A DNA stretch of 64,000 bases, taken from an uncultured Bacteroidales bacterium. Its GTDB lineage: Bacteria > Bacteroidota > Bacteroidia > Bacteroidales > Bacteroidaceae. Below the pieces are notes generated by a model. It was given only the letters and a program-made list of their open reading frames with translations, was not told the origin of the DNA and did no database searches. The position numbers were made by a program, and so were the translations under genes. The stretch lies in assembly GCA_902798685.1 (NCBI GenBank), contig CADBXO010000019.1:1-64000 (forward strand), written 5' to 3'. Below are positions 1 through 64,000 of this stretch, in pieces (positions within the stretch are counted from its first letter, which is position 1; each line of letters opens with the position of its first letter).

Positions 1-25
1 GCTTTATCGAAATAAAGTCAAAGTT

Positions 26-586
26 ATGTTAGATGTAAATATTTGTCTCAGCGAGGCTGAGGAGCAGATGGAAATGGCCATCATGCATCTTGAGGATGAG
101 TTCGCACATATCCGTGCCGGTAAGGCCAATATCCGCATCCTTGATGATATCCGTGTTGACTCTTACGGTTCAATGGTTGCGCTCAACAATGTTGCAGCAC
201 TTTCAACCCCTGACCCCCGTACCATCGCAATCCGTCCCTGGGACAAGAACATGATCAAGGTAATAGAGAAGGCTATCATCGACTCTGCAGTAGGAATCAT
301 GCCCACCAACAACGGTGAGGTTATCCGTCTGGCCATTCCCCCTCTCACTGAGGAACGCCGTCGTGACCTGGTAAAGCAGAGCGGTAAGGTGAATGAGGAG
401 TCCAAGATCTCCATCCGCAACAGCCGTCGTAACACTCTTGATGTCCTCAAGAAGGCTCAGAAGGACGGACTTCCCGAGGATGCCGAGAAGGACGCTGAGG
501 AGAAACTCCAGAAACTTCACGACAAGTATATCAAAAAGGCCGATGAGCTCTTTGCCGAGAAGGAGAAGGAGATCATGACCGTCTAA
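26..586 (+). CDS. frr: Ribosome recycling factor
   Basis: The product is the cytosolic factor that, with EF-G, splits the post-termination ribosome so that subunits can be reused. The 186-residue protein has the normal length and the family pattern: an N-terminal long helix with the [14 protein letters not shown]-type segment (about residues 26-40), a central beta domain with [15 protein letters not shown] (about 60-75), and a C-terminal helix rich in Lys, Asp and Glu. The Arg of the ERRRDLVK segment that touches rRNA in known structures is present. It is followed after 7 bp by rsgA, so the two ribosome-maturation genes are probably cotranscribed. The promoter is outside the window or in the first 25 bases, where I see none. 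Confidence 0.97.
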
Positions 587-593
587 GCTGCCC

Positions 594-1529
594 ATGCGCG
601 GATTAGTTATTCGTAATACAGGCAGCAGTTATCTGGTACGTTCAGATGACGGACGCGATCAGGAGTGCCGTATCAAGGGTACATTCCGCATAAAAGGCAT
701 AAAAAGTACAAATCCCGTAGCCGTAGGTGACTACGTCGAGTATGCTCCGGCACGTGAAGGCGAGCCGGCATACATAACAAACATAGAGGAGCGCAGGAAC
801 TATATCATCCGGCGTTCCTCTAATCTTTCCAAGCAGTCACACATTCTGGCCTGCAATCTGGACCAGTGCATGCTGGTTGTTACCGTCAACCATCCTGTAA
901 CTTCTACCGTTTTCATCGACCGATTCCTTGCATCGGCGTGGGCTTACAGAGTCCCCGTGATTCTGGTGTTCAACAAGTCGGACCTGCTCAATGAAGAAGA
1001 CAAGGCTACACTCCAGGAACTGTTCTCCCTTTATCAGGAGATAGGTTACGAATGCATCCAGTGTGACGCCCTGCACGGTGACGGAACAGATAATGTCCGT
1101 GCCGCGCTCAAGGATAAGGTTACTCTTATAGCCGGCAACTCCGGAGTAGGCAAGAGCACTCTTGTAAACCGCATCCTTCCTGAACTCAACCAGCGTACCG
1201 GTGAGATTTCCGAGAAGCATGACACCGGCATGCACACAACCACATTCTCCGAGATGTTCCCGCTGCCTGAGGGCGGTTGGATAATTGACACTCCTGGTAT
1301 CAAGGGATTCGGAACCTTTGATATGGAGCATGAGGAGATAAGCCACTATTTCCCCGAGATATTCAAGTACTCAGCTGATTGCCGATACGGTAACTGCATG
1401 CACACCAATGAGCCCGACTGCGCCGTGAAACATGCGGTGGAAACGGGAAAAATTCACATTTCCCGCTATACGAGTTACCTGAGTATGCTTGAGGATGAAG
1501 AGGAGGGAAAGTACCGCAAGGACCTCTGA
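594..1529 (+). CDS. rsgA: Ribosome small subunit-dependent GTPase A
   Basis: RsgA (YjeQ) is a circularly permuted GTPase that checks late 30S subunit maturation. The 311-residue protein shows an N-terminal OB fold (about residues 1-70), then the permuted GTPase order: NKSD at about 127-130 comes before the P-loop GNSGVGKS at about 181-188 and DTPG at about 232-235. A C-terminal zinc-binding set is visible (Cys263, Cys268, His270, Cys276). It follows frr by 7 bp. It converges on tadA with only 3 bp between the stop codons and no room for a separate terminator. Confidence 0.96.
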
Positions 1530-1532
1530 TTC

Positions 1533-1976
1533 TTACCTCTTCTTACGGAAGAATTCCTGCACAATTTCTGCGCATTCATCGGCCATTATGCCGCTTGTGA
1601 CTTCTGTCTTTGGATGGAGGGCTTTGGGGGCGTAAAGGGTATAGCCGCGTTTTTCATCGCTGGCTCCGTAGACCAGACGCTGCAGTTGTGACCAGCCAAT
1701 GGCTCCGGCACACATGGTGCAGGGCTCAAGGGTCACGTAAAGGGTGCATTGGTCCAGATATTTGCCTCCAAGATAAGAGGCGGCGGCTGTGATGGCCTGC
1801 ATCTCTGCGTGGGCAGTGACATCAGTCAGGGTCTCAGTAAGATTATGCGCACGGGCTATGACCATACCCTTGCATACTACCACCGCACCTACGGGAATCT
1901 CACCCTCTGACGCAGCGGCCCTGGCCTCATCAAAGGCCATTTTCATGAACCTGATATCCTGCTCCTGTTGTGTCAT
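1533..1976 (-). CDS. tadA: tRNA adenosine(34) deaminase / nucleoside deaminase
   Basis: This zinc-dependent cytidine/deoxycytidylate deaminase-family enzyme most likely converts A34 to inosine in tRNA-Arg(ACG). The 147-residue protein carries the zinc and catalytic motifs HAE (about 56-58) and PCTMC (about 85-89), and the N-terminal FMKMAFDEA helix typical of TadA. A guanine deaminase (GuaD) assignment is possible because the families are close, but length and motifs fit TadA. Its start codon overlaps the stop of the upstream 68-residue gene, so the pair is translationally coupled. Confidence 0.85.
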   Translation of the reverse strand: MTQQEQDIRFMKMAFDEARAAASEGEIPVGAVVVCKGMVIARAHNLTETLTDVTAHAEMQAITAAASYLGGKYLDQCTLYVTLEPCTMCAGAIGWSQLQRLVYGASDEKRGYTLYAPKALHPKTEVTSGIMADECAEIVQEFFRKKR

Positions 1977-2179
1977 CGGCGCATCTCCTGTTCGTTGAAC
2001 AGAGTAGGATAATCCTGATCCAGATTCTTGATGATGAACGTGATGAGAGTCTCTCTCATCCAGCGGCTACGGTTGCTGATCCTGTACTTGCGCAGATAAT
2101 TCTCAATTGTCTGCTTCTCGCTTTCGTTGACCAGGAAGCTGTAACGCTCGTTTCTTACAGAATGTTCCTTCTTATCCAT
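1973..2179 (-). CDS. Small conserved protein of unknown function
   Basis: A 68-residue, charged, soluble protein with no signal peptide or membrane segment. The middle (SEKQTIENYLRKYRIS) and the following RSRWMRETLITFI look like a short beta strand plus two helices, which would suit a ribbon-helix-helix-like fold, but no DNA-binding residue pattern is certain. Its stop overlaps the tadA start by 4 bp, so it is the first gene of a two-gene unit. The coupling suggests a housekeeping role; I do not recognise the family. Confidence 0.6.
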   Translation of the reverse strand: MDKKEHSVRNERYSFLVNESEKQTIENYLRKYRISNRSRWMRETLITFIIKNLDQDYPTLFNEQEMRR

Positions 2180-2188
2180 AATTACCTA

Positions 2189-2196
2189 CGAAGATA
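2189..2196 (-). promoter_or_regulatory. Possible -7 element for the tadA unit
   Basis: On the minus strand this reads TATCTTCG, one base from the Bacteroidota -7 consensus TAnnTTTG, and sits 9 bp upstream of the ATG of the 68-residue gene. No good -33 TTG is seen at the right spacing, so the call is tentative. Confidence 0.35.
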
Positions 2197-2229
2197 TTGA
2201 TTTTAAGCCACAATGCCACAGATTATCGC

Positions 2230-2237
2230 TAAATTTG
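2230..2237 (+). promoter_or_regulatory. -7 element for yraN
   Basis: TAAATTTG matches TAnnTTTG exactly and ends 20 bp before the ATG at 2258. An upstream in-frame ATG at 2213 lies before this element and would not be on the transcript, which decides the start of yraN. Confidence 0.6.
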
Positions 2238-2257
2238 CGTTACAAAACCTGACGACT

Positions 2258-2626
2258 ATGGCAAAACACAACGAATTAGGCAAGCAGGGCGAGGAGTATG
2301 CTGCCGATTACCTTGATGAACAGGGTTATAAGATCCTGGACCGTAACTGGATGTGCGGACACAAGGACCTGGATATAGTGGCCACCAAGGACGGAACACT
2401 GGTATTCGTTGAGGTCAAGACCAGGAGCAGCATGGATTGGGGAGACCCTGAGGAGGCGGTAAATGAAAAGAAGATAAGGAATCTGGTTCATGCGGCCGAT
2501 GCCTATATACGTTACAACCGTCTTGACATGGATGTGAGGTTTGACATTATATCCATAATAATGGATGATACAGGTTTTTACAGAGTTGAACATATAGAAG
2601 AGGCGTTTTTTCCGCCGATGGAATGA
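2258..2626 (+). CDS. yraN: YraN family (UPF0102) nuclease-like protein
   Basis: A 122-residue protein of the UPF0102 family, a predicted Holliday-junction-resolvase-fold nuclease of unproven function. The family pattern is clear: N-terminal LGKQGEEYAADYL, then DLDIVATKDGTLVFVEVKTR, where Asp, Glu and Lys form the PD-(D/E)xK-like core. I chose the ATG at 2258 because a -7 promoter element lies between it and the upstream in-frame ATG at 2213. Its stop overlaps the birA start. Confidence 0.88.
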   Translation: MAKHNELGKQGEEYAADYLDEQGYKILDRNWMCGHKDLDIVATKDGTLVFVEVKTRSSMDWGDPEEAVNEKKIRNLVHAADAYIRYNRLDMDVRFDIISIIMDDTGFYRVEHIEEAFFPPME

Positions 2627-3405
2627 TGAAAAATATAAAATGGCACAGGAGTGACAGTATAGGTTCTACCAACACCTATCTGCGTGAGTTGAAAGGAGGA
2701 GATCCCTCATATCAGTATGAGGTGGCGGTTGCAACATTCCAGACGGCAGGCCGCGGCCAGAAAGGAAACTCTTGGGAGTCAGAGTCCGGCAAGAACCTTC
2801 TGTTCAGCATACTTGCCCATCCCGGAAATATTAAGGTACAGGAACAGTTCTATATATCTGAGGCCATAGCGCTTGCCGTGTCGGATAGCGTTATGGATGC
2901 CGTAGGTCCCGAATATGCCGCCGATGTATCGGTGAAATGGTCAAATGATGTCTATTGGAAAGATTTCAAGATGGCCGGAATACTGATTGAGAACACGATT
3001 CAGGGAAGCTCGATACTTGACACTGTAGTGGGCGTAGGACTTGACGTCAACCAGGAGGTTTTTGTAAGCGATGCACCCAACCCCATTTCTCTTAAGAATA
3101 TAACCGGAAGGGAGTTTGATCTGGAGGCTCTCCTCAGTGACATAATTGCCCGTTTCATCGGCTATATGGAGAAGAAACCCGATGACCGTACCATGGTTGA
3201 TGCGCTCTATCACAGCCGTCTCTACCGGCGGGAGGGATTGCATCGATTCCGCGATGAAAAGGGAGAATTCCGTGCAAGTATTGAAGGCGTTTGCCCCGAC
3301 GGATGTCTTATGCTCAAGACCGATAACGGAGAGCACAGGGTATATGAATTCAAGCAGGTCCAGTTCATATTGGGGTCAGACCCCTTTTGCACGTGTAAAG
3401 GTTAG
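2623..3405 (+). CDS. birA: Biotin--[acetyl-CoA-carboxylase] ligase
   Basis: The enzyme makes biotinyl-AMP and transfers biotin to carboxyl-carrier proteins. The 260-residue protein has the ligase core: GSTNTYL (about 14-20), the biotinyl-AMP loop GRGQKGNSW (about 43-51) and KWSNDVYW (about 105-112). There is no N-terminal helix-turn-helix, so it is a class I ligase without repressor function. It overlaps yraN by 4 bp; a second ATG at 2626 is an equally good start. The last 10 or so residues and the stop codon are encoded by a palindromic repeat (3371-3448), so the native C-terminus has been replaced by repeat-derived residues (GSDPFCTCKG). Confidence 0.94.
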   Translation: MMKNIKWHRSDSIGSTNTYLRELKGGDPSYQYEVAVATFQTAGRGQKGNSWESESGKNLLFSILAHPGNIKVQEQFYISEAIALAVSDSVMDAVGPEYAADVSVKWSNDVYWKDFKMAGILIENTIQGSSILDTVVGVGLDVNQEVFVSDAPNPISLKNITGREFDLEALLSDIIARFIGYMEKKPDDRTMVDALYHSRLYRREGLHRFRDEKGEFRASIEGVCPDGCLMLKTDNGEHRVYEFKQVQFILGSDPFCTCKG

Positions 3406-3448
3406 CTGTTGTAGGAAATTTAGTATGCGCAAAAAGGGTCAGACCCCT
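3371..3448. repeat. REP/REPIN-like hairpin repeat (copy A)
   Basis: Two arms in inverted orientation face each other: GGGGTCAGACCCCTTTTGC at 3372-3390 and its near complement at about 3429-3447, around a 30-40 nt spacer. Each arm also contains a small palindrome, GGGGTC-A-GACCCC. The form (paired REP-like palindromes, no transposase) is that of non-autonomous elements mobilised by REP-associated tyrosine transposases; that assignment is inference. It spans the birA 3' end and ends 37 bp before pyrH. Confidence 0.75.
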
Positions 3449-3484
3449 AATGAAAAATTGATTATTTTTGCAAAAAAAAGAGAT

Positions 3485-4195
3485 ATGGCAAGATTTAAAA
3501 GGATATTGCTCAAGCTCAGCGGCGAGAGCCTGATGGGTGAGCAGAAATACGGAATAGACGAGAAGCGTCTTGGTGAGTATGCACAGCAGATCAAGGAGAT
3601 CCATGACATGGGCGTGCAGATAGGCATCGTGATAGGCGGTGGTAACATATTCCGCGGTCTTAAGGGAGCCGGTAAGGGCTTTGACCGTGTAAAGGGTGAC
3701 CAGATGGGTATGCTGGCAACCGTAATCAACGGTCTGGGACTGAGCTCTGCACTCACATCGATAGACTGCCCCAACAAGGTGCTCACCGCCATCCGCATGG
3801 AGCCCATCGGTGAACTCTATTCAAAATGGAAAGCCATTGACGCCATGGAGCAGGGTCAGGTAGCCATCCTGGTAGGAGGCACCGGCAATCCTTACTTCAC
3901 CACCGATACCGGTTCATCACTGCGCGGTATCGAGATTGAGGCCGATGTAATGCTCAAGGGTACACGCGTGGACGGTGTCTACACCGCAGATCCCGAGAAG
4001 GATCCTACTGCCACCAAGTTCGATGAAATCACATTCGATGAGATTTACAACCGTAACCTCAAGGTGATGGACCTTACCGCCACCACAATGTGTAAGGAGA
4101 ACGGCCTGTCAATCTACGTCTTCAACATGGATATACCCGGCAACCTCAAGAAGGTGATAGCGGGCGAGCCCATCGGCACTCTGGTGCACAAGTAA
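3485..4195 (+). CDS. pyrH: UMP kinase
   Basis: PyrH phosphorylates UMP to UDP in pyrimidine nucleotide synthesis; it is a hexameric amino-acid-kinase-fold enzyme in the cytosol. The 236-residue protein starts MARFKRILLKLSGESL and shows the glycine-rich VIGGGNIFRG segment (about 54-63), GGTGNPYFTTDT for UMP binding, and DGVYTADP near the ATP site. An open frame runs upstream to 3146 but that part is birA read out of frame; the ATG at 3485 gives the family start. A repeat element lies between it and birA, so read-through from birA must pass a hairpin. Confidence 0.97.
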   Translation: MARFKRILLKLSGESLMGEQKYGIDEKRLGEYAQQIKEIHDMGVQIGIVIGGGNIFRGLKGAGKGFDRVKGDQMGMLATVINGLGLSSALTSIDCPNKVLTAIRMEPIGELYSKWKAIDAMEQGQVAILVGGTGNPYFTTDTGSSLRGIEIEADVMLKGTRVDGVYTADPEKDPTATKFDEITFDEIYNRNLKVMDLTATTMCKENGLSIYVFNMDIPGNLKKVIAGEPIGTLVHK

Positions 4196-4201
4196 AAAAT
4201 G

Positions 4202-4227
4202 AAGGGGAGTCTGAACGGCTCCCCTTT
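4202..4227. terminator. Hairpin terminator between pyrH and the DUF4834 gene
   Basis: AAGGGGAG at 4202-4209 pairs with CTCCCCTT at 4219-4226, 9-nt loop, followed on the plus strand by a T-rich stretch. It ends pyrH transcription and lies just past the stop of the converging DUF4834 gene. Confidence 0.65.
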
Positions 4228-4230
4228 CCT

Positions 4231-4464
4231 TTATTTCTTTTTTACCTCTTCAAAATCCACATACTCTCCGTCGGAGTCTGAGTAGACTTTCTTTTTGTTG
4301 CGGTCCCGACGGCGGATGGTCTGCTCTCCCTGGGAACGGTCTCCCTTGCGGAATAATCCTACTACTGCGTTAAGGAATGATGCCAACAGGTCGCGCGCAA
4401 ACGTGAGTACTGCAAGCAGCACAAACATCAGGACGAAAAGTATTATGAGAGCTAATGTAACCAT
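4231..4464 (-). CDS. DUF4834 family small membrane protein
   Basis: A 77-residue protein with one N-terminal membrane helix (about residues 3-24), then a basic linker with RRRDRNKKK, and a C-terminal acidic tail ending GEYVDFEEVKKK. This hydrophobic head plus G-x-Y-V-D-F-E-E tail is the DUF4834 signature of Bacteroidota. The tail probably faces the cytoplasm. The function is unknown. It lies downstream of psd-pssA on the same strand, a common order in the phylum, with 45 bp between it and pssA. Confidence 0.75.
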   Translation of the reverse strand: MVTLALIILFVLMFVLLAVLTFARDLLASFLNAVVGLFRKGDRSQGEQTIRRRDRNKKKVYSDSDGEYVDFEEVKKK

Positions 4465-4509
4465 CTGTATTCTTTTTCAACTATGACGGCAAAAAGTTTG
4501 CCTTGTTAA

Positions 4510-5202
4510 TCAATGCTGACCTTTTGTCAGAATTGACAGTATGATATACCAGCCTATGACTGCCGCAAGACCTCTTTCCTGAAGGAGGATAATGATTACG
4601 ACAGACACAATCAGGAATATGAAGCGGATCTTGTTATCGGCCCATTTGAGACTCTTGAACTTGAGTGAGAACATGGGGATCTCGCTGACCATAAGTCCTG
4701 CAAACACTATTACGAGAATGCCTACAATCCAAGGCGCGGCGGGTACTGAACTCAGGTCCATCTGGAACAGACCGCACCAGAAAAGGGCGTTGGCGGGAAC
4801 AGCCAGACCCAGGAACGATGATGTCTGGCGTTCATCAATATTGAACTTGGCAAGGCGGAGTGCTGCGAACACTACCAGTGCCAATCCTATGTACGGATAA
4901 ACGGTTTCAAGAGCCTGACAGCCATAATCGAACTGGCGCAGGGTCATAAGACACAGCATTGCGGGAGCCAGACCGAATGTGACAAGGTCTGCCAGTGAAT
5001 CCAGCTCTTTGCCAAGGGGTGAATATGCCTTGATGAGTCTGGCGGACAGGCCGTCGCAGAAATCAAAAAGTGCACCTGCAACAACCCAGATAAGGGTGTG
5101 CCATGCGTCGGCATGGAATGCTGCCATAACAGCCATGCAGCCTGACAGGAGGTTGCAGCATGTAATGGTATTGGGAATATGTCTTGTTATGCGGTTTGCC
5201 AT
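4510..5202 (-). CDS. pssA: CDP-diacylglycerol--serine O-phosphatidyltransferase
   Basis: PssA makes phosphatidylserine from CDP-diacylglycerol and serine at the inner membrane. The 230-residue protein is polytopic and has the CDP-alcohol phosphatidyltransferase motif (DG-x2-AR-x8-G-x3-D-x3-D): FDFCDGLSARLIKAYSPLG followed by KELDSLADLVTFG, about residues 47-77. Upstream psd ends 3 bp before it, so the two steps to phosphatidylethanolamine are encoded together, and cdsA at 34.1-34.9 kb supplies the CDP-diacylglycerol. Confidence 0.95.
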   Translation of the reverse strand: MANRITRHIPNTITCCNLLSGCMAVMAAFHADAWHTLIWVVAGALFDFCDGLSARLIKAYSPLGKELDSLADLVTFGLAPAMLCLMTLRQFDYGCQALETVYPYIGLALVVFAALRLAKFNIDERQTSSFLGLAVPANALFWCGLFQMDLSSVPAAPWIVGILVIVFAGLMVSEIPMFSLKFKSLKWADNKIRFIFLIVSVVIIILLQERGLAAVIGWYIILSILTKGQH

Positions 5203-5205
5203 TTT

Positions 5206-5895
5206 TTACGAAAGTTTTGCCAGGATGGTGATATCGGCCGTAACCTTCTGGTTCATCTTGACGCAGATGAGAGAATCAACGGGCAGATATACGTCAACCC
5301 TGGAGCCGAATTTTATGAATCCCATATGACGGTCAATCTTGGCTTCGTCACCGGGCTTGCAGTATGTTACCACTCTGCGTGCAAGGGCGCCTGCTATCTG
5401 GCGGAGCATGATCTCCTTGCCGTCGGGAGTCTTGATGACTACCAATGAACGCTCGTTCTCAGTGCTTGCCTTGGGCTTGAAGGCTGCATGGAAGTTTCCG
5501 TCCTGATGCTCGGCCTTGATGACTGTTCCGTTTACGGGGAACCAGTTGGCATGCACGCTGTAGATGCTCATGAATATGGATACTACTATGCGGCGGTCAT
5601 TGAAATAATCAGTCTCGTCAACCTCTTCAATAGCCACGATGGTACCGTCGGCGGGTACAACTACGACCTTCTCCTGGTCATCGCTGGGGAAGCGTCTTAC
5701 AGGGTTCCTGAAGAAATTCAGAAAAAACCAGACAAACAGAAGTGTTATGCCTAATGCCACGTATGACCACCAACCTACAATAGGCGGAATCAGAAACAGC
5801 GGCAGGTTTATTACGAAGAAAAGGATTGCCACTATAGTGAGAGTGGTCTTTCCTTCGGGGTTTATTGTGGTATGTTTTCCGTTGTTTTCGGCCAT
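5206..5895 (-). CDS. psd: Phosphatidylserine decarboxylase proenzyme
   Basis: Psd converts phosphatidylserine to phosphatidylethanolamine using a pyruvoyl group made by self-cleavage. The 229-residue protein has two N-terminal hydrophobic stretches (about 17-60), the VPADGTIVAIEEV segment, SIFMSIYSVHANWFPV, and near the C-terminus the FGSRVDVYLP sequence; the GS pair is the self-cleavage site. This is the short PSD-A type. I chose the ATG at 5895 because an exact -7 element lies between it and an upstream in-frame ATG at 5949. It is followed after 3 bp by pssA. Confidence 0.94.
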   Translation of the reverse strand: MAENNGKHTTINPEGKTTLTIVAILFFVINLPLFLIPPIVGWWSYVALGITLLFVWFFLNFFRNPVRRFPSDDQEKVVVVPADGTIVAIEEVDETDYFNDRRIVVSIFMSIYSVHANWFPVNGTVIKAEHQDGNFHAAFKPKASTENERSLVVIKTPDGKEIMLRQIAGALARRVVTYCKPGDEAKIDRHMGFIKFGSRVDVYLPVDSLICVKMNQKVTADITILAKLS

Positions 5896-5917
5896 GTCAT
5901 ATAACTGTGCTGACTGA

Positions 5918-5925
5918 CAAAGATA
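5918..5925 (-). promoter_or_regulatory. -7 element for psd-pssA
   Basis: On the minus strand this reads TATCTTTG, an exact TAnnTTTG match, 22 bp upstream of the psd ATG at 5895. No clear -33 TTG at 18-20 bp. Confidence 0.6.
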
Positions 5926-6010
5926 GGACATTTCAATCAATAATGGCATACTTATTGTATTGTATTTTGTGTTCCCGGTGAATGTTGAAAACTTTTATGG
6001 GGAGTTCCTA

Positions 6011-6041
6011 TTGCGCAAAACGATAAACGGAAGTAACTTTA
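6011..6041 (+). promoter_or_regulatory. Candidate dnaE promoter
   Basis: TTG at 6011-6013, a 20-nt spacer, then TAACTTTA at 6034-6041 (one base off TAnnTTTG). The dnaE ATG is 25 bp further on. Confidence 0.45.
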
Positions 6042-6066
6042 AAAACTTTTCAAGCTCTTATTGACT

Positions 6067-7353
6067 ATGCAGGAATTCGTTCATCTTCATGTCCATACGC
6101 AGTACTCTCTGCTTGACGGCCAGACCAACATCAAGAAGTTGGTAGACAAGGCTATAGCTGATGGTATGCGCGGCGTTGCAGTGACTGATCACGGCAACAT
6201 GATGGGCATTAAGGAGTTCAAGAACTACTGCGATAAAGTCAATGACAAGCTCAAGGAGGAGGGCAAGCATTTCAAGCCTATCATAGGTTGTGAGGTCTAT
6301 GTGGCTCCCCGCCGCAAGGAGCAGCGTGACAGCAAGGAACTGGACGGCGCCAACTATCACCTTATTCTTCTTGCCAAGAATGAGAAGGGTTACCATAACC
6401 TTATCAAGATAGTGTCAAGGGCCTGGATGGACGGATTCTACTCGCATCCCCGTACTGACAAATATGATCTGGAGAAGTATCATGAGGGTATAATATGCTG
6501 CTCTGCATGTCTGGGCGGCGAGGTTCCCAAACTTATCACAGCCGGTAAGATTGATGAGGCCGAGAAGGTGGTGCAGTGGTTCCATAACCTCTTTGGTGAA
6601 GACTATTACCTGGAGCTCCAGCGTCACAAAGCCACCGTACCCAATGCCAACCATGAGGCTTTCCCGCTGCAGCAGAACGTTAACAGGCATCTCATTGAGA
6701 TGTCACAGAAGTTCGGCATCAAGATGGTCTGCACCAATGACGTCCACTTCCTTGATGAGGAGAATGCCGATGCCCACGAACTGCTGATATGCCTCTCTAC
6801 CGGACGTACGCCCGATGATCCCAACCTGATGCGTTACTCCAAGCAGGAGTGGTTCAAGACCACCCAGGAGATGAACGCCCTGTTCGAGGATGTTCCCGAG
6901 GCGCTCCAAGGCACGGTTGAGATCCTGGACAAGGTTGAGGAGTACTCCATCAACCATCCGCCTATCATGCCGAACTTTGCCATTCCCGTGGAGTTCGGAA
7001 CTGAGGAGGAGTACCGTCAGCGTCTCACAGAGGAGGACCTGTTCAAGGAGTTCACCTGCAACGAGCACGGTGAGACCGTCATGTCCAAGGAGGATGCCGA
7101 CAAGAAGATCAAGAAACTGGGCGGTTATGACAAGCTCTACCGTATCAAACTGGAGGCCGATTATCTGGCCGAACTCACCTTCAAGGGAGCCAAGGTCCGT
7201 TACGGAGATCCCATTCCTGAGAGTGTGATGGAACAGCTCAAGTTCGAGCTCCACATCATGAAGACCATGGGTTTCCCGGGATACTTCCTCATTGTGCAGG
7301 ACTTTATCAATGCGGCCCGTACGTGCATACTGCCTGGGTATCACTCAGATTGA
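6067..7353 (+). CDS. dnaE: DNA polymerase III alpha subunit, N-terminal part of a frameshifted gene
   Basis: This is the first third of the replicative polymerase alpha subunit. It begins MQEFVHLHVHTQYSLLDG, the PHP domain signature, with VTDHGNM near residue 42, and continues into the palm up to GYFLIVQDFINAAR. After that Arg (codon 7318-7320) the frame is wrong and stops at 7353 after 11 foreign residues. The normal next segment, which holds the GPGRGSAAGS motif, is missing. The rest of the gene continues one base out of register from about 7322. A TTG at 6061 is in frame, but ATG 6067 gives the standard start. Either the gene is inactivated or the sequence has an error here. Confidence 0.9.
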   Translation: MQEFVHLHVHTQYSLLDGQTNIKKLVDKAIADGMRGVAVTDHGNMMGIKEFKNYCDKVNDKLKEEGKHFKPIIGCEVYVAPRRKEQRDSKELDGANYHLILLAKNEKGYHNLIKIVSRAWMDGFYSHPRTDKYDLEKYHEGIICCSACLGGEVPKLITAGKIDEAEKVVQWFHNLFGEDYYLELQRHKATVPNANHEAFPLQQNVNRHLIEMSQKFGIKMVCTNDVHFLDEENADAHELLICLSTGRTPDDPNLMRYSKQEWFKTTQEMNALFEDVPEALQGTVEILDKVEEYSINHPPIMPNFAIPVEFGTEEEYRQRLTEEDLFKEFTCNEHGETVMSKEDADKKIKKLGGYDKLYRIKLEADYLAELTFKGAKVRYGDPIPESVMEQLKFELHIMKTMGFPGYFLIVQDFINAARTCILPGYHSD

Positions 7354-9727
7354 CCCCATCAAGTATGACCTGCTGTTTGAGCGTTTCCTCAACCCTGACC
7401 GTATATCACTCCCTGATATCGATGTGGACTTTGATGATGACGGCCGCGGCCGCGTGCTTCAGTGGGTGACCGAGAAGTACGGCAAGGAGAAAGTGGCCCA
7501 TATCATCACCTACGGCACAATGGCTACCAAGATGGCCATCAAGGATGTGGCCCGTGTGCTTGAGGTGCCGCTGGATATATCCAACAACCTCTGCAAGGCT
7601 ATCCCTGACCGTCTGCCCGATGATCCCAGCGGAAAGCCCCGCAAGATGAACCTGAGCAACGTGCTGGAGTGCGTGCCGGAACTGCAGCAGGCTGCGGTAT
7701 CTGAGGATGAGCGTCTGCGCAACACCATCAAGTTCGCCAAGATGCTTGAGGGTAACGTACGCGGCACCGGCGTCCATGCCTGCGGTACCATCATCTGCCG
7801 TGATGACGTGACTGACTGGGTGCCTGTATCATGGGCTACCGATAAGGATACCGGTGACCGTCTGCTGGTAACACAGTATGAGGGCAGTGTGATTGAGGAT
7901 ACCGGCCTTATCAAGATGGACTTCCTGGGACTTAAGACACTGTCCATCATCAAGGAGGCCGTTGAGAACATAAAGACAAGCCTTGGTATTGACCTCAACA
8001 TCGATACCATACCCATAGATGACCCCAAGACCTTCCAACTCTACTGCGAGGGCCGTACCATAGGAACGTTCCAGTTTGAATCGCCCGGTATGCAGAAATA
8101 CCTGCGTGAACTGCAGCCCGGTGTGTTTGAGGACCTCATAGCCATGAACGCCCTCTACCGTCCGGGACCTATGGATTACATTCCTGACTTCATAGACCGT
8201 AAGCTGGGCCGAAAGCCAATTGAGTATGATATTCCGGTCATGGAGAAGTATCTTAAGGATACATACGGAATTACCGTATACCAGGAGCAGGTCATGCTGC
8301 TGTCACGTCTGCTGGCCAACTTCACCCGCGGTGAGAGTGATACCCTGCGTAAGGCCATGGGTAAGAAGCTCAAGGACAAGCTGGATCACCTCAAACCCAA
8401 GTTCATTGAGGGCGGTAAGGCCAACGGCCATGATCCTCAGGTACTTGAGAAGATATGGGCCGACTGGGAGAAGTTCGCATCATACGCCTTCAACAAGTCA
8501 CACGCCACATGCTACTCATGGGTGGCTTACCAGACCGCATACCTCAAGGCCAACTATCCGTCACAGTATATGGCTGCGGTGCTCAGCCGTGCCGGTGATA
8601 TCACTGAGGTTACCAAACTCATGGACGAGTGCAAGGCCATGGGCATAAACGTACTCGGGCCCGATGTAAACGAAAGTGTGCCCCGATTCGGTGTCAACGC
8701 CAAGGGCGATATCCGATTCGGTATGGCATCGGTCAAGGGAGTGGGCGAGAATGCGGTATCGGCCATAGTAAGTGAGCGTAAGGCAAACGGACCGTACAAG
8801 AGCATATTCGACTTTGTACAGCGCGTGAACTTGAGTGCCTGCAACCGTAAGAACATAGAGAACCTGGCCATGGCCGGAGCGTTTGACTGCTTCCCCGAGA
8901 TAAAGCGCGAACAGTTCGTTCAGCCCTGCGGCAAGAATGAGGTGTTTAGTGATGTGCTGGTGCGTTACGGTACCAAGTATCAGACAGACCGTATGGAGTC
9001 ACAGTTCTCGCTGTTCGGCGATATGGGTCACACAGACCTTATAGCCACGCCGGTCATCCCTGAGGCTGCTGAGTGGCCCCTGCTGGAACGCCTGAACAAG
9101 GAGAAGGAACTGGTGGGCATCTATCTGTCGGCACATCCCCTTGATGAGTACAGGGTAATCCTGGAGAATGTGTGCAACATAAGCGTCACACAGCTTGAGG
9201 ACCGCCAGGCGCTGGTAAACAAGGACCTTATAATGGGAGGTGTGGTTACTGGCGTACGTGAGAGCCGGACCAAGAACGGCAAGCCCTGCGGATTTACCCG
9301 TATTGAGGACTTTACCGGATCATCTGAGATAGCCCTGTTCGGTGAGCCGTGGCTCAAGTGGGCCAATATGATGAAGGAGGGCAATTACCTCTTCATCAAA
9401 GCCAAGTGCCAGCCTTACAAGTTCAATCCGGAGAGGGTGGACTTTGTAATCAACTCCATAGAACTTCTGCAGGATGTCAGAGATGACGCGATAAGTTCGT
9501 TGACTCTTACCATGCCGGTATCGGAGCTTGACAAGGAGTTTGTAAGTGATCTGGATACACTTACCGGAACAGAAGGCAAGACCACGCTCAAGTTTATCCT
9601 TACTGACCTGACATCACCTGACAACAAGGTGTCATTGACATCGGCCACCAGAAGGATAACCGTGACGCAGGAACTAATGGATTACTTAAAGAAGAGAGAG
9701 ACAATAAATTATTCATTCAATCAATAA
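7292..9727 (+). CDS. dnaE: DNA polymerase III alpha subunit, C-terminal part of a frameshifted gene
   Basis: This is the remaining two thirds of dnaE. Homologous sequence begins at about 7322 with AYCLGITQIDPIKYDLLFER and continues into FLNPDRISLPDIDVDFDDD, which holds the two catalytic aspartates of the palm. Fingers, the helix-hairpin-helix region and an OB-fold (about 9200-9450, TKNGKPCGFTRIEDFTG) follow. The ATG at 7292 merely opens this frame and its first 10 codons are not homologous. Joined across the break, the gene would run 6067-9727 and code for about 1,220 residues plus the deleted motif. trxA follows after 9 bp. Confidence 0.9.
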   Translation: MCRTLSMRPVRAYCLGITQIDPIKYDLLFERFLNPDRISLPDIDVDFDDDGRGRVLQWVTEKYGKEKVAHIITYGTMATKMAIKDVARVLEVPLDISNNLCKAIPDRLPDDPSGKPRKMNLSNVLECVPELQQAAVSEDERLRNTIKFAKMLEGNVRGTGVHACGTIICRDDVTDWVPVSWATDKDTGDRLLVTQYEGSVIEDTGLIKMDFLGLKTLSIIKEAVENIKTSLGIDLNIDTIPIDDPKTFQLYCEGRTIGTFQFESPGMQKYLRELQPGVFEDLIAMNALYRPGPMDYIPDFIDRKLGRKPIEYDIPVMEKYLKDTYGITVYQEQVMLLSRLLANFTRGESDTLRKAMGKKLKDKLDHLKPKFIEGGKANGHDPQVLEKIWADWEKFASYAFNKSHATCYSWVAYQTAYLKANYPSQYMAAVLSRAGDITEVTKLMDECKAMGINVLGPDVNESVPRFGVNAKGDIRFGMASVKGVGENAVSAIVSERKANGPYKSIFDFVQRVNLSACNRKNIENLAMAGAFDCFPEIKREQFVQPCGKNEVFSDVLVRYGTKYQTDRMESQFSLFGDMGHTDLIATPVIPEAAEWPLLERLNKEKELVGIYLSAHPLDEYRVILENVCNISVTQLEDRQALVNKDLIMGGVVTGVRESRTKNGKPCGFTRIEDFTGSSEIALFGEPWLKWANMMKEGNYLFIKAKCQPYKFNPERVDFVINSIELLQDVRDDAISSLTLTMPVSELDKEFVSDLDTLTGTEGKTTLKFILTDLTSPDNKVSLTSATRRITVTQELMDYLKKRETINYSFNQ

Positions 9728-9736
9728 ACATCAGTT

Positions 9737-10051
9737 ATGGAATTGGAAATTACCAGTCAGAATTTTGATGAGATCAAGCAGCAGGGCAAACCCGTGCTGG
9801 TTGATTTCTGGGCAACATGGTGCGGACCCTGCAAGCGTCTGGGACCCATCATCGAGGAATTGGCTGCCGAGTATGACGGCAAGGCTATCATAGGCAAATG
9901 CGATATAGAGGAGAACGATGAGCTTACCGAGCAGTTCGGAATCATGAACGTTCCTACCGTTGTGTTCCTTAAGGATGGCAAGGAAGTTGACCGCGTTGTC
10001 GGCCTGGCCATGAAGAACGTTTATCAGGATAAACTTAACGCTCTGCTCTGA
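9737..10051 (+). CDS. trxA: Thioredoxin
   Basis: A 104-residue cytosolic thioredoxin that reduces protein disulfides. The active site WCGPCK is at residues 28-33 (Cys29 and Cys32), and the cis-proline is in NVPTVVFLKDG. There is no signal peptide. It lies 9 bp after dnaE and 2 bp before the next gene, so dnaE-trxA-10054 probably form one transcript. Confidence 0.96.
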   Translation: MELEITSQNFDEIKQQGKPVLVDFWATWCGPCKRLGPIIEELAAEYDGKAIIGKCDIEENDELTEQFGIMNVPTVVFLKDGKEVDRVVGLAMKNVYQDKLNALL

Positions 10052-10053
10052 TT

Positions 10054-10380
10054 ATGGCACAGGATGAGTTCCTTGAGGATGACATCGACGATCAGAAGAC
10101 TGTCGAATACATCAAGAATACGCTGCCGCAGGACCTGAAGGAGAAGTATACTGACGATATCCTCTATTACATGCTGGATGTCATCAATGACTACTTCACC
10201 ACCAGCGGCGTGCTGGACCAGGAACCCGATGCAGACGGCTGCATTGACATTGACAATGATGCGCTTGTTGCATACATCATCAAAGAGGCCAAGAAGGACA
10301 AGATAGGTACCTTCCCTGCCGATGAGATCATTCTCATTGTCGAGGCAGAGGCCGATTACGTTGACTCCCTGGGGGAATAA
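10054..10380 (+). CDS. Acidic protein of unknown function
   Basis: A 108-residue, strongly acidic soluble protein (D/E-rich at both ends) without signal peptide, cysteine motif or known catalytic pattern. The centre, LKEKYTDDILYYMLDVINDYF, and the following VAYIIKEAKKDKIG look like paired helices. It starts 2 bp after trxA and ends 6 bp from the tsaE stop on the other strand. I do not recognise the family; its place after trxA suggests it is conserved in the order, but that is inference. Confidence 0.7.
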   Translation: MAQDEFLEDDIDDQKTVEYIKNTLPQDLKEKYTDDILYYMLDVINDYFTTSGVLDQEPDADGCIDIDNDALVAYIIKEAKKDKIGTFPADEIILIVEAEADYVDSLGE

Positions 10381-10386
10381 TCTGTC

Positions 10387-10803
10387 TTACAGAGTAATTG
10401 TTCTGGAACCATCACTGTTCTCGGTGATGGTTACTTTTTTTGCGTCAAGGGGGAGCAGTTCCTCAACCAGTTCGGGCCACTCGATGAAACAGAGTGCTCC
10501 GCTGTAGAAATAGTCCTCATAACCCAGGTCATAGACCTCCTCAAGTTTCTTGATGCGGTAGAAGTCAAAGTGGTAGATAAGCTCGGCAGTGGTCTCTGAA
10601 CGGTACTCGTTGATGATGGCAAATGTGGGGGAGTTTACCTCATCCTCTACGCCCAGCAGTTTGCACAGGGCCTTGATGAATGTGGTCTTTCCGGCACCCA
10701 TCTTGCCGTAGAAAGCGAATACGGTATCATCACCCATGTTCTTTATGAACTCACGGGCTGCCTCTTCAATATGGTCAAGATCCTTTATGGTAATGGTTGT
10801 CAT
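10387..10803 (-). CDS. tsaE: tRNA threonylcarbamoyladenosine biosynthesis ATPase TsaE
   Basis: TsaE is the small P-loop ATPase that cycles the TsaB-TsaD complex in making t6A37 of tRNA. The 138-residue protein has the Walker A motif GKMGAGKTT at about 33-41, the switch-like [10 protein letters not shown], and [13 protein letters not shown] followed by CFIEWPE, all typical of TsaE. Its start overlaps the stop of porX by 4 bp, so it is the last gene of the porW-porX-tsaE unit. Its 3' end also carries the terminator of the converging trxA unit. Confidence 0.94.
10407..10441 (+). terminator. Terminator for dnaE-trxA embedded in the tsaE coding sequence
   Basis: AACCATCAC at 10407-10415 pairs perfectly with GTGATGGTT at 10424-10432, 8-nt loop, followed by AC and a run of seven Ts (10435-10441). 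It is on the plus strand but lies inside the last codons of tsaE on the minus strand. Confidence 0.7.
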
Positions 10804-12365
10804 TTCTTTTTGGGGTTAAGGGTTATGAATGGTATTATCATCTCCTCAAGTGACACGCCTCCGTGCTGGAAGGTCTCCTTGTAGAATGATGCGTAGTTAT
10901 TGAAATTGTTCTGATATACAAAGTAGTCATCCTCGGTGCAGAAGATGTATGACGTGCTTACGTTGGGAGATGGCAGATGTGCCTTGAGAGGCTCGCTTAT
11001 CTCATACACCTCCTTGGGATTGAATCCAAGGTTCTTGCCCAGTTTGTAGCGAAGGTTGGTGTTGGTGGTGCGGTCACCTGCAATCTTAACCGCGTGGCCC
11101 ACCATGATACTGCCGTGGTCAGTGGTAATCATAACCTTATGGCCGGTGGCAGCCATTGAGCGGAACAGCTCACGGACCGATGAGTGACGGAACCATGAGA
11201 GAATCAGGCTGCGGTATGCCGCCTCGTCATTGGCCAACTCACGCATCATACGTGAATCAGTCTTGGAGTGTGACAGTATGTCGATAAAGTTGACAACCAC
11301 CACGTTCAGGTCATTCTGCAGCAGATTGTTCCACTGGCTCATAAGTTTATCGGCCGATGCAGAATCGTTCACCTTGTTGTATGAGAATGTGTCCTTGCGG
11401 CGGTAACGGTCAATCTGTGTCTGTATAAGCGGCGACTCGTTTATGTTCTTGCCCTCCTCGGAGTCCTCATCGACCCACAGTTCAGGAAACATACGGCTTA
11501 TCTGCTCGGGCATGAGGCCTGAGAAAATTGCGTTGCGTGAGTACTGTGTGGCGGTGGGCAGTATGCTGTAGTAAAGCTGTTCGTCGATTGTAAAGAGCTC
11601 GGCAAGTTCCTGGCTCAGAGTGCGCCACTGGTCATAACGGAAGTTGTCCATTACAATCAGGAACAGTTTTTCACCCTTGTCAAGTGCCGGGAATACGAAC
11701 TTCTTGAAAAGGTCGGGACTCATTACGGGACTCTTCTCGCGGTCTTTCATCCAGTCCATGTAGTTGCGCTTTATGAACTTGGCAAAGGCTGCGTTGGCCT
11801 CGGTCTTCTGCATCTTGAGCATATCGTGCATGGAGCTGTCAGCCTCCTTGAGTTCAAGCTCCCAGTAAACCAGCTGGCGATAGACCTCTATCCAGTCATC
11901 GGCCGTAAGGGAGTCGTTGATCTGCATGCTCAGCTTGCCGAAGTTCTGCTGGTAGTTACGGTCAGTCTCGGCGGTTACGATATCGCGTTTGTGGATGTTC
12001 TTTTTAAGTGACAGCAGTATCTGGTTGGGATGGACGGGCTTGATCAGGTAGTCGGCAATTTTTGAGCCGATGGCCTGGTCCATGATATTCTCCTCCTCAC
12101 TCTTGGTCACCATCACGACGGGGATGTTGGGATCTATCTCCTTGATGTGGGACAGTGTCTCAAGACCGCTCATTCCCACCATATGCTCATCAAGCAGCAC
12201 CAGGTCATACTGACGCTGACGGCACATGTCCAGTGCGTCGTGTCCGTTGGTTACGGTATCCACCTCATATCCCTTGTTCTCAAGAAACATGATATGGGCT
12301 CTTAGCAGGTCAATCTCATCATCGACCCAGAGCAGTGTGCCGTTTTTGCTGTCAGTCTTCTCCAT
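10800..12365 (-). CDS. porX: PorX: response regulator with PglZ phosphatase-like domain
   Basis: PorX is the response regulator that controls the type IX secretion system (T9SS) in Bacteroidota. The 521-residue protein has an N-terminal receiver domain: [11 protein letters not shown] (acidic pair about 15-16), phospho-acceptor Asp at about 59 in LVLLDEHM, and the conserved Lys in VTKSEEEN. There is no DNA-binding domain; instead a long C-terminal PglZ/alkaline-phosphatase-fold domain has MDNFRYDQW and [11 protein letters not shown] metal-site segments. This domain order is characteristic of PorX. I prefer the ATG at 12365 over one six codons upstream, because it gives the family start. It overlaps porW by 14 bp and tsaE by 4 bp. 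Confidence 0.9.
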
Positions 12366-15141
12366 CGTCCGAATATTCTTCAAAGAGTGTGGCTCCGTCT
12401 ATGTCGAACTCCGGTATGTTCAGGAAATGCTCCTCATAGAACTCCTGATAGTCATTGAAGCTGAAGTGCTTGAACAGTATCTCCAGGTTGCCGGGAGTTA
12501 TGACTACCGCCTTGATTCCGCTCAGCTTGCTTGCCATATCGGGATCGTCATACAGGTTGCGCTGATAAACGTAAGCCTCGTCAAAGTTAAGAAATTCTCC
12601 GACTATCATCATGCCTATTCCCTGTTCAGTTATAAAACCGATGTCAAAGTTGCGCATCATGTAGTTGGTGAAGTTGAATCGGGCCACCTCAAACAGCAGC
12701 TGGTTCTGGTCAAGTTCACCCTCCGGATAGGCCAGCAGGAATATGAACGGCTCGTAGCGTTCCGGACTGAATTGAGGTGCTACGCTGTCAGACTCACTCT
12801 CTTGGGCAGTACCGTTGCGACGGTCCCAGATGGAACTGAATGATGTGGACTGCAGAATCCTTCCGTTCTGGATTCCCTGTGCAATCAGTCCGGCCAGTTC
12901 ACTGATCTCATTCTGGGGATACTTGGTCACAATCTCCTTGAGTTTCTCCAGGAAGGTGTCAGTGTCACCGTTCTGAAGGTCAAGGGCTGCATCCAGGAAC
13001 ATGAACTTGGCGCGGTGCTGTCCCTTGGGGTATTTCGTGGCCGATATCTCACAGTTGTTTTTTACGGTCCGTAAGTCACCGTCACGGAATGCGGCATAGG
13101 TGACCACATAGATGGAGTCCTCACGGTGCTTGCCATATCGGGCGTTGTCTATGTAGTCGGGGTCACAGACCATGATTGTGTAATCACTCTCGGGATAGAG
13201 CCTCTGCATGCGGCTGCGGCAACTGTCTGCCTGGTCGTTCCTACCCCACAGCGAGTACATGAGATAGAGGTTGTACATGGCCTCATCGGCCTGGTCTGAC
13301 TCGGGATAATCGGCCACGATACGGGTGAGTGCAGCCTCGGCATCGGGGAATTCTGACAGACGGTCCTTGTATATAATACCCAGTTCCAGAAGGGACTCTG
13401 ATATGAGCTTGTCTGACTTCTGCTTGTCCTCATCAGAGTAGGGGATCTGCTGGATATAATACTCGCGTTTATACGGATCAGTCTCTTGAGTTACGGCATT
13501 GAGGGTATCCACGATAATGTCCGAGAGAGTGTCCTGTTCCGATCTCAGTTGAGCATCGGTGCCGGTCATTGCGTCGTTCATCGGCGCCAGAGTGGTCTTG
13601 TTGGACCTGCGCCAGTTATCCTCAAGCTTACGGTCACCCCACTGCTTACTGAATTCCTTCTTTCCGTGGGTCACTACCTTTGGATTGTAGAAATACCATT
13701 GTCCTTCAGAGCCTTCATCAGTATCGATAGACATGGCCGATGCCGCTCCCTGGCGTGCAGCCTCCTTGGCCTCCTTTTTGCGGCGTTCCTCCTCCAGGCG
13801 CTCCTGCTCCTTAAGATCCTCTATGACCTTGTCAATTATGACATAGAGCCTCTCCTCGGGCAGGGTGGAGAGCCATTGCAGACTATCCTGCAGTTTGACC
13901 GTACCGTCGCTTTTTACCAGATCCTCCAGTACCTCGGAGCGCAGTTTCACGGTGGCGTACTCCTTATGGGAGGTTCCTATCATACCGACTGCCTGCGAGT
14001 AGCAGCGGGATGCATTCGGGTAGTCCTTCATGTTCCAGTAGAGGTCAGCCATGGTAAGCAGCAGTATGCCCTTTTCGTCCGATGCCTTCTGACCCTTGTC
14101 CACTCCCTGGTTGTAGTAGCTCAGGGCAGTTGCGGTATCTCCGCGCATGAGATGGATGTTACCCATCGCATAGTATACCTGATCCAGGTTGTCCTTGTTG
14201 ACCGGGTCACGTTCCATGCGCTTGAGTTTCTTCATTATCTTGCGCATATTTCCGTTGCGGGCCATTGTCTCGGTCTGCTGTATGCGGGCATGGAACTCAA
14301 TCTCATGGGGAGGACTCATACGGATCACCTTGCCGAACGTGCGGTAGGCCTCGTCATTGCGGTCTGTCGTCTTGTAGAGCTGTGCAAGCAGATAGCGCTC
14401 ACGAATGCGCTGAAGCTTGCTTACTCCCTTTCGGTTTATTGCCTCCTCCAGCAGCGGGATACTCTCCTCATAACGCTCCTGATTGAGCAGGTGTGACGCA
14501 AACCGGGCCTGATAATCCAGGTGACGGGACATGTTGGTCTTGGTCTCGCCTGAACGCTGGAACAGCTCTTCGGCTTCATAGTTCCAACCCAGTTCAGAGT
14601 AGCACTGGGCCATCTTGTATTGTGCCTCGGCCACTATCTCAGGCTCGTCATAATAGAGCTTGGTTATGTATGAGTAGGTGCTGGCCGCCTCTATGAAATC
14701 TCCTTTCTGTCTTTGGGCATCGGCCATGAGGAACCATGCGTGCCAAAGGAAGGGGTTGTATTCGTTCTTGTTCTGAAAAGCCTTGTCGGCCTGAGTAGGA
14801 GTACCCTTCTTTTTCTTGGGCTTTTCCGAGATGGAATGGAGCTTGATACCCTTTTGCGCCTTCTCAATGGCAAGGTCAAAACTGGACGTACCGGTAGAGC
14901 GGACCTTCTCGTCACTTACGGGGTAGAGATCCAGTATCTCAAGCAGGTTGTCCTTCTTGGCTTTCTCCTGTGCCTCATATCCTTTGCGGTAGGCTTCGCT
15001 TCCGTTAAAGTAGACGTTGTATTTGGTTACCAGCGCCTGGTATTGACGAGAGGCGGCGGTGTTGCGGGATGTGGAACAGCCGGTCACCACTGCAAGCAGC
15101 GGTAACATCAATGCGTAAATGGCTGTCCGGGTCCTTCTCAT
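12352..15141 (-). CDS. porW: PorW/SprE-type tetratricopeptide lipoprotein of the type IX secretion system
   Basis: A 929-residue lipoprotein: a signal peptide ending LAVVTGC with lipidated Cys22, then the short conserved stretch ALVTKYNVYFNGSEAYRKG, and tetratricopeptide repeats through about residue 420 and again from about 580. This head (CSTxxN, then KYNxYFNG) is the mark of PorW/SprE, an outer-membrane-associated lipoprotein needed for T9SS secretion and gliding in relatives. A charged, coiled stretch (LKEQERLEEERRKKEAKEA) separates the TPR blocks. porX follows with a 14-bp overlap, which couples a secretion component to its regulator. Confidence 0.85.
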   Translation of the reverse strand: MRRTRTAIYALMLPLLAVVTGCSTSRNTAASRQYQALVTKYNVYFNGSEAYRKGYEAQEKAKKDNLLEILDLYPVSDEKVRSTGTSSFDLAIEKAQKGIKLHSISEKPKKKKGTPTQADKAFQNKNEYNPFLWHAWFLMADAQRQKGDFIEAASTYSYITKLYYDEPEIVAEAQYKMAQCYSELGWNYEAEELFQRSGETKTNMSRHLDYQARFASHLLNQERYEESIPLLEEAINRKGVSKLQRIRERYLLAQLYKTTDRNDEAYRTFGKVIRMSPPHEIEFHARIQQTETMARNGNMRKIMKKLKRMERDPVNKDNLDQVYYAMGNIHLMRGDTATALSYYNQGVDKGQKASDEKGILLLTMADLYWNMKDYPNASRCYSQAVGMIGTSHKEYATVKLRSEVLEDLVKSDGTVKLQDSLQWLSTLPEERLYVIIDKVIEDLKEQERLEEERRKKEAKEAARQGAASAMSIDTDEGSEGQWYFYNPKVVTHGKKEFSKQWGDRKLEDNWRRSNKTTLAPMNDAMTGTDAQLRSEQDTLSDIIVDTLNAVTQETDPYKREYYIQQIPYSDEDKQKSDKLISESLLELGIIYKDRLSEFPDAEAALTRIVADYPESDQADEAMYNLYLMYSLWGRNDQADSCRSRMQRLYPESDYTIMVCDPDYIDNARYGKHREDSIYVVTYAAFRDGDLRTVKNNCEISATKYPKGQHRAKFMFLDAALDLQNGDTDTFLEKLKEIVTKYPQNEISELAGLIAQGIQNGRILQSTSFSSIWDRRNGTAQESESDSVAPQFSPERYEPFIFLLAYPEGELDQNQLLFEVARFNFTNYMMRNFDIGFITEQGIGMMIVGEFLNFDEAYVYQRNLYDDPDMASKLSGIKAVVITPGNLEILFKHFSFNDYQEFYEEHFLNIPEFDIDGATLFEEYSDDGED

Positions 15142-15145
15142 CAGG

Positions 15146-15541
15146 TTATATCTCGTTCATCATGGAGTAACACTCCTCCTTAAGCTCATCGGGCAGTTCT
15201 ATCTCCCTTGCCTGGAGGCACTCCATCCATTCCCTGACCTCATCCTGACGCATGGTATACATGACGTAGCGGAACTCCTCGACTTCCTGGTCAGTATAAT
15301 CGTCTGAACTGCGTCCCTTGAATCGGTCCAGGTCTTCATCATCAAAATACTGTGCACTGCGCAGACGGGCCTCGGCCAGCTTCTGCTTCTCACATACCGC
15401 ATGCTTGCCGCAGCACTCACCTGCAGGAACTTCCGGTTCAGGCTGCTCTTCTTCACGCAAACCACGTGTCTTATTCCACCTGTCAAGATAGAACAAAACA
15501 AACATCAGCAGCAGAACGGCTGCGCATATATAATAAATCAT
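15146..15541 (-). CDS. Single-pass membrane protein of unknown function, upstream of porW
   Basis: A 131-residue protein with one N-terminal membrane helix (about residues 2-17), a basic flank (DRWNKTRG), then a Pro/Glu linker and a cysteine cluster GECCGKHAVCEKQ (about 52-64), followed by an acidic helical C-terminal region. The cysteine cluster could bind a metal, but this is a guess. The ATG at 15541 puts the membrane helix at the N-terminus; a longer frame to 15631 adds unlikely residues and runs into the repeat. It precedes porW by 4 bp, so it probably belongs to the porW-porX-tsaE operon. Confidence 0.7.
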   Translation of the reverse strand: MIYYICAAVLLLMFVLFYLDRWNKTRGLREEEQPEPEVPAGECCGKHAVCEKQKLAEARLRSAQYFDDEDLDRFKGRSSDDYTDQEVEEFRYVMYTMRQDEVREWMECLQAREIELPDELKEECYSMMNEI

Positions 15542-15573
15542 ATGATTATAACGTATAAAACCCTCTAATAGTA

Positions 15574-15581
15574 CGAAGATA
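15574..15581 (-). promoter_or_regulatory. Possible -7 element for the porW operon
   Basis: Reads TATCTTCG on the minus strand, one base off consensus and the same variant as at 2189-2196; it is 32 bp upstream of the ATG at 15541. Confidence 0.35.
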
Positions 15582-15616
15582 CAAAAATCAAATTGAGAAT
15601 TAACGCAGGTGCGTTG

Positions 15617-15728
15617 GACAAAAGATGACAATGGGGACGGTTCTCTTTGTCAACTTATGAGAATTAGTCCTCGTGTAATAAAAAACAAAAGATGACAAAG
15701 AGAACCGTCCCCATTGTCATCTTTTGTC
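15617..15728. repeat. REP/REPIN-like hairpin repeat (copy B), perfect 36-bp arms
   Basis: The arms at 15617-15652 and 15693-15728 are exact reverse complements over 36 bp, around a 40-nt spacer. The core is GGGGACGGTTCTCTTTGTC. The right arm ends 4 bp from the 3' end of tRNA-Pro. The same core is found at 56421-56511. There is no open frame inside. A perfect 36-bp match suggests recent insertion or conversion of one arm by the other. It makes up most of the gap between the 131-residue gene and tRNA-Pro. Confidence 0.85.
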
Positions 15729-15732
15729 TCAG

Positions 15733-15808
15733 TCGGGGTGACTGGATTCGAACCAGCGACCACACGCCCCCCAGACGCGTACTCTAAACCGGGCTGAGCT
15801 ACACCCCG
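15733..15808 (-). tRNA. tRNA-Pro (anticodon GGG)
   Basis: On the minus strand the 76-nt sequence folds as a cloverleaf: acceptor CGGGGTG / CACCCCG with discriminator A, D-arm AGCTCAGCCCGGTTTAGAGT, anticodon stem CGCGT / GCGTG around loop CTGGGGG (anticodon GGG), variable TGGTC, and T-arm GCTGG-TTCGAAT-CCAGT. CCA is not encoded. It has its own promoter at 15846-15876. A repeat hairpin begins 4 bp past its 3' end. Confidence 0.95.
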
Positions 15809-15845
15809 CTGATGTTTTTTGGCCTTGCGGCTTTCAAAACCGGCG

Positions 15846-15876
15846 CAAAGGTATCTCTTTTTATGATATTATCCAA
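15846..15876 (-). promoter_or_regulatory. tRNA-Pro promoter
   Basis: On the minus strand TTG (15874-15876), a 20-nt spacer, then TACCTTTG (15846-15853), an exact match to the Bacteroidota pattern, 37 bp upstream of the tRNA 5' end. Confidence 0.7.
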
Positions 15877-15890
15877 TAATTCCCCGATTT

Positions 15891-16391
15891 TTATTTTGAA
15901 GATTTCTTAATCTCCTTAATCTTTGCTTTTACGGGAGCCTTTTTACCGGGGTCGTTTATGATTGTAGGCAGCAGCATGAAGCTCTCCAGAGGCTTTGCCT
16001 CGGTAAATCCCATGGGTACGGTATGGCCGTTCTCATTGTACTCAAAGCCAACAAAATACCTTGCATATGGATGCAGTCTCTCGGTTGAGAACACGGTTGT
16101 TATGGAGTAGGTCTGACCGGGTTTGATCTTGATCTTCTTGGCGGCCAGCACCTGTGCGCTTGACTCGCGCTCTACGATTCTCAGGAATATGGGACCTACA
16201 TATGTGCTGTCTCCCTCATTGGTAACCTCAAAGGTTACATAACCCTCATCACCTACATGGAGTCCTTCCAGGCCCAGGACAGGGTCGCTGCACATCTTAA
16301 TGTTTTTGCCGAAACTTGGGAAACTGATAAACTGGGCATTGGCTGAGACCGCAATCATAGCGGTCAGCAGAAGTGAAAACAACTTCTTCAT
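15891..16391 (-). CDS. Secreted protein of unknown function
   Basis: A 166-residue protein with a clear signal peptide (MKKLFSLLLTAMIAVSANA, cut before QF), so it is periplasmic or exported. The mature part looks like one immunoglobulin-like beta domain: GDEGYVTFEVTNEGDSTYVGP, then IKPGQTYSITTVF and RYFVGFEY. The C-terminus is basic (PVKAKIKEIKKSSK). The ATG at 16391 is chosen because it starts the signal peptide; a good promoter lies just upstream. I do not recognise a specific family. Confidence 0.75.
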   Translation of the reverse strand: MKKLFSLLLTAMIAVSANAQFISFPSFGKNIKMCSDPVLGLEGLHVGDEGYVTFEVTNEGDSTYVGPIFLRIVERESSAQVLAAKKIKIKPGQTYSITTVFSTERLHPYARYFVGFEYNENGHTVPMGFTEAKPLESFMLLPTIINDPGKKAPVKAKIKEIKKSSK

Positions 16392-16418
16392 AAGCATTAT
16401 GGATAGATAGTTCTTACC

Positions 16419-16449
16419 CAAAGATATTGCAAAGAATTGCAATTGTCAA
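16419..16449 (-). promoter_or_regulatory. Promoter of the secreted 166-residue protein gene
   Basis: On the minus strand TTG (16447-16449), a 20-nt spacer, then TATCTTTG (16419-16426). This is a full match to the Bacteroidota promoter; the ATG is 27 bp downstream of the box. Confidence 0.75.
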
Positions 16450-16463
16450 GAATTCGGATGATT

Positions 16464-16823
16464 TTAACCTTCGCGGCAGAAATCAAGCATTTCCAGAAAG
16501 AGATCTGAGCTGACGCGGCATTCACAAAGTGTGCCGTCCGGGCCGGGTAGCAGGGCATCGGCCTCATCCTTTCCGTTCAGGCACTCGGCCTTGAGAGCAT
16601 CATACCACTTGCAGTTCAGGATGACGGGCCCGAACTGATCGCGTGCGGAATACTGGACCTTGCGCAGCTCTGCCGGGCTCAATCCGCAAAGGGCAAAGCC
16701 AAGGTAAGAGGCACCTGTAAGGCCCCATGCTGCTGCGGCACCGTCAAGATACTGCTGACCGTGGGCCGATGCCTGCGTGCTGAAAGCCTGCTCGAGTATT
16801 GATGAAAACTGAGTCCTGTCCAT
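16464..16823 (-). CDS. Small protein of unknown function
   Basis: A 119-residue protein without signal peptide. The N-terminal part (MDRTQFSSILEQAF) looks helical and the middle has an Ala/Gly-rich hydrophobic stretch, DGAAAAWGLTGASYLGFALCG (about 28-48), that may be buried in a fold or in the membrane. It contains five cysteines (LNCKWYD, AECLNG, LCECR and others) without a clear metal motif. The start at 16823 lies only 6 bp after an exact -7 element, so the mRNA may be leaderless. It diverges from the outer-membrane protein gene at 16917. Confidence 0.6.
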   Translation of the reverse strand: MDRTQFSSILEQAFSTQASAHGQQYLDGAAAAWGLTGASYLGFALCGLSPAELRKVQYSARDQFGPVILNCKWYDALKAECLNGKDEADALLPGPDGTLCECRVSSDLFLEMLDFCREG

Positions 16824-16829
16824 TGACTG

Positions 16830-16837
16830 CAAAAATA
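16830..16837 (-). promoter_or_regulatory. -7 element directly upstream of the 119-residue gene
   Basis: Reads TATTTTTG on the minus strand and ends 6 nt before the ATG at 16823, which predicts a transcript with almost no leader. Confidence 0.55.
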
Positions 16838-16916
16838 ATATAAATGGCGTGAGTATGTGCAACTTCCGATTAAACCATTTGATAACTGCTGTGTCAAAAA
16901 AACAGACTTCGCGCTT

Positions 16917-19900
16917 ATGAGGAAAGCATTTCTGTTACTGACCGTTTTCTCACTGCTCATACCTTCGGTGTGTGCCGCTCAAAAGGATTCCAAGGAGAAA
17001 TCCAAGCTGGACGGCAAGGTGTCAGTCAATGCCCATATCATTGACGGCTCCACCACAGAGAATATGCCTCAGGTAACAGTCCAGCTGTTCGAATTACCCG
17101 ATACCACTTTCATTTACGGAACCGTGACCGACAACGAGGGCTGGTTCAATATAAAGAAGGTGCCGGTAGGAGAGTTCCTGCTGCGCTATTCATTCATGGG
17201 CTATTCCACCCAGGAGTTCAGTTTCAAGACCGTCAAGGAGGACCGCGAGCGTGCCCTGGGCGTATTCAGGATGTATGAAAAGAGCATCATGCTCACCGAG
17301 GCCGTGATTGAGGATGCGCTTCCGCCCACCCAGGTAGTGGATGACACCCTGATGTTCAACGTCAGCGCATTCCGTGTGCCGGAGGGATCGGTCCTGGAGG
17401 AACTTATCAAGCGTCTTCCCGGTGTCGAGGTTGATGAGAACGGAGGCATTACCGTGAACGGCCGCCGCGTTTCAAGAATCCTGGTTGACGGACAGGAGTA
17501 TTTTGGCAATGACCAGCAGATGGCCACCAAGAACCTGCCCGTAAATATCATACGCCGAATCAAAACATACCAGCGTCAGAGTGACCTGTCGCGTATAACC
17601 GGAATCGATGACGGTGAGGATGAGACGGTCATGGATCTGGAGATAAAGCCCAACATGCGAAACGGCTGGCTGCACAATATTGACGGCGGCATAGGAAAGC
17701 CCGTGGGCAAGAATGACTACGGCGAGTGGGTCAAATATCTCTATTCGGGCCGATACACGCTCAACCGTTTCCAGGCCAACACCCAGTTCTCGGTCAATGC
17801 CAACACCCAGAACTCGGGACGCGGTAACGGCGTGGGCTATAACCACCAGGTTGGTGTGAACTTCTCAAAGAACATAGGTGAGCCCTATCCGCGCCGCCGT
17901 AATGAGTTCCCGCTGGTAATAGGCGGTAATATAAGGTATAATGGTTCCACCTCACGTTCGCTCAGCGAGTCGGAGTCAGAGACCTTTACCACCCAGTATC
18001 AGTCAGCATCGTTCCGCAATAACCGCTCCAACAGCAGCAGCGGCAACGGCAGCGTAAACGGCGAGTTTAGAATGGAGTGGATGCCCGATTCATCACTCAA
18101 CATCATATTCCGCCCCAGCTTCCAGATAAGCCGTAACCACAGCGACTCCAACAGCGACCAGGTTACGTTCAACGAGGATCCCTATCTGGCAACCGATATG
18201 ACCGATATCCTTGAGCAGTACGGCTTCCTGCCCGACACCCTGATGGAAAGGATAGGCGTCAACTCGCAGAGAAGCTACAACCACAGCAAGACCGGAAACA
18301 ACCAGATAAACGGAGAGTTCCAGTTCAACAAGCGTTTCAATGACCTGGGCCGAAACTTCACCGTCCGTTTCACGTTCGGCGCCACAAAGGGTACCAATGA
18401 CAGCTACTCCTATTCGGACCAGAAGTATTATCAGCCCGAGACCAAGTCACGCAGCCGAGTCCAGAAACGTTATAATGCCAGTCCTACCGACAACAGCAAC
18501 TGGTCGGGCCGTGTAATGTGGAGCGAGCCTATCGACTCCGGACGCGGTAACCTGCAGTTCAGTTACCAGATACAGGTCAACAACCGTAACCAGAACAGGG
18601 AGACCTATGATTTCACCAAGATGGACAATGACTACTGGTACAGGGACTGGGCACTGCCTGACAACTGGCTTGATTACAGGAGTGACAGTCTGAGCCGCAA
18701 GGCAACCAACGTCTCCCGCAACCACACCTTTACGCTGCAGTTCCGCTACAACTTTGTAAACTCAAATATCAATATAGGCATCAACTTCATGCCGCAGTAT
18801 ACCGGAATGGACAACTTCCAGTATATGGGTAAGGTAATAGGCGATACGTCACGAGTAGTCTACAACTGGAGCCCTTCAATCAACTACCGTTACAGGTTTG
18901 ACCGTCAGAAGAGCCTGCAGTTCACCCTTCGTACCAACACCAGCCAGCCCAGCATGGAGGATATGATGGATATTACCGATGACAGCAACCCGCTGAATGT
19001 ACGCAAGGGTAATCCCGGACTGCTGCCCACACTGCGCAATACGGCCGAGGTCAACTACCAGAACTACATAACAGAGACTCAGAAGACCATCAACATACGT
19101 CTTTCACTTGAGAACTCACTCCGTAACGTAACCCAGAAAACCGATTATGATCCTTCCACAGGCGTATCGGTTACTCAGCCGATCAATATGGACGGCTTCT
19201 GGACCAACTGGAGCGCATCAGGTAACCTGACATATAACCAGACCATACCCAATACCAAATGGCGCTACAACGCCAGCGCCAACGGTTCATACCGTCATCA
19301 GGAGAGTTATATGAGTACGGGTAGGATAGGTCAGTACAATCCCGGCGCAGGTACCGGAGGCGCAGCCGTACTGAGTGCTACCAACACCATATCTGCCGGT
19401 GAGAACGCATCGGTCACCTACCGAAACCAGTGGCTTGAGGTAACGGCAAACGGCCGATTCACCTACAACCACTCTGAGAACAACCAGCGTCAGAACCAGA
19501 ACATGGATACCTATACATTCAGTTACGGAGGCCGTGCCAATGCACGTCTGCCATGGCGTAACCTGAATCTGGGCACTGACCTTACCATGCAGAGCCGTCG
19601 CGGTTACAGCGGCTCCTACAACCGCAATGACCTTATCTGGAACGCCAATGCATCATTCAGTTTCCTCAAGGGTAACGCCGGAACGCTCCAGATACAGTAT
19701 TATGATATTCTGAATGATGAATCAAACGTAACCCGTTCAGTCTCTACGACGGGCCGAACAGATACCAAGAACAACAGCATACACAGTTACATCATGGTAC
19801 ACTTCATACTGCGTGCCAATGTATTCGGAACACGTGCCGCCCGCCAGCAGATGCGTCAGGAAAACCGCGCCATGATGGGTGGCGGCGGAATGGGCGCAGG

Positions 19901-19943
19901 AATGCGCGGCCCTGGCGGCGGAATGCGCGGCGGTAGGCCTTGA
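16917..19943 (+). CDS. Outer-membrane beta-barrel protein with carboxypeptidase-regulatory-like domain
   Basis: A 1,008-residue TonB-receptor-like outer-membrane protein. It has a signal peptide (MRKAFLLLTVFSLLIPSVCAA), a CarboxypepD_reg-like beta domain (about residues 35-120), a plug-like domain with RLPGVEVDENGGITVNGRRV (about 165-190), and a long barrel of aromatic beta strands (OMP_b-brl_3 type). A tail of Gly, Met and Arg (GGGGMGAGMRGPGGGMRGGRP) follows the last strand. No SusD-like partner is near, so it is not a SusCD pair; the substrate is unknown. The ATG at 16917 starts the signal peptide; the open frame begins further upstream at 16857 but those residues are not signal-like. Confidence 0.85.
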   Translation: MRKAFLLLTVFSLLIPSVCAAQKDSKEKSKLDGKVSVNAHIIDGSTTENMPQVTVQLFELPDTTFIYGTVTDNEGWFNIKKVPVGEFLLRYSFMGYSTQEFSFKTVKEDRERALGVFRMYEKSIMLTEAVIEDALPPTQVVDDTLMFNVSAFRVPEGSVLEELIKRLPGVEVDENGGITVNGRRVSRILVDGQEYFGNDQQMATKNLPVNIIRRIKTYQRQSDLSRITGIDDGEDETVMDLEIKPNMRNGWLHNIDGGIGKPVGKNDYGEWVKYLYSGRYTLNRFQANTQFSVNANTQNSGRGNGVGYNHQVGVNFSKNIGEPYPRRRNEFPLVIGGNIRYNGSTSRSLSESESETFTTQYQSASFRNNRSNSSSGNGSVNGEFRMEWMPDSSLNIIFRPSFQISRNHSDSNSDQVTFNEDPYLATDMTDILEQYGFLPDTLMERIGVNSQRSYNHSKTGNNQINGEFQFNKRFNDLGRNFTVRFTFGATKGTNDSYSYSDQKYYQPETKSRSRVQKRYNASPTDNSNWSGRVMWSEPIDSGRGNLQFSYQIQVNNRNQNRETYDFTKMDNDYWYRDWALPDNWLDYRSDSLSRKATNVSRNHTFTLQFRYNFVNSNINIGINFMPQYTGMDNFQYMGKVIGDTSRVVYNWSPSINYRYRFDRQKSLQFTLRTNTSQPSMEDMMDITDDSNPLNVRKGNPGLLPTLRNTAEVNYQNYITETQKTINIRLSLENSLRNVTQKTDYDPSTGVSVTQPINMDGFWTNWSASGNLTYNQTIPNTKWRYNASANGSYRHQESYMSTGRIGQYNPGAGTGGAAVLSATNTISAGENASVTYRNQWLEVTANGRFTYNHSENNQRQNQNMDTYTFSYGGRANARLPWRNLNLGTDLTMQSRRGYSGSYNRNDLIWNANASFSFLKGNAGTLQIQYYDILNDESNVTRSVSTTGRTDTKNNSIHSYIMVHFILRANVFGTRAARQQMRQENRAMMGGGGMGAGMRGPGGGMRGGRP

Positions 19944-20507
19944 TTATTTGAAGAAAGAGAAGTGTACTGAACCGTACACTTTCATATCGGTGAAGCGAGG
20001 ATGATCCTTAAAGTCGTTCTTGCTTCCGTGTTCTAATACGAATATGCCGTCGGGAGCAAGTATGTTTGCTTCAAAAACCAGATCGGGGATATCGGCCAGA
20101 TTCTCCAACTGATAGGGAGGATCGGCAAAGATGAAATCGAATTGTGTGCTGCAGCCGGCTATGTATTTGAACACGTCACCTTTTACGGGAAGACATTTGT
20201 CTGTCTTGACGGTATCCATAACCTTGCAAATGAATGCGTGGTGGGCGGGATCCTTCTCAACGCTTACCACGTGGGCGCATCCTCTTGATACGAGTTCGAT
20301 GCTGATGCTGCCCGTGCCGGAAAAGAGGTCGAGTGCCGTAGCGTCCTCAAGGTCTATCCGGTTTGCCAGGATGTTGAAGAGACTCTCCTTGGCAAAATCA
20401 GTGGTGGGACGTGCACTGAATGTTCTAGGCACGTCCCACCTCCTGTGTTTGTATATACCGCTTATTACTCGCAAAGTATTACTCCCAGTTACCTGAGTTG
20501 TTATCAA
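19944..20507 (-). CDS. rsmD: 16S rRNA (guanine(966)-N(2))-methyltransferase
   Basis: RsmD methylates G966 of 16S rRNA in the assembling 30S subunit, using S-adenosylmethionine. The protein has the Rossmann SAM motif LDLFSGTGSISIEL (about 59-72) and the N6/N2-methyltransferase motif DPPY in FADPPYQLEN. Up to 187 residues fit an ATG at 20507, but the conserved family start is RVISGIYKHRR, preceded by a TTG at 20474; that TTG may be the real start. The ATG version overlaps the upstream gene by 29 bp. Confidence 0.92.
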   Translation of the reverse strand: MITTQVTGSNTLRVISGIYKHRRWDVPRTFSARPTTDFAKESLFNILANRIDLEDATALDLFSGTGSISIELVSRGCAHVVSVEKDPAHHAFICKVMDTVKTDKCLPVKGDVFKYIAGCSTQFDFIFADPPYQLENLADIPDLVFEANILAPDGIFVLEHGSKNDFKDHPRFTDMKVYGSVHFSFFK

Positions 20508-21252
20508 CCTTCATGCCACGATAGCGGCCGCGGTCGTCACAGTCCTCCAGGAGGTTGATGATCTCCTGCTTGTCAAGACCACCGTCCTCGCTCTCAGGAC
20601 CAAGATAGGTTACGAACAATGTCTTAGCCTCAAATGAGTGGTTAACGACACCGGTCTTTGCAGTATCGGTAGCAACTGTCAACTCAAACTCCTTACCGTT
20701 GCTGAAGGGTACATAACGGAGTGAATCCGGATTGATGCGGCCCTTGTAGAGAGAATCGTAAAGGCTTACGAACTCAGTCTCACGGCTGAAGAGGAAATTC
20801 TTTGTTCCGTCCTCGAGGATCTCGATGAAGCCCTCGGTAGCAGCTCTCTGCCAGAGAGTGTCAGCCTCATACTGCTTCTGGGCAGCGCGGCGGCCTGTCA
20901 GTTTTGCAGCCTCCTGCTCAGCGCTTCTGGCCTTTGCATAGAGAGTCAGAACCTTGGTCTCGGTCCAGTTGTTCTCCAGCTGGTCATCTGTGAGCTCACC
21001 GATCTTCTTGGTGATGGGCAGCTGACCTGTTCTGATGAACTCTGCCAGTGAATCAAAGTTGTCGCAGTAACTGTCATGCTGATACTTGTATTCAGTCTGC
21101 GCAGCCTTGATATCCATAAGTGTCTGTATCACAGCCTTGTCACGGAACTTCTTCTCATTCTCAAATCTGATAGGATTCATGATACTACCATAAACAATGT
21201 AGATGAGTGCTACAATGCAGATTGCAAGAAGAATGTTGACGAATTTTTTCAT
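20479..21252 (-). CDS. Membrane-anchored protein of unknown function
   Basis: A 257-residue protein with one N-terminal membrane helix (about residues 4-22, VNILLAICIVALIYIVYGS) and a large extracytoplasmic helical domain. The first helix after the membrane, RFENEKKFRDKAVIQTLMDIKAAQ, resembles the start of pseudopilin-like or coiled-coil proteins, but no prepilin peptidase site is present. A Lys/Ala/Glu-rich coil occupies about 100-150. It overlaps rsmD and has its own -7 element. Function unknown. Confidence 0.7.
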   Translation of the reverse strand: MKKFVNILLAICIVALIYIVYGSIMNPIRFENEKKFRDKAVIQTLMDIKAAQTEYKYQHDSYCDNFDSLAEFIRTGQLPITKKIGELTDDQLENNWTETKVLTLYAKARSAEQEAAKLTGRRAAQKQYEADTLWQRAATEGFIEILEDGTKNFLFSRETEFVSLYDSLYKGRINPDSLRYVPFSNGKEFELTVATDTAKTGVVNHSFEAKTLFVTYLGPESEDGGLDKQEIINLLEDCDDRGRYRGMKVDNNSGNWE

Positions 21253-21280
21253 ATTGGGATGTTTTTTTATTTTCGCATCG

Positions 21281-21288
21281 CAAAAATA
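21281..21288 (-). promoter_or_regulatory. -7 element upstream of the 257-residue gene
   Basis: Reads TATTTTTG on the minus strand, 28 bp upstream of the ATG at 21252. It probably also drives rsmD. Confidence 0.55.
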
Positions 21289-21341
21289 GAACATTTATCC
21301 GTATTAAATAATAAAACAACATTTTTTTGCTTTTCGGAGCA

Positions 21342-22772
21342 ATGATTGACCCTCTATTTCAGGATATTGCCGCCCATTTCCCCTTTGAACCCACATCTGA
21401 GCAGACTGTGGCCATGAATCATTTGGCAATATTCGTTAATAATCCGGCTCCCCGCCAGCTCTTTCTGCTCAAGGGTTACGCCGGTACCGGAAAGACGGTC
21501 ATAATAAGTTCATTGGTACGGACACTTGTAAGCCATCATCGCAGAGTGGTGCTTATGGCTCCCACCGGAAGGGCCGCCAAGGTCTTCTCCAACACATCGG
21601 GTTTCCCGGCCTGCACCATACATAAAAAGATATACCGCCAGAAGTCCATACTGGATGCGGGCAGTTTCCAGCTGGACCGCAACCTGCACGAGCACACCCT
21701 TTTCCTGGTCGATGAGGCCTCCATGATATCAAATGAGGGACTTTCCGGTTCCATGTTCGGCACCGGACGTCTGCTGGATGACCTTGTCAGCTACGTCTAC
21801 TCGGGTGTTGACTGCCGCCTGCTCATGATGGGTGACCAGGCTCAGCTGCCGCCGGTAGGTGAGCACGAGAGTCCGGGCTTATCGGCCCAGGTCATGTCAA
21901 CTTACGGGCTCAACGTGTCGGAGTTCTGCCTGGCGAACGTAATGCGCCAGGAGCAGGAGTCGGGCATACTCTACAACGCAACGCTGCTGCGAGATTTCAC
22001 GATGGATTCGGTCAATATGGGCGGCTTCCGATTCAAACTGGACGGCTTCAGGGATGTGGTCAAGATATCGGGCAGCGAGCTGATTGAGACGCTGAGCGGA
22101 TGCTACAGTCGTGACGGCATCGATGAGACCATGGTGCTGTGCCGCTCCAACAAACGCGCTATTATCTACAACAACGGTATCCGCAGCCAGATACTGGACC
22201 GCGAGGATGAACTCAACCGCGGTGACAGCATCATGATTGTAAAGAACAATTACTATTGGACTGAGAAACTCCTGGCCGATGAGGGGGCCGATTCGTACGC
22301 CAACCTTCCTTCATTCATCGCCAACGGTGACATTGCCGTGATACGCCGCGTGCGCCGCATGCGTGAGCTTTACGGGTTCCGCTTTGAGGATGCCGTGCTC
22401 TCATTCCCTGACTATGATGACCTGGAGATGGATGTCACGCTGCTGATGGATACTCTGCACAGCGAATCTCCGTCGCTTACCCGTGAGGAGAGTGACAAGC
22501 TCTTTGCCGCCGTAATGGAGGATTATGCCGATATTCCCGATAAAAAGGAGAAAATGAAGAAGCTTCGTGAGAATCCTCACTTCAACGCTCTCCAGATCAA
22601 ATACGCCTACGCCGTTACCTGTCACAAGGCTCAGGGAGGTCAGTGGAAGAACATCTTTATAGATCAGGGCTACATCCCTGAGGACGGCCGCGACGAGGAC
22701 TATTACCGCTGGCTTTACACCGCTCTCACCCGCGCCACCCAGACCGTCTATCTGGTCAACTGGCCCGAATAA
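21342..22772 (+). CDS. RecD-like ATP-dependent DNA helicase
   Basis: A 476-residue superfamily 1B helicase. It shows Walker A GYAGTGKTVI (about 45-54), MAPTGRAAKVF (motif Ia), LVDEASMI (Walker B, motif II), MMGDQAQLPPVGEHES (motif III), and near the C-terminus YAVTCHKAQGGQWKN and YTALTRATQTVYLV (motifs V and VI, UvrD_C_2 type). It is shorter than RecD2 and lacks the N-terminal helix-hairpin-helix part, so the precise role is open; it is often annotated as exodeoxyribonuclease V alpha-like. ATG at 21342 gives MIDPLFQ. It converges on alaS, separated by a bidirectional hairpin. Confidence 0.88.
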   Translation: MIDPLFQDIAAHFPFEPTSEQTVAMNHLAIFVNNPAPRQLFLLKGYAGTGKTVIISSLVRTLVSHHRRVVLMAPTGRAAKVFSNTSGFPACTIHKKIYRQKSILDAGSFQLDRNLHEHTLFLVDEASMISNEGLSGSMFGTGRLLDDLVSYVYSGVDCRLLMMGDQAQLPPVGEHESPGLSAQVMSTYGLNVSEFCLANVMRQEQESGILYNATLLRDFTMDSVNMGGFRFKLDGFRDVVKISGSELIETLSGCYSRDGIDETMVLCRSNKRAIIYNNGIRSQILDREDELNRGDSIMIVKNNYYWTEKLLADEGADSYANLPSFIANGDIAVIRRVRRMRELYGFRFEDAVLSFPDYDDLEMDVTLLMDTLHSESPSLTREESDKLFAAVMEDYADIPDKKEKMKKLRENPHFNALQIKYAYAVTCHKAQGGQWKNIFIDQGYIPEDGRDEDYYRWLYTALTRATQTVYLVNWPE

Positions 22773-22774
22773 AA

Positions 22775-22799
22775 AAGCCCCGCTGTCAGCGAGGCTTTG
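22775..22799. terminator. Bidirectional terminator between helicase gene and alaS
   Basis: AGCCCCGCT-GTC-AGCGAGGCT forms a hairpin with one mismatch, flanked by an A-run on the left and Ts on the right, so it works for both converging genes. Confidence 0.75.
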
Positions 22800-22802
22800 T
22801 TA

Positions 22803-25412
22803 TTACTTGATAGTGCTCAAAATTGCGTCAACTGCCTGATGCAGACCGTCGGGGTTCTTACCGCCGGCGGTTGCGAAGTGGGGCTGACCGCCGCCACCGC
22901 CCTGGATGAGCTTGGCAGCCTCACGAACCATCTGGCCGGCGTTGAAGCGTGAGGTCAGATCCTCGCTGACACTTACGGTGAGCATGGGCTTGCCGGCTTC
23001 TTCACTGCCTATTACAACTATGGTTGAGGTGGGCAGTTCAGCGCGGATGCCGAATACCAGATCCTTGACCATTGCGGCCGATGCTGAGATTACAGCGCTG
23101 ATTACCTTGATGCCGTTAATGTCCTTGGCCTGAGCAATCAGATTACCCTTGAGCTGGCCGGCTTTCTCCTTCTGGAACTCCTCGAGCTGCTTTTTGAGCT
23201 GTGCGTTCTCGTCGAGTGCCTTCTTGACCGATGCCTCCAGTGATGCGCCGGGCAGCAGAGCCTTGAGGGAACCGATGGTATCCTGAAGTGATGCTACCAT
23301 ATTCTCTACAGCCTCACCGGTGATAGCCTCGATACGGCGTACGCCGGCTGCGATTGAACTTTCTGACAGAATCTTGAACATACCGATGCGGCCGGTTGAA
23401 GAAGCGTGTACACCGCCGCAGAACTCAATTGAGTTACCGAACTGTACTACACGTACCTTATCACCGTACTTCTCGCCGAACAGGGCGATTGCACCCAGCT
23501 TCTTGGCCTCCTCGATGGGAAGGTCGCGATGCTCCTGCAGGGGCAGGTCCATGCGTATCTTCTCGTTGACCAGACGCTCAACCTGACGCAGCTCCTCATC
23601 AGTTACCTTCTGGAAGTGTGAGAAGTCAAAGCGCAGGCCGTCGGGGCTTACGAGTGAACCCTTCTGCTCAACATGTGTACCCAGAACCTCACGCAGAGCC
23701 TCGTCAACCAGGTGGGTTGCGGTGTGGTTGGCCTCGCAGGCACGACGCTTGTCAGTATCAACGCAAGCCATCATGGGAGCTTCGGGATGCTCGGGCAGTT
23801 TCTTGCAGATATGCACGGGCAGACCGTTCTCCTTCTTGGTGTCAATTATCTCGATTGTCTCGAATTCGCTTACAATAACGCCGGTGTCACCTACCTGACC
23901 ACCCATCTCGGCATAGAACGGAGTCTTGTCAAGCACAATCTGGTAGATAACGCCGCTCTTCTGCTTAACCTCGCGGTAGCGCAGGATAGAGGTCTCATAC
24001 TCGGTGAAGTCATAACCTACGAACTCAGTCTCGCCCTCACGGAGTACAACCCAGTCACCGTTCTCAACGGCGGCGGCGTTGCGGGCGCGTGCCTTCTGCT
24101 TGCCCATCTCCTCATTGAACTCCTCAATGTTCACGGTCATGCCGTTCTCACGAAGGATAAGTTCGGTAAGGTCAAGCGGGAATCCGTAAGTATCGTAGAG
24201 TGTGAATGCGTTCACACCGCTTATCTCTGTGCTGCCGGCTGCCTTGGTATCGGCCATAACCTTGTCAAGCAGTTTGATACCGGTCTCAAGGGTACGCAGG
24301 AATGATTCCTCCTCCTCGATGATAACCTTCTCGATGAGTGTCTTCTGCTGGCCAAGCTCGGGATATGCGTCACCCATGTTGTCGATGAGTACGGGCAGAA
24401 GCTTGTAGAGGAATGCCTCCTTCTGGCCCAGGAATGTGTATGCGTAACGTACTGCGCGGCGCAGGATACGACGGATAACATAACCGGCCTTGGCGTTAGA
24501 GGGCAGCTGGCCATCGGTGATTGAGAAGGCGATGGTGCGGATGTGGTCAGCCACAACGCGCATTGCAATGTCAACCTTCTCATCCTTGCCGTACTGCTTG
24601 CCTGTCAGTGCGCCAATCTCCTTGATGATGGGCTGGAATACGTCGGTGTCATAGTTTGACTGCTTGCCCTGCAGGGTGCGTACCAGACGCTCAAAACCCA
24701 TACCGGTGTCGATAACCTTGGCGGGCAGGGGCTCCAGTGAGTGGTCAGCCTTGCGGTTGAACTGCATGAACACCAGGTTCCATATCTCGATTACCTGGGG
24801 ATGATCCTTGTTTACCAGGTCGCGGCCGGGTACCTTGGCCTTCTCCTCATCGGAGCGTGAATCCATATGGATCTCACTGCAGGGGCCGCAGGGACCGGTG
24901 TCACCCATCTCCCAGAAGTTGTCGTGCTTGTTACCGTTCAGGATATGATCCTTGGGGAGGAACTGCTCCCAGATGGCAGCGGCCTCATTGTCGCGCTCCA
25001 GACCCTCCTCCTTGCTACCCTCGAATACGGTGGCGTAGAGGTTCTTGGGATCCAGTTTGAGAACATCGACCAGATACTCCCATGCCCAGCTGATGGCCTC
25101 CTTCTTGAAGTAGTCACCGAATGACCAGTTGCCCAGCATCTCGAACATGGTGTGGTGGTAGGTATCGTGTCCTACCTCCTCCAGGTCATTGTGCTTACCG
25201 CTTACGCGAAGGCACTTCTGTGAGTCGGCCACGCGGCGGCTCTTGGGGGCGCGGTTACCCAGAATGATATCCTTGAACTGGTTCATTCCGGCATTGGTGA
25301 ACATAAGGGTGGGGTCATCCTTAACGACCATGGGTGCAGAGGGAACTATCAGGTGCCCTTTGCTTTCAAAGAAACGCTTGTATGATTCGCGTATTTCCTT
25401 TGCTGTCATCAT
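22803..25412 (-). CDS. alaS: Alanyl-tRNA synthetase
   Basis: AlaS charges tRNA-Ala. The 869-residue class II enzyme begins with the catalytic core ([20 protein letters not shown] at about 24-43, a class II motif region), then the tRNA-binding part, the editing domain with the zinc set [12 protein letters not shown] and [10 protein letters not shown], and the C-terminal domain ending [15 protein letters not shown]. Two ATGs stand in tandem at 25412 and 25409. It is transcribed away from the M23 peptidase gene, with a candidate promoter at 25523-25530. Confidence 0.97.
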
Positions 25413-25522
25413 ATCTTATAGTGTGTTATATTTCTTTTTGAGTTTGCAAATATTGAGCAAGCGAGAGTAGAAACAAATTTATTTGTTTTTACCGAGAGCA
25501 GCCAATATTCGCGCCGAAGGCG

Positions 25523-25551
25523 CAAAGGTACAACAAATTTTACTACTTTTG
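25523..25551. promoter_or_regulatory. Back-to-back -7 elements for alaS and the M23 peptidase
   Basis: TACCTTTG on the minus strand (25523-25530) faces alaS, 110 bp from its ATG; TACTTTTG on the plus strand (25544-25551) faces the peptidase gene, 17 bp from its ATG. Only 13 bp separate the two boxes, so the promoters overlap. The left box also overlaps a GCGCC-GAA-GGCGC palindrome at 25512-25524. Confidence 0.5.
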
Positions 25552-25568
25552 CGTGTTGTAATAAGATT

Positions 25569-26537
25569 ATGAGGAAGATTTACTATCAGTACGATCCCAA
25601 CCGCAGGGTTTACCGCAGGGTGTTCCCCACCTTGGGCCAGAGACTTTTCTCCTGGCTGTGGCGTTTCCTGCTCTCCGTGCTGCTGGGTGGAGTCTTCTTT
25701 ATCATCTACTGGTTCGTTATCAGCACTCCTCAGGTAGAGGACCTTCTGGTTGAGAACAGCCGCCTTCAGTCACAGTACCGCGTGCTCTCCCGTAAGGTCG
25801 ATGACGCCCTGCTGGTGCTCCATGACATTGAGGAGCGTGACGACAACCTGTACCGTGTCCTTCTGGAGGCCGATCCGGTTCCGGAGGTGGCACGCCAGTC
25901 AGGCTTCAACGGCACCAACCGTTATGCCGAGCTCAACGATATGTCCAACGCTGACCTGGTGGTGAACACATCACAGAAGGTGGACATGCTCAGCCGCAAG
26001 CTTTACATGCAGACCCGCTCCTTCAATGAGGTGGTGGAACTGTCACGTGAGCAGGAGAACCGTCTGGCCTGCCTGCCCGCCATCCAGCCTGTGTCAAACA
26101 AGGACCTCAAACGTACTGCATCCGGTTACGGATACCGTAATGACCCCATATATCATGTGCGCCGATTCCACCACGGAATGGACTTTGCGTGTGATACCGG
26201 CACTCCGGTTTACGCAACTGCAAACGGCAAGGTGGTATATGCCAAGTGGAAATCAGGTTACGGAAACCTGATTGAGATAGATCACGGTTACGGTTACAAG
26301 ACCCGTTACGCCCACCTGAGCAAGATCCTGGTAAAGGAGGGACAGAAGGTGGTACGCAGTGAGGAGATTGCAAAGGCCGGTTCAACAGGTAAGAGTACCG
26401 GACCTCATGTCCATTATGAGGTTTGGGTGGGCAACAAGGATGTGAACCCCATCAACTACTACTTCATGGACCTGGATGCCGATCAGTATGAGGAGATGGT
26501 AAATCTGGCTGAGAACCACGGTAAGGTATTTGACTAA
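25569..26537 (+). CDS. M23 family metallopeptidase (LytM domain)
   Basis: A 322-residue membrane-anchored peptidoglycan hydrolase or hydrolase activator. A single membrane helix (about residues 32-52, [20 protein letters not shown]) is followed by a coiled coil (VEDLLVENSRLQSQYRVLSRKV) and a C-terminal LytM domain. The zinc motifs are complete: HHGMDFACD (H-x3-D) and HVHYEVW (HxH), so it should be catalytic. It acts in the periplasm, probably in cell-wall remodelling or division. merR-type gene follows after 12 bp. Confidence 0.93.
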   Translation: MRKIYYQYDPNRRVYRRVFPTLGQRLFSWLWRFLLSVLLGGVFFIIYWFVISTPQVEDLLVENSRLQSQYRVLSRKVDDALLVLHDIEERDDNLYRVLLEADPVPEVARQSGFNGTNRYAELNDMSNADLVVNTSQKVDMLSRKLYMQTRSFNEVVELSREQENRLACLPAIQPVSNKDLKRTASGYGYRNDPIYHVRRFHHGMDFACDTGTPVYATANGKVVYAKWKSGYGNLIEIDHGYGYKTRYAHLSKILVKEGQKVVRSEEIAKAGSTGKSTGPHVHYEVWVGNKDVNPINYYFMDLDADQYEEMVNLAENHGKVFD

Positions 26538-26549
26538 ACAATACGGACT

Positions 26550-26915
26550 ATGGCACTGAACACCAACAAGGTCTTAAAGAAATATTACTCCATAAAGGAG
26601 GTGTCCGATATGCTCGAGATTCCCGAGAGCACACTGCGCTACTGGGAGAAGGAGTTCAAGGAGATTGCTCCCAAGAAGAACGCCAAAGGTATAAGACATT
26701 ATACCACGGCCGATATCGAACAGATAAAGAAGGTGAATTTCCTGGTCAAGGAGAAGTCACTGACCATCAAGGGTGCCAAGACCCGTATGAAAGAGAATCC
26801 GCAGAAGACCACCGATACACACGATGTCGTACAGCGTCTTAAGAATATCCGCGACGAGCTCAAAGCTATACTGAGCGAGCTTGACGCTACTCCTCCTTGC
26901 GGACAACCGTTGTAA
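26550..26915 (+). CDS. MerR family transcriptional regulator
   Basis: A 121-residue regulator with an N-terminal winged helix: YYSIKEVSDMLEIPESTLRYWEKEF (about 11-36), followed by the wing and a helical C-terminal part that is short. The effector domain is minimal, so it is the small Bacteroidota type with no known inducer. It follows the M23 gene by 12 bp, suggesting cotranscription. Its last 29 bp overlap the end of rel on the other strand. Confidence 0.9.
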   Translation: MALNTNKVLKKYYSIKEVSDMLEIPESTLRYWEKEFKEIAPKKNAKGIRHYTTADIEQIKKVNFLVKEKSLTIKGAKTRMKENPQKTTDTHDVVQRLKNIRDELKAILSELDATPPCGQPL

Positions 26916-29133
26916 TATTCTTGATTTTCTTAAGTTCCTTCTGAATCTTATCCACGTCCTTCAGACTGTGGACCTCTACGCTTATGGTGCCTTCAAACAG
27001 GCCCTCCTTGGATTCGATAACCAGCTTGTTCATGTTCACGTTCATCTTCTTTGAGATGATCTCGGTTATCTTGGCCATTGTGCCGATGCTGTCCAGACCC
27101 TTCATGTAGATGGTAACGGGGAACAGGCTGTTCTCAATCTGCCACTCTACGGTTAGGATGCGGTTACCCTTGGCTGCCTTGAGTTTGTTGGCCACCTCAC
27201 ACTTGCGCTTGTGGATGGTTATGTGGCCCTTCTCATCGACAAATCCCAGAACGGCATCACCCGGAACGGGATTGCAACAGTCAGCAAAGGTGTACTTGTG
27301 CATATCCATGTCGTTGATAATCAGCGTACGCTTTACATCGACTCCGTCTTGTGTCTGCTCATCGGCCTGTTTCTTGTCCTTGTCCTTTGATGAGGATGAT
27401 GATGAGAATGTTGACCAGAATCTCTTGTACCAGCTGTCACTCTCACCTTTTATGATATTGCGTTCGGCATCACCCAGAATGATCTTCTTCTGACCCAGGG
27501 CAATCATCAGCTCGTCGCGGCTGCTCATACCGTGCAGACGGCATATGCGCTCCATCTTTGCGGAATCAACCTCCATATCCTCTTTTTCAAGGAACTCATG
27601 GAAGATGGCCTCACCGAACTTCTGGTTGGCGCGCTCCTCCTTGCGAAGCACCTGTTTGATCTTACCGCGGGCCTTGGCTGTGGTGGCAAAGTCCAGCCAC
27701 TCGGGACTTACTTTCTGGCTCTTTGAGGTAAGAATCTCCACCTGGTCACCGCTCTTGAGCTCATAGTTGATGGCCTCAAGCTTATGGTTGACCTTGGCGC
27801 CTATGCAGTTGGTACCCATGTAGGTGTGGATGGTGAACGCAAAGTCCAGCACCGTACTTCCCTGCGGCATGGTACGCAGCTCGCCCTTGGGGGTGAATAT
27901 GAATATCTCTGATGAATAGAGGTTCAGCTTGATGGTATCCAGGAAGTCCATCGAATCCGGCTGCGGATCCTCCAGGATCTCCTTGATGGTCTCCAGCCAG
28001 TGGGTGAGTTCGGTCTCATCCTCCTCATAGGTGGAGCCGTCCTTGTATTTCCAGTGAGCGGCGATACCCTGCTCTGCAATATCATTCATACGGCGGCTGC
28101 GTATCTGTACCTCGACCCATTGGCCCGAGTTACTCATCAGGGTCACATGAAGTGCCTGATATCCGTTGGCCTTGGGGTTGGTGATCCAGTCACGCAGACG
28201 GTCGGGGTGTGACTTGTAGATCTTGGTGAGGGCCAGATAGATGTCAAAGCACTCACTCTTCTCCTTCTCGGGTGACGTGGGGTCAAAAACAATTCTTACG
28301 GCAAGGATGTCATAAACCTCGTCAAAGGTAAGATTGTTCTTGTTCATCTTCTTCCAGATGGAGTAGGGTGACTTGATACGGCCGAACATGTTGTATTTCA
28401 CGCCCAACTGGTCAAGCTTCTCTTCAATGGGAGATGTGAAATCGTTGTATATGTTGTTGAGTTCCTCACGTGAGAAATTCAGTTTCTCCTGGATGTCCTT
28501 GTACTCTGCCGGGTGCTCGTACTTGAAACTCAGGTCCTCAAGTTCAGACTTGATCTTGTTGAGTCCCAGACGGTAGGCCAGGGGAGCGTAGATGTAAAGG
28601 GTTTCACCGGCAATCTTGTACTGCTTGCGCGGCTGCATGCTGTCCAGGGTGCGCATGTTGTGCAGACGGTCGGCAATCTTGATCAGGATGACGCGGATAT
28701 CGTCATTCATGGTCAGCAGCAGCTTCTTGAAGTTCTCTGCCTGGGCCGATGCCTTATCACCGAAAATACCGCCGGCAATCTTGGTCAGACCGTCAACGAT
28801 CTGTGCAATCTTGGGACCGAAAACGTTCTTGATGTCATCGGTCGTATAGTCAGTATCCTCAACTACGTCATGAAGCAGTGCGGAGCAGATTGATGTTGAG
28901 CCCAGCCCGATTTCTGAGCAAACGATCTGTGCCACGGCAAGAGGGTGCATTATGTACGGCTCACCTGAATGACGGCGCACACCCTTATGGGCCTGGCGCG
29001 CAAACTGGAACGCCTTGGTAATTATCTCCACCTTCTTGCGGTGCTTGGTCTGGAGATATGAGTCAATAAGATGCTGGAAGGCCTCGTCTATGAGTCTCTC
29101 TTCATCGGGCGAAAAAAGATTATCTTCACTCAT
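26887..29133 (-). CDS. Bifunctional (p)ppGpp synthetase/hydrolase (Rel/SpoT)
   Basis: A 748-residue RelA/SpoT homologue that makes and breaks (p)ppGpp in the stringent response. Domains in order: HD hydrolase (ALLHDVVEDTDYT, His-Asp at about 88-89), synthetase (GRIKSPYSIWKKM about 252-264), TGS (FIFTPKGELRTMPQGST), helical region, and a C-terminal ACT domain (MAKITEIISKKMNVNM). Both catalytic domains look intact, so it should be bifunctional. It is the last gene of the parA-parB-DUF5683-mltD run and converges on the MerR gene with a 29-bp overlap. Confidence 0.96.
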   Translation of the reverse strand: MSEDNLFSPDEERLIDEAFQHLIDSYLQTKHRKKVEIITKAFQFARQAHKGVRRHSGEPYIMHPLAVAQIVCSEIGLGSTSICSALLHDVVEDTDYTTDDIKNVFGPKIAQIVDGLTKIAGGIFGDKASAQAENFKKLLLTMNDDIRVILIKIADRLHNMRTLDSMQPRKQYKIAGETLYIYAPLAYRLGLNKIKSELEDLSFKYEHPAEYKDIQEKLNFSREELNNIYNDFTSPIEEKLDQLGVKYNMFGRIKSPYSIWKKMNKNNLTFDEVYDILAVRIVFDPTSPEKEKSECFDIYLALTKIYKSHPDRLRDWITNPKANGYQALHVTLMSNSGQWVEVQIRSRRMNDIAEQGIAAHWKYKDGSTYEEDETELTHWLETIKEILEDPQPDSMDFLDTIKLNLYSSEIFIFTPKGELRTMPQGSTVLDFAFTIHTYMGTNCIGAKVNHKLEAINYELKSGDQVEILTSKSQKVSPEWLDFATTAKARGKIKQVLRKEERANQKFGEAIFHEFLEKEDMEVDSAKMERICRLHGMSSRDELMIALGQKKIILGDAERNIIKGESDSWYKRFWSTFSSSSSSKDKDKKQADEQTQDGVDVKRTLIINDMDMHKYTFADCCNPVPGDAVLGFVDEKGHITIHKRKCEVANKLKAAKGNRILTVEWQIENSLFPVTIYMKGLDSIGTMAKITEIISKKMNVNMNKLVIESKEGLFEGTISVEVHSLKDVDKIQKELKKIKNITTVVRKEE

Positions 29134-29145
29134 CTTGCTGTCCTT

Positions 29146-30432
29146 TTAACGGTTATATATTCTCAGAGTCTTGCCGGCCCTGATGTTGTCACTCTTAAGG
29201 TTGTTCCAATTCTTGATGTTCTTGACCGATGTGTGGTACTTCATGGCAATGTGTCCAAGAGTCTCACCCTCCTTGATTTTGTGGGTGACGTAGGTGACGC
29301 GGTTCTTCATGTCGTCATCTATGTACGCCAGTTTGGCCTTGCTGAAATACTTCTCCTTGTCATACTCGTAGAGCGAGTCACCGGCCTCCACGATGGGCTT
29401 GATATACTGCTGCGGCAGAGTCACCACGCAGGTGCGGTAAGCACCCGGAATGACCTCGGTCAGATACTGCGGGTTAAGAGCCTTGAACTCGTCCTGGCTG
29501 ATTCCGCTGTAGTGAATGAGCTGACCTATGTGCAGGTTACGCTCAATGTGCAGGGTATCGGTCTGAGCCGGACGGGCCGATGTCATGGGGCATATGCCGT
29601 GCTCCTTGTAGAAACTCATGGCGTAGTTCACGGCGATGAATGCAGGCAGGTAGCCGCGGGTCTCACGGGGCAGGTAGGGGTAGATGTCCCAGAAGTCACG
29701 CTTGCCGCCCGAACGGGTTATGGCCTTGGTCACGTTACCCGGTCCGCAGTTGTAGGCCGATATGGCCAGGGACCAGTCACCGAACATGTCATACAGGTCA
29801 CGCAGATGACGTGCCGCTGCATCCGATGCCTTGGCAATGTCATAACGGTCATCGACCAGGCTGTTCACCTGCAGGCCGTACTTGTTACCTGTGCTGTATA
29901 TGAACTGCCACATTCCGGCAGCACCCATACGTGAATATGCCTTGGGCTTAAGGGCCGATTCCACTATCGGAAGGTACTTGAGCTCAATGGGTACGTCATA
30001 CTTTATGAGAGCCTCCACGAACTTGTCCTCATAGATGGGCATCATGCCCAGAGCGTATGATATCACCTTGCGGTTACGTCCCATATAGGCGTCGATTGAA
30101 CTGCGTGTAACGTAGTTGTAGGGCATCTCCACTATTGTAGGAAGGCTGCTCAGACGCTCCGCATAGACGGTGTCGCTGAACTTGGGGTTGACGGAGCCTT
30201 CAATGCAATCCTCATCATATGACAGATACTGTTTGGACAGCCACAGGTTCATCAGACTGTCCACGTCGAACTCCATGCTCTCCGGGAACTCTACTGTCAG
30301 TGAATCGGTGCATACGGCTGTAGTGTCTGGTAGGAAATCGCTGATTGTGTCAGATACGATTTCCTGTGACCGGGCGGAAACAGCCGGGATTGTCAGAAGT
30401 GAAAGTATATATGTCAGTCGACGTAAGTTCAT
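29146..30432 (-). CDS. mltD: Membrane-bound lytic murein transglycosylase D (LysM)
   Basis: A 428-residue periplasmic enzyme that cuts peptidoglycan with formation of 1,6-anhydro ends. It has a signal peptide (MNLRRLTYILSLLTIPAVSARSQ), a lytic transglycosylase domain with the catalytic Glu in PIVESALKPKAYSRMGAAGMW (about 160-180) and AYNCGPGNV, and a C-terminal LysM domain (VTHKIKEGETLGHIAMKYHT). There is no lipobox Cys, unlike E. coli MltD. It overlaps the DUF5683 stop by 1 bp and precedes rel by 12 bp. Confidence 0.92.
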   Translation of the reverse strand: MNLRRLTYILSLLTIPAVSARSQEIVSDTISDFLPDTTAVCTDSLTVEFPESMEFDVDSLMNLWLSKQYLSYDEDCIEGSVNPKFSDTVYAERLSSLPTIVEMPYNYVTRSSIDAYMGRNRKVISYALGMMPIYEDKFVEALIKYDVPIELKYLPIVESALKPKAYSRMGAAGMWQFIYSTGNKYGLQVNSLVDDRYDIAKASDAAARHLRDLYDMFGDWSLAISAYNCGPGNVTKAITRSGGKRDFWDIYPYLPRETRGYLPAFIAVNYAMSFYKEHGICPMTSARPAQTDTLHIERNLHIGQLIHYSGISQDEFKALNPQYLTEVIPGAYRTCVVTLPQQYIKPIVEAGDSLYEYDKEKYFSKAKLAYIDDDMKNRVTYVTHKIKEGETLGHIAMKYHTSVKNIKNWNNLKSDNIRAGKTLRIYNR

Positions 30433-31259
30433 CAGAAGTTAATTGCTAATGAGAATCCCGCTGTAGGGGTTCCTCGGTGGTCCATCATGAAATTGGGTTC
30501 AACTCTCATGCTCAGGTCGGGCGATATGTCAAAGTGTGACAGCTCGGCATCGACATAAGCGTCAATTGCTGCGACTATGTACATTCCGGCGAATGCGAAA
30601 ATACTCAGGTCGCGGTATCTGCGGTATTTGTTCTTGCGCTGCTTGAACACATCCTTGAGCCAATCCTTCATGCTGGTGTCAATCTCATAGTGAGGCGGAA
30701 GGAAATCCTCGTAACTATTGGTGTTGTCGTCAGTGTCCATGATGTCCACATAGGCCTTCTGGTAGTCCATGTAGGTGGACTGGTTCCATGTCAGGGCGTA
30801 GATGCATCCTACATAGCCTCCGTAGACAATGGGCAGTTTCCACAGCTTGCGGTTGTATATCTGTCCGCCTCCGGGAACCAGCAGCGAAAGCCATACGGCT
30901 ACGCGGGGCTCGGGCTCCCAACCTGTGGCGTTTCTTTTGTACTGGTTGATATGCTCCTGCTCAATATCCTTCCAGGTGGTACGCTTGTGGTTGGGCTCCT
31001 GGAATTCATCTTCACTGACTGTTCTTACCAGGTCCGAATCCTCCAACTCATCAAATGAGAGGTTACGGACAAAGTCCATCTCACGCTGCCAGGCGGCAGT
31101 ATCGTTGAGTGAACGGTAGATGCTGTCCATACGTGCAGTACGTGTGGAGTCTAAGGTGAATTCTGTGCCGCGGATTTCCTGTGACCGGACCGGAAGGGCG
31201 GTCATCACTGCCAGCAGGGTGAGCAGTACGTTTCTTATGAATCCGGACTGGACGGTCAT
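30432..31259 (-). CDS. DUF5683 domain protein
   Basis: A 275-residue exported or membrane protein with a signal-like N-terminus (about 8-26, ending PVRSQ) and two hydrophobic stretches, one in VWLSLLVPGGGQIYNRKLWKLP (about 127-148) and the next in IVYGGYVGCIYAL, plus a third in YRDLSIFAFAGMYIVAAIDAY. The P-G-G-G-Q-I-Y-N-R-K-x-W-K motif defines DUF5683. The function is not known; the conserved place between parB and mltD suggests a link to chromosome segregation or the envelope, which is inference. Confidence 0.88.
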   Translation of the reverse strand: MTVQSGFIRNVLLTLLAVMTALPVRSQEIRGTEFTLDSTRTARMDSIYRSLNDTAAWQREMDFVRNLSFDELEDSDLVRTVSEDEFQEPNHKRTTWKDIEQEHINQYKRNATGWEPEPRVAVWLSLLVPGGGQIYNRKLWKLPIVYGGYVGCIYALTWNQSTYMDYQKAYVDIMDTDDNTNSYEDFLPPHYEIDTSMKDWLKDVFKQRKNKYRRYRDLSIFAFAGMYIVAAIDAYVDAELSHFDISPDLSMRVEPNFMMDHRGTPTAGFSLAINF

Positions 31260-32122
31260 TTCTTGAGTCGGTCAAACATTTGCATCAGACGGGCCAGGTC
31301 ATCATCATCCTTGAATGAGATGCTGATGCTTCCTGCACCCTTTGCACCAACCTTTACCTTTACGGGAGCACCCAGGAACTTTGAAAGCTGGCGTCCCAGA
31401 GGAGACAGTGCATCGCTGCCGGCACTCTTCTTTGCCTTGGGCTGACTCTCGTTCATCTGGCGTGCCTTATCCTCAACCATACGTACTGAGTAGCCGTACT
31501 TGGTGAGTTCATGGAACAGCTGCAGCTGTTTCATGGGATCGTCAATGGCCAGCAGGGCACGGGCGTGACCCATGTCTATCTGCTTGTTCTTTAGGGCCAC
31601 CTGAATCTCGGCGGGCAGTTTGAGCAGACGGATGTAGTTGGCTATGGTAGCACGTTTCTTGCCGATGCGTGTGCTGAGCTGCTCCTGAGTCATGTCATAG
31701 ACCTCAAGCAGGTTCTGGCATGCCAGCGCGACTTCCATTGAGTTCAGGTCCTCACGCTGAATGTTCTCAATCAGCGCCATTGCCATGACGTTCTCGTCAT
31801 CGGCCGTACGGATATAGGCGGGGATGGTCTTGAGACCTGCTATTCCGGCAGCGCGGAAACGGCGTTCACCGGCAATGATCTGATAGTCACCCTCGGCCAT
31901 CTTTCGCAGGGTGATAGGCTGTATGATGCCTATCTCACGCAGTGACTCTGCCAGTTCTTCAAGGCTCTCCTGGTCAAAGTCGCGACGGGGCTGGTCGGGG
32001 TTGGCATGTATCTGGTTCAGAGGTACCTCGTTGATGGATGAGGACCCCTGAGTCTTTACTAAGTCAGTTGATATAAGGGCATCAAGGCCGCGGCCCAATG
32101 CCATTTTCTTGGGAGGTGTCAT
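31256..32122 (-). CDS. parB: Chromosome partitioning protein ParB
   Basis: ParB binds parS sites and spreads to load condensin and interact with ParA. The 288-residue protein has the N-terminal CTPase region with GERRFRAAG, the preceding [18 protein letters not shown], a helix-turn-helix (about 150-190, [21 protein letters not shown]), and a C-terminal dimer domain rich in Lys and Ala. It overlaps parA by 4 bp, the usual arrangement. The start at 32122 gives [16 protein letters not shown], the family N-terminus. Confidence 0.96.
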
Positions 32123-32889
32123 TTCTTCTCGTTTTTCTTCAAAATTTCCTGTGCCAGGGCAAGGTAGTTCTTGGCACCCTTGGAATCAGCGTCATACAGG
32201 ATTGCGGGCAGACCGTAGCTGGGAGCCTCGCTCAGTTTGACGTTACGGGCTATGATTGACTCGAATACCAGCTCCTGGAAATGCTTGCGGATCTCGTCAT
32301 AGATCTGGTTGCTCAGACGCAGACGTGAGTCATACATTGTCAGCAGGAATCCTTCAATGTCAAGTGACGGGTTGAGTTTTGTCTTGATTATGCGGATGGT
32401 ATTGAGCAGCTTGCTGATACCCTCCAGGGCAAAATACTCACACTGCACGGGAATGATGATGGAGTCGGCGGCAGTCAGTGAGTTCACGGTGATGAGACCC
32501 AGTGAAGGTGAGCAGTCAATCAGGATATAGTCATAGTCATCCTTGACCTTGGCGAGCATCTTCTTCATCACTGTCTCACGGCTCTCCATGTTCATGAGTT
32601 CCAACTCGGCTCCCACCAGGTCGATGTGTGAGGGCAGTACGTCAAGTCCGTCAATGCATGCCTTGAGGATGGCGTCTTTGGGGTTGTCACCATTTACCAG
32701 ACACTCATACACGGTGCACTTGAGTGACTGGATGTCAATACCCAGTCCGGATGATGCGTTTGCCTGAGGATCGGCATCCACTACCAGGACTTTCTTCTCC
32801 AGAGTGGCGAGCGATGCGGCCAGATTGATGGTGGTTGTGGTTTTACCAACGCCACCCTTCTGATTTGCCAAAGCTATGATTTTTCCCAT
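32119..32889 (-). CDS. parA: Chromosome partitioning ATPase ParA
   Basis: ParA is the Walker-type ATPase that positions the origin region with ParB. The 256-residue protein has the deviant Walker [10 protein letters not shown] (about 10-18), [14 protein letters not shown], and DCSPSLG (Walker B). It heads the operon parA-parB-DUF5683-mltD-rel. No promoter match with confidence is seen in the 87 bp upstream; TAACTTCA about 40 bp before the ATG is a weak candidate. Confidence 0.97.
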
Positions 32890-32948
32890 GCGTTTTAATT
32901 TTAGGGTGTGAAGTTAGTGTAAAAAACCGATATATGGGAAAATTATAC

Positions 32949-32956
32949 TAATTTTG
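32949..32956 (+). promoter_or_regulatory. -7 element for lpxB
   Basis: TAATTTTG, exact consensus, 20 bp upstream of the lpxB ATG. Confidence 0.55.
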
Positions 32957-32976
32957 ACATCTGCAAAACGTCAGGA

Positions 32977-34110
32977 ATGAAATACTATCTTGTAGCCGGA
33001 GAGGCATCGGGTGACCTGCATGCTTCAAATCTTATGAGAGCGTTGGCGCAGAATGACAAGTCTGCGCAGTTCCGCTGTTTCGGGGGCGACATGATGGAGG
33101 CTGCCGGCGGAAAACTGGTAAAACATTACCGTGAGCTTGCCTATATGGGATTCTGGCCGGTCGTGACACACCTTGGAACCATTCTTGGAGGAGCAACCCT
33201 CTGTTTCAAGGACATCTGTGACTGGAAACCTGACGTGGTGATCCTGGTCGACTATCCCGGATTCAACCTCTCAATCGCGAAAAAAGTACACAAACTGGGA
33301 ATCCCCGTCTACTACTATATCTCACCCAAGATCTGGGCCTGGAAAAGCTGGAGAATCAAGAATATCCGCCGTGATGTCGACGAGCTTTTCTCCATCCTTC
33401 CGTTTGAGGTAGAGTATTTCCACCGTCACAGCTACAACATCAACTACGTAGGAAATCCCACTGTTGATGAGATTGAGGAGTACAAGTCTGACAAGAGCCG
33501 CAAACCGGCCTTGGAGGATGACGGCCGACGCGTGATAGCACTGCTTGCAGGCAGCCGCCGTCAGGAGATAAGCCGCAACCTTCCCATCATGCTTGAGGCA
33601 ATAAAAAATATTGACTGCATCCGTCCTGTTCTGGCATGCGCTCCCAGCATCGAACCGGAGTTCTATGACAGCATAATAGGAGAGGCCGATATTGAGAAGG
33701 TTTACGGAAATACCTTCGGTGTTCTGGAGTCTGCATACGCAGCTTTGGTGACATCGGGCACGGCCACCCTTGAGACCGCCCTTTTTGATGTACCCCAGGT
33801 GGTATGTTACAAGGTTCCTGTAAGCTGGGCGGCCAGACTGATCAAGAAGTTCCTTATCAAGGTGCAGTTCGTATCACTTGTAAATCTGGTCTCATTCTCT
33901 GAGGTGGTTCCGGAACTCATAGGCGGTGAGATGAACGCCCGGAACGTACATGACCATCTGGTTCCGCTGCTGTCAGATACCATAGAACGCCGCATGCAGC
34001 TTGAGGGCTACACCCAGATGAAAAACATACTGGGCCCGGCCGGAGCTTCCGACCGTGCTGCAGCTCAGATTGTAAGTCTCTTATCAGAAATAAAAGCCGA
34101 TGAGGCTTAA
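32977..34110 (+). CDS. lpxB: Lipid-A-disaccharide synthase
   Basis: LpxB joins UDP-2,3-diacylglucosamine and lipid X to form the lipid A disaccharide at the inner membrane. The 377-residue GT19 glycosyltransferase shows AGEASGDLHASNLMRAL at its N-terminus, SPKIWAWKSWRIKNI (about 111-125), YVGNPTVDE, LLAGSRRQEI and TSGTATLETAL near the C-terminus. It stands alone on the plus strand between parA and cdsA and its 3' end overlaps cdsA by 27 bp on the opposite strand. Confidence 0.96.
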   Translation: MKYYLVAGEASGDLHASNLMRALAQNDKSAQFRCFGGDMMEAAGGKLVKHYRELAYMGFWPVVTHLGTILGGATLCFKDICDWKPDVVILVDYPGFNLSIAKKVHKLGIPVYYYISPKIWAWKSWRIKNIRRDVDELFSILPFEVEYFHRHSYNINYVGNPTVDEIEEYKSDKSRKPALEDDGRRVIALLAGSRRQEISRNLPIMLEAIKNIDCIRPVLACAPSIEPEFYDSIIGEADIEKVYGNTFGVLESAYAALVTSGTATLETALFDVPQVVCYKVPVSWAARLIKKFLIKVQFVSLVNLVSFSEVVPELIGGEMNARNVHDHLVPLLSDTIERRMQLEGYTQMKNILGPAGASDRAAAQIVSLLSEIKADEA

Positions 34111-34926
34111 GTAGACCACCGTTGCGGGTATAGCCAGCAGCGCGCTGTCAAAACGGTCCAGCATTCCGCCGTGTCCGGGCAGGATCTTTCCTGAATCCTT
34201 TATTCCCATCTCACGTTTCATGAGTGACTCAATCAGGTCACCCCATGTACCGAAGAGTACTACCACAAGAGCCATACCTATCCATACCCATACAGGCATG
34301 AAACTGTACCAGTCGGGCAGGAAATGATGGAGCAGGAATGCGGCAACCATCGTGAATACGGCACCGCCAATTGAACCCTCCCAGGTCTTCTTGGGTGATA
34401 TTCTCTCAAACAGTTTGTGCTTGCCTATGGTGCAGCCGGTGCAGTATGCGCCTACGTCATTGCACCAGAGGAATACGAACAGTGTAATGGGTACTACTGC
34501 GCTGTATCCTGTATCTGGTCCCTGGATGTCAAATGCCAGCATGGATGTCAGTGCATAGGGCAGGGCAATGTAGATTACGGGGAACAGTGTATGTGCCCAA
34601 TCATCGAGCGGGCTGGGCTTCTTGAAATAGAGCTCACGTACCATAAGCACAATCAGAGTGAATATGAACGGCAGGAACAGTACGGCGCTGCTTGGCATTA
34701 TAGACAGACCAACTATTGCTGCGTAGAATGTGAATGCGGCTACAGTGGCCCACAGACGGCTTACGTTTGTGCCTTTGTGCTTGTTGACCAGACCGGTATA
34801 TTCAACTGTCGTAAGAATGGTGCATACTCCGAACAGTCCTACAAACCAGGGACCTCCCTTGAGCATGCAGAACAGCATTACTGTGGCATAAACCACGGCT
34901 GTTACAGTCCTAATCAAGAAGTTCAT
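34084..34926 (-). CDS. cdsA: Phosphatidate cytidylyltransferase
   Basis: CdsA makes CDP-diacylglycerol from phosphatidic acid and CTP, the precursor for pssA in this window. The 280-residue polytopic membrane protein carries the C-terminal signature ESLMKREMGIKDSGKILPGH with GGMLDRFDS. It is the last gene of the rsfS-ftsH-cdsA unit, 11 bp after ftsH, a frequent Bacteroidota order. Its end overlaps lpxB by 27 bp. Confidence 0.95.
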   Translation of the reverse strand: MNFLIRTVTAVVYATVMLFCMLKGGPWFVGLFGVCTILTTVEYTGLVNKHKGTNVSRLWATVAAFTFYAAIVGLSIMPSSAVLFLPFIFTLIVLMVRELYFKKPSPLDDWAHTLFPVIYIALPYALTSMLAFDIQGPDTGYSAVVPITLFVFLWCNDVGAYCTGCTIGKHKLFERISPKKTWEGSIGGAVFTMVAAFLLHHFLPDWYSFMPVWVWIGMALVVVLFGTWGDLIESLMKREMGIKDSGKILPGHGGMLDRFDSALLAIPATVVYLSLIGFYF

Positions 34927-34937
34927 GATTCTATCGT

Positions 34938-36905
34938 TTAGGGTTCAACTTTATCCTTGTTCTCAACTACGGGAGCGTTGTCTGCAGAGTTCTTGTCCTC
35001 TCCCAGAATCTCCTCGCTGCGTGATGCCCACGGGCGCTTGCCGAATATCTTCTCGACATCTTCGGCCATGATGACCTCACGTTCAATGAGCAGCTGTGCC
35101 AGCTGGTGGTGTCCCTCCTCATGCTCGAGCAGGATCTTCTTGCCGCGCTCATACTGCTGGGCGATGAGAGCCTTGACCTCACTGTCTATAACTTCGGCGG
35201 TCTTGTCAGAGTAGGGCTTCTGGAAAGCATACTCATCAGTGCTGCTGTAGTAGCACAGGTTGGCTAGCTTGTCGCTCATGCCGGCGTATGCAATCATGCC
35301 GTAAGCCTGCTTGGTAACACGCTCCAGGTCATTCATCGCTCCGGTAGAGATATGACCGGTAAAGAGTTCCTCGGCTGCACGTCCGCCAAGTGTGGCGCAC
35401 ATCTCGTCGAGCATCTGCTCCTTGGTGGTTATCTGACGCTCCTCGGGCAGGTACCAGGCTGCGCCCAGTGCACGTCCGCGCGGTACGATGGTAACCTTGA
35501 TGAGCGGATTGGCGTATTCCAGGAACCATGACAGTGTGGCGTGACCTGCCTCATGCAGTGCGATGGTACGCTTCTCATCGGCGGTAAGCACCTTGGTCTT
35601 CTTCTCAAGACCTCCTACAATACGGTCAACGGCTGACAGGAAATCATCCTTTTCAACTTTTTTCTTATTGTGACGGGCTGCAATAAGGGCAGCCTCGTTG
35701 CATACATTGGCTATATCGGCACCTGAGAATCCGGGAGTCTGACGGGCCAGCAGGTCCACATCCACATCCGGGCTCAGCTTTATGTTGCGCAGGTGTACGC
35801 CGAATACCTCCTTACGCTCGTTCAGGTCAGGCAGATCCAGATGTATCTGACGGTCAAAACGTCCTGCACGCAGCAGTGCCTTGTCCAGAATGTCAACGCG
35901 GTTGGTGGCAGCCAGGATAATGACACCGCTGTTGGTGCCGAATCCGTCCATCTCGGTGAGCAGCTGGTTCAGGGTGTTCTCACGCTCATCGTTGCCGCCC
36001 ATGGCGGGGTTCTTGCCGCGGGCACGGCCTACGGCGTCAATCTCATCGATGAATATGATACAGGGGGATTTCTCCTTTGCCTGACGGAACAGGTCACGTA
36101 CGCGTGATGCACCTACGCCCACGAACATCTCCACAAAGTCAGAACCTGACAGTGAGAAGAAGGGAACGTCTGCCTCACCTGCAACAGCCTTGGCAAGCAG
36201 GGTTTTACCTGTTCCCGGAGGGCCTACCAGAAGAGCACCCTTTGGAATCTTACCGCCCAGGTCTGTGTATTTCTTGGGGTTCTTGAGGAACTCCACAATC
36301 TCCTCGACCTCGGTCTTGGCCTCGGCCTGTCCGGCTACATCCTTGAATGTGACGCGGTCTGATTGGCCCTTCTCATAGACACGAGCCTTTGACTTGCCTA
36401 CGTTGAATACACCGCCTCCGCCGTTGGCGCCTCCGTTCATGCGTCTGGTTATGAGAATCCAGAATGCTATGATAAGTACGAACGGGAAGATGCTGATGAA
36501 TATGTCAATGAGTGTGTGTGAGCGCTTGCGGTATTCTACCTTGCCGGTGAATGCACCTGACTGCTCGGCCTCATCAATGAAGGTCTGGAGGTTGTCAAGC
36601 GAACCTACGCCAACAGTAAGCATGGGCTTGGTCAAGGGCTGGGCCTGTGCGCGGTTTCCGAATACGTACTTGGCCGAATCGGGCTTGATGTACATATCCA
36701 TGGAGTTTATGTTGGCGTATACTACAAGGTCGCTTACATAGCCCTTCTGCATGTACTCCTTGAACTCCGTGTATGTGGCTTCGCCGGTAAGTTCGGAACC
36801 GTCATCCTTGAGCAGGATGTATCCGAATCCTATGAAAAGCAATATGTACAGGATGGATGTTATCCTGAATGCATTGCCCGGTTTTTTGTCTTTGTTATCT
36901 GCCAT
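34938..36905 (-). CDS. ftsH: ATP-dependent zinc metalloprotease FtsH
   Basis: FtsH is the membrane AAA protease that degrades membrane and regulatory proteins. The 655-residue protein has two membrane helices (about 14-32 and 132-152), the AAA module with Walker A GPPGTGKT (about 228-235), [12 protein letters not shown], the SRH arginines in RAGRFDRQI, and the zinc motif HEAGH (about 450). The tail is acidic and shorter than in some relatives. It sits between rsfS and cdsA. Confidence 0.97.
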
Positions 36906-36945
36906 AAAGGTTGTCGGTAATGTCAGTTAAACATATGTCAACGTG

Positions 36946-37314
36946 TCATGCAATATCGGGAATCTCCTCAGTTACCGCATCGGCCCAGAGGTGCTCCAGG
37001 TCATAGAACTTGCGCAGCTCGGGGATGAAGATATGTACCATTACGTCACCGTAGTCCATGGCAATCCAGTGGGCGTAACGCGCTCCCTCCACGTAGTCGG
37101 GCTTGCGTCCCTCTTTTACTCTTACTGTCTCGCGGATGGAGTCTTCAATGGCGAGTGTCTGGTTTGGTGTGCCTCCCTGACAGATTACGAAATAACGGCA
37201 GACGGTATCCTCTATGCCGGTCAGGTCAACTACTGTAATGCTCTCTCCCTTGCGATCCTGAATTCCTTCAATGATGCTTTCAACGATGCTTTCTCTTTTT
37301 TTCTTTTTCGCCAT
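36946..37314 (-). CDS. rsfS: Ribosome silencing factor RsfS
   Basis: RsfS binds ribosomal protein L14 and blocks subunit joining when nutrients are scarce. The 122-residue protein has the family features: DLTGIEDTVCRYFVICQGGT (about 30-49), VEGARYAHWIAMDYGDVMVHIF (about 75-96) and RKFYDLEHLWAD. The N-terminal KKKKRES is a lineage feature. It is the first gene of the rsfS-ftsH-cdsA unit, 40 bp before ftsH. Confidence 0.95.
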   Translation of the reverse strand: MAKKKKRESIVESIIEGIQDRKGESITVVDLTGIEDTVCRYFVICQGGTPNQTLAIEDSIRETVRVKEGRKPDYVEGARYAHWIAMDYGDVMVHIFIPELRKFYDLEHLWADAVTEEIPDIA

Positions 37315-37351
37315 TTATACTGTAGCGGTTTTTTGATTGTATGACACTTTG

Positions 37352-37359
37352 CAAAAATA
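37352..37359 (-). promoter_or_regulatory. -7 element for rsfS-ftsH-cdsA
   Basis: Reads TATTTTTG on the minus strand, 37 bp upstream of the rsfS ATG. Confidence 0.5.
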
Positions 37360-37441
37360 ATAATAAAATATGTCAGAATCGTCTGTTGATTTACTGACGT
37401 TTATTTTCATTGGTTGTTGGTGCAAAAAATATGCCAAAAAG

Positions 37442-37471
37442 TTTGGGTTTCGTAAAAAAGCTGTATCTTTG
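37442..37471 (+). promoter_or_regulatory. tRNA-Gln promoter
   Basis: TTTG at 37442-37445, 18-nt spacer, TATCTTTG at 37464-37471; the tRNA 5' end is 22 bp downstream. It matches the Bacteroidota consensus at both elements. Confidence 0.7.
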
Positions 37472-37493
37472 CACCGCTTTTGAGCAAATATAC

Positions 37494-37564
37494 TGGGCTA
37501 TGGTGTAATGGTAACACTGCAGATTCTGGTCCTGCCTTTCCTGGTTCGAGTCCGGGTAGCCCAG
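37494..37564 (+). tRNA. tRNA-Gln (anticodon CTG)
   Basis: The 71-nt sequence has acceptor TGGGCTA / TAGCCCA with discriminator G, a short D-arm (TGGTGTAATGGTAACAC), an anticodon loop TTCTGGT (anticodon CTG) closed by one A-C mismatch, and T-arm with TTCGAGT. CCA is not encoded. The 3' part is copied twice downstream: a direct 21-bp duplication immediately after it and an inverted 22-bp copy at 37633-37654. Confidence 0.93.
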
Positions 37565-37587
37565 CATCGAGTCCGGGTAGCCCAGCA
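37546..37587 (+). repeat. Tandem 21-bp duplication of the tRNA-Gln 3' end
   Basis: Positions 37546-37566 (TCGAGTCCGGGTAGCCCAGC plus A) are repeated exactly at 37567-37587. The first copy is the tRNA T-arm/acceptor end. This could be slippage or a remnant of a tRNA-targeted integration. Confidence 0.85.
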
Positions 37588-37591
37588 TGAT

Positions 37592-37621
37592 AAGGAGACG
37601 CAAACGCGTTTCCTTTTTTTT
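37592..37621 (+). terminator. tRNA-Gln terminator
   Basis: AAGGAGACGC (37592-37601) pairs with GCGTTTCCTT (37606-37615) with one G-T pair, 4-nt loop, then a run of Ts. Confidence 0.75.
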
Positions 37622-37632
37622 ATTTGACTGGC

Positions 37633-37654
37633 CCCGGACTCGAACCAGGAAAGG
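37633..37654 (-). repeat. Inverted 22-bp copy of the tRNA-Gln T-arm region
   Basis: This stretch is the exact reverse complement of tRNA bases 37535-37556 (variable loop, T-stem and T-loop). The match stops abruptly at both ends. Confidence 0.85.
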
Positions 37655-37692
37655 AGGACGGGGCTGATGCCCCGCCCTCTTTCCCTTTTTTT
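37654..37692 (+). terminator. Second GC-rich hairpin with T-run
   Basis: GAGGACGGGGC (37654-37664) pairs with GCCCCGCCCTC (37669-37679), one mismatch, then TTTCCCTTTTTTT. It follows the inverted tRNA fragment. The next 83 bp to the glycosyltransferase stop (37693-37775) are GC-rich with a GCGGCC-TCC-GGCCGC palindrome; I see no gene in them. Confidence 0.6.
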
Positions 37693-37775
37693 AATTTGCT
37701 CCGCAAATGGGCGGCCTCCGGCCGCTCTCGCTCGCATACTCGCTTCGCCCCAATACTTTAGAACTTGCGTGGGTT

Positions 37776-38831
37776 TTATTTTAGCATTTCGCGGTAGATT
37801 CGGAGGTATTCTTTCATGTGGCGGTCGTAGGTGAAGGTGTGGGCGTATTCGGTGTTGGATTTTGCCAGTGCGGGATCTTTGGCGTAGGCTTCTATTCCTG
37901 CTTTGATTTTCTGTGCTATGTGATCGGGCTGGAAGTTTTCCAGGATGAAGGCGTGATCGGCGCAGATCTCTTTAAGGGAGGTCTGGTCCGATGAGATTAC
38001 GGGCTTTCCGTATGACATGGCTTCTATTACGGGCAGGCCGAATCCTTCAAAGAGTGATGGGAATACGAATGCCTCGCAGTGGTTGTAGAGCCAGATCTTC
38101 TCAGAGTTGTGGATTGTACCTATGAAATGGACGTTATTTATTCCTTCATCAGCTATGCGCTTGTCTATCATCTGGGCATAATCGGACCCCTTCTCGCCGG
38201 CTACTATCAGTTCGTACTCAGGCAGCAGTTTCATTGCGTCCAGCAGTACGTGGAAGTTTTTCTTCTGTCTTATCTGACCTATGCTGAACAGGAACTTGCG
38301 GTCATTGCCGAAAGGCAGTTCGGGCTTTCTCTCATCAGCGGGATTGCCGAACTCCACTCCGTTATAGACTACCTCATTGGGCTTGTCGGTAGGGAAGTGG
38401 GTAAGTACATCGTTCCTGGTGAAGTTAGATATGAATATGATCCTGTCGGCCCTGTTTATCCTTTGGGTGAATTTTGCGGTGTACTTGTCAAGTGACTTGC
38501 CGCTCTTCTCGTAGATGAAGTTTATGTCATGAACGGTCAGAAGATTCCTGCTCTTTTTGCTGACGGGCATGAATCGGCTCATCTGGTGCATGGAATGCCA
38601 TACGTCATATGCGGGAGCAAAGAACTTGGTCAGACCGTAGTGCCATGAGATTCCGTGGTAATGAACATCATCTCCGAATGCTCCTACGTACTGCTTGGGG
38701 AGCAGGAAGTGAATCTCAAAGTCCAGATTCCGTGCGTTCTCACCCCAGTATCTGGCGTAGTTATATGCTATCTGTCCCAGACCGCAGTTGATATGCTTGA
38801 GGACTGAGAGATCAATCAGGACTTTTTTCAT
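37776..38831 (-). CDS. Glycosyltransferase family 4 (GT-B) protein
   Basis: A 351-residue cytosolic or membrane-associated glycosyltransferase. The C-terminal half is the GT-B nucleotide-sugar domain: LFSIGQIRQKKNFHVLLDAM (about 190-209), VHFIGTIHNSEKIWLYN, and the EX7E-like AFVFPSLFEGFGLPVIEAMSYG (about 255-276). The acceptor and sugar cannot be told. It overlaps meaB by 4 bp in the flippase-meaB-glycosyltransferase run, so a lipid-linked or surface-glycan role is possible. Confidence 0.9.
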   Translation of the reverse strand: MKKVLIDLSVLKHINCGLGQIAYNYARYWGENARNLDFEIHFLLPKQYVGAFGDDVHYHGISWHYGLTKFFAPAYDVWHSMHQMSRFMPVSKKSRNLLTVHDINFIYEKSGKSLDKYTAKFTQRINRADRIIFISNFTRNDVLTHFPTDKPNEVVYNGVEFGNPADERKPELPFGNDRKFLFSIGQIRQKKNFHVLLDAMKLLPEYELIVAGEKGSDYAQMIDKRIADEGINNVHFIGTIHNSEKIWLYNHCEAFVFPSLFEGFGLPVIEAMSYGKPVISSDQTSLKEICADHAFILENFQPDHIAQKIKAGIEAYAKDPALAKSNTEYAHTFTYDRHMKEYLRIYREMLK

Positions 38832-39928
38832 TTCAGGTTTGAATAGTAGAAGTCAATAAGTTTCTGGGCAGCCGAGAATGATGTCTGCTCGCCTCCCAGT
38901 ACCAGACGCTCGGCTTCGGCCAGTCTTGAGGCTATCTCAGGATTGTTGTAGAAGCCGTTCTTGAGGGTTTCGTTTATGCTCTCGTACATCCAGTACTTGG
39001 CCTGTTCGTTGCGGCGGTACTGGAAGTAGCCGTTCTTCTTTACAAAGTCCATGTACGCCCAGATCATATCCCATACCTCTTTGATCCTGTACTCGTAGAA
39101 TCCGGAGTAGGTGAGTACCTGGGGAGTCCAGCCGCTCTCCGATGGCGGGAAGAGATGTAGTGCGTTACGGAATGAGTTGGCAGCCATCTCGGCCTTGGGG
39201 GCGTTGTCACCGTCGGCCTTGTTTATGATGATGCCGTCGGCCATCTCCATGATGCCGCGCTTGATGCCCTGCAGTTCATCGCCGGTGCCTGCCAGCTGAA
39301 TGAGCAGGAAGAAATCGACCATGGAGTGAACGGCTGTCTCACTCTGGCCTACACCTACGGTCTCAACGAATATCTTGTCAAAACCTGCAGCCTCACACAG
39401 TACGATTGTCTCACGGGTCTTGCGTGCCACACCGCCCAGTGAACCTGCCGCCGGGCTGGGGCGTATGAATGCCTTGGGGTGTACGGCAAGGCGTTCCATG
39501 CGGGTCTTGTCACCCAATATGCTGCCTTTGGTGCGTTCTGAGCTGGGGTCGATGGCAAGTACGGCAAGCTTTCCGCCCTCCTTGAGGACATGAAGTCCGA
39601 ATGCATCGATGCTGGTGCTCTTACCGGCTCCGGGCACGCCGCTTATACCTATGCGGACCGAGTTGCCTGAATAGGGAAGGCACTTCTCAATGACCTCCTG
39701 TGCTATGGCCTGATGCTCGGGCTTGAGGCTCTCCACCAGTGTGACGGCCTGGCTCAGGACGGTAACGTTTCCTTTGACTATACCATCCACATAATCCTGC
39801 ACAGAGAGGGTGGGGCGTTTTTTGCGTCCCTTAAGATAAGGATTGATTGATCCCGGGCTTACAACCCCGCTGTTGACGGCCAGTCCTTTATATTCGTCAC
39901 TGTTCTCGGGATGTTCCATAGCGGTCAC
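38828..39928 (-). CDS. meaB: Methylmalonyl-CoA mutase-associated GTPase MeaB
   Basis: MeaB protects and loads the B12 cofactor of methylmalonyl-CoA mutase; this fits propionate/succinate metabolism of Bacteroidales. The 366-residue G3E-type GTPase has the P-loop GVPGAGKST (about 96-104), IDPSSERTKGSILGDKTRM, ETVGVGQSE and NKADGDN (G4). The mutase genes are not in this window. It overlaps the flippase gene upstream by 32 bp and the glycosyltransferase downstream by 4 bp. A start three codons later (39919) is also possible. Confidence 0.94.
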   Translation of the reverse strand: MTAMEHPENSDEYKGLAVNSGVVSPGSINPYLKGRKKRPTLSVQDYVDGIVKGNVTVLSQAVTLVESLKPEHQAIAQEVIEKCLPYSGNSVRIGISGVPGAGKSTSIDAFGLHVLKEGGKLAVLAIDPSSERTKGSILGDKTRMERLAVHPKAFIRPSPAAGSLGGVARKTRETIVLCEAAGFDKIFVETVGVGQSETAVHSMVDFFLLIQLAGTGDELQGIKRGIMEMADGIIINKADGDNAPKAEMAANSFRNALHLFPPSESGWTPQVLTYSGFYEYRIKEVWDMIWAYMDFVKKNGYFQYRRNEQAKYWMYESINETLKNGFYNNPEIASRLAEAERLVLGGEQTSFSAAQKLIDFYYSNLK

Positions 39929-40907
39929 GATGTATTATTTTCAGTGCAATCCATGCTACCAGTCCGCAGAGCAGGTAGATCATGGTCTGACAGAAATGGA
40001 GTACGAATGACATGATCTGAGCCTCATTGGTCTTGGCGCCGTAAATGCCCAGCATCTTTACTATTGCAAGGTTCCAGGGGCCGGCACCGTTGGGGGTGGG
40101 CACCAGGACTGCAACGCTGCTGGCGGCAAAACAGGCCAGACCGCCCACAGGACCGACGGTTGCGGTCGAAGGCAGACAGTAGAATGCCAGATAGAGTTCA
40201 AAATAGTAGCATACCCATATGCCGATTGAGTAGGCGAGGAACAGGGGCAGTTGCTTTATCTGCCTGAGTGACATGAATCCCTCCCAGAATCCGCGGATGA
40301 AATTCTTTACCTTGTCCCAGAGGCGGAACTTTACGCATATCCACCAGCATACTGCTATGAATACGATTATACCGATAATCCAGAACCAGAATTTGGGTTG
40401 TTGCAACAGGGGGATACTCTCTGTAACGGGTGCGGCTGCATCGGCTTCAGGGGTAAGAAGCAGTACGAACTCATTCCATGAGACAACGATTCCGGCAACC
40501 ACGATCAGTCCCAGCAGCACGGCGTCAACCACGCGCTCTGCCACCAGTGTACCCAATCCCTTGCTGAACGGAACCTTGGCGTTCTGCTCCAGCATTCCGC
40601 AACGGCAGATCTCTCCTACGCGGGGTATGATTATGTTGGCGGCATAACCGGTGAATACGGTCAGGATGGTATCTTTCCTGGGTACGTCATAACCTATGGG
40701 TTCCAGAAGCAGGTTCCATCTGAGTCCGCGGAACAGGGGTCCCATGGCGCTGAATGAGAGTGCTGCGATGAGCCATCCCCAACGTATGCTGCGCATATCG
40801 GTCCAGAACTGCGAGAAGTCGTAGTCACGGTATGTGAAATAGAGAACCACTGCCGATATGAGCAGCGGTATGAGTATCTTAAGTGTGGTCGCAGTAATCT
40901 TTTTCAT
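39897..40907 (-). CDS. Flippase-like (lysylphosphatidylglycerol synthase TM-type) membrane protein
   Basis: A 336-residue polytopic inner-membrane protein of the YbhN/UPF0104 family, with about seven to eight membrane helices and the conserved FRGLRWNLLLEPIGYDVP segment, GYAANIIIPRVGEICRC (about 90-106) and VPTPNGAGPWNLAIVKMLG near the C-terminus. Members are linked to lipid transfer or flipping, but the substrate here is unknown. The ATG at 40907 is preferred; a longer frame to 40979 crosses the rsmA promoter. It heads the run with meaB and a glycosyltransferase. Confidence 0.85.
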   Translation of the reverse strand: MKKITATTLKILIPLLISAVVLYFTYRDYDFSQFWTDMRSIRWGWLIAALSFSAMGPLFRGLRWNLLLEPIGYDVPRKDTILTVFTGYAANIIIPRVGEICRCGMLEQNAKVPFSKGLGTLVAERVVDAVLLGLIVVAGIVVSWNEFVLLLTPEADAAAPVTESIPLLQQPKFWFWIIGIIVFIAVCWWICVKFRLWDKVKNFIRGFWEGFMSLRQIKQLPLFLAYSIGIWVCYYFELYLAFYCLPSTATVGPVGGLACFAASSVAVLVPTPNGAGPWNLAIVKMLGIYGAKTNEAQIMSFVLHFCQTMIYLLCGLVAWIALKIIHRDRYGTSREQ

Positions 40908-40939
40908 TGTTTGGGGTTCACCTTTTAGATGAAAATGCC

Positions 40940-40947
40940 TACCTTTG
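40940..40947 (+). promoter_or_regulatory. -7 element for rsmA
   Basis: TACCTTTG, exact consensus, 93 bp before the rsmA ATG. The predicted leader contains a TGAATGC / GCATTCA inverted repeat just after the box. Confidence 0.55.
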
Positions 40948-41040
40948 CAGCATGAATGCGGCGGGAGGTCAGCATTCAAGTGCGAAGATAATATATTTTC
41001 GCGAGTTGATAATCAAACATATTCTATATGGACGACGTTG

Positions 41041-41817
41041 ATGCGGACAGTAAGACCGAAAAAGGCATTAGGCCAACATTTCCTGAGGGATATGGATATC
41101 GCTCAGCGTATAGCCGGCACAGTTGATGTTCGCGCCGACCTTCCGATTCTTGAAATAGGACCCGGCACAGGAGTCCTTACCCAATTCCTAAGTCAGAAAA
41201 ACAGAGAACTTAAGGTTGTTGAGATAGACAACGAGTCTGTCGTATACCTGCATGAGAACTTCCCCGCACTGAATGTCATTGAGGGTGATTTCCTGCAGCT
41301 TGACCTGAACACCCTGTTTGACGGCCGTGAGTTCGTGCTCACCGGCAACTATCCGTACAATATTTCCAGCCAGATATTCTTCAAGATGCTGGACTACAAG
41401 GAACTCATACCCTGCTGCACCGGAATGCTGCAGCGTGAGGTGGCACAGCGCATATGCTCAGGTCCCGGAAACAAGGACTACGGCATACTGAGCGTGTTCA
41501 TCCAACTGTGGTATGATACCGAATACCTGTTTACCGTTCATGAGAACGTATTTGACCCGCCTCCAAAGGTCAAGAGCGGAGTGATACGCCTGCAGCGTAA
41601 CAGCCGCCGCTCGCTCGAGTGCAACGAGGCCCTTTTCCGCAAAATTGTGAAATCCACGTTCGGAATGCGCCGAAAGATGTTGCGCAACTCCTTAAGACAG
41701 GTCTATGAGAAAGACTCCCCTCTACCGGCGGACTGCCCGTATTTGGACAAGCGTCCGGAGCAACTGTCAGTTGAAGACTTCATAAAACTGACACTTATGG
41801 TGGAAGGCAAAGCCTGA
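41041..41817 (+). CDS. rsmA: 16S rRNA (adenine(1518)-N(6)/adenine(1519)-N(6))-dimethyltransferase
   Basis: RsmA (KsgA) dimethylates A1518 and A1519 near the 3' end of 16S rRNA, late in 30S assembly. The 258-residue protein starts MRTVRPKKALGQHFLRD, with SAM motif LEIGPGTG (about 38-45), the catalytic GNYPYNISSQ (about 105-114) and a C-terminal RMRRKMLRNSL-like segment. In-frame codons reach back to 40945, but the ATG at 41041 gives the family N-terminus. Confidence 0.97.
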   Translation: MRTVRPKKALGQHFLRDMDIAQRIAGTVDVRADLPILEIGPGTGVLTQFLSQKNRELKVVEIDNESVVYLHENFPALNVIEGDFLQLDLNTLFDGREFVLTGNYPYNISSQIFFKMLDYKELIPCCTGMLQREVAQRICSGPGNKDYGILSVFIQLWYDTEYLFTVHENVFDPPPKVKSGVIRLQRNSRRSLECNEALFRKIVKSTFGMRRKMLRNSLRQVYEKDSPLPADCPYLDKRPEQLSVEDFIKLTLMVEGKA

Positions 41818-41884
41818 ATGCCGTAGAGTTAAAGAACAGATCGTTTACCTGGCCCCGCTTCAGGGCCGAAATATTCAGAGAATT

Positions 41885-43228
41885 ATGGAGGAGAAGGAAT
41901 TTCTGGATAACATTCTTGAAGTGATTGAGAATCAGGATGCCGCCAAGCTGAAGGCCATCCTTGATGAGATGCATCCCGCCGATATCGCCGAGCTGTGTGA
42001 TACCCTGGACGTTGAGGATGCCCGTCTGGTATACCGTCAGCTGGACAATGAGACGGCAGCCGATGTACTTGTTGAGATGGATGAGGACAACCGAAAGAGG
42101 TTGCTGGACGAACTCCCGTCCGAGGTCATCGCCACCAAGTTCATTGACAACATGGATACCGATGATGCCGTAGATATCATTCAGGATCTGGACGAGGACA
42201 AGCAGGAGGAGGTGCTTGCCCACATTGGTGATATAGAGCAGGCCAGCGATATTGTTGACCTGATGCAATATGACGAGGATACCGCCGGTGGTCTGATGGG
42301 CACCGAGATGGTGGTTGTGAATGAGAACATGTCCATGCCTGAGTGCCTTCAGGAGATGCGCAAGCAGGCCGAGGATCTGGATGACATCTACAATGTCTAT
42401 GTGGTTGATGATGACGGCCGTCTTAAGGGTGTGTTCCCGCTCAAGAAGATGATTACCAATCCTAACGTATCAAAGGTAAAGTACGTGATGGATGAGGATC
42501 TTATAAGCACCAAGGTCGATACCCCTATCGATGATGTGGTGCAGATGATTGAAAAGTATAATCTGGTATCGGTCCCGGTAGTTGACAGCATAGGACGCCT
42601 TCAGGGTCAGATAACCGTCGATGATGTGATCGATGAGCTGCGTGAACAACAGGAGCACGACTACCAGATGGCATCAGGTCTTACCGGTGACGTAGAGACC
42701 GCCGACAGCGTTATACGTCAGATGTGGTCACGTATTCCGTGGCTGCTCATAGGTATTCTGGGAGGTATCCTCAACTCTAAACTGCTGGAGCATTTTGAGA
42801 CCGCCTTTGCCGCCGCCACATCACTGCTCTTCTTTATTCCGCTTATCGGAGGTACGGGTGGTAACGTTGGTACACAGTCATCAGCTCTTGTGGTACAGGG
42901 CCTGGCCAACGGCTCACTCAATACGTCAAACATATGGAAACAGGTGTTCAAGGAGAGCGCCGTAGCTCTGCTGAACGCTGTCGTTCTCTCCCTGCTGGTT
43001 CTGGCCTACAATGCCTTTGCATTCGGATGGTCCGATCCCGTTACATACGCTGTTCCGGGCAGTATGTTTGCCCTGGTGCTCATAGGTACACTCTGGGGAA
43101 CCCTGCTGCCGCTTCTGTTTGAAAAGATCCATATTGACCCGGCCATTGCCACAGGTCCTTTTGTCCAGATTACCAATGACCTTCTGGGTATGGGTATCTA
43201 CATGGCAGTGATCAGTATAATCCTCTGA
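41885..43228 (+). CDS. mgtE: Magnesium transporter MgtE
   Basis: MgtE is a Mg2+ channel gated by cytosolic magnesium. The 447-residue protein has an acidic N domain (MHPADIAELCDTLD), a pair of CBS domains (about 135-255), the plug helix, and a C-terminal membrane domain of five helices that includes the pore signature PLIGGTGGNVGTQSSALVVQ (about 318-337). It follows rsmA by 67 bp; a GGCCC-GGGCC hairpin at 41851-41867 without T-run sits in between. It abuts the DUF349 gene on the other strand. Confidence 0.95.
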   Translation: MEEKEFLDNILEVIENQDAAKLKAILDEMHPADIAELCDTLDVEDARLVYRQLDNETAADVLVEMDEDNRKRLLDELPSEVIATKFIDNMDTDDAVDIIQDLDEDKQEEVLAHIGDIEQASDIVDLMQYDEDTAGGLMGTEMVVVNENMSMPECLQEMRKQAEDLDDIYNVYVVDDDGRLKGVFPLKKMITNPNVSKVKYVMDEDLISTKVDTPIDDVVQMIEKYNLVSVPVVDSIGRLQGQITVDDVIDELREQQEHDYQMASGLTGDVETADSVIRQMWSRIPWLLIGILGGILNSKLLEHFETAFAAATSLLFFIPLIGGTGGNVGTQSSALVVQGLANGSLNTSNIWKQVFKESAVALLNAVVLSLLVLAYNAFAFGWSDPVTYAVPGSMFALVLIGTLWGTLLPLLFEKIHIDPAIATGPFVQITNDLLGMGIYMAVISIIL

Positions 43229-44974
43229 TTATTCTTCCTCGGTATCGAGTGCCTTGATCTGGGCGAGCAGCTCATCGGCCTCTTTCTTGAGTTCCTCTAT
43301 CTTGGCCTTGATGGCATCTACAAAGCCGTTGCCGGTCTTGCTTGAGGCGTTCATGAAGCCAAGATTGTTCTCATAGGTCTGGATCTCACTCTTTTTCTGC
43401 TCATACTGACGCTGCAGGCGCTCACGCGGTGAGCCGGATTCACGTACTCCTGCGCGCTGGGGCTGACGTCCGCGTCCGGTTCTTACAACACTGCCGAACG
43501 GCTCCATGACGGCCTTGAACTCGGCTGCAATCTTATCCTTAACCTTGAAGGGTACGAATCCAATGCCGTTCCACTCGTCAACGAGCTGCTGGATGGCCTG
43601 GATGTCATCATCGGACAGGTTGTCGGGGTAGAATGCCTTGAGCTTGGAGAGGATCTCCTTCTTGGCAGCCAGGTTGGTGTTCTCCTCATGTTTCTTGGAT
43701 GAGGTGTTCTTGTCACGCTGCTCGTAGAAGTAGTCACATGCGCCGATAAAGCGCTTCCATATGGAGTTGGTGTACTTTTTCTGTACGGGACCTATCTCAC
43801 GCCACTGCTTCTGGAGGTCGGCCATCTTGTCGGCGGTTGCTTTCCAGTCGGTGCTGTCCTTGAGGGCCTCGGCCTGCTCGCACAGGGCGGTCTTTTTCTC
43901 AAGGTTGGCGGTCATATCGGTCTTGGCCTGCTTGAAGAACTCTCCCTTGTGACTGAAGAATGTGTCACAGGCGGCGCGGAAACGCTCGAATATCTTCTGG
44001 TTCTGCTTGGCGGGTGCAAAGCCTATGTCTTTCCACTTCTTCTGGAGTGCAAGTACCTCCTGGGTCTTCTCATTCCAACTCTGGAAGGTGGTGAGCTTGT
44101 CATATTCAATGCCCTCGAGCAGCTCACAGATGACGGTCTTCTGGTCAAGGTTCTCTTTCTCCTTGTCCTTGAGCTCCTCAAAGTGCTGCTGGTGGCGCTT
44201 GTTTATAATGGTTGAGGCGGTCTTGAAACGGTTCCAGATCTCCTCTCTTGATTCCTTTGATACGGGACCTGTCTCGCGATAGTCCTGATGCAGTTTCTGG
44301 AGTTTGCGGAAGGCGGCTACAATGTCGGGCTCATCGGCCAGTTTCTCGGCCTCCTCACAGATGGCTATCTTGGCCTCCATGTTCTTCTTGAAGTCATACT
44401 CGCGGAACTCGTTGTTGAGTTTCTGTATGTCATAGAACTGCTCGGCATACTGCTGATATGCTTTCCAGAGTTCGTTGGCCTTGTCGGCGGGAACCTCCTT
44501 TATCTCTTTCCACTCCTGGAGTATGGCCTTGAACTCATTGTATGAAGCACCTTCTGTATTGGCCTTCTCGATAAGTGCCTTGAAACGGTCCAGAAGGGCC
44601 AGTTTTTTCTTGTAGTTCTCTTTACGTACTATTTCTAGAGCCTCCTGTGCGGCGGCTTTCTTCTCCTTTATGATATTCATGAGTTTGCGGAACTGCTCGT
44701 CAAGCGGGTCGGGCTCGGGCTTGAAATCCTCGGCTGTACCTCCGCCTTCTACAAAGGCTGCAATCTGCTCCTCCTGGGCAGCACGCTGTAATTTGTAGAA
44801 AGCCTGTTTGAGCGATTCCAACTCCTGGCGTTTGGCCAATGATATGTCGCTGACCATCTCCTGGAGTCTTGCAATGATCTCCTCACGTGTAGCTGCAGAA
44901 GCAACGACCTCAGTTGTCTCCTCCTGGATAGGCTCCTGGGTGTTCTCTGCTTTCAATTCTTCACTCATAATCAC
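43229..44974 (-). CDS. DUF349 domain-containing coiled-coil protein
   Basis: A 581-residue, soluble, Lys/Glu-rich helical protein built from about five DUF349 repeats, each with a W-[KR]-x-I/G core (for example EWKEIKEVPADKANELWKAY, KWKDIGFAPAKQNQKIFERF and QWREIGPVQKKYTNSIWKRF). The N-terminus is acidic (ENTQEPIQEETTEV) and the C-terminus is a coiled coil. The function is not known; bacterial homologues have been linked to ribosome or stress roles, which I cannot test here. It runs 1 bp after mgtE on the opposite strand. Confidence 0.88.
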   Translation of the reverse strand: MIMSEELKAENTQEPIQEETTEVVASAATREEIIARLQEMVSDISLAKRQELESLKQAFYKLQRAAQEEQIAAFVEGGGTAEDFKPEPDPLDEQFRKLMNIIKEKKAAAQEALEIVRKENYKKKLALLDRFKALIEKANTEGASYNEFKAILQEWKEIKEVPADKANELWKAYQQYAEQFYDIQKLNNEFREYDFKKNMEAKIAICEEAEKLADEPDIVAAFRKLQKLHQDYRETGPVSKESREEIWNRFKTASTIINKRHQQHFEELKDKEKENLDQKTVICELLEGIEYDKLTTFQSWNEKTQEVLALQKKWKDIGFAPAKQNQKIFERFRAACDTFFSHKGEFFKQAKTDMTANLEKKTALCEQAEALKDSTDWKATADKMADLQKQWREIGPVQKKYTNSIWKRFIGACDYFYEQRDKNTSSKKHEENTNLAAKKEILSKLKAFYPDNLSDDDIQAIQQLVDEWNGIGFVPFKVKDKIAAEFKAVMEPFGSVVRTGRGRQPQRAGVRESGSPRERLQRQYEQKKSEIQTYENNLGFMNASSKTGNGFVDAIKAKIEELKKEADELLAQIKALDTEEE

Positions 44975-45071
44975 TAATTGTTAGAGTTTTATTCCAAAAG
45001 ATGCAAATAAAAACAATTCCCTGCAAAAAACCTATTTTTCGCAGAGATTTGTTAAAAAACAAGAATTGGTT

Positions 45072-46091
45072 TTATGTAAAGTCTACCAATATCCTGAATA
45101 CTTTGCCTGGAGCTTCAACCCATTTCTGCATGGCATTCAGGGCCTGCTCGGGTTTGACAACTGCTGATATCAGTTCATCCTTGGGGCATGTGCCGCGCTG
45201 GAGATATCGGATTACAGCCTCAAAATCGGCGGGCATGGCGTTGCGTGAGCCGTGTATGTTAATCTCCTTCTTTACAAAGAGACCGGTGTGGAAGGTTACG
45301 TCATTCTTGGAGTAACCTATGCAGACTACGCGGCCTGAGAATGCAACCTCATCTATTGCAGCCTGATAGGTAGGCACGCTGCCTACGGCCTCAACCACTA
45401 CTGTCGGGCCCAATCCATCGGTCAATTCAGTGAGTTTTGCATGCAGGTCCTCTTCTTTTGAGTTGATTGTGTGGGCTGCGCCAAGGCGGCGGGCCAGTGC
45501 AAGCTTCTCGTTGTCCAGGTCAACTGCAATGACGGTGGCCCCGCGCAGTGATGCACGTACTATGGCGCCTACTCCAATCATTCCGCAGCCGAATACCAGG
45601 ACTGTATCAGAGTCTGTCACCTGTGCGCGTGATACCGCATGGAATCCTACGCTCATGGGCTCAATCAGGGCGCAGTCACGTACAGTAATGCCCGGGGCGG
45701 GTATGACCTTCTGCCAAGGCAGTACAATGTAGTCACGCATGGCGCCGTCACGCTGTACACCCAGTGTCTCGTTGAACTCACAGGCGTTAGGATGGCCGGA
45801 ACGGCATGCGGCGCAGTGTCCGCAGTTGGTGTAGGGGTTGACGGTGACGGTGAGTCCGGGAGTAAGGAAATCCGGAACTCCGGGACCTGCGCTCTCTACT
45901 GTCGCACCTATTTCGTGACCCGGGATGACGGCCTCCTTGGCCATCAGGTTACGGCCCAGGAATGTGTTGAGGTCTGATCCGCAGAATCCTACAAATCCTA
46001 TCTTGAGGAGCACCTCACCGGCACCGGGGGTGGGCTTTACGGCCTCCTCGACAATCATCTTTCCCTCAGCGGGAATTCTAATCTGTTTCAT
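45072..46091 (-). CDS. Zinc-binding alcohol dehydrogenase (putative sugar-acid dehydrogenase)
   Basis: A 339-residue medium-chain dehydrogenase. The catalytic zinc ligands are visible (GFCGSDLN and PGHE), the structural zinc set is present (CGHCAACRSGHPNAC, about 95-109), and the Rossmann motif VFGCGMIGVGAI (about 168-179) binds NAD(P). It directly follows fucP and the amidohydrolase and aldo/keto reductase genes. In oxidative L-fucose or L-rhamnose pathways a dehydrogenase oxidises the keto-deoxy sugar acid; that role fits by context but is not shown by the sequence. Confidence 0.85.
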   Translation of the reverse strand: MKQIRIPAEGKMIVEEAVKPTPGAGEVLLKIGFVGFCGSDLNTFLGRNLMAKEAVIPGHEIGATVESAGPGVPDFLTPGLTVTVNPYTNCGHCAACRSGHPNACEFNETLGVQRDGAMRDYIVLPWQKVIPAPGITVRDCALIEPMSVGFHAVSRAQVTDSDTVLVFGCGMIGVGAIVRASLRGATVIAVDLDNEKLALARRLGAAHTINSKEEDLHAKLTELTDGLGPTVVVEAVGSVPTYQAAIDEVAFSGRVVCIGYSKNDVTFHTGLFVKKEINIHGSRNAMPADFEAVIRYLQRGTCPKDELISAVVKPEQALNAMQKWVEAPGKVFRILVDFT

Positions 46092-47306
46092 TCAGTCTGT
46101 TACTTTATGTCCTTTCCAGCCGTACCATGCGCAAACGGCAAAGCAGATGAGCGGGATGAAATATGCTATATTGGGGTTAGTCATTGATTTCTGTACGTAT
46201 GCGGTCAGTATGGGAAGTATCGAGTTACCCACGATGGCCATTACCAGGAAGGCCGATCCGCTCTTGGTGTCACCCTTAAGGTCGGTCAGTGCCAGTGAGA
46301 ACTGGGTGGGGTACATGATTGACATGAAGAATGATATTCCCATCATGGCAAACACTGCAGCCTTGCCGCCTACAATGCATACGAATATGCAGAGCAGCAC
46401 GTTGGCCACGCCGTAAACCACGAGCATGTCCTGGGGGCGGAACTTGACCATCAGGGTAGTGCCTATCCATCGGCCCAGAAGGAAGAACAGCATGTAGAAT
46501 CCGAAGAATGTGGTGGCCTGGCTGTTGGTCATGCCTACGTAGTTGATGCAGTATACCAGGAACAGGCTGTTCACTGCGGTCTGACCGCCGTTGTAGAAGA
46601 ACTGTGCAATGACGCCGTTGCGCAGGTGGCTGCGCTTGAGTACCTTGAATGAGATGAGCCTGGTGCCCTCCTTGTCATCATCCTCGGCCTGTATGCGCGG
46701 CAGCTTTGTGAAGATGAATACTACAGCAATGACTATGAGCACGATTGCAAAGATGGCGTAAGTCATGCGGAAGGTATGAATCTCCGATTCCACCGATGTA
46801 TCCGTGCCGGTTCCCAGAATGATCTTGCTCAGGAACATGGCGGCTATGAATGCGCCCAGTCCGTTGAATGCCTGCGCCAGGTTCAGACGGCGCGGTGCTG
46901 TGGCGGGATCACCCAGTTCAGTCACGTAGGGGTTTGCGGCTGTCTCCAGGAAGCACATGCCTATGGCTACGATGAAGAAGGCGCAAAGGTAGAGCGGGAA
47001 ACTGTGCATGCGTGTCACAGGCAGGAACAGAAGTCCTCCCACTGCGGCTATGATCAGTCCCAGTACAATACCGGCCTTGTAGCTGAAACGCTTCATGAAC
47101 ATGGCTATGGGAATGGGGAAGAGAAAGTAGGCGAACCAATAGGAGGTCTCCACGAACTCGGCCCTGGCCTGGTCTATATCAAACAGGGTCATCATCTTCT
47201 TGACGACCGATGAAAGCAGGTTATTGCTTATTGCCCACAGGAAAAAGAGGCAGATTACCATTGACAGCGCAACGGTAAAGGTTTTTGATTTGGTGTTCTG
47301 ACTCAT
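46092..47306 (-). CDS. fucP: L-fucose:H+ symporter-like permease (MFS)
   Basis: A 404-residue major facilitator with about twelve membrane helices, 6 + 6. The first helix region contains LFFLWAISNNLLSSVVKKM and the loop FVETSYWFAYFLFPIPIAMFM, both of the FucP family. It should import L-fucose or a related sugar with protons. Its start overlaps the amidohydrolase stop by 4 bp and its stop abuts the dehydrogenase start, so the four genes are one transcript. Confidence 0.88.
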   Translation of the reverse strand: MSQNTKSKTFTVALSMVICLFFLWAISNNLLSSVVKKMMTLFDIDQARAEFVETSYWFAYFLFPIPIAMFMKRFSYKAGIVLGLIIAAVGGLLFLPVTRMHSFPLYLCAFFIVAIGMCFLETAANPYVTELGDPATAPRRLNLAQAFNGLGAFIAAMFLSKIILGTGTDTSVESEIHTFRMTYAIFAIVLIVIAVVFIFTKLPRIQAEDDDKEGTRLISFKVLKRSHLRNGVIAQFFYNGGQTAVNSLFLVYCINYVGMTNSQATTFFGFYMLFFLLGRWIGTTLMVKFRPQDMLVVYGVANVLLCIFVCIVGGKAAVFAMMGISFFMSIMYPTQFSLALTDLKGDTKSGSAFLVMAIVGNSILPILTAYVQKSMTNPNIAYFIPLICFAVCAWYGWKGHKVTD

Positions 47307-48220
47307 TCTGACATGTTTTTGATGAAAGGTAAATCTATATCAGTCTCTATACCGTAGAATTTCACTGCGTTGAGTCCCAGGAAAAGTTCCTTGGATTCAT
47401 CGGTTAATTCGGAGGTTTTCAGTATGAAATCATATGACATGCGGTAGGTGATGGCGGTGATGGTGCGCGGGTAATCCGAACCCCACATGAGCTTGTCCAT
47501 ACCTACCTCGTCGGCTGCCTGGCGTATGGCCTTGACGGCTCCCTTGAACGGGTAGAATTCATCGTTGAAAAGCCATGTTATGCCGCCTGATTCTATCATG
47601 ACGTTCTTGTGTCGGGCCAGCCGTATCTGTTCCATCCAACCGGGAACGGTCACCATACCGAAGTGGCCTACCGCTATCTTAAGGTCGGGGCACTCCTGTA
47701 TGACCTCTTCCATCTCAGGTACCTGGACCGCTCCGTTCTCAAGTGTTATTGAGAGGAATACTCCGCTCTTTTCCATAAGGCGGAACATCTCCATCATCTC
47801 GGGACAGGTCAGGCTTACACGACCCTGAGGAGTCTGCAGGCGGTGTCCGGGTATTGCTATTCCATTGAATCCCTGTGCTATCAGTTTCTTTACATCCTCC
47901 AGATATCCGGGCTTGCGGTAATCGGCCATGCCGCATACTATGAAGCGGTCGGGGTAGCGTTTCTGAACGTCGGCCAGGTAGTCGTTCTGGATGCCGTCAA
48001 TGAACTCCTGCACCACTACGGCTGCAGTCACCTGGGCGTAGTCCATGTTTGAGAGGAATATCTCAGCGGTGTTGCGTCCGTCAATTATGAACGGGGGTAT
48101 CATCTGCCGGACCTCACCCATGAAAAGGGAACGTCCGTTCTCAAGCGTGCGTATGGGCATGCCGTTTACGACAGTGTCCTGACGCAGCCACAGATGTGAA
48201 TGGGTGTCTATTATCTTCAT
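47303..48220 (-). CDS. Amidohydrolase, putative L-fuconolactonase
   Basis: A 305-residue amidohydrolase-2 (COG3618-type) enzyme. It starts MKIIDTHSHLWL, with the metal ligands H-x-H at about 7-9, and has the later metal or catalytic segments VVQEFIDGIQ, AVGHFGM and WGSDYPRTI. COG3618 lactonases open L-fucono-1,5-lactone or L-rhamnono-lactone. With FucP and the aldo/keto reductase beside it, fuconolactonase is the likely role. The start overlaps the aldo/keto reductase stop; a second ATG at 48223 is equally possible. Confidence 0.8.
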   Translation of the reverse strand: MKIIDTHSHLWLRQDTVVNGMPIRTLENGRSLFMGEVRQMIPPFIIDGRNTAEIFLSNMDYAQVTAAVVVQEFIDGIQNDYLADVQKRYPDRFIVCGMADYRKPGYLEDVKKLIAQGFNGIAIPGHRLQTPQGRVSLTCPEMMEMFRLMEKSGVFLSITLENGAVQVPEMEEVIQECPDLKIAVGHFGMVTVPGWMEQIRLARHKNVMIESGGITWLFNDEFYPFKGAVKAIRQAADEVGMDKLMWGSDYPRTITAITYRMSYDFILKTSELTDESKELFLGLNAVKFYGIETDIDLPFIKNMSE

Positions 48221-49173
48221 CATGAGTTGCACCAGGTAACCCTCTGCTGGTTGCCTATTATTTCTCGTACTTCAAATACCAGATCCCAGTCAAGAGGCTC
48301 CTGTACCACCTCTATATTACGCAGCACGTTCTTGGGGTTGGCTGAACTGAAGAGGGTGGTTGCAATTCGAGGATTGCTGCAGGAGTACTGGACTGCCAGT
48401 TTCTCTATTGATGTGCCGTGGGCCTTGCAGTGCTGTGCGGCCTTGGCGCATGCCTCAACCAGAGGTTTGGGTGCGGGATGCCAGTCGGGGACACCGCGTT
48501 CGGAGAGCAGGCCCATGGCCAGCGGTGAGGCGTTGATCACGCCTATTCCCTTCTGCTCAAAGTAGCCCAGGTAATCGTTCAGCTTGTCATCGTTCAGACA
48601 GAAGTGGCAGAAGTTGAGGATGCTCTCAACCGTTCCGGCGGGAGCGTGGTCAACCACCCACTTGAGATTCTCAAGCTGAAGGTCGGTTATACCCACGTGG
48701 CTTACTATGCCTTTGTTGCGGAGCTCTACCAACGCAGGCAGAGTCTCATCTACAACTTTCTGCAGTCCTCCGGGCAGGCCTGCCTGGAACTCTATGTCAT
48801 GCACGTTGATAAGGTCAATGTGGTCTATGTTGAGGCGTTCCATGCTCTCGTAGACACTTTCAGTGGCGCGCTTGGCACTGTAATCCCAGGTGTTGACGCC
48901 GTCCTTTCCGTATCGGCCCACCTTGGTTGACAGGAAATACTTGTCACGCGGGATATCCTTGAGAGCCTTGCCCAGCACCGTCTCGGCTTTGTAGTGACCG
49001 TAGTAGGGGGAGACATCTATAAAGTTCAGTCCGTTATCAACTGCGGTGAATACGGCATTTATTGCCTCCTTTTCATTGATGTCGTGGAATACTCCGCCCA
49101 GGGATGATGCACCGAAGGCCAGCCTTGCCACCTTCATTCCGGTCTTGCCGATTTCGTTGTACTTTAAGCTCAT
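48220..49173 (-). CDS. Aldo/keto reductase, putative L-fucose (L-galactose) dehydrogenase
   Basis: A 317-residue aldo/keto reductase with the catalytic tetrad in context: FIDVSPYYG (Asp and Tyr, about 50-58), LSTKVGRYG (Lys) and LINVHDIEF (His). The sequence around GKALKDIPRDKYFLSTKVGRY resembles L-galactose/L-fucose dehydrogenases that oxidise the C1 position to the lactone. It lies 24 bp downstream of ispH with no promoter between, and overlaps the lactonase. It would do the first step of an oxidative L-fucose pathway. Confidence 0.8.
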   Translation of the reverse strand: MSLKYNEIGKTGMKVARLAFGASSLGGVFHDINEKEAINAVFTAVDNGLNFIDVSPYYGHYKAETVLGKALKDIPRDKYFLSTKVGRYGKDGVNTWDYSAKRATESVYESMERLNIDHIDLINVHDIEFQAGLPGGLQKVVDETLPALVELRNKGIVSHVGITDLQLENLKWVVDHAPAGTVESILNFCHFCLNDDKLNDYLGYFEQKGIGVINASPLAMGLLSERGVPDWHPAPKPLVEACAKAAQHCKAHGTSIEKLAVQYSCSNPRIATTLFSSANPKNVLRNIEVVQEPLDWDLVFEVREIIGNQQRVTWCNS

Positions 49174-49197
49174 AATTGGTATGTAATTAGGTTATAA

Positions 49198-50064
49198 TTA
49201 ATCGTTGAAATGGGCCAGAATGAATTCGCGGCACTCTTCCATAAGCCACTTGGGGGTGGAGGTGGCTCCGCAGATTCCTACGGATTCGGCTCCTTCCAGA
49301 ACCTTGAAGTCGATATCCTGACGGCTCTCAATCAGATAGGATCTGGGATTTACGTTGAGGCATTCGTTGAACAGCACCTTGCCGTTGGAACTCTTGCGGC
49401 CCGATACAAAGAGTATGACATCGTGCCTGCTGGCAAACTCACGTATATTCTCGCGGCGGTGTGACACCTGTCCGCATACGGTGTTGTTGTGAATGAACCT
49501 GCGGCCGGCTGGAACGCGCTCGGCGATTTTCTCTATAAGCTGGTTGTAACCTGATGCAGATTTGGTGGTCTGCGAGTAGAGGAATATATCCTTATTGAAA
49601 TCAATGCGGTCTATTTCATCGGCCGATTCAATTACCGTGGCGGTGCCTTCAGTCTGTCCTACCAGACCAAGCACCTCGGCATGTCCCTTCTGTCCGAATA
49701 TGATTATCTGTCCGGTGGCGGGGTCAAGTTCCTGAAACTGCCGGTGAATTCGCTGTTGAAGCTTAAGAACAACAGGGCAGGTGGCGTCAATCAGCTTGAT
49801 GCCGTTGTTGAGTGCTGTCTGATATGTCGAAGGAGGTTCGCCGTGGGCTCTCAGCAGCACCTTGGCTCCGTGAAGTGTGCTGAACTGTTCGTGGTTGATG
49901 GTCTTGAGACCCATGCCCTGAAGCCTCTCACACTCTATTCCGTTGTGGACTATGTCACCCAGGCAGTAGAGTTCATCGCTGCTGCGTAACTCCTCCTCGG
50001 CCTTGCCTATGGCAGAGAGCACACCGAAACAGAATCCGGATTCAAGGTCAATCTCAACCTTCAT
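49198..50064 (-). CDS. ispH: 4-hydroxy-3-methylbut-2-enyl diphosphate reductase
   Basis: IspH (LytB) is the last step of the MEP pathway, making IPP and DMAPP. The 288-residue protein has the three conserved cysteines that hold the iron-sulfur cluster: Cys12 (GFCFGV), Cys96 (DATCPVV) and Cys197 (TVCGQVSHRR), plus histidines at about 40 and 74. It lies 3 bp after cmk. The order porQ-cmk-ispH is seen in other Bacteroidales. The fucose genes follow after 24 bp. Confidence 0.96.
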   Translation of the reverse strand: MKVEIDLESGFCFGVLSAIGKAEEELRSSDELYCLGDIVHNGIECERLQGMGLKTINHEQFSTLHGAKVLLRAHGEPPSTYQTALNNGIKLIDATCPVVLKLQQRIHRQFQELDPATGQIIIFGQKGHAEVLGLVGQTEGTATVIESADEIDRIDFNKDIFLYSQTTKSASGYNQLIEKIAERVPAGRRFIHNNTVCGQVSHRRENIREFASRHDVILFVSGRKSSNGKVLFNECLNVNPRSYLIESRQDIDFKVLEGAESVGICGATSTPKWLMEECREFILAHFND

Positions 50065-50067
50065 AAT

Positions 50068-50751
50068 TCAATCAGCTGCGGCTTTAAGGTACTGGTCCAT
50101 GAGCCACTTGTCCTGCTCTTCAATGCTCATGTCGCTGTTGTCAAGCACTATGGCGTCATCGGCCTTGCGCAGGGGTGAAACGGCACGGTGGGAGTCAATA
50201 TAGTCACGCTCGCGGACGTTCTTGAGCACATCCTCATATACCGGATGCTCTCCTTTCATCTCCAACTCGTCAAAACGGCGACGGGCACGGATCTCATCGC
50301 TGGCGGTTACAAAGACCTTGAGCTGGGCGTTCGGAAACACGGTGGTGCCTATGTCGCGTCCGTCCATGATTATGGCGCCGGTCTTGCCCATCTCTCTCTG
50401 CAGTTTTACCATGGCTTCCCTTACAAAACCGATGGCGGAAATGGGGCTTACGTTGCCCGATACCTCCATGCCGCGTATCTGGCGCTCCACGTTCTCACCG
50501 TTCAGGATGGTGTACTGCTGGCCGTTCTCATGGCCGAATGTGATCTTTATCTGCGGCATTTCACTGCGTAACGCCTCCTCATCTATACCGTTGGGGCCGA
50601 TGAAACCGCGGCGCATGGCATAGAGGGTGACGGCGCGGTACATGGCGCCGGTATCTATGTATGTGTATCCTATCTTTTTAGCGAGTGCCTTGGCCATGGT
50701 GCTCTTGCCGCACGACGAATGGCCGTCCATAGCTATGATGATCTTCTTCAT
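50068..50751 (-). CDS. cmk: (d)CMP kinase
   Basis: Cmk phosphorylates CMP and dCMP. The 227-residue protein begins [23 protein letters not shown], where GHSSCGKST is the P-loop, followed by [11 protein letters not shown] and [11 protein letters not shown], all Cmk marks. The ATG at 50751 overlaps the porQ stop (ATGA), the usual coupling; a longer frame would extend back into porQ. Confidence 0.96.
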
Positions 50752-51734
50752 ATATTGAATGCGAAATTGCAAATGAGTGATGACTCCGATACCTGATACT
50801 TGCCGTATGAGAGGTCAAACATGATCTTGCCCAGTCTCAGGCCGGTGCCGACGGACAGTCCGGTAAAGCCCTTGCTGCCCTTTCCGGCCATTTCGGCGCG
50901 GGTGCGCAGGTTGCAGCCCATTGCCACATAGAAGCGCTCGGTCAGGTTGATATCGGCTCCGAGTGAAATATGACGTTTCAGAATCTCGCCGAATCCCTTG
51001 TTCTCGCCCTCTGCGAAATAGAAATCAGACGGACTCCATCTGGTCAGGTTGTCCATTGATACGGTGAACCTCAAAGGTGCGTGTTCGGGGCTCCAGCTTA
51101 CGCCGGCAGTTACGTCAAACGGCAGTTTCTGGAAGGTGTTCTCAAAGGCCTTTATCTGTCCGCCCAGATTGGTGGCGGCCAGTCCTATGGATATGTTCCT
51201 GCTGTCATTGAACCACAGCAGACCCAGGTCCACACCTATTGCAACCGAAGTCATTGATCCGTAATGTGAGGTTATCATGTTACCTGTGGCGCCACCGCTC
51301 AGGTTATCGGTCAGCATGTATGACCATGTGGCTCCCACAGCTATGTCCTTGGCTGTGAAGGTGCCGGTCACTGTGCCGTCGGCCGATGTCTCTTTCATCC
51401 TGCCGTAACTTACGTAGCGGGCGTTGAAGGCGTAGTGGGAGCGCTCGTCAAAACTGCTTATGAACTGGGCTCCGGCAACAGTTGTGCCAGAGAACCATGT
51501 CATGGCGTTGAGTCCCAGAAGCCTGGTGTCATTGGCGCAAAGGAGGGCGGGATTGTTGATGAAAAGTACAGGGCTGGGGTCATATGCCGAAACCACCTTA
51601 CCGCCCAGTGAAGAATTGTGGGCCGATACCGGCAGCTTGAGGAACTCGAACGAACTCTCCAGGCTTTGAGCCCGGACAGAGCCTGATCCTACCAGAAAAA
51701 GAGCCAGCGCTGTTGTAAAGAGAATTCTTTTCAT
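50748..51734 (-). CDS. porQ: Type IX secretion system protein PorQ
   Basis: A 328-residue outer-membrane beta-barrel protein of the PorV/PorQ group. It has a signal peptide ([23 protein letters not shown]), then [23 protein letters not shown] (about 27-49), the PorQ-type opening, and repeated amphipathic strands to a C-terminal aromatic end. PorQ takes part in T9SS cargo handling at the surface. It overlaps cmk. The start at 51734 lies only 6 nt after an exact -7 element. It is the head of the porQ-cmk-ispH-fucose run. Confidence 0.9.
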
Positions 51735-51740
51735 CGGGAA

Positions 51741-51748
51741 CAAATTTA
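51741..51748 (-). promoter_or_regulatory. -7 element directly upstream of porQ
   Basis: Reads TAAATTTG on the minus strand and ends 6 nt before the porQ ATG, which predicts a near-leaderless mRNA. Confidence 0.6.
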
Positions 51749-51894
51749 CAAAAAAATTCGCGATAGAAGACGTATTTGCAAAAACGCATCGTTATTAAGG
51801 CGTAGATAGCAAAAAGGCGGGTGCGCAGCAGTAACCTAATTATTAAAAATACACAAAAAAGCCCCTTTGCTGTACGGGATGAGAAAAAGATTAG

Positions 51895-51902
51895 TACTTT
51901 TG
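51895..51902 (+). promoter_or_regulatory. -7 element for tonB
   Basis: TACTTTTG, exact consensus, 46 bp before the ATG. A TTTG at 51876-51879 stands 15 nt upstream, short for a -33 element. Confidence 0.55.
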
Positions 51903-51948
51903 CCGCTACACCGCTAAACTAATTGGTCTAAAATTTAAAAAATACAAT

Positions 51949-52635
51949 ATGGAAATCAAAAAGTCTGAACACGCTGACCTTGAAAAAGGTAAGAGCACTT
52001 CACTTCTGATTGGATTCGTAATTGCCCTCGGTGTTATGTTCGTAGCACTTGAGTGGACTCAGAGAGAAGTTGAGGACAACTCTGAGATTTATACCGCTAA
52101 GGACGTATCCCTTAACGAGGAGATGATTCCTATCACACTTCCTGAAAAGAAGACCGTTCCGCCTCCCCCAGCAGCCGTAACCAAGGCCGATATCATTGAG
52201 ATCGTTGAGGACGATGCTGATATCGAGGAGGATATCATGGCTTCTACTGAGGATAACACTGAGTGGGTTGACCTTGATGACTACGATGTAGTTGAGGTAG
52301 AGCCCGAGCCCGAGGAGGAGGAAATCTTCATGGTTGTTGAGGACCAGCCTGAGTTCCCCGGTGGTACTGCAGCTCTTCTGGAGTATCTCCGCAAGAACAT
52401 CAAGTATCCTGCAATCTGCCGTGAGAACAACATCCAGGGTCGTGTACTTGTAACATTCATCGTTAACAAGGACGGTGCAATCGTTGAGCCTGAGGTTGTA
52501 AAGAGCGTTAACCCGTCTCTTGATAAGGAGGCTCTCCGAGTTATCTCACAGATGCCTAACTGGAAGCCCGGTTCACAGCGCGGTAAACCCGTACGTGTAA
52601 AGTACACAGTACCTGTAAACTTCCGTCTTAACTGA
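51949..52635 (+). CDS. Energy transducer TonB
   Basis: A 228-residue TonB protein that carries energy from the inner-membrane proton motive force to outer-membrane receptors. One N-terminal membrane helix (about residues 18-37) follows a short charged cytosolic start. A Pro-rich then strongly acidic linker (PPPPAAV, then EDDADIEEDI) spans the periplasm, and the C-terminal TonB domain starts near FPGGTAALLEYL and ends VKYTVPVNFRLN. The acidic linker is unusual compared with Lys-Pro types. ExbB/ExbD are not in the window. A strong terminator follows. Confidence 0.9.
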   Translation: MEIKKSEHADLEKGKSTSLLIGFVIALGVMFVALEWTQREVEDNSEIYTAKDVSLNEEMIPITLPEKKTVPPPPAAVTKADIIEIVEDDADIEEDIMASTEDNTEWVDLDDYDVVEVEPEPEEEEIFMVVEDQPEFPGGTAALLEYLRKNIKYPAICRENNIQGRVLVTFIVNKDGAIVEPEVVKSVNPSLDKEALRVISQMPNWKPGSQRGKPVRVKYTVPVNFRLN

Positions 52636-52657
52636 TTTCAGGATAAAAAGTTATATT

Positions 52658-52693
52658 GCGAAGAGGCTACTTTTTTAGCCTCTTCGCTTTTTT
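52658..52693 (+). terminator. tonB terminator
   Basis: A perfect 12-bp stem (GCGAAGAGGCTA at 52658-52669 and its complement at 52676-52687) with a 6-nt loop and six or more Ts. This is the clearest intrinsic terminator of the window. Confidence 0.9.
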
Positions 52694-52710
52694 ATTCGCC
52701 AGGCTTGTAT

Positions 52711-52718
52711 TATATTTG
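52711..52718 (+). promoter_or_regulatory. -7 element directly upstream of the polyprenyl synthase gene
   Basis: TATATTTG ends 6 nt before the ATG at 52725, so the transcript may have almost no leader. Confidence 0.6.
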
Positions 52719-52724
52719 CGTGCA

Positions 52725-53699
52725 ATGAAATCAGCAAAGCAGATACAAGAGTGTTTTGAGAGCTACCTTCAGGGGCTGAATTATTCACGCCGTCCCGATG
52801 AACTGTATGCTCCTATAAGATATGTCCTTTCGCTTGGAGGCAAGCGCATCCGCCCCACGTTCCTTATCATGGCTTACAATATGTATGCCGATGATATAGA
52901 GCGTGTTTTCAGCACTGCCGCAGGCATGGAGATATTCCACAATTTCACCCTTCTGCATGATGATCTGATGGACAGGGCCGATATGCGCCGCGGCAAGGCT
53001 ACCGTCCATAAGAAATGGAATGACAACACCGCCATCCTGTCCGGTGACGGCATGCTGGTTCTGGCTTACCGTTATCTTGCGGAGTCATCGGCCCCTGAAC
53101 TCAAGAAGGTGCTGGACCTGGCCAACGAGACCTTTACCGGCATAATGGAGGGACAGCAGTATGACATGGAGTTTGAGACACGTGACGATGTCCGTGAGGA
53201 GGAGTATATAGAGATGATACGACTCAAGACATCGGTGCTGCTGGCTGCATGCGTACAGATGGGCGCCATGCTTGGAGGTGCAACTGCCTCTGACCAGGAG
53301 TTGCTCTATGAGTTTGGCGAGAAGATAGGCCTGGCATTCCAGCTTCAGGATGACCTTCTGGATGTCTACGGTGACCCCGCCGTGTTCGGCAAGAAGATAG
53401 GCGGCGACATTCTCTGCAACAAGAAAACTTACCTTTATATAAATGCATACCGTCTTGCCGACGGCAAGCAGAAGAGTGAACTGGACCGCTGGGCTGTCTA
53501 TGACGGTAATGATCCCGATTCAAAGATAGCCGGCGTACGTTCCATCTACGATGCGGTGGGTGTCAAGGCACTCTCCGAGAAACTCATCAATTCCTATTTT
53601 GATGAGGCAATGACAAAACTTGATCAGGTTAACCTGCCTGCTGACCGGAAGTCCCTCCTTAGAGAGTATGCCGGCAGCCTATTGAACAGAGTCCTTTAA
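52725..53699 (+). CDS. Polyprenyl diphosphate synthase
   Basis: A trans-prenyltransferase of 324 residues that elongates IPP chains, for quinone or carrier lipids; IspH in this window feeds the same pool. The first aspartate-rich motif is in LLHDDLMDRADMRRG, and the second in LAFQLQDDLLDVYGD. GGKRIRP at about 41-47 is the IPP-binding stretch. Chain length cannot be set from sequence. A longer frame from 52656 exists but starts inside the terminator, so the ATG at 52725 is preferred. Confidence 0.92.
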   Translation: MKSAKQIQECFESYLQGLNYSRRPDELYAPIRYVLSLGGKRIRPTFLIMAYNMYADDIERVFSTAAGMEIFHNFTLLHDDLMDRADMRRGKATVHKKWNDNTAILSGDGMLVLAYRYLAESSAPELKKVLDLANETFTGIMEGQQYDMEFETRDDVREEEYIEMIRLKTSVLLAACVQMGAMLGGATASDQELLYEFGEKIGLAFQLQDDLLDVYGDPAVFGKKIGGDILCNKKTYLYINAYRLADGKQKSELDRWAVYDGNDPDSKIAGVRSIYDAVGVKALSEKLINSYFDEAMTKLDQVNLPADRKSLLREYAGSLLNRVL

Positions 53700-53717
53700 T
53701 AAAAGTCCTTAATTACT

Positions 53718-54419
53718 ATGCCTTACAGAAGATTACCCAACACTGACAAAGCCAGAATCCGTTCTCTGGAGACCGCAATCGCCAAGATCCGCAACAGTGA
53801 TTATTATGCTCCGGTACTGTCACCTGAACTGCTGACCAATGCCGAGAAGAAACTGCAGCGTTTCAAGGAGGCGGTAGACAGATATAACAAGACTCTTGAG
53901 ACTCAGGTGAGCTATTCCAAGTCAGAGGCTTATCAGAACAAGCTCAAGAACGCCAAGATGTACGTGTCACACTTCCTGACAGTGTTCAACATGTGCGTAA
54001 AACGCGGTGAGATGAAGGCTACTGACAGGAAATACTACTCTATCTCAGAGAATTCAGGCGAACTGCCCGATATGTCAAGTGATATTGCGGTAATACGTTG
54101 CTGTGAGAATACCATCAAGGGTGAGAAAAACAGGACTGAAAGGGGAGGCATACCTATTTATAATCCTACCATCGCCAAGGTGGCAGTGCATTATGAACTC
54201 TTCAAGGAACTCTATGACAAGCAGAGTGAACTGCGCCAGCTCACTGATGAGGCTCTGATGGTGGTTTCACTCATGCGTCCTCAGGTTGACGAAGTGATAC
54301 TTGACGTTTGGAACTCTGTTGAGAACTACTTCTCAGAACTGTCAGGTGACAAGAAACTCAAGACCTGCCGCGAATACGGTCTGATATACTACTACCGTAC
54401 AAGTGAGAAGGCTGATTGA
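53718..54419 (+). CDS. Conserved protein of unknown function
   Basis: A 233-residue soluble, helical, Lys/Glu-rich protein. It opens MPYRRLPNTDKARIRSLETA, continues with a coiled stretch (KKLQRFKEAVDRYNKTLE), then RCCENTIKGEKNRTERGG and a helical end. No catalytic motif, signal or membrane segment. It lies 18 bp after the polyprenyl synthase gene and overlaps tatD by 17 bp, so it is cotranscribed with them. I do not recognise a named family. Confidence 0.75.
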   Translation: MPYRRLPNTDKARIRSLETAIAKIRNSDYYAPVLSPELLTNAEKKLQRFKEAVDRYNKTLETQVSYSKSEAYQNKLKNAKMYVSHFLTVFNMCVKRGEMKATDRKYYSISENSGELPDMSSDIAVIRCCENTIKGEKNRTERGGIPIYNPTIAKVAVHYELFKELYDKQSELRQLTDEALMVVSLMRPQVDEVILDVWNSVENYFSELSGDKKLKTCREYGLIYYYRTSEKAD

Positions 54420-55197
54420 CACTCACTGTCACGTCTATGACGAGGCGTTCCGTGAGGATCTGCCCGATGTGATAGACAGGGCTAAGCAGGCGGGACTTGA
54501 CCTTTTGCTTCTGCCCAATATCAATCCCGATACTTTGGATGATCTGCTCCGGGTGTGTGACACATGGCCGGAGTTGTGCCGTCCTATGATAGGACTGCAT
54601 CCCGAGGACCTGGCCGATGATTTCCACAGCCAGCTCTCAGGACTTAAGGCCATTCTGGATGATGACCGGAAGGAGGGCAGTGCACACCGTTATATAGGAA
54701 TAGGTGAGACCGGACTGGACCTTTACTGGGACAAGAGCCGTCTGGATGATCAGATCGTATCGTTCCGTGAACAGATTGAGTGGGCCCTGCAGTATGACCT
54801 GCCGCTGGTCATTCATTCACGTGATTCATTCACACAGCTCTATGAGGTGTTATCGGACTACAGGGATAGGGGACTGAGAGGCATATTCCACTGTTTTTCC
54901 GGTAGTGCCGATGAGGCAAAGGCCCTTATGGAGTTCGATGGATTCATGTTCGGCATAGGAGGTGTGCTCACCTATAAGAAATCGGCCCTTCCGCAGGTTC
55001 TGCCGCTGATTCCCATGGAGAGGGTGGTGCTGGAGACTGACTGTCCCTATCTGTCACCCGTACCTTATCGCGGCAAGCGTAACGAGCCCTCATACATAGT
55101 CAATACCGCTGCCGTGATGGCGCAGGTGTACGGTATCAGTGAGGATGAGGCGGCGCAGGTGACATCGGCCAATGCCCGCCGTCTTTTCAGTCTTTGA
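54403..55197 (+). CDS. tatD: TatD family metal-dependent deoxyribonuclease
   Basis: A 264-residue TIM-barrel metal-dependent hydrolase of the TatD family, a 3'-5' DNA exonuclease linked to repair. It shows RLIDTHCHVYDEAF (H-x-H ligands), GETGLDLYWDKS, LPLVIHSRD, GIFHCFSGS and ETDCPYLSPVPYRGKRNEP, in family order. The start is GTG at 54403, which overlaps the upstream gene by 17 bp; no ATG fits the family N-terminus. A weak hairpin with T-run (55241-55267) follows, just before the kinase gene. Confidence 0.92.
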   Translation: MRRLIDTHCHVYDEAFREDLPDVIDRAKQAGLDLLLLPNINPDTLDDLLRVCDTWPELCRPMIGLHPEDLADDFHSQLSGLKAILDDDRKEGSAHRYIGIGETGLDLYWDKSRLDDQIVSFREQIEWALQYDLPLVIHSRDSFTQLYEVLSDYRDRGLRGIFHCFSGSADEAKALMEFDGFMFGIGGVLTYKKSALPQVLPLIPMERVVLETDCPYLSPVPYRGKRNEPSYIVNTAAVMAQVYGISEDEAAQVTSANARRLFSL

Positions 55198-55269
55198 TAC
55201 ATCCGGTACAATAACATCGGTTAAAATCCGTTTATTCTATGTCGCCTCTAAAGATGCGGCATTTTTTCA

Positions 55270-56424
55270 ATGAGGAAATTCAGGGAATTCAAGAGGATAA
55301 GGACAGTCCTTATAGTGGTGGCAATAGTAATTGCCGTAGCATCGCTGTTTGTTTCACAGTCACTTGTAAAGGATCTGTCACGTGAGGAGCACTCCAAGAT
55401 GGAGCTGTTTGCACAGGCATACCAGTCACTGAGTGATGCCGATGAGAATACGGACCTTGGCCTTGTGCTGGCCGTGATGTCCGGTAACCAGACCATCCCC
55501 GTGATTGTGGTTGACGAGACCGGTGATGTCAAGAGTTTCCTGAACATTGAAATCCGTAAGGCCGATACGCTTGCCTATCTGAACAGTTGCGTGGAGCGTA
55601 TGCGCAGCCTGGGTAATTCAATCAAGATCTATTATGACGAGTCAGATACCGAGCATTATAATGAGGTATGTTTTGACGAGTCTCTGCTTCTGAACCGTCT
55701 TACCGTATATCCTTATATACAGTTGGGCGTTGTGGTACTGTTCGTGCTGATAGCCATATTCGCACTTCTGAGTTTCAAGAAGACCGAGCAGAACCGCGTA
55801 TGGGTGGGTCTGTCAAAGGAGACCGCTCACCAGCTGGGTACGCCTATTTCGTCACTTATGGCCTGGAATGAACTTCTCAAGGACAAGTATAAGGATGACG
55901 AACTCATTGCCGAGATGGAGAAGGATGTAAACCGTCTGCAGATGGTGGCTGAACGTTTCTCAAAGATCGGTTCTATGCCGGAGCCTGTCCAGGCCGATAT
56001 GGTGGGCGTGCTTGACGGCGTGATAGACTATGTGGAGCACCGCTCTCCCGCAACCGTCAAGTTCATCCGTAACTTCCCCAATCCGCCGGTCAATGCCAAG
56101 GTCAATGCATCCCTGTTCGGCTGGGTTATAGAGAATATCTGCAAGAATGCGGTTGACGCCATGAACGGCAAGGGTAAACTGACAATCAAACTCACTGAGG
56201 ATAAGAATTACGTAACAATAGACGTAACAGATACCGGCAAGGGAATAGCCAAAAACTCCTGGCGAAGCGTATTCGATCCAGGTTACACCACCAAGGAGCG
56301 TGGCTGGGGTCTGGGTCTCTCGCTGGCCAAGCGAATAGTCACCGAGTACCACAAGGGCAAAATCTACGTCGCCCACTCCGAGCTCGGCAAAGGCACCACA
56401 TTTCGTATAGAACTTCCCAAGTGA
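55270..56424 (+). CDS. Sensor histidine kinase (possible PorY)
   Basis: A 384-residue inner-membrane sensor kinase: membrane helices at about 11-31 and 147-169 enclose a periplasmic domain. Helix KETAHQLGTPISSL holds the phospho-acceptor His187, and the ATPase domain shows the N box (NICKNAVDA), DTGKGI and GLGLSLAKRIV. No receiver domain or adjacent regulator, so it is an orphan. PorX, at 10.8-12.4 kb, is a regulator whose kinase PorY is usually encoded elsewhere; this two-helix architecture and the AHQLGTP motif would fit PorY, but the link is inference. The stop codon lies at the edge of a palindromic repeat. Confidence 0.85.
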   Translation: MRKFREFKRIRTVLIVVAIVIAVASLFVSQSLVKDLSREEHSKMELFAQAYQSLSDADENTDLGLVLAVMSGNQTIPVIVVDETGDVKSFLNIEIRKADTLAYLNSCVERMRSLGNSIKIYYDESDTEHYNEVCFDESLLLNRLTVYPYIQLGVVVLFVLIAIFALLSFKKTEQNRVWVGLSKETAHQLGTPISSLMAWNELLKDKYKDDELIAEMEKDVNRLQMVAERFSKIGSMPEPVQADMVGVLDGVIDYVEHRSPATVKFIRNFPNPPVNAKVNASLFGWVIENICKNAVDAMNGKGKLTIKLTEDKNYVTIDVTDTGKGIAKNSWRSVFDPGYTTKERGWGLGLSLAKRIVTEYHKGKIYVAHSELGKGTTFRIELPK

Positions 56425-56511
56425 CACTGGGGACGGTTCTTTTTGGCGCATGGAATCTTGGTAAACGAGCTACTTTACGCACGTGCCAAAGAGAACCGTC
56501 CCCTTTGTCAC
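56421..56511. repeat. REP/REPIN-like hairpin repeat (copy C)
   Basis: Arms at 56421-56450 and 56482-56511 are near reverse complements (a few mismatches) with the core GGGGACGGTTCT also seen in copy B. The first bases, GTGAC, contain the stop codon of the histidine kinase. The spacer is about 31 nt. No open frame is inside. Confidence 0.8.
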
Positions 56512-56557
56512 CTTCAAAAAAAATCTTAATCCTTTTCTTATTGCTAAAATAATATCG

Positions 56558-56565
56558 TATCTTTG
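56558..56565 (+). promoter_or_regulatory. -7 element for the DUF177-rpmF unit
   Basis: TATCTTTG, exact consensus, 20 bp before the ATG at 56586. Confidence 0.6.
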
Positions 56566-56585
56566 TGCCCCGAAAAAATTGTTTG

Positions 56586-57125
56586 ATGGGAAGACTGGAT
56601 AAATATAACGTTGACCTGAAGGGGCTTACCGAAAGCAATTCGACCTACAGTTGGACCGTTGACCAGGAGTTCTTCAGTATTGTGGAGGGCGAGGAGGTCC
56701 AGCGCGGAAAAGTTGACGTTAACCTTAAGGTTACCAAGGCTTCAGGTGTTTACCATCTCAGTTTTTCAGTGGCAGGTTCGGTTATAGTAACATGTGACCG
56801 CTGCCTGGACGACATGTCACTCGATATCGAGAATACAGGCGAGCTTAAGGTTAAGCTGGGTCCTGATTTCGCTGATGACGGTGATATCGTAGTAGTCCCT
56901 GAAGACAAGGGCCTGGTGAATGTTGCATGGTACATCTATGAGTTTATAGCTCTGGCAATACCTATCAAGCACGTTCATGCACCCGGCAAGTGTAACAAGG
57001 GCATGATGGAGAAGCTTGACGAGCATTCAGCTGAAGAAGGTGAGGAAGGCGGTGTTGAGGATTCAGGAGCAAATGATCCCCGTTGGGATGCTCTGAACAG
57101 CTTGATGGAATCAGATAACGAATAA
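56586..57125 (+). CDS. DUF177 (YceD) family protein
   Basis: A 179-residue YceD/DUF177 protein, whose genes almost always precede rpmF; it is thought to act in 23S rRNA maturation. It shows the CDRCLDDM pair of cysteines (about 64-71) and the later FIALAIPIKHVHAPGKCNKGM with a third Cys. An acidic tail ends it. ATG at 56586 (MGRLDKYNVDLKGL) is chosen over an in-frame ATG at 56565 that overlaps the -7 element. rpmF follows after 25 bp. Confidence 0.88.
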   Translation: MGRLDKYNVDLKGLTESNSTYSWTVDQEFFSIVEGEEVQRGKVDVNLKVTKASGVYHLSFSVAGSVIVTCDRCLDDMSLDIENTGELKVKLGPDFADDGDIVVVPEDKGLVNVAWYIYEFIALAIPIKHVHAPGKCNKGMMEKLDEHSAEEGEEGGVEDSGANDPRWDALNSLMESDNE

Positions 57126-57150
57126 ACAACAATAATAAAAACAAAACAAA

Positions 57151-57310
57151 ATGGCACATCCTAAAAGAAGGCAGTCCAAGACAAGAACTGCGAAAAGAAG
57201 GACTCACGATAAGGCAGTAGCAAGCATGGCACGTCTATCACACAGTATGCGGTGAGTGCGGTTATTACAGAGGCAAGTTGGCAGTAGTCAAGGAAGCAGC
57301 CGCTGAATAA
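57151..57310 (+). pseudogene. rpmF: 50S ribosomal protein L32, frameshifted by an internal deletion
   Basis: L32 is a zinc-ribbon protein of the large ribosomal subunit. The frame starts MAHPKRRQSKTRTAKRRTHD, a perfect L32 N-terminus, and runs to KAVA (codon ending 57222). It then goes out of frame and stops at 57255 after 34 codons. From about 57224 the next frame reads AWHVYHTVCGECGYYRGKLA to the normal stop TAA at 57308-57310. About ten residues are missing, including the first zinc Cys pair; the second pair (VCGECG) is intact. I judge the gene real and the break either a deletion in the genome or a sequence error. Confidence 0.85.
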
Positions 57311-57319
57311 ACCAAGATC

Positions 57320-57352
57320 GAAAAACGCATCCCTTTCAGGTGCGTTTTTTTT
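57320..57352 (+). terminator. rpmF terminator
   Basis: AAAACGCA and TGCGTTTT arms around a 12- to 14-nt loop (CCCTTTCAGG region), ending in a run of eight Ts; it separates rpmF from era. Confidence 0.75.
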
Positions 57353-57378
57353 GACTCTTACCAAAAACAGTTTTCTAC

Positions 57379-58260
57379 ATGCACAAGGCCGGATTCGTAA
57401 ACATAGTGGGTAACCCCAACGTAGGCAAGTCAACACTGATGAACCTGCTGGTGGGCGAGCACATATCCATTGCCACCTTCAAGGCGCAGACAACGCGTCA
57501 CAGGATAATGGGTATTGTCAATACTGAGGAGTCACAGATTGTCTTCTCGGACACTCCCGGTGTGCTCAAACCCAACTACAAGCTCCAGGAGTCAATGCTT
57601 GCGTTCTCGGAATCAGCTCTGGTTGATGCCGACGTCCTGCTCTACATGACCGATGTCGTAGAGAAGGCCGATAAGAACGCCGAGTTCCTTGAGAAGGTAG
57701 CCAAGATGAAGGTACCCGTGCTGGTCATCATCAACAAGATTGACCTGACCGATGAGGAGAACCTGGTAAAACTGGTGGAGTCATGGCATGAAAAACTTCC
57801 AAATGCGGAAATCATTCCCATATCAGCAGCTACGGCATTTGGCGTAAAGACCGTTCTCAAGCGTGTCAACGAGCTTATTCCGGAGTGTCCTCCCTATTTT
57901 GAGAAGGACCAGCTGACTGACAAACCCGCCCGATTCTTTGTATCGGAGATAGTCCGTGAAAAGATTCTCCTGCATTATGACAAGGAGATTCCCTATTCGG
58001 TCGAGGTGGTTGTGGAGCAGTTCCGCGAAAACCATTCACGCATTGTGATAAACGCTGTCATCTACGTGGAGCGTGAATCACAGAAGGGTATCCTTATAGG
58101 TCATGAGGGCCAGGCTTTGAAGCGTGTGGCCATTGAGGCACGTAAGGATCTTGAGAAATTCTTCGGCAAGAAGATTTTCATGGAGCTGTTCGTCAAGGTT
58201 GACAAGGACTGGCGCAGCTCCGACCGCGAACTCCGCAACTTTGGTTACGGACAGGATTAA
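57379..58260 (+). CDS. era: GTPase Era
   Basis: Era binds the 3' end of 16S rRNA and helps 30S assembly. The 293-residue protein has G1 GNPNVGKST (about 11-19), DTPG in SDTPGVLKPN, NKID in VIINKIDLTD, and a C-terminal KH domain (VIYVERESQKGILIGHEG). It has der 23 bp downstream; both are ribosome GTPases. A terminator precedes it, so it probably has its own promoter, though I see no clean TAnnTTTG in the 27 bp before the ATG. Confidence 0.97.
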   Translation: MHKAGFVNIVGNPNVGKSTLMNLLVGEHISIATFKAQTTRHRIMGIVNTEESQIVFSDTPGVLKPNYKLQESMLAFSESALVDADVLLYMTDVVEKADKNAEFLEKVAKMKVPVLVIINKIDLTDEENLVKLVESWHEKLPNAEIIPISAATAFGVKTVLKRVNELIPECPPYFEKDQLTDKPARFFVSEIVREKILLHYDKEIPYSVEVVVEQFRENHSRIVINAVIYVERESQKGILIGHEGQALKRVAIEARKDLEKFFGKKIFMELFVKVDKDWRSSDRELRNFGYGQD

Positions 58261-58283
58261 TCACATAATCTCACAACCTTAAA

Positions 58284-59597
58284 ATGAGCAACCTGGTAGC
58301 GATAGTAGGCCGCCCGAATGTGGGTAAATCTACTCTTTTCAACCGTCTTACACAGACCCGTCAGGCCATTGTGGATGACGTGGCAGGTACCACGCGTGAC
58401 CGCCAGTACGGCAAGTGCGAGTGGGGTAACCGTGTGTTCTCACTGGTTGATACCGGCGGTTGGGTAGTCAACTCGGACGATGTGTTTGAGGAGGAGATCC
58501 GCAAGCAGGTAAAGATTGCCATTGACGAGGCTGACCTGATACTGTTCCTGGTGGATATCAAGAACGGTGTAACTGACCTGGATGATGAGGTGGCAGGTAT
58601 CCTGCGCCGTTCAAAGACTCCGGTAATACTGGTTACCAACAAGATGGACACCTTTGACCTGCAGTATGCGGCAGCCGAGTTCTATCGTCTGGGACTGGGT
58701 GACCCCGTAAGCATATCGGCCGCAAACGGTAGCGGTACAGGTGAGCTTCTGGATCTGGTTGTAAGCAAGCTGCCCGCCGAGGCCGATGCCGAGACTGATG
58801 AGAATATCCCCCGTTTTGCAGTTGTGGGCCGTCCTAATGTGGGCAAGAGTTCAATAGTAAACGCGTTCATAGGTGAGGACCGTAACATCGTGACCGATAT
58901 TGCAGGTACCACCCGTGACTCGGTTTACACCCGTTATACCAAGTTCGGATTTGATTTCTATCTGGTTGATACTGCAGGTATCCGCAAGAAGAGCAAGGTT
59001 GAGGAGGATCTGGAGTTCTACTCCGTGATGCGCTCCATCCGTGCAATCGAGAACAGCGATGTCTGCGTGCTCATGCTTGATGCCACCCGCGGCATCGAGA
59101 GCCAGGATATGAATATTGTATCGCTCATCGTCAAGAACCAGAAGGGTCTTGTGGTGGTGGTCAACAAGTGGGACCTTATTGAGGACCGCTCGGCCAAGGT
59201 GATGCAGAACTATGAGGATGCCATCCGCTCACGTCTGGCCCCGTTCGTGGATTTCCCGATCGTGTTTACATCGGCCATAGAGAAACAGCGCATACTCAAG
59301 GTGCTGGAATGTGCCAAGGATGTTTACAAGCATAAGACCAACCATGTATCCACCGGCAAGCTGAATGCCGAGATGCTGCCCCTGATTGAGGCCTATCCGC
59401 CTCCATCGACCAAGGGCAAGTACATCAAGATAAAGTACTGCACACAGCTGCAGGGACCGCAGATTCCTACATTCATCTTCTTTGCGAACCTGCCGCAGTA
59501 TGTAAAGGATCCCTACAAGCGTTTCCTTGAGAACAAGATACGTGAGAAATGGGATTTCAGCGGTACTCCGATAAACATCTTTATCCGTCAGAAATAA
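58284..59597 (+). CDS. der: Ribosome biogenesis GTPase Der
   Basis: Der (EngA) has two GTPase domains in tandem and acts in 50S assembly. The 437-residue protein carries GRPNVGKST at about 8-16 and GRPNVGKSS at about 184-192, each with its DTGG or DTAG and NKxD motifs, then a KH-like domain. It follows era by 23 bp. A perfect hairpin at 59596-59627 ends the transcript. Confidence 0.97.
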
Positions 59598-59627
59598 GAA
59601 AAGTGAGGTCAGAACCTCACTTTTCTT
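59596..59627. terminator. Bidirectional terminator between der and the M6 protease gene
   Basis: A perfect 14-bp stem (59596-59609 with 59614-59627), 4-nt loop. It overlaps the der stop and the last codons of the protease gene, so it serves both converging genes. Confidence 0.85.
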
Positions 59628-61306
59628 GTTATGTTTCCGCACTTGACTATCCAGATGCCGTGTCCCGGGAGGGATATCTGCTGGACAGGTGCCGTGGCTG
59701 TTGTTTCTGATACCGGCTTTCCGGAGATGTCATAAACCAGGATTCTGCTTCCGGTTGGAGCACTGACTTTCAGATTTCCGTCACTTACGTCTATCGATAT
59801 CTCCTGCCTGGGCGTATTGACGATCTCTGTGGGGAGGTCATATTTGACGGTGAATGACACCTGATTATGCTTCCTGGTTATGTTGTAGATAGAGTATAAC
59901 GGGAAAGAGGTGCCGGCTTTGAGCTCAGGTGTTCCCTTGGTGGTTATGCTGTCAATGACATGTGTTACCCCCAGACTGTCCACCCATTGATAGGGATACA
60001 AGTCACCGGCATTGGAAAGCGGTTCGTAATTATTGTCTGCAGGCAGTAGATGGTAACCTTTGGCGAGGCCGGCGTTGAGTTCGTTGGATTGCCATGAGCT
60101 TCGCTTGTAATCAACAGCTGTTACCAACAGTCCGCGGGCCCTATGGTGGCTGTACCAACCGGTCTTGTTATGATTTTCAATTATCAGGAACTGGTTGTCG
60201 TCAGCTGTACTCAGGCGATAAGCGGTATGAATTCCGGATTCAGGATGGGGTTCCTGGCTTATGTCGTTGAGTGTCAGTGTTCCCGGACCGGTAATCTCCT
60301 CCAGTTTCAGCCATCCCAGTGAATATTTTTCAAAGGCAGTGTATCCCACCGGGGCGAAACCGCTCTCTTCATAGCATCCCATATCCATCACACTCCAGTA
60401 TCCCATGGACGAGTAAGTGTCATTTTGACTGTCAGCGGTGTTATAGTAATCAGGAAGGCCCAACGTGTGGGAGAATTCATGGCAGAACGTGCCTATGCCT
60501 TCATAAATGGAATCGGTATCCATGTATAATTCCTGTGAGCAGGCATATTTGACCTGTCTGATACCTTTTCCGTATATGAGAGCATCGGTTCTATTATTGA
60601 AATAGAACAGGTTTGCGTGAGGCCATATGTAATTGGGATCATTATCGCCAGAGTTCTCTCCTTTTCCGGCGTATATGATGGAGATCTGGTCAATCACTCC
60701 GTTACGGGCATACCCTGAAATGTTGGTCAGATTTCCGGTGATTATGGAGTCAAGAACCTCTTTTACCAGGTTATACATCTTGTCGTCGTATCCGTATTCG
60801 TTGTTACGGCCGTAATATGCGAATCCTTTGGAAAGGGTTATGGGGCCGATGATTTCGAATGTGGGCTTGAACTTACCGTAGGACTGGTCAAAGAAGTAGT
60901 CCGATACGCTTCCGTTGGCAGGGTGGAAGACATAATCTTTGTATCTTATCCGGGCGGTATCGGGGTAGCCGTGTTCGTTGAATAACCTTTCAAAATGCCT
61001 TCTGAGAACAGCAGTATCCTTTTCAAAGAAATGAAGGTCCTGGAATTCAACAAGAACCAGAGGGTATTCAATCTCTCCTGTCCTGGGTATGTCTGAAACG
61101 GAGTATTCACCGGGGGCAGCAGGCACACGGTTGAATAAATAGTCCGGCTGCCGGGTCCAGAGGGCGGGATTGTCACGATCGGTAGGCATCAAGTATTCCG
61201 GAATATGAATACCCGGTCTGGGTCTTATAGGGACGGCATAAGCCGATACGCAAAGCATATAACAGGTCAGAAAAGCTGTTATATGTCTCAGGTATTTATG
61301 TTTCAT
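59609..61306 (-). CDS. Secreted M6 family metalloprotease with probable T9SS sorting domain
   Basis: A 565-residue exported zinc protease (immune-inhibitor-A type). It has a signal peptide (about 1-24, ending AYA), the M6 catalytic motif [11 protein letters not shown] (about 276-286), and a beta-rich C-terminal region. The last 75 or so residues, [11 protein letters not shown]-like [20 protein letters not shown] through [18 protein letters not shown], have the DxxG...G-IWIVK pattern of a T9SS type A sorting domain. That would send it to the surface through the PorW/PorQ machinery of this window. It overlaps lptB by 4 bp. Confidence 0.88.
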
Positions 61307-62067
61307 TTCTGGAAGTTTTTCTTTTTGAGCTCGAAACTCTGACTCAGATATTTTTCTCTTACTACAGGGTTGACTGCAAGTTCCTCAGGTGTTCCCTGGA
61401 ACAGTATGCGTCCCTCAAAGAGAAGGTATGCGCGGTCTGTGATACTCAGAGTCTCGTGCACGTTGTGGTCAGTGATCAGAATACCGATGTTGCGGTCCTT
61501 GAGTTTCCATACAATCTGCTGGATATCCTCAACGGCTATGGGGTCAACGCCTGCAAACGGCTCGTCCAGCATGATGAATTTGGGCTCGATGGCCAGGCAT
61601 CGGGCAATCTCGGTACGGCGGCGCTCACCACCTGAAAGGCGGTCGCCCAGATTCTTGCGTACCTTCTGCAGACGGAACTCGCTGATAAGGCTCTCCAGCT
61701 TTTCACGCTGGTAGTCAAGCGGTCTTCCGGTCAGTTCCAGGACTGATGCGATATTGTCCTCGACACTCATCTTGCGGAATACGCTGGCCTCCTGTGCCAG
61801 GTAGCCTACACCTGCGCGGGCACGCTTGTATACGGGGAAATCGGTTATGTCCTGATCATCAAGATATATATGACCCTCATTGGGGGTAATAAGACCTGTG
61901 GTCATGTAGAAGGAGGTGGTCTTGCCAGCTCCGTTAGGTCCAAGCAGACCTACAATCTCTCCCTGCTTGACATCGAACGACACGTGATTGACCACGGTTC
62001 GTTTGCCGTAGCGTTTGACCAGATTATCAGTCCTCAGGACCATCTTGTGCTCAGTTGATTCTTCCAT
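61303..62067 (-). CDS. lptB: Lipopolysaccharide export ABC transporter ATP-binding protein
   Basis: LptB powers the LptB2FG extractor that moves lipopolysaccharide out of the inner membrane. The 254-residue ATPase has Walker [10 protein letters not shown] (about 39-47), the Q-loop, signature [16 protein letters not shown] (about 144-159), Walker [11 protein letters not shown] and the switch His in ITDHNVHE. LptF/G are not adjacent. An M6 protease gene follows with a 4-bp overlap, an odd pairing. The promoter box ends 8 nt from the ATG. Confidence 0.94.
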
Positions 62068-62075
62068 AGCAGTTG

Positions 62076-62129
62076 CAAAGATAAAAAAAACTAATTATTT
62101 CTCTATTTGTGAGATTTGCAGTAATTTTG
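62076..62129. promoter_or_regulatory. Divergent -7 elements for lptB and tig
   Basis: TATCTTTG on the minus strand (62076-62083) faces lptB; TAATTTTG on the plus strand (62122-62129) faces tig. Both match the consensus; 38 bp separate the boxes. Confidence 0.6.
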
Positions 62130-62175
62130 CACCCTAATAAAAATTAGCAAGTTATAGCATAATTATAAATACAGA

Positions 62176-63567
62176 ATGAACGTAAAGTTTGAGAATGTAA
62201 GCAAGGTACAGGGCCTGCTTACCGTCAGCATGGACAAAGCTGATTATCAGGAGAATGTAGACAAGGCACTTAAGGATGCCAGAAAGAAAGTTCAGATGCC
62301 GGGTTTCCGTCCGGGTATGGTTCCCATGAGCCTTGTACAGAAGATGTACGGAAAATCTATCAAAGCCGATGAAATCAACAAGCTCCTTCAGGAGAAGGTG
62401 TTCGGTTACATCAAGGATAACAAGATCGATATGCTGGGCGAGCCGCTTCCCAATGAGGAGAAGGAGGCCGGAATGAGCCTGGATGATGACAACCAGATAT
62501 TCTACTTTGACATAGCTCTTGCTCCCAAGTTCGATGCTCAGATCGGTAAGGACGATGCCATTACCTATTACGAGATTAAGGTGACCCCCGAGATGGTAGA
62601 CGGTCAGGTTAAGGCTTACACTCAGCAGAACGGTCATTACGAGCAGGTTGACGCTTATCAGGACAAGGACGTTGTAAAGGGTCAGCTCGTTGAGCTGAAC
62701 GCCGACGGTACAGCCAAGGAGGGCGGTATCGTAGTAGAGGGTGCAACCCTTATGCCCGAGTACATCAAGGCTGCCGCTCAGAAGAAGCTTTTTGCCAAGG
62801 CCAAGAAGGGTGACGTTATCAAGTTCAACCCCTCAAAGGCTTATGAGGGCAACGCTATAGAGATCTCTTCACTCCTGAACAAGAAGAAGGAGGAGGTAGA
62901 GGGTCTCACCGCCGATTTCTCACTCACCATCCAGGATATCACCCGTTTCGTTGAGAGCGAGCTGAACCAGGAGGTGTTTGACCGTGTATTCGGTAAGGAC
63001 GTCGTTAAGGACGAGGCCGGTTTCCGCGCCAAGGTTGAGGAGTCTCTGGCTCAGAGCTTCGTACCCGACAGCGACTACAAGTTCCTGCTTGACGTACGCG
63101 CTTACCTGATGGAGAAGGTTGGTAAGCAGGAGTATGCCGAGGATCTGCTCAAGCGTATCATGAAGGCTAACAAGCCCGACGCTCAGGATGATGAGGCTAC
63201 ATTCCAGCGCAGCCTTGAGGAGCTCACATGGCACCTCATCCAGGAGAAGCTGGTAGAAAAGTACTCAATCAAGGTTGAGGATGCCGATATCAAGGCAATG
63301 GCCCGCGAGGCAACACGCGCCCAGTTCGCTCAGTACGGCATGATGAATATCCCCGATGAGCTGCTCGACAACTACTCAAAGGAGATGCTCAAGAAGCGTG
63401 AGACCGTTGACGGTCTTGTAAACCGCGCCATTGAGTCAAAGCTGACCGCAGCCCTCAAGAAGGATGTTAAGCTCAAGAGCAAGAAGGTTACCGTTGACGA
63501 GTTCAACAAGCTTTTTGAGCCCGCAGCCGAGGCTGCTCCCAAAGCAAAGAAAACCACAAAGAAATAA
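62176..63567 (+). CDS. tig: Trigger factor
   Basis: Trigger factor is the ribosome-bound chaperone for nascent chains. The 463-residue protein has the ribosome-binding GFRPGMVPMSLVQKMYG (about 44-60), a middle domain (about 150-255) that is divergent from the FKBP peptidyl-prolyl isomerase consensus, and a C-terminal helical chaperone domain ending in an Ala/Lys tail. The prolyl isomerase activity may be weak or absent; I cannot tell. clpP follows after 12 bp, the classic tig-clpP order. Confidence 0.95.
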   Translation: MNVKFENVSKVQGLLTVSMDKADYQENVDKALKDARKKVQMPGFRPGMVPMSLVQKMYGKSIKADEINKLLQEKVFGYIKDNKIDMLGEPLPNEEKEAGMSLDDDNQIFYFDIALAPKFDAQIGKDDAITYYEIKVTPEMVDGQVKAYTQQNGHYEQVDAYQDKDVVKGQLVELNADGTAKEGGIVVEGATLMPEYIKAAAQKKLFAKAKKGDVIKFNPSKAYEGNAIEISSLLNKKKEEVEGLTADFSLTIQDITRFVESELNQEVFDRVFGKDVVKDEAGFRAKVEESLAQSFVPDSDYKFLLDVRAYLMEKVGKQEYAEDLLKRIMKANKPDAQDDEATFQRSLEELTWHLIQEKLVEKYSIKVEDADIKAMAREATRAQFAQYGMMNIPDELLDNYSKEMLKKRETVDGLVNRAIESKLTAALKKDVKLKSKKVTVDEFNKLFEPAAEAAPKAKKTTKK

Positions 63568-63579
63568 AACCCAAGAGCT

Positions 63580-64000
63580 ATGGACGATTTCCGTAAATTC
63601 GCTGTCCGCCATCTCGGAATGAACAGCCAGACATTGGATGATGTCATCAAGGCAGAGTCCCAGTATCTGAACCCCTATATCCTTGAGGAGCGTCAGTTGA
63701 ACGTTACCCAGATGGACGTGTTCTCACGTCTCATGATGGACCGCATCATATTCCTGGGTACGGAAATCAGCGACTATACAGCCAACACCATTCAGGCTCA
63801 GTTGCTCTATCTCGACTCTGTGGATTCAACAAAAGAGATCTCGATTTATCTGAATTCCCCCGGCGGCAGTGTAACTGCCGGACTGGGAATTTATGATACA
63901 ATGCAGTTCATCTCAAGCCCCGTTGCCACCATCTGCACAGGCATGGCTGCCAGCATGGCCGCCGTACTGCTTGTAGCCGGTCAGGAGGGCAAACGCTCGG
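63580..64000 (+). CDS. clpP: ATP-dependent Clp protease proteolytic subunit, 5' part
   Basis: The first 140 residues of ClpP, cut by the window end. The frame [20 protein letters not shown] leads to [20 protein letters not shown] and the catalytic Ser125 in [11 protein letters not shown]. The catalytic His and Asp lie beyond the window. It follows tig by 12 bp; clpX probably follows. Confidence 0.95.

Follow-up and report, generated by a model that had tools for sequence, protein, structure and literature searches.

The window analysed here is a stretch of 64,000 nucleotides, bases 1–64000 of contig 19 (99,803 bases) in a metagenome assembly, from a Bacteroides-like bacterium, of 2.26 Mb and 42 contigs that is 83.7% complete and 2.45% contaminated. 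It carries a dnaE gene, encoding the alpha subunit of DNA polymerase III of the C family (PF02811, PF07733, PF17657 and PF14579), which shares domain order and flank identity with the DnaE of relatives but differs from them in that 53 nt are absent at 7323–7325, 18 codons with the GPGRGSAAGS motif are lost and the frame is shifted. The features of the locus are as follows:

6067–9727, plus strand: whole dnaE, from the ATG at 6067 to the stop at 9727, interrupted by the 53-nt deletion at 7323–7325.
6067–7353, plus strand: 5′ part of dnaE, with the PHP domain (PF02811) and the start of the palm (PF07733 positions 1–55).
7323–7325, plus strand: junction of the 53-nt deletion, from alignments of 23 and of 36 relatives (35 of the latter readable).
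7325–9727, plus strand: 3′ part of dnaE, with the rest of the palm, the fingers, HhH and OB (PF07733 positions 73–260, PF17657, PF14579 and PF01336).

No continuous single reading frame runs through dnaE, which is divided between two frames. Translation of the first gives DFINAAR, ending with the Arg at 7318–7320, followed by TCILPGYHSD and a stop at 7351–7353; the Thr at 7321–7323 is the residue of many relatives at that position, and the sequence is in frame up to this Arg and Thr and out of frame from there to the stop. The original prediction had placed the end at INAAR and the stop at 7353 correctly; its eleven foreign residues are ten after the Arg, and the first of these is the common Thr. 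At 7325 the normal DnaE protein restarts in the next frame, as predicted, beginning AYCLGIT, and this frame stays open to the stop at 9725–9727. A Pfam scan of the two pieces separately recovered the intact domain order (PHP, palm, fingers, HhH), and the second piece contains PDIDVDF, whose aspartates we take to be the catalytic residues of DnaE.

Counted from the first base of the Arg codon up to the Ala codon, 35 of the 36 same-genus relatives have 60 nt and the window has 7, so that exactly 53 nt are gone; the 36th relative (G010) has Ns at the deletion site. A single T at 7324 replaces the 54 nt that in relatives separate the Thr-position codon from the Ala codon, and no exact match of at least 14 nt to any of the 36 relatives covers this base. 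The 18 lost codons include VGPGRGSAAGS (the stretch in relatives is exemplified by ELGVSVGPGRGSAAGSAV), and the GS motif GPGRGSAAGS is absent from the dnaE of the window and present in the 35 readable relatives. A short deletion with a frameshift does remove this motif, as had been proposed; a single-base indel, already judged insufficient, does not account for it. Protein identity to the nearest same-genus DnaE is 96.7–99% on the 5′ flank and 97% on the 3′ flank, and because both flanks are near-identical to the nearest relatives the gap did not arise by chance. In intact relatives the missing segment can be aligned to the Thermus and E. coli structures (2hpi and 2hnh), and the GS motif is described in PMC11646218 as part of the nucleotidyltransferase fold of C-family polymerases.

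Comparison with seven relatives gave dN/dS values of 0.011–0.039 for the first part of dnaE and 0.034–0.088 for the second. Both halves are under strong purifying selection and show no decay; this constraint holds up to the recent past, and a very recent loss is compatible with these values. The gene is essential for bacterial replication, and the original prediction had raised the option of a second copy, to be sought in the genome as dnaE or polC. A family search for DnaE/PolC in the 83.7% complete assembly returned PF07733 matches only in the two dnaE halves, at one locus. A 260-nt probe from the relative G011, including the missing segment, found no second copy of this segment in the 42 contigs of the same incomplete assembly: two of its 22 matches are the dnaE flanks, and the other 20, of 14 to 29 bases (E 0.08 or worse), do not span the segment. 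A second copy finds no support in the assembly by family or by DNA; one may lie within the missing part.

This incompleteness leaves room for a real, fixed deletion of the palm GS segment, in which a second polymerase, encoded on a mobile element or in an unassembled region, would replicate the genome; also in favour is the same-genus genome G044, whose second DnaE-like protein (814 aa) has the motif intact. We consider such a deletion very improbable, since a second PF07733 locus was not found in the assembly, both halves of dnaE are still constrained, and 35 of the 36 genus relatives have one continuous full-length domain match, with all extra matches partial except that of G044. If real, it would mean a bacterium living without a working chromosomal DnaE and would overturn a basic expectation. 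The two long open frames also adjoin as they might in a functional DnaE split between two polypeptides, but neither half holds the GS-motif segment of the nucleotidyltransferase palm, no other copy of it was found, and in place of an intein-like extension there are only ten out-of-frame residues; this arrangement is scarcely credible.

The distribution of the segment was evaluated in a genus search of 37 genomes and a family sample of 131, the genome of the window being included in both and six genomes being shared, which leaves 160 others; both searches test a domain of 260 positions, about 780 nt or about a fifth of dnaE, and not whole genes. All 37 genomes of the genus match, 35 relatives with an unbroken match to practically the entire domain, and the exceptions are the split gene of the window and G010, which matches positions 73–260 only. 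In the family sample 129 of 131 genomes match, and by subtraction 126 of the 130 others show a single continuous match; in G090 it is split, the match of G148 stops at the end of an 8,798-nt contig, and G103 and G107 have none. The 80 loci of named relatives belong to Bacteroidaceae and kin, with rumen, faeces and gut among the sources (the genome itself or a very near one was possibly excluded from that search, which yielded no second assembly of the species). The named relatives whose DnaE is 93% identical are Bacteroidaceae or Bacteroidales assembled from metagenomes, with origins in horse faeces, water buffalo and a RUG-series assembly.

Two of these exceptions break at the same place as the window. 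Of 16 relatives compared, G010 (L033, G010:C32) is the closest in dnaE nucleotide identity. Here 103 Ns at 3221–3323 take the place of the stretch, in register, and the last of them immediately precedes the Ala codon, which gives this gap the downstream edge of the deletion; this assembly has further gaps of 29 Ns in dnaE (3497–3525) and 63 Ns outside it, and its Ns may represent an assembly gap or a masked stretch. In G090, from another genus of the family (L227, G090:C18, 2945–3298), dnaE is split by 100 Ns flanked by two 127-nt copies, 100% identical, that carry the motif region, which points to a scaffolding artefact of this reference genome in which two contig ends with a shared overlap were joined. 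The join in the window shares its place in dnaE with this N gap and these duplicated ends but differs from both in being a plain deletion with no Ns and no duplicated end. Although the number is small (2 of 160 other genomes) and the probe spans only about a fifth of the gene, three assemblies broken at the same conserved place are suggestive, though no proof, of a technical cause; the organism-level deletion implied by the original prediction is not established, as the breaks that two other assemblies have here look technical.

The quality of the source assembly bears on this in the opposite direction. The 1,296,769 of 2,262,615 bases examined in the genome of the window (G000) contain one single N, and a strict test for broken genes between G000 and G011, over 206,508 nt of comparable genes, flagged 4 of 172 G011 ORFs as broken in G000 and 3 of 174 G000 ORFs as broken in G011. 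Among the four, dnaE alone combines a frame change with lost residues at otherwise 97% identity; one of the others has a stop at the third residue of its aligned piece, and the remaining two ORFs, 147 and 245 residues long, contain one and three in-frame stops. A loose test on contig 19 flagged 3 of 69 G011 ORFs, 6 of 61 G008 ORFs and 4 of 48 G006 ORFs, with dnaE in every set; together with the few broken genes of the strict test, this led us to reject a generally poor assembly. The assembly is clean overall, with few frame errors, and this lends mild support to the presence of the junction in some read.

We judge with good confidence that the locus is a normal dnaE, present once, and that at one spot the metagenome assembly has its sequence wrong or, having been built from rare or chimeric reads, does not represent the living cells; the option of a wrong sequence was among those originally listed. 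An intact gene is very probably present in the cells. In favour of this technical reading are the essential nature of a gene for which neither another PF07733 locus nor a copy of the lost DNA was found, the presence of the segment in all same-genus relatives apart from the Ns of G010, the low dN/dS on both halves (0.011–0.088), the singular position of dnaE among the 172 comparable genes, and the downstream edge shared with G010 together with the duplicated ends around the Ns of G090. Furthermore, in 10 of 16 relatives no other 250-nt bin of dnaE surpasses the one at the site in identity (highest or tied-highest), and the 80 nt immediately left of the break match G006 exactly (over the gene, median 44 and maximum 107). 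Against it stand an assembly that is clean elsewhere, a deletion with no long flanking repeat, for which simple k-mer collapse is no explanation, the consequence that the junction must have been present in at least one read or join, the small clustering of breaks (three assemblies, a probe of about 780 nt and a second dnaE gap in G010), and the possibility that the Ns are masked stretches.

Assemblers branch at stretches common to co-occurring species, and where a join has no gap, the junction was usually present in some read. We infer that the loss is technical and that it arose at a step of sequencing or assembly at which contig ends or reads would have been joined across DNA strongly conserved among related species, with the loss of 53 nt; the observed junction could come from ends that were wrongly joined, or from the joining of a read that was chimeric or bore the deletion. 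Two other origins were considered and rejected. For a chimera of two species at the break, no switch of nearest relative is seen: among 16 compared, G010 comes first on the left (90.7%) as well as on the right (92.3%), with G002 almost as near on the left (90.4%). For a deletion driven by a hairpin, the G011 segment showed no advantage in folding over its shuffled versions (z 0.03).

The continuity of the contig, with no Ns at a join of a kind that is usually read-borne, and the lack of a repeat of assembly k-mer length at the break are also what would be expected of a real dnaE null allele, present in part of the population or in dead or dying cells and taken by the assembler as consensus. 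We regard this as unlikely, since a null of the only replicative polymerase should not become the majority of reads and there is no decay on either side of the break. Under the favoured technical reading, the deletion is most likely no genuine feature of living cells. Metagenome assemblies can break at a strongly conserved part of dnaE, and a missing motif in a metagenome-assembled gene is therefore no evidence of lost function.

DnaE-like proteins of other kinds were also observed among the relatives. The locus L042 (G022:C6) encodes, at 5589–6077 and 11669–12967, proteins of 162 and 432 aa that match PF07733 (E 1.8e-8 and 7.2e-20), the second also matching the fingers (PF17657); judging from their altered GPGRGSAAGS and PDIDVDF motifs, both are probably not polymerases. 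No PADLOC model matched these two proteins, and their neighbours, two WYL regulators, a metallo-beta-lactamase-fold protein and a PLD-like protein, resemble a defence island. The genomes G002, G006, G023, G044 and G052 of the genus and G062, G133 and G157 of the family also have partial PF07733 matches that are comparable in extent. The second DnaE-like protein of G044 (L229, G044:C32, 2260–4704, minus strand) ends after the fingers region and has both GPGRGSAAGS and PDIDIDF intact; an AAA ATPase gene lies nearby, and the gene may be carried on a mobile element.
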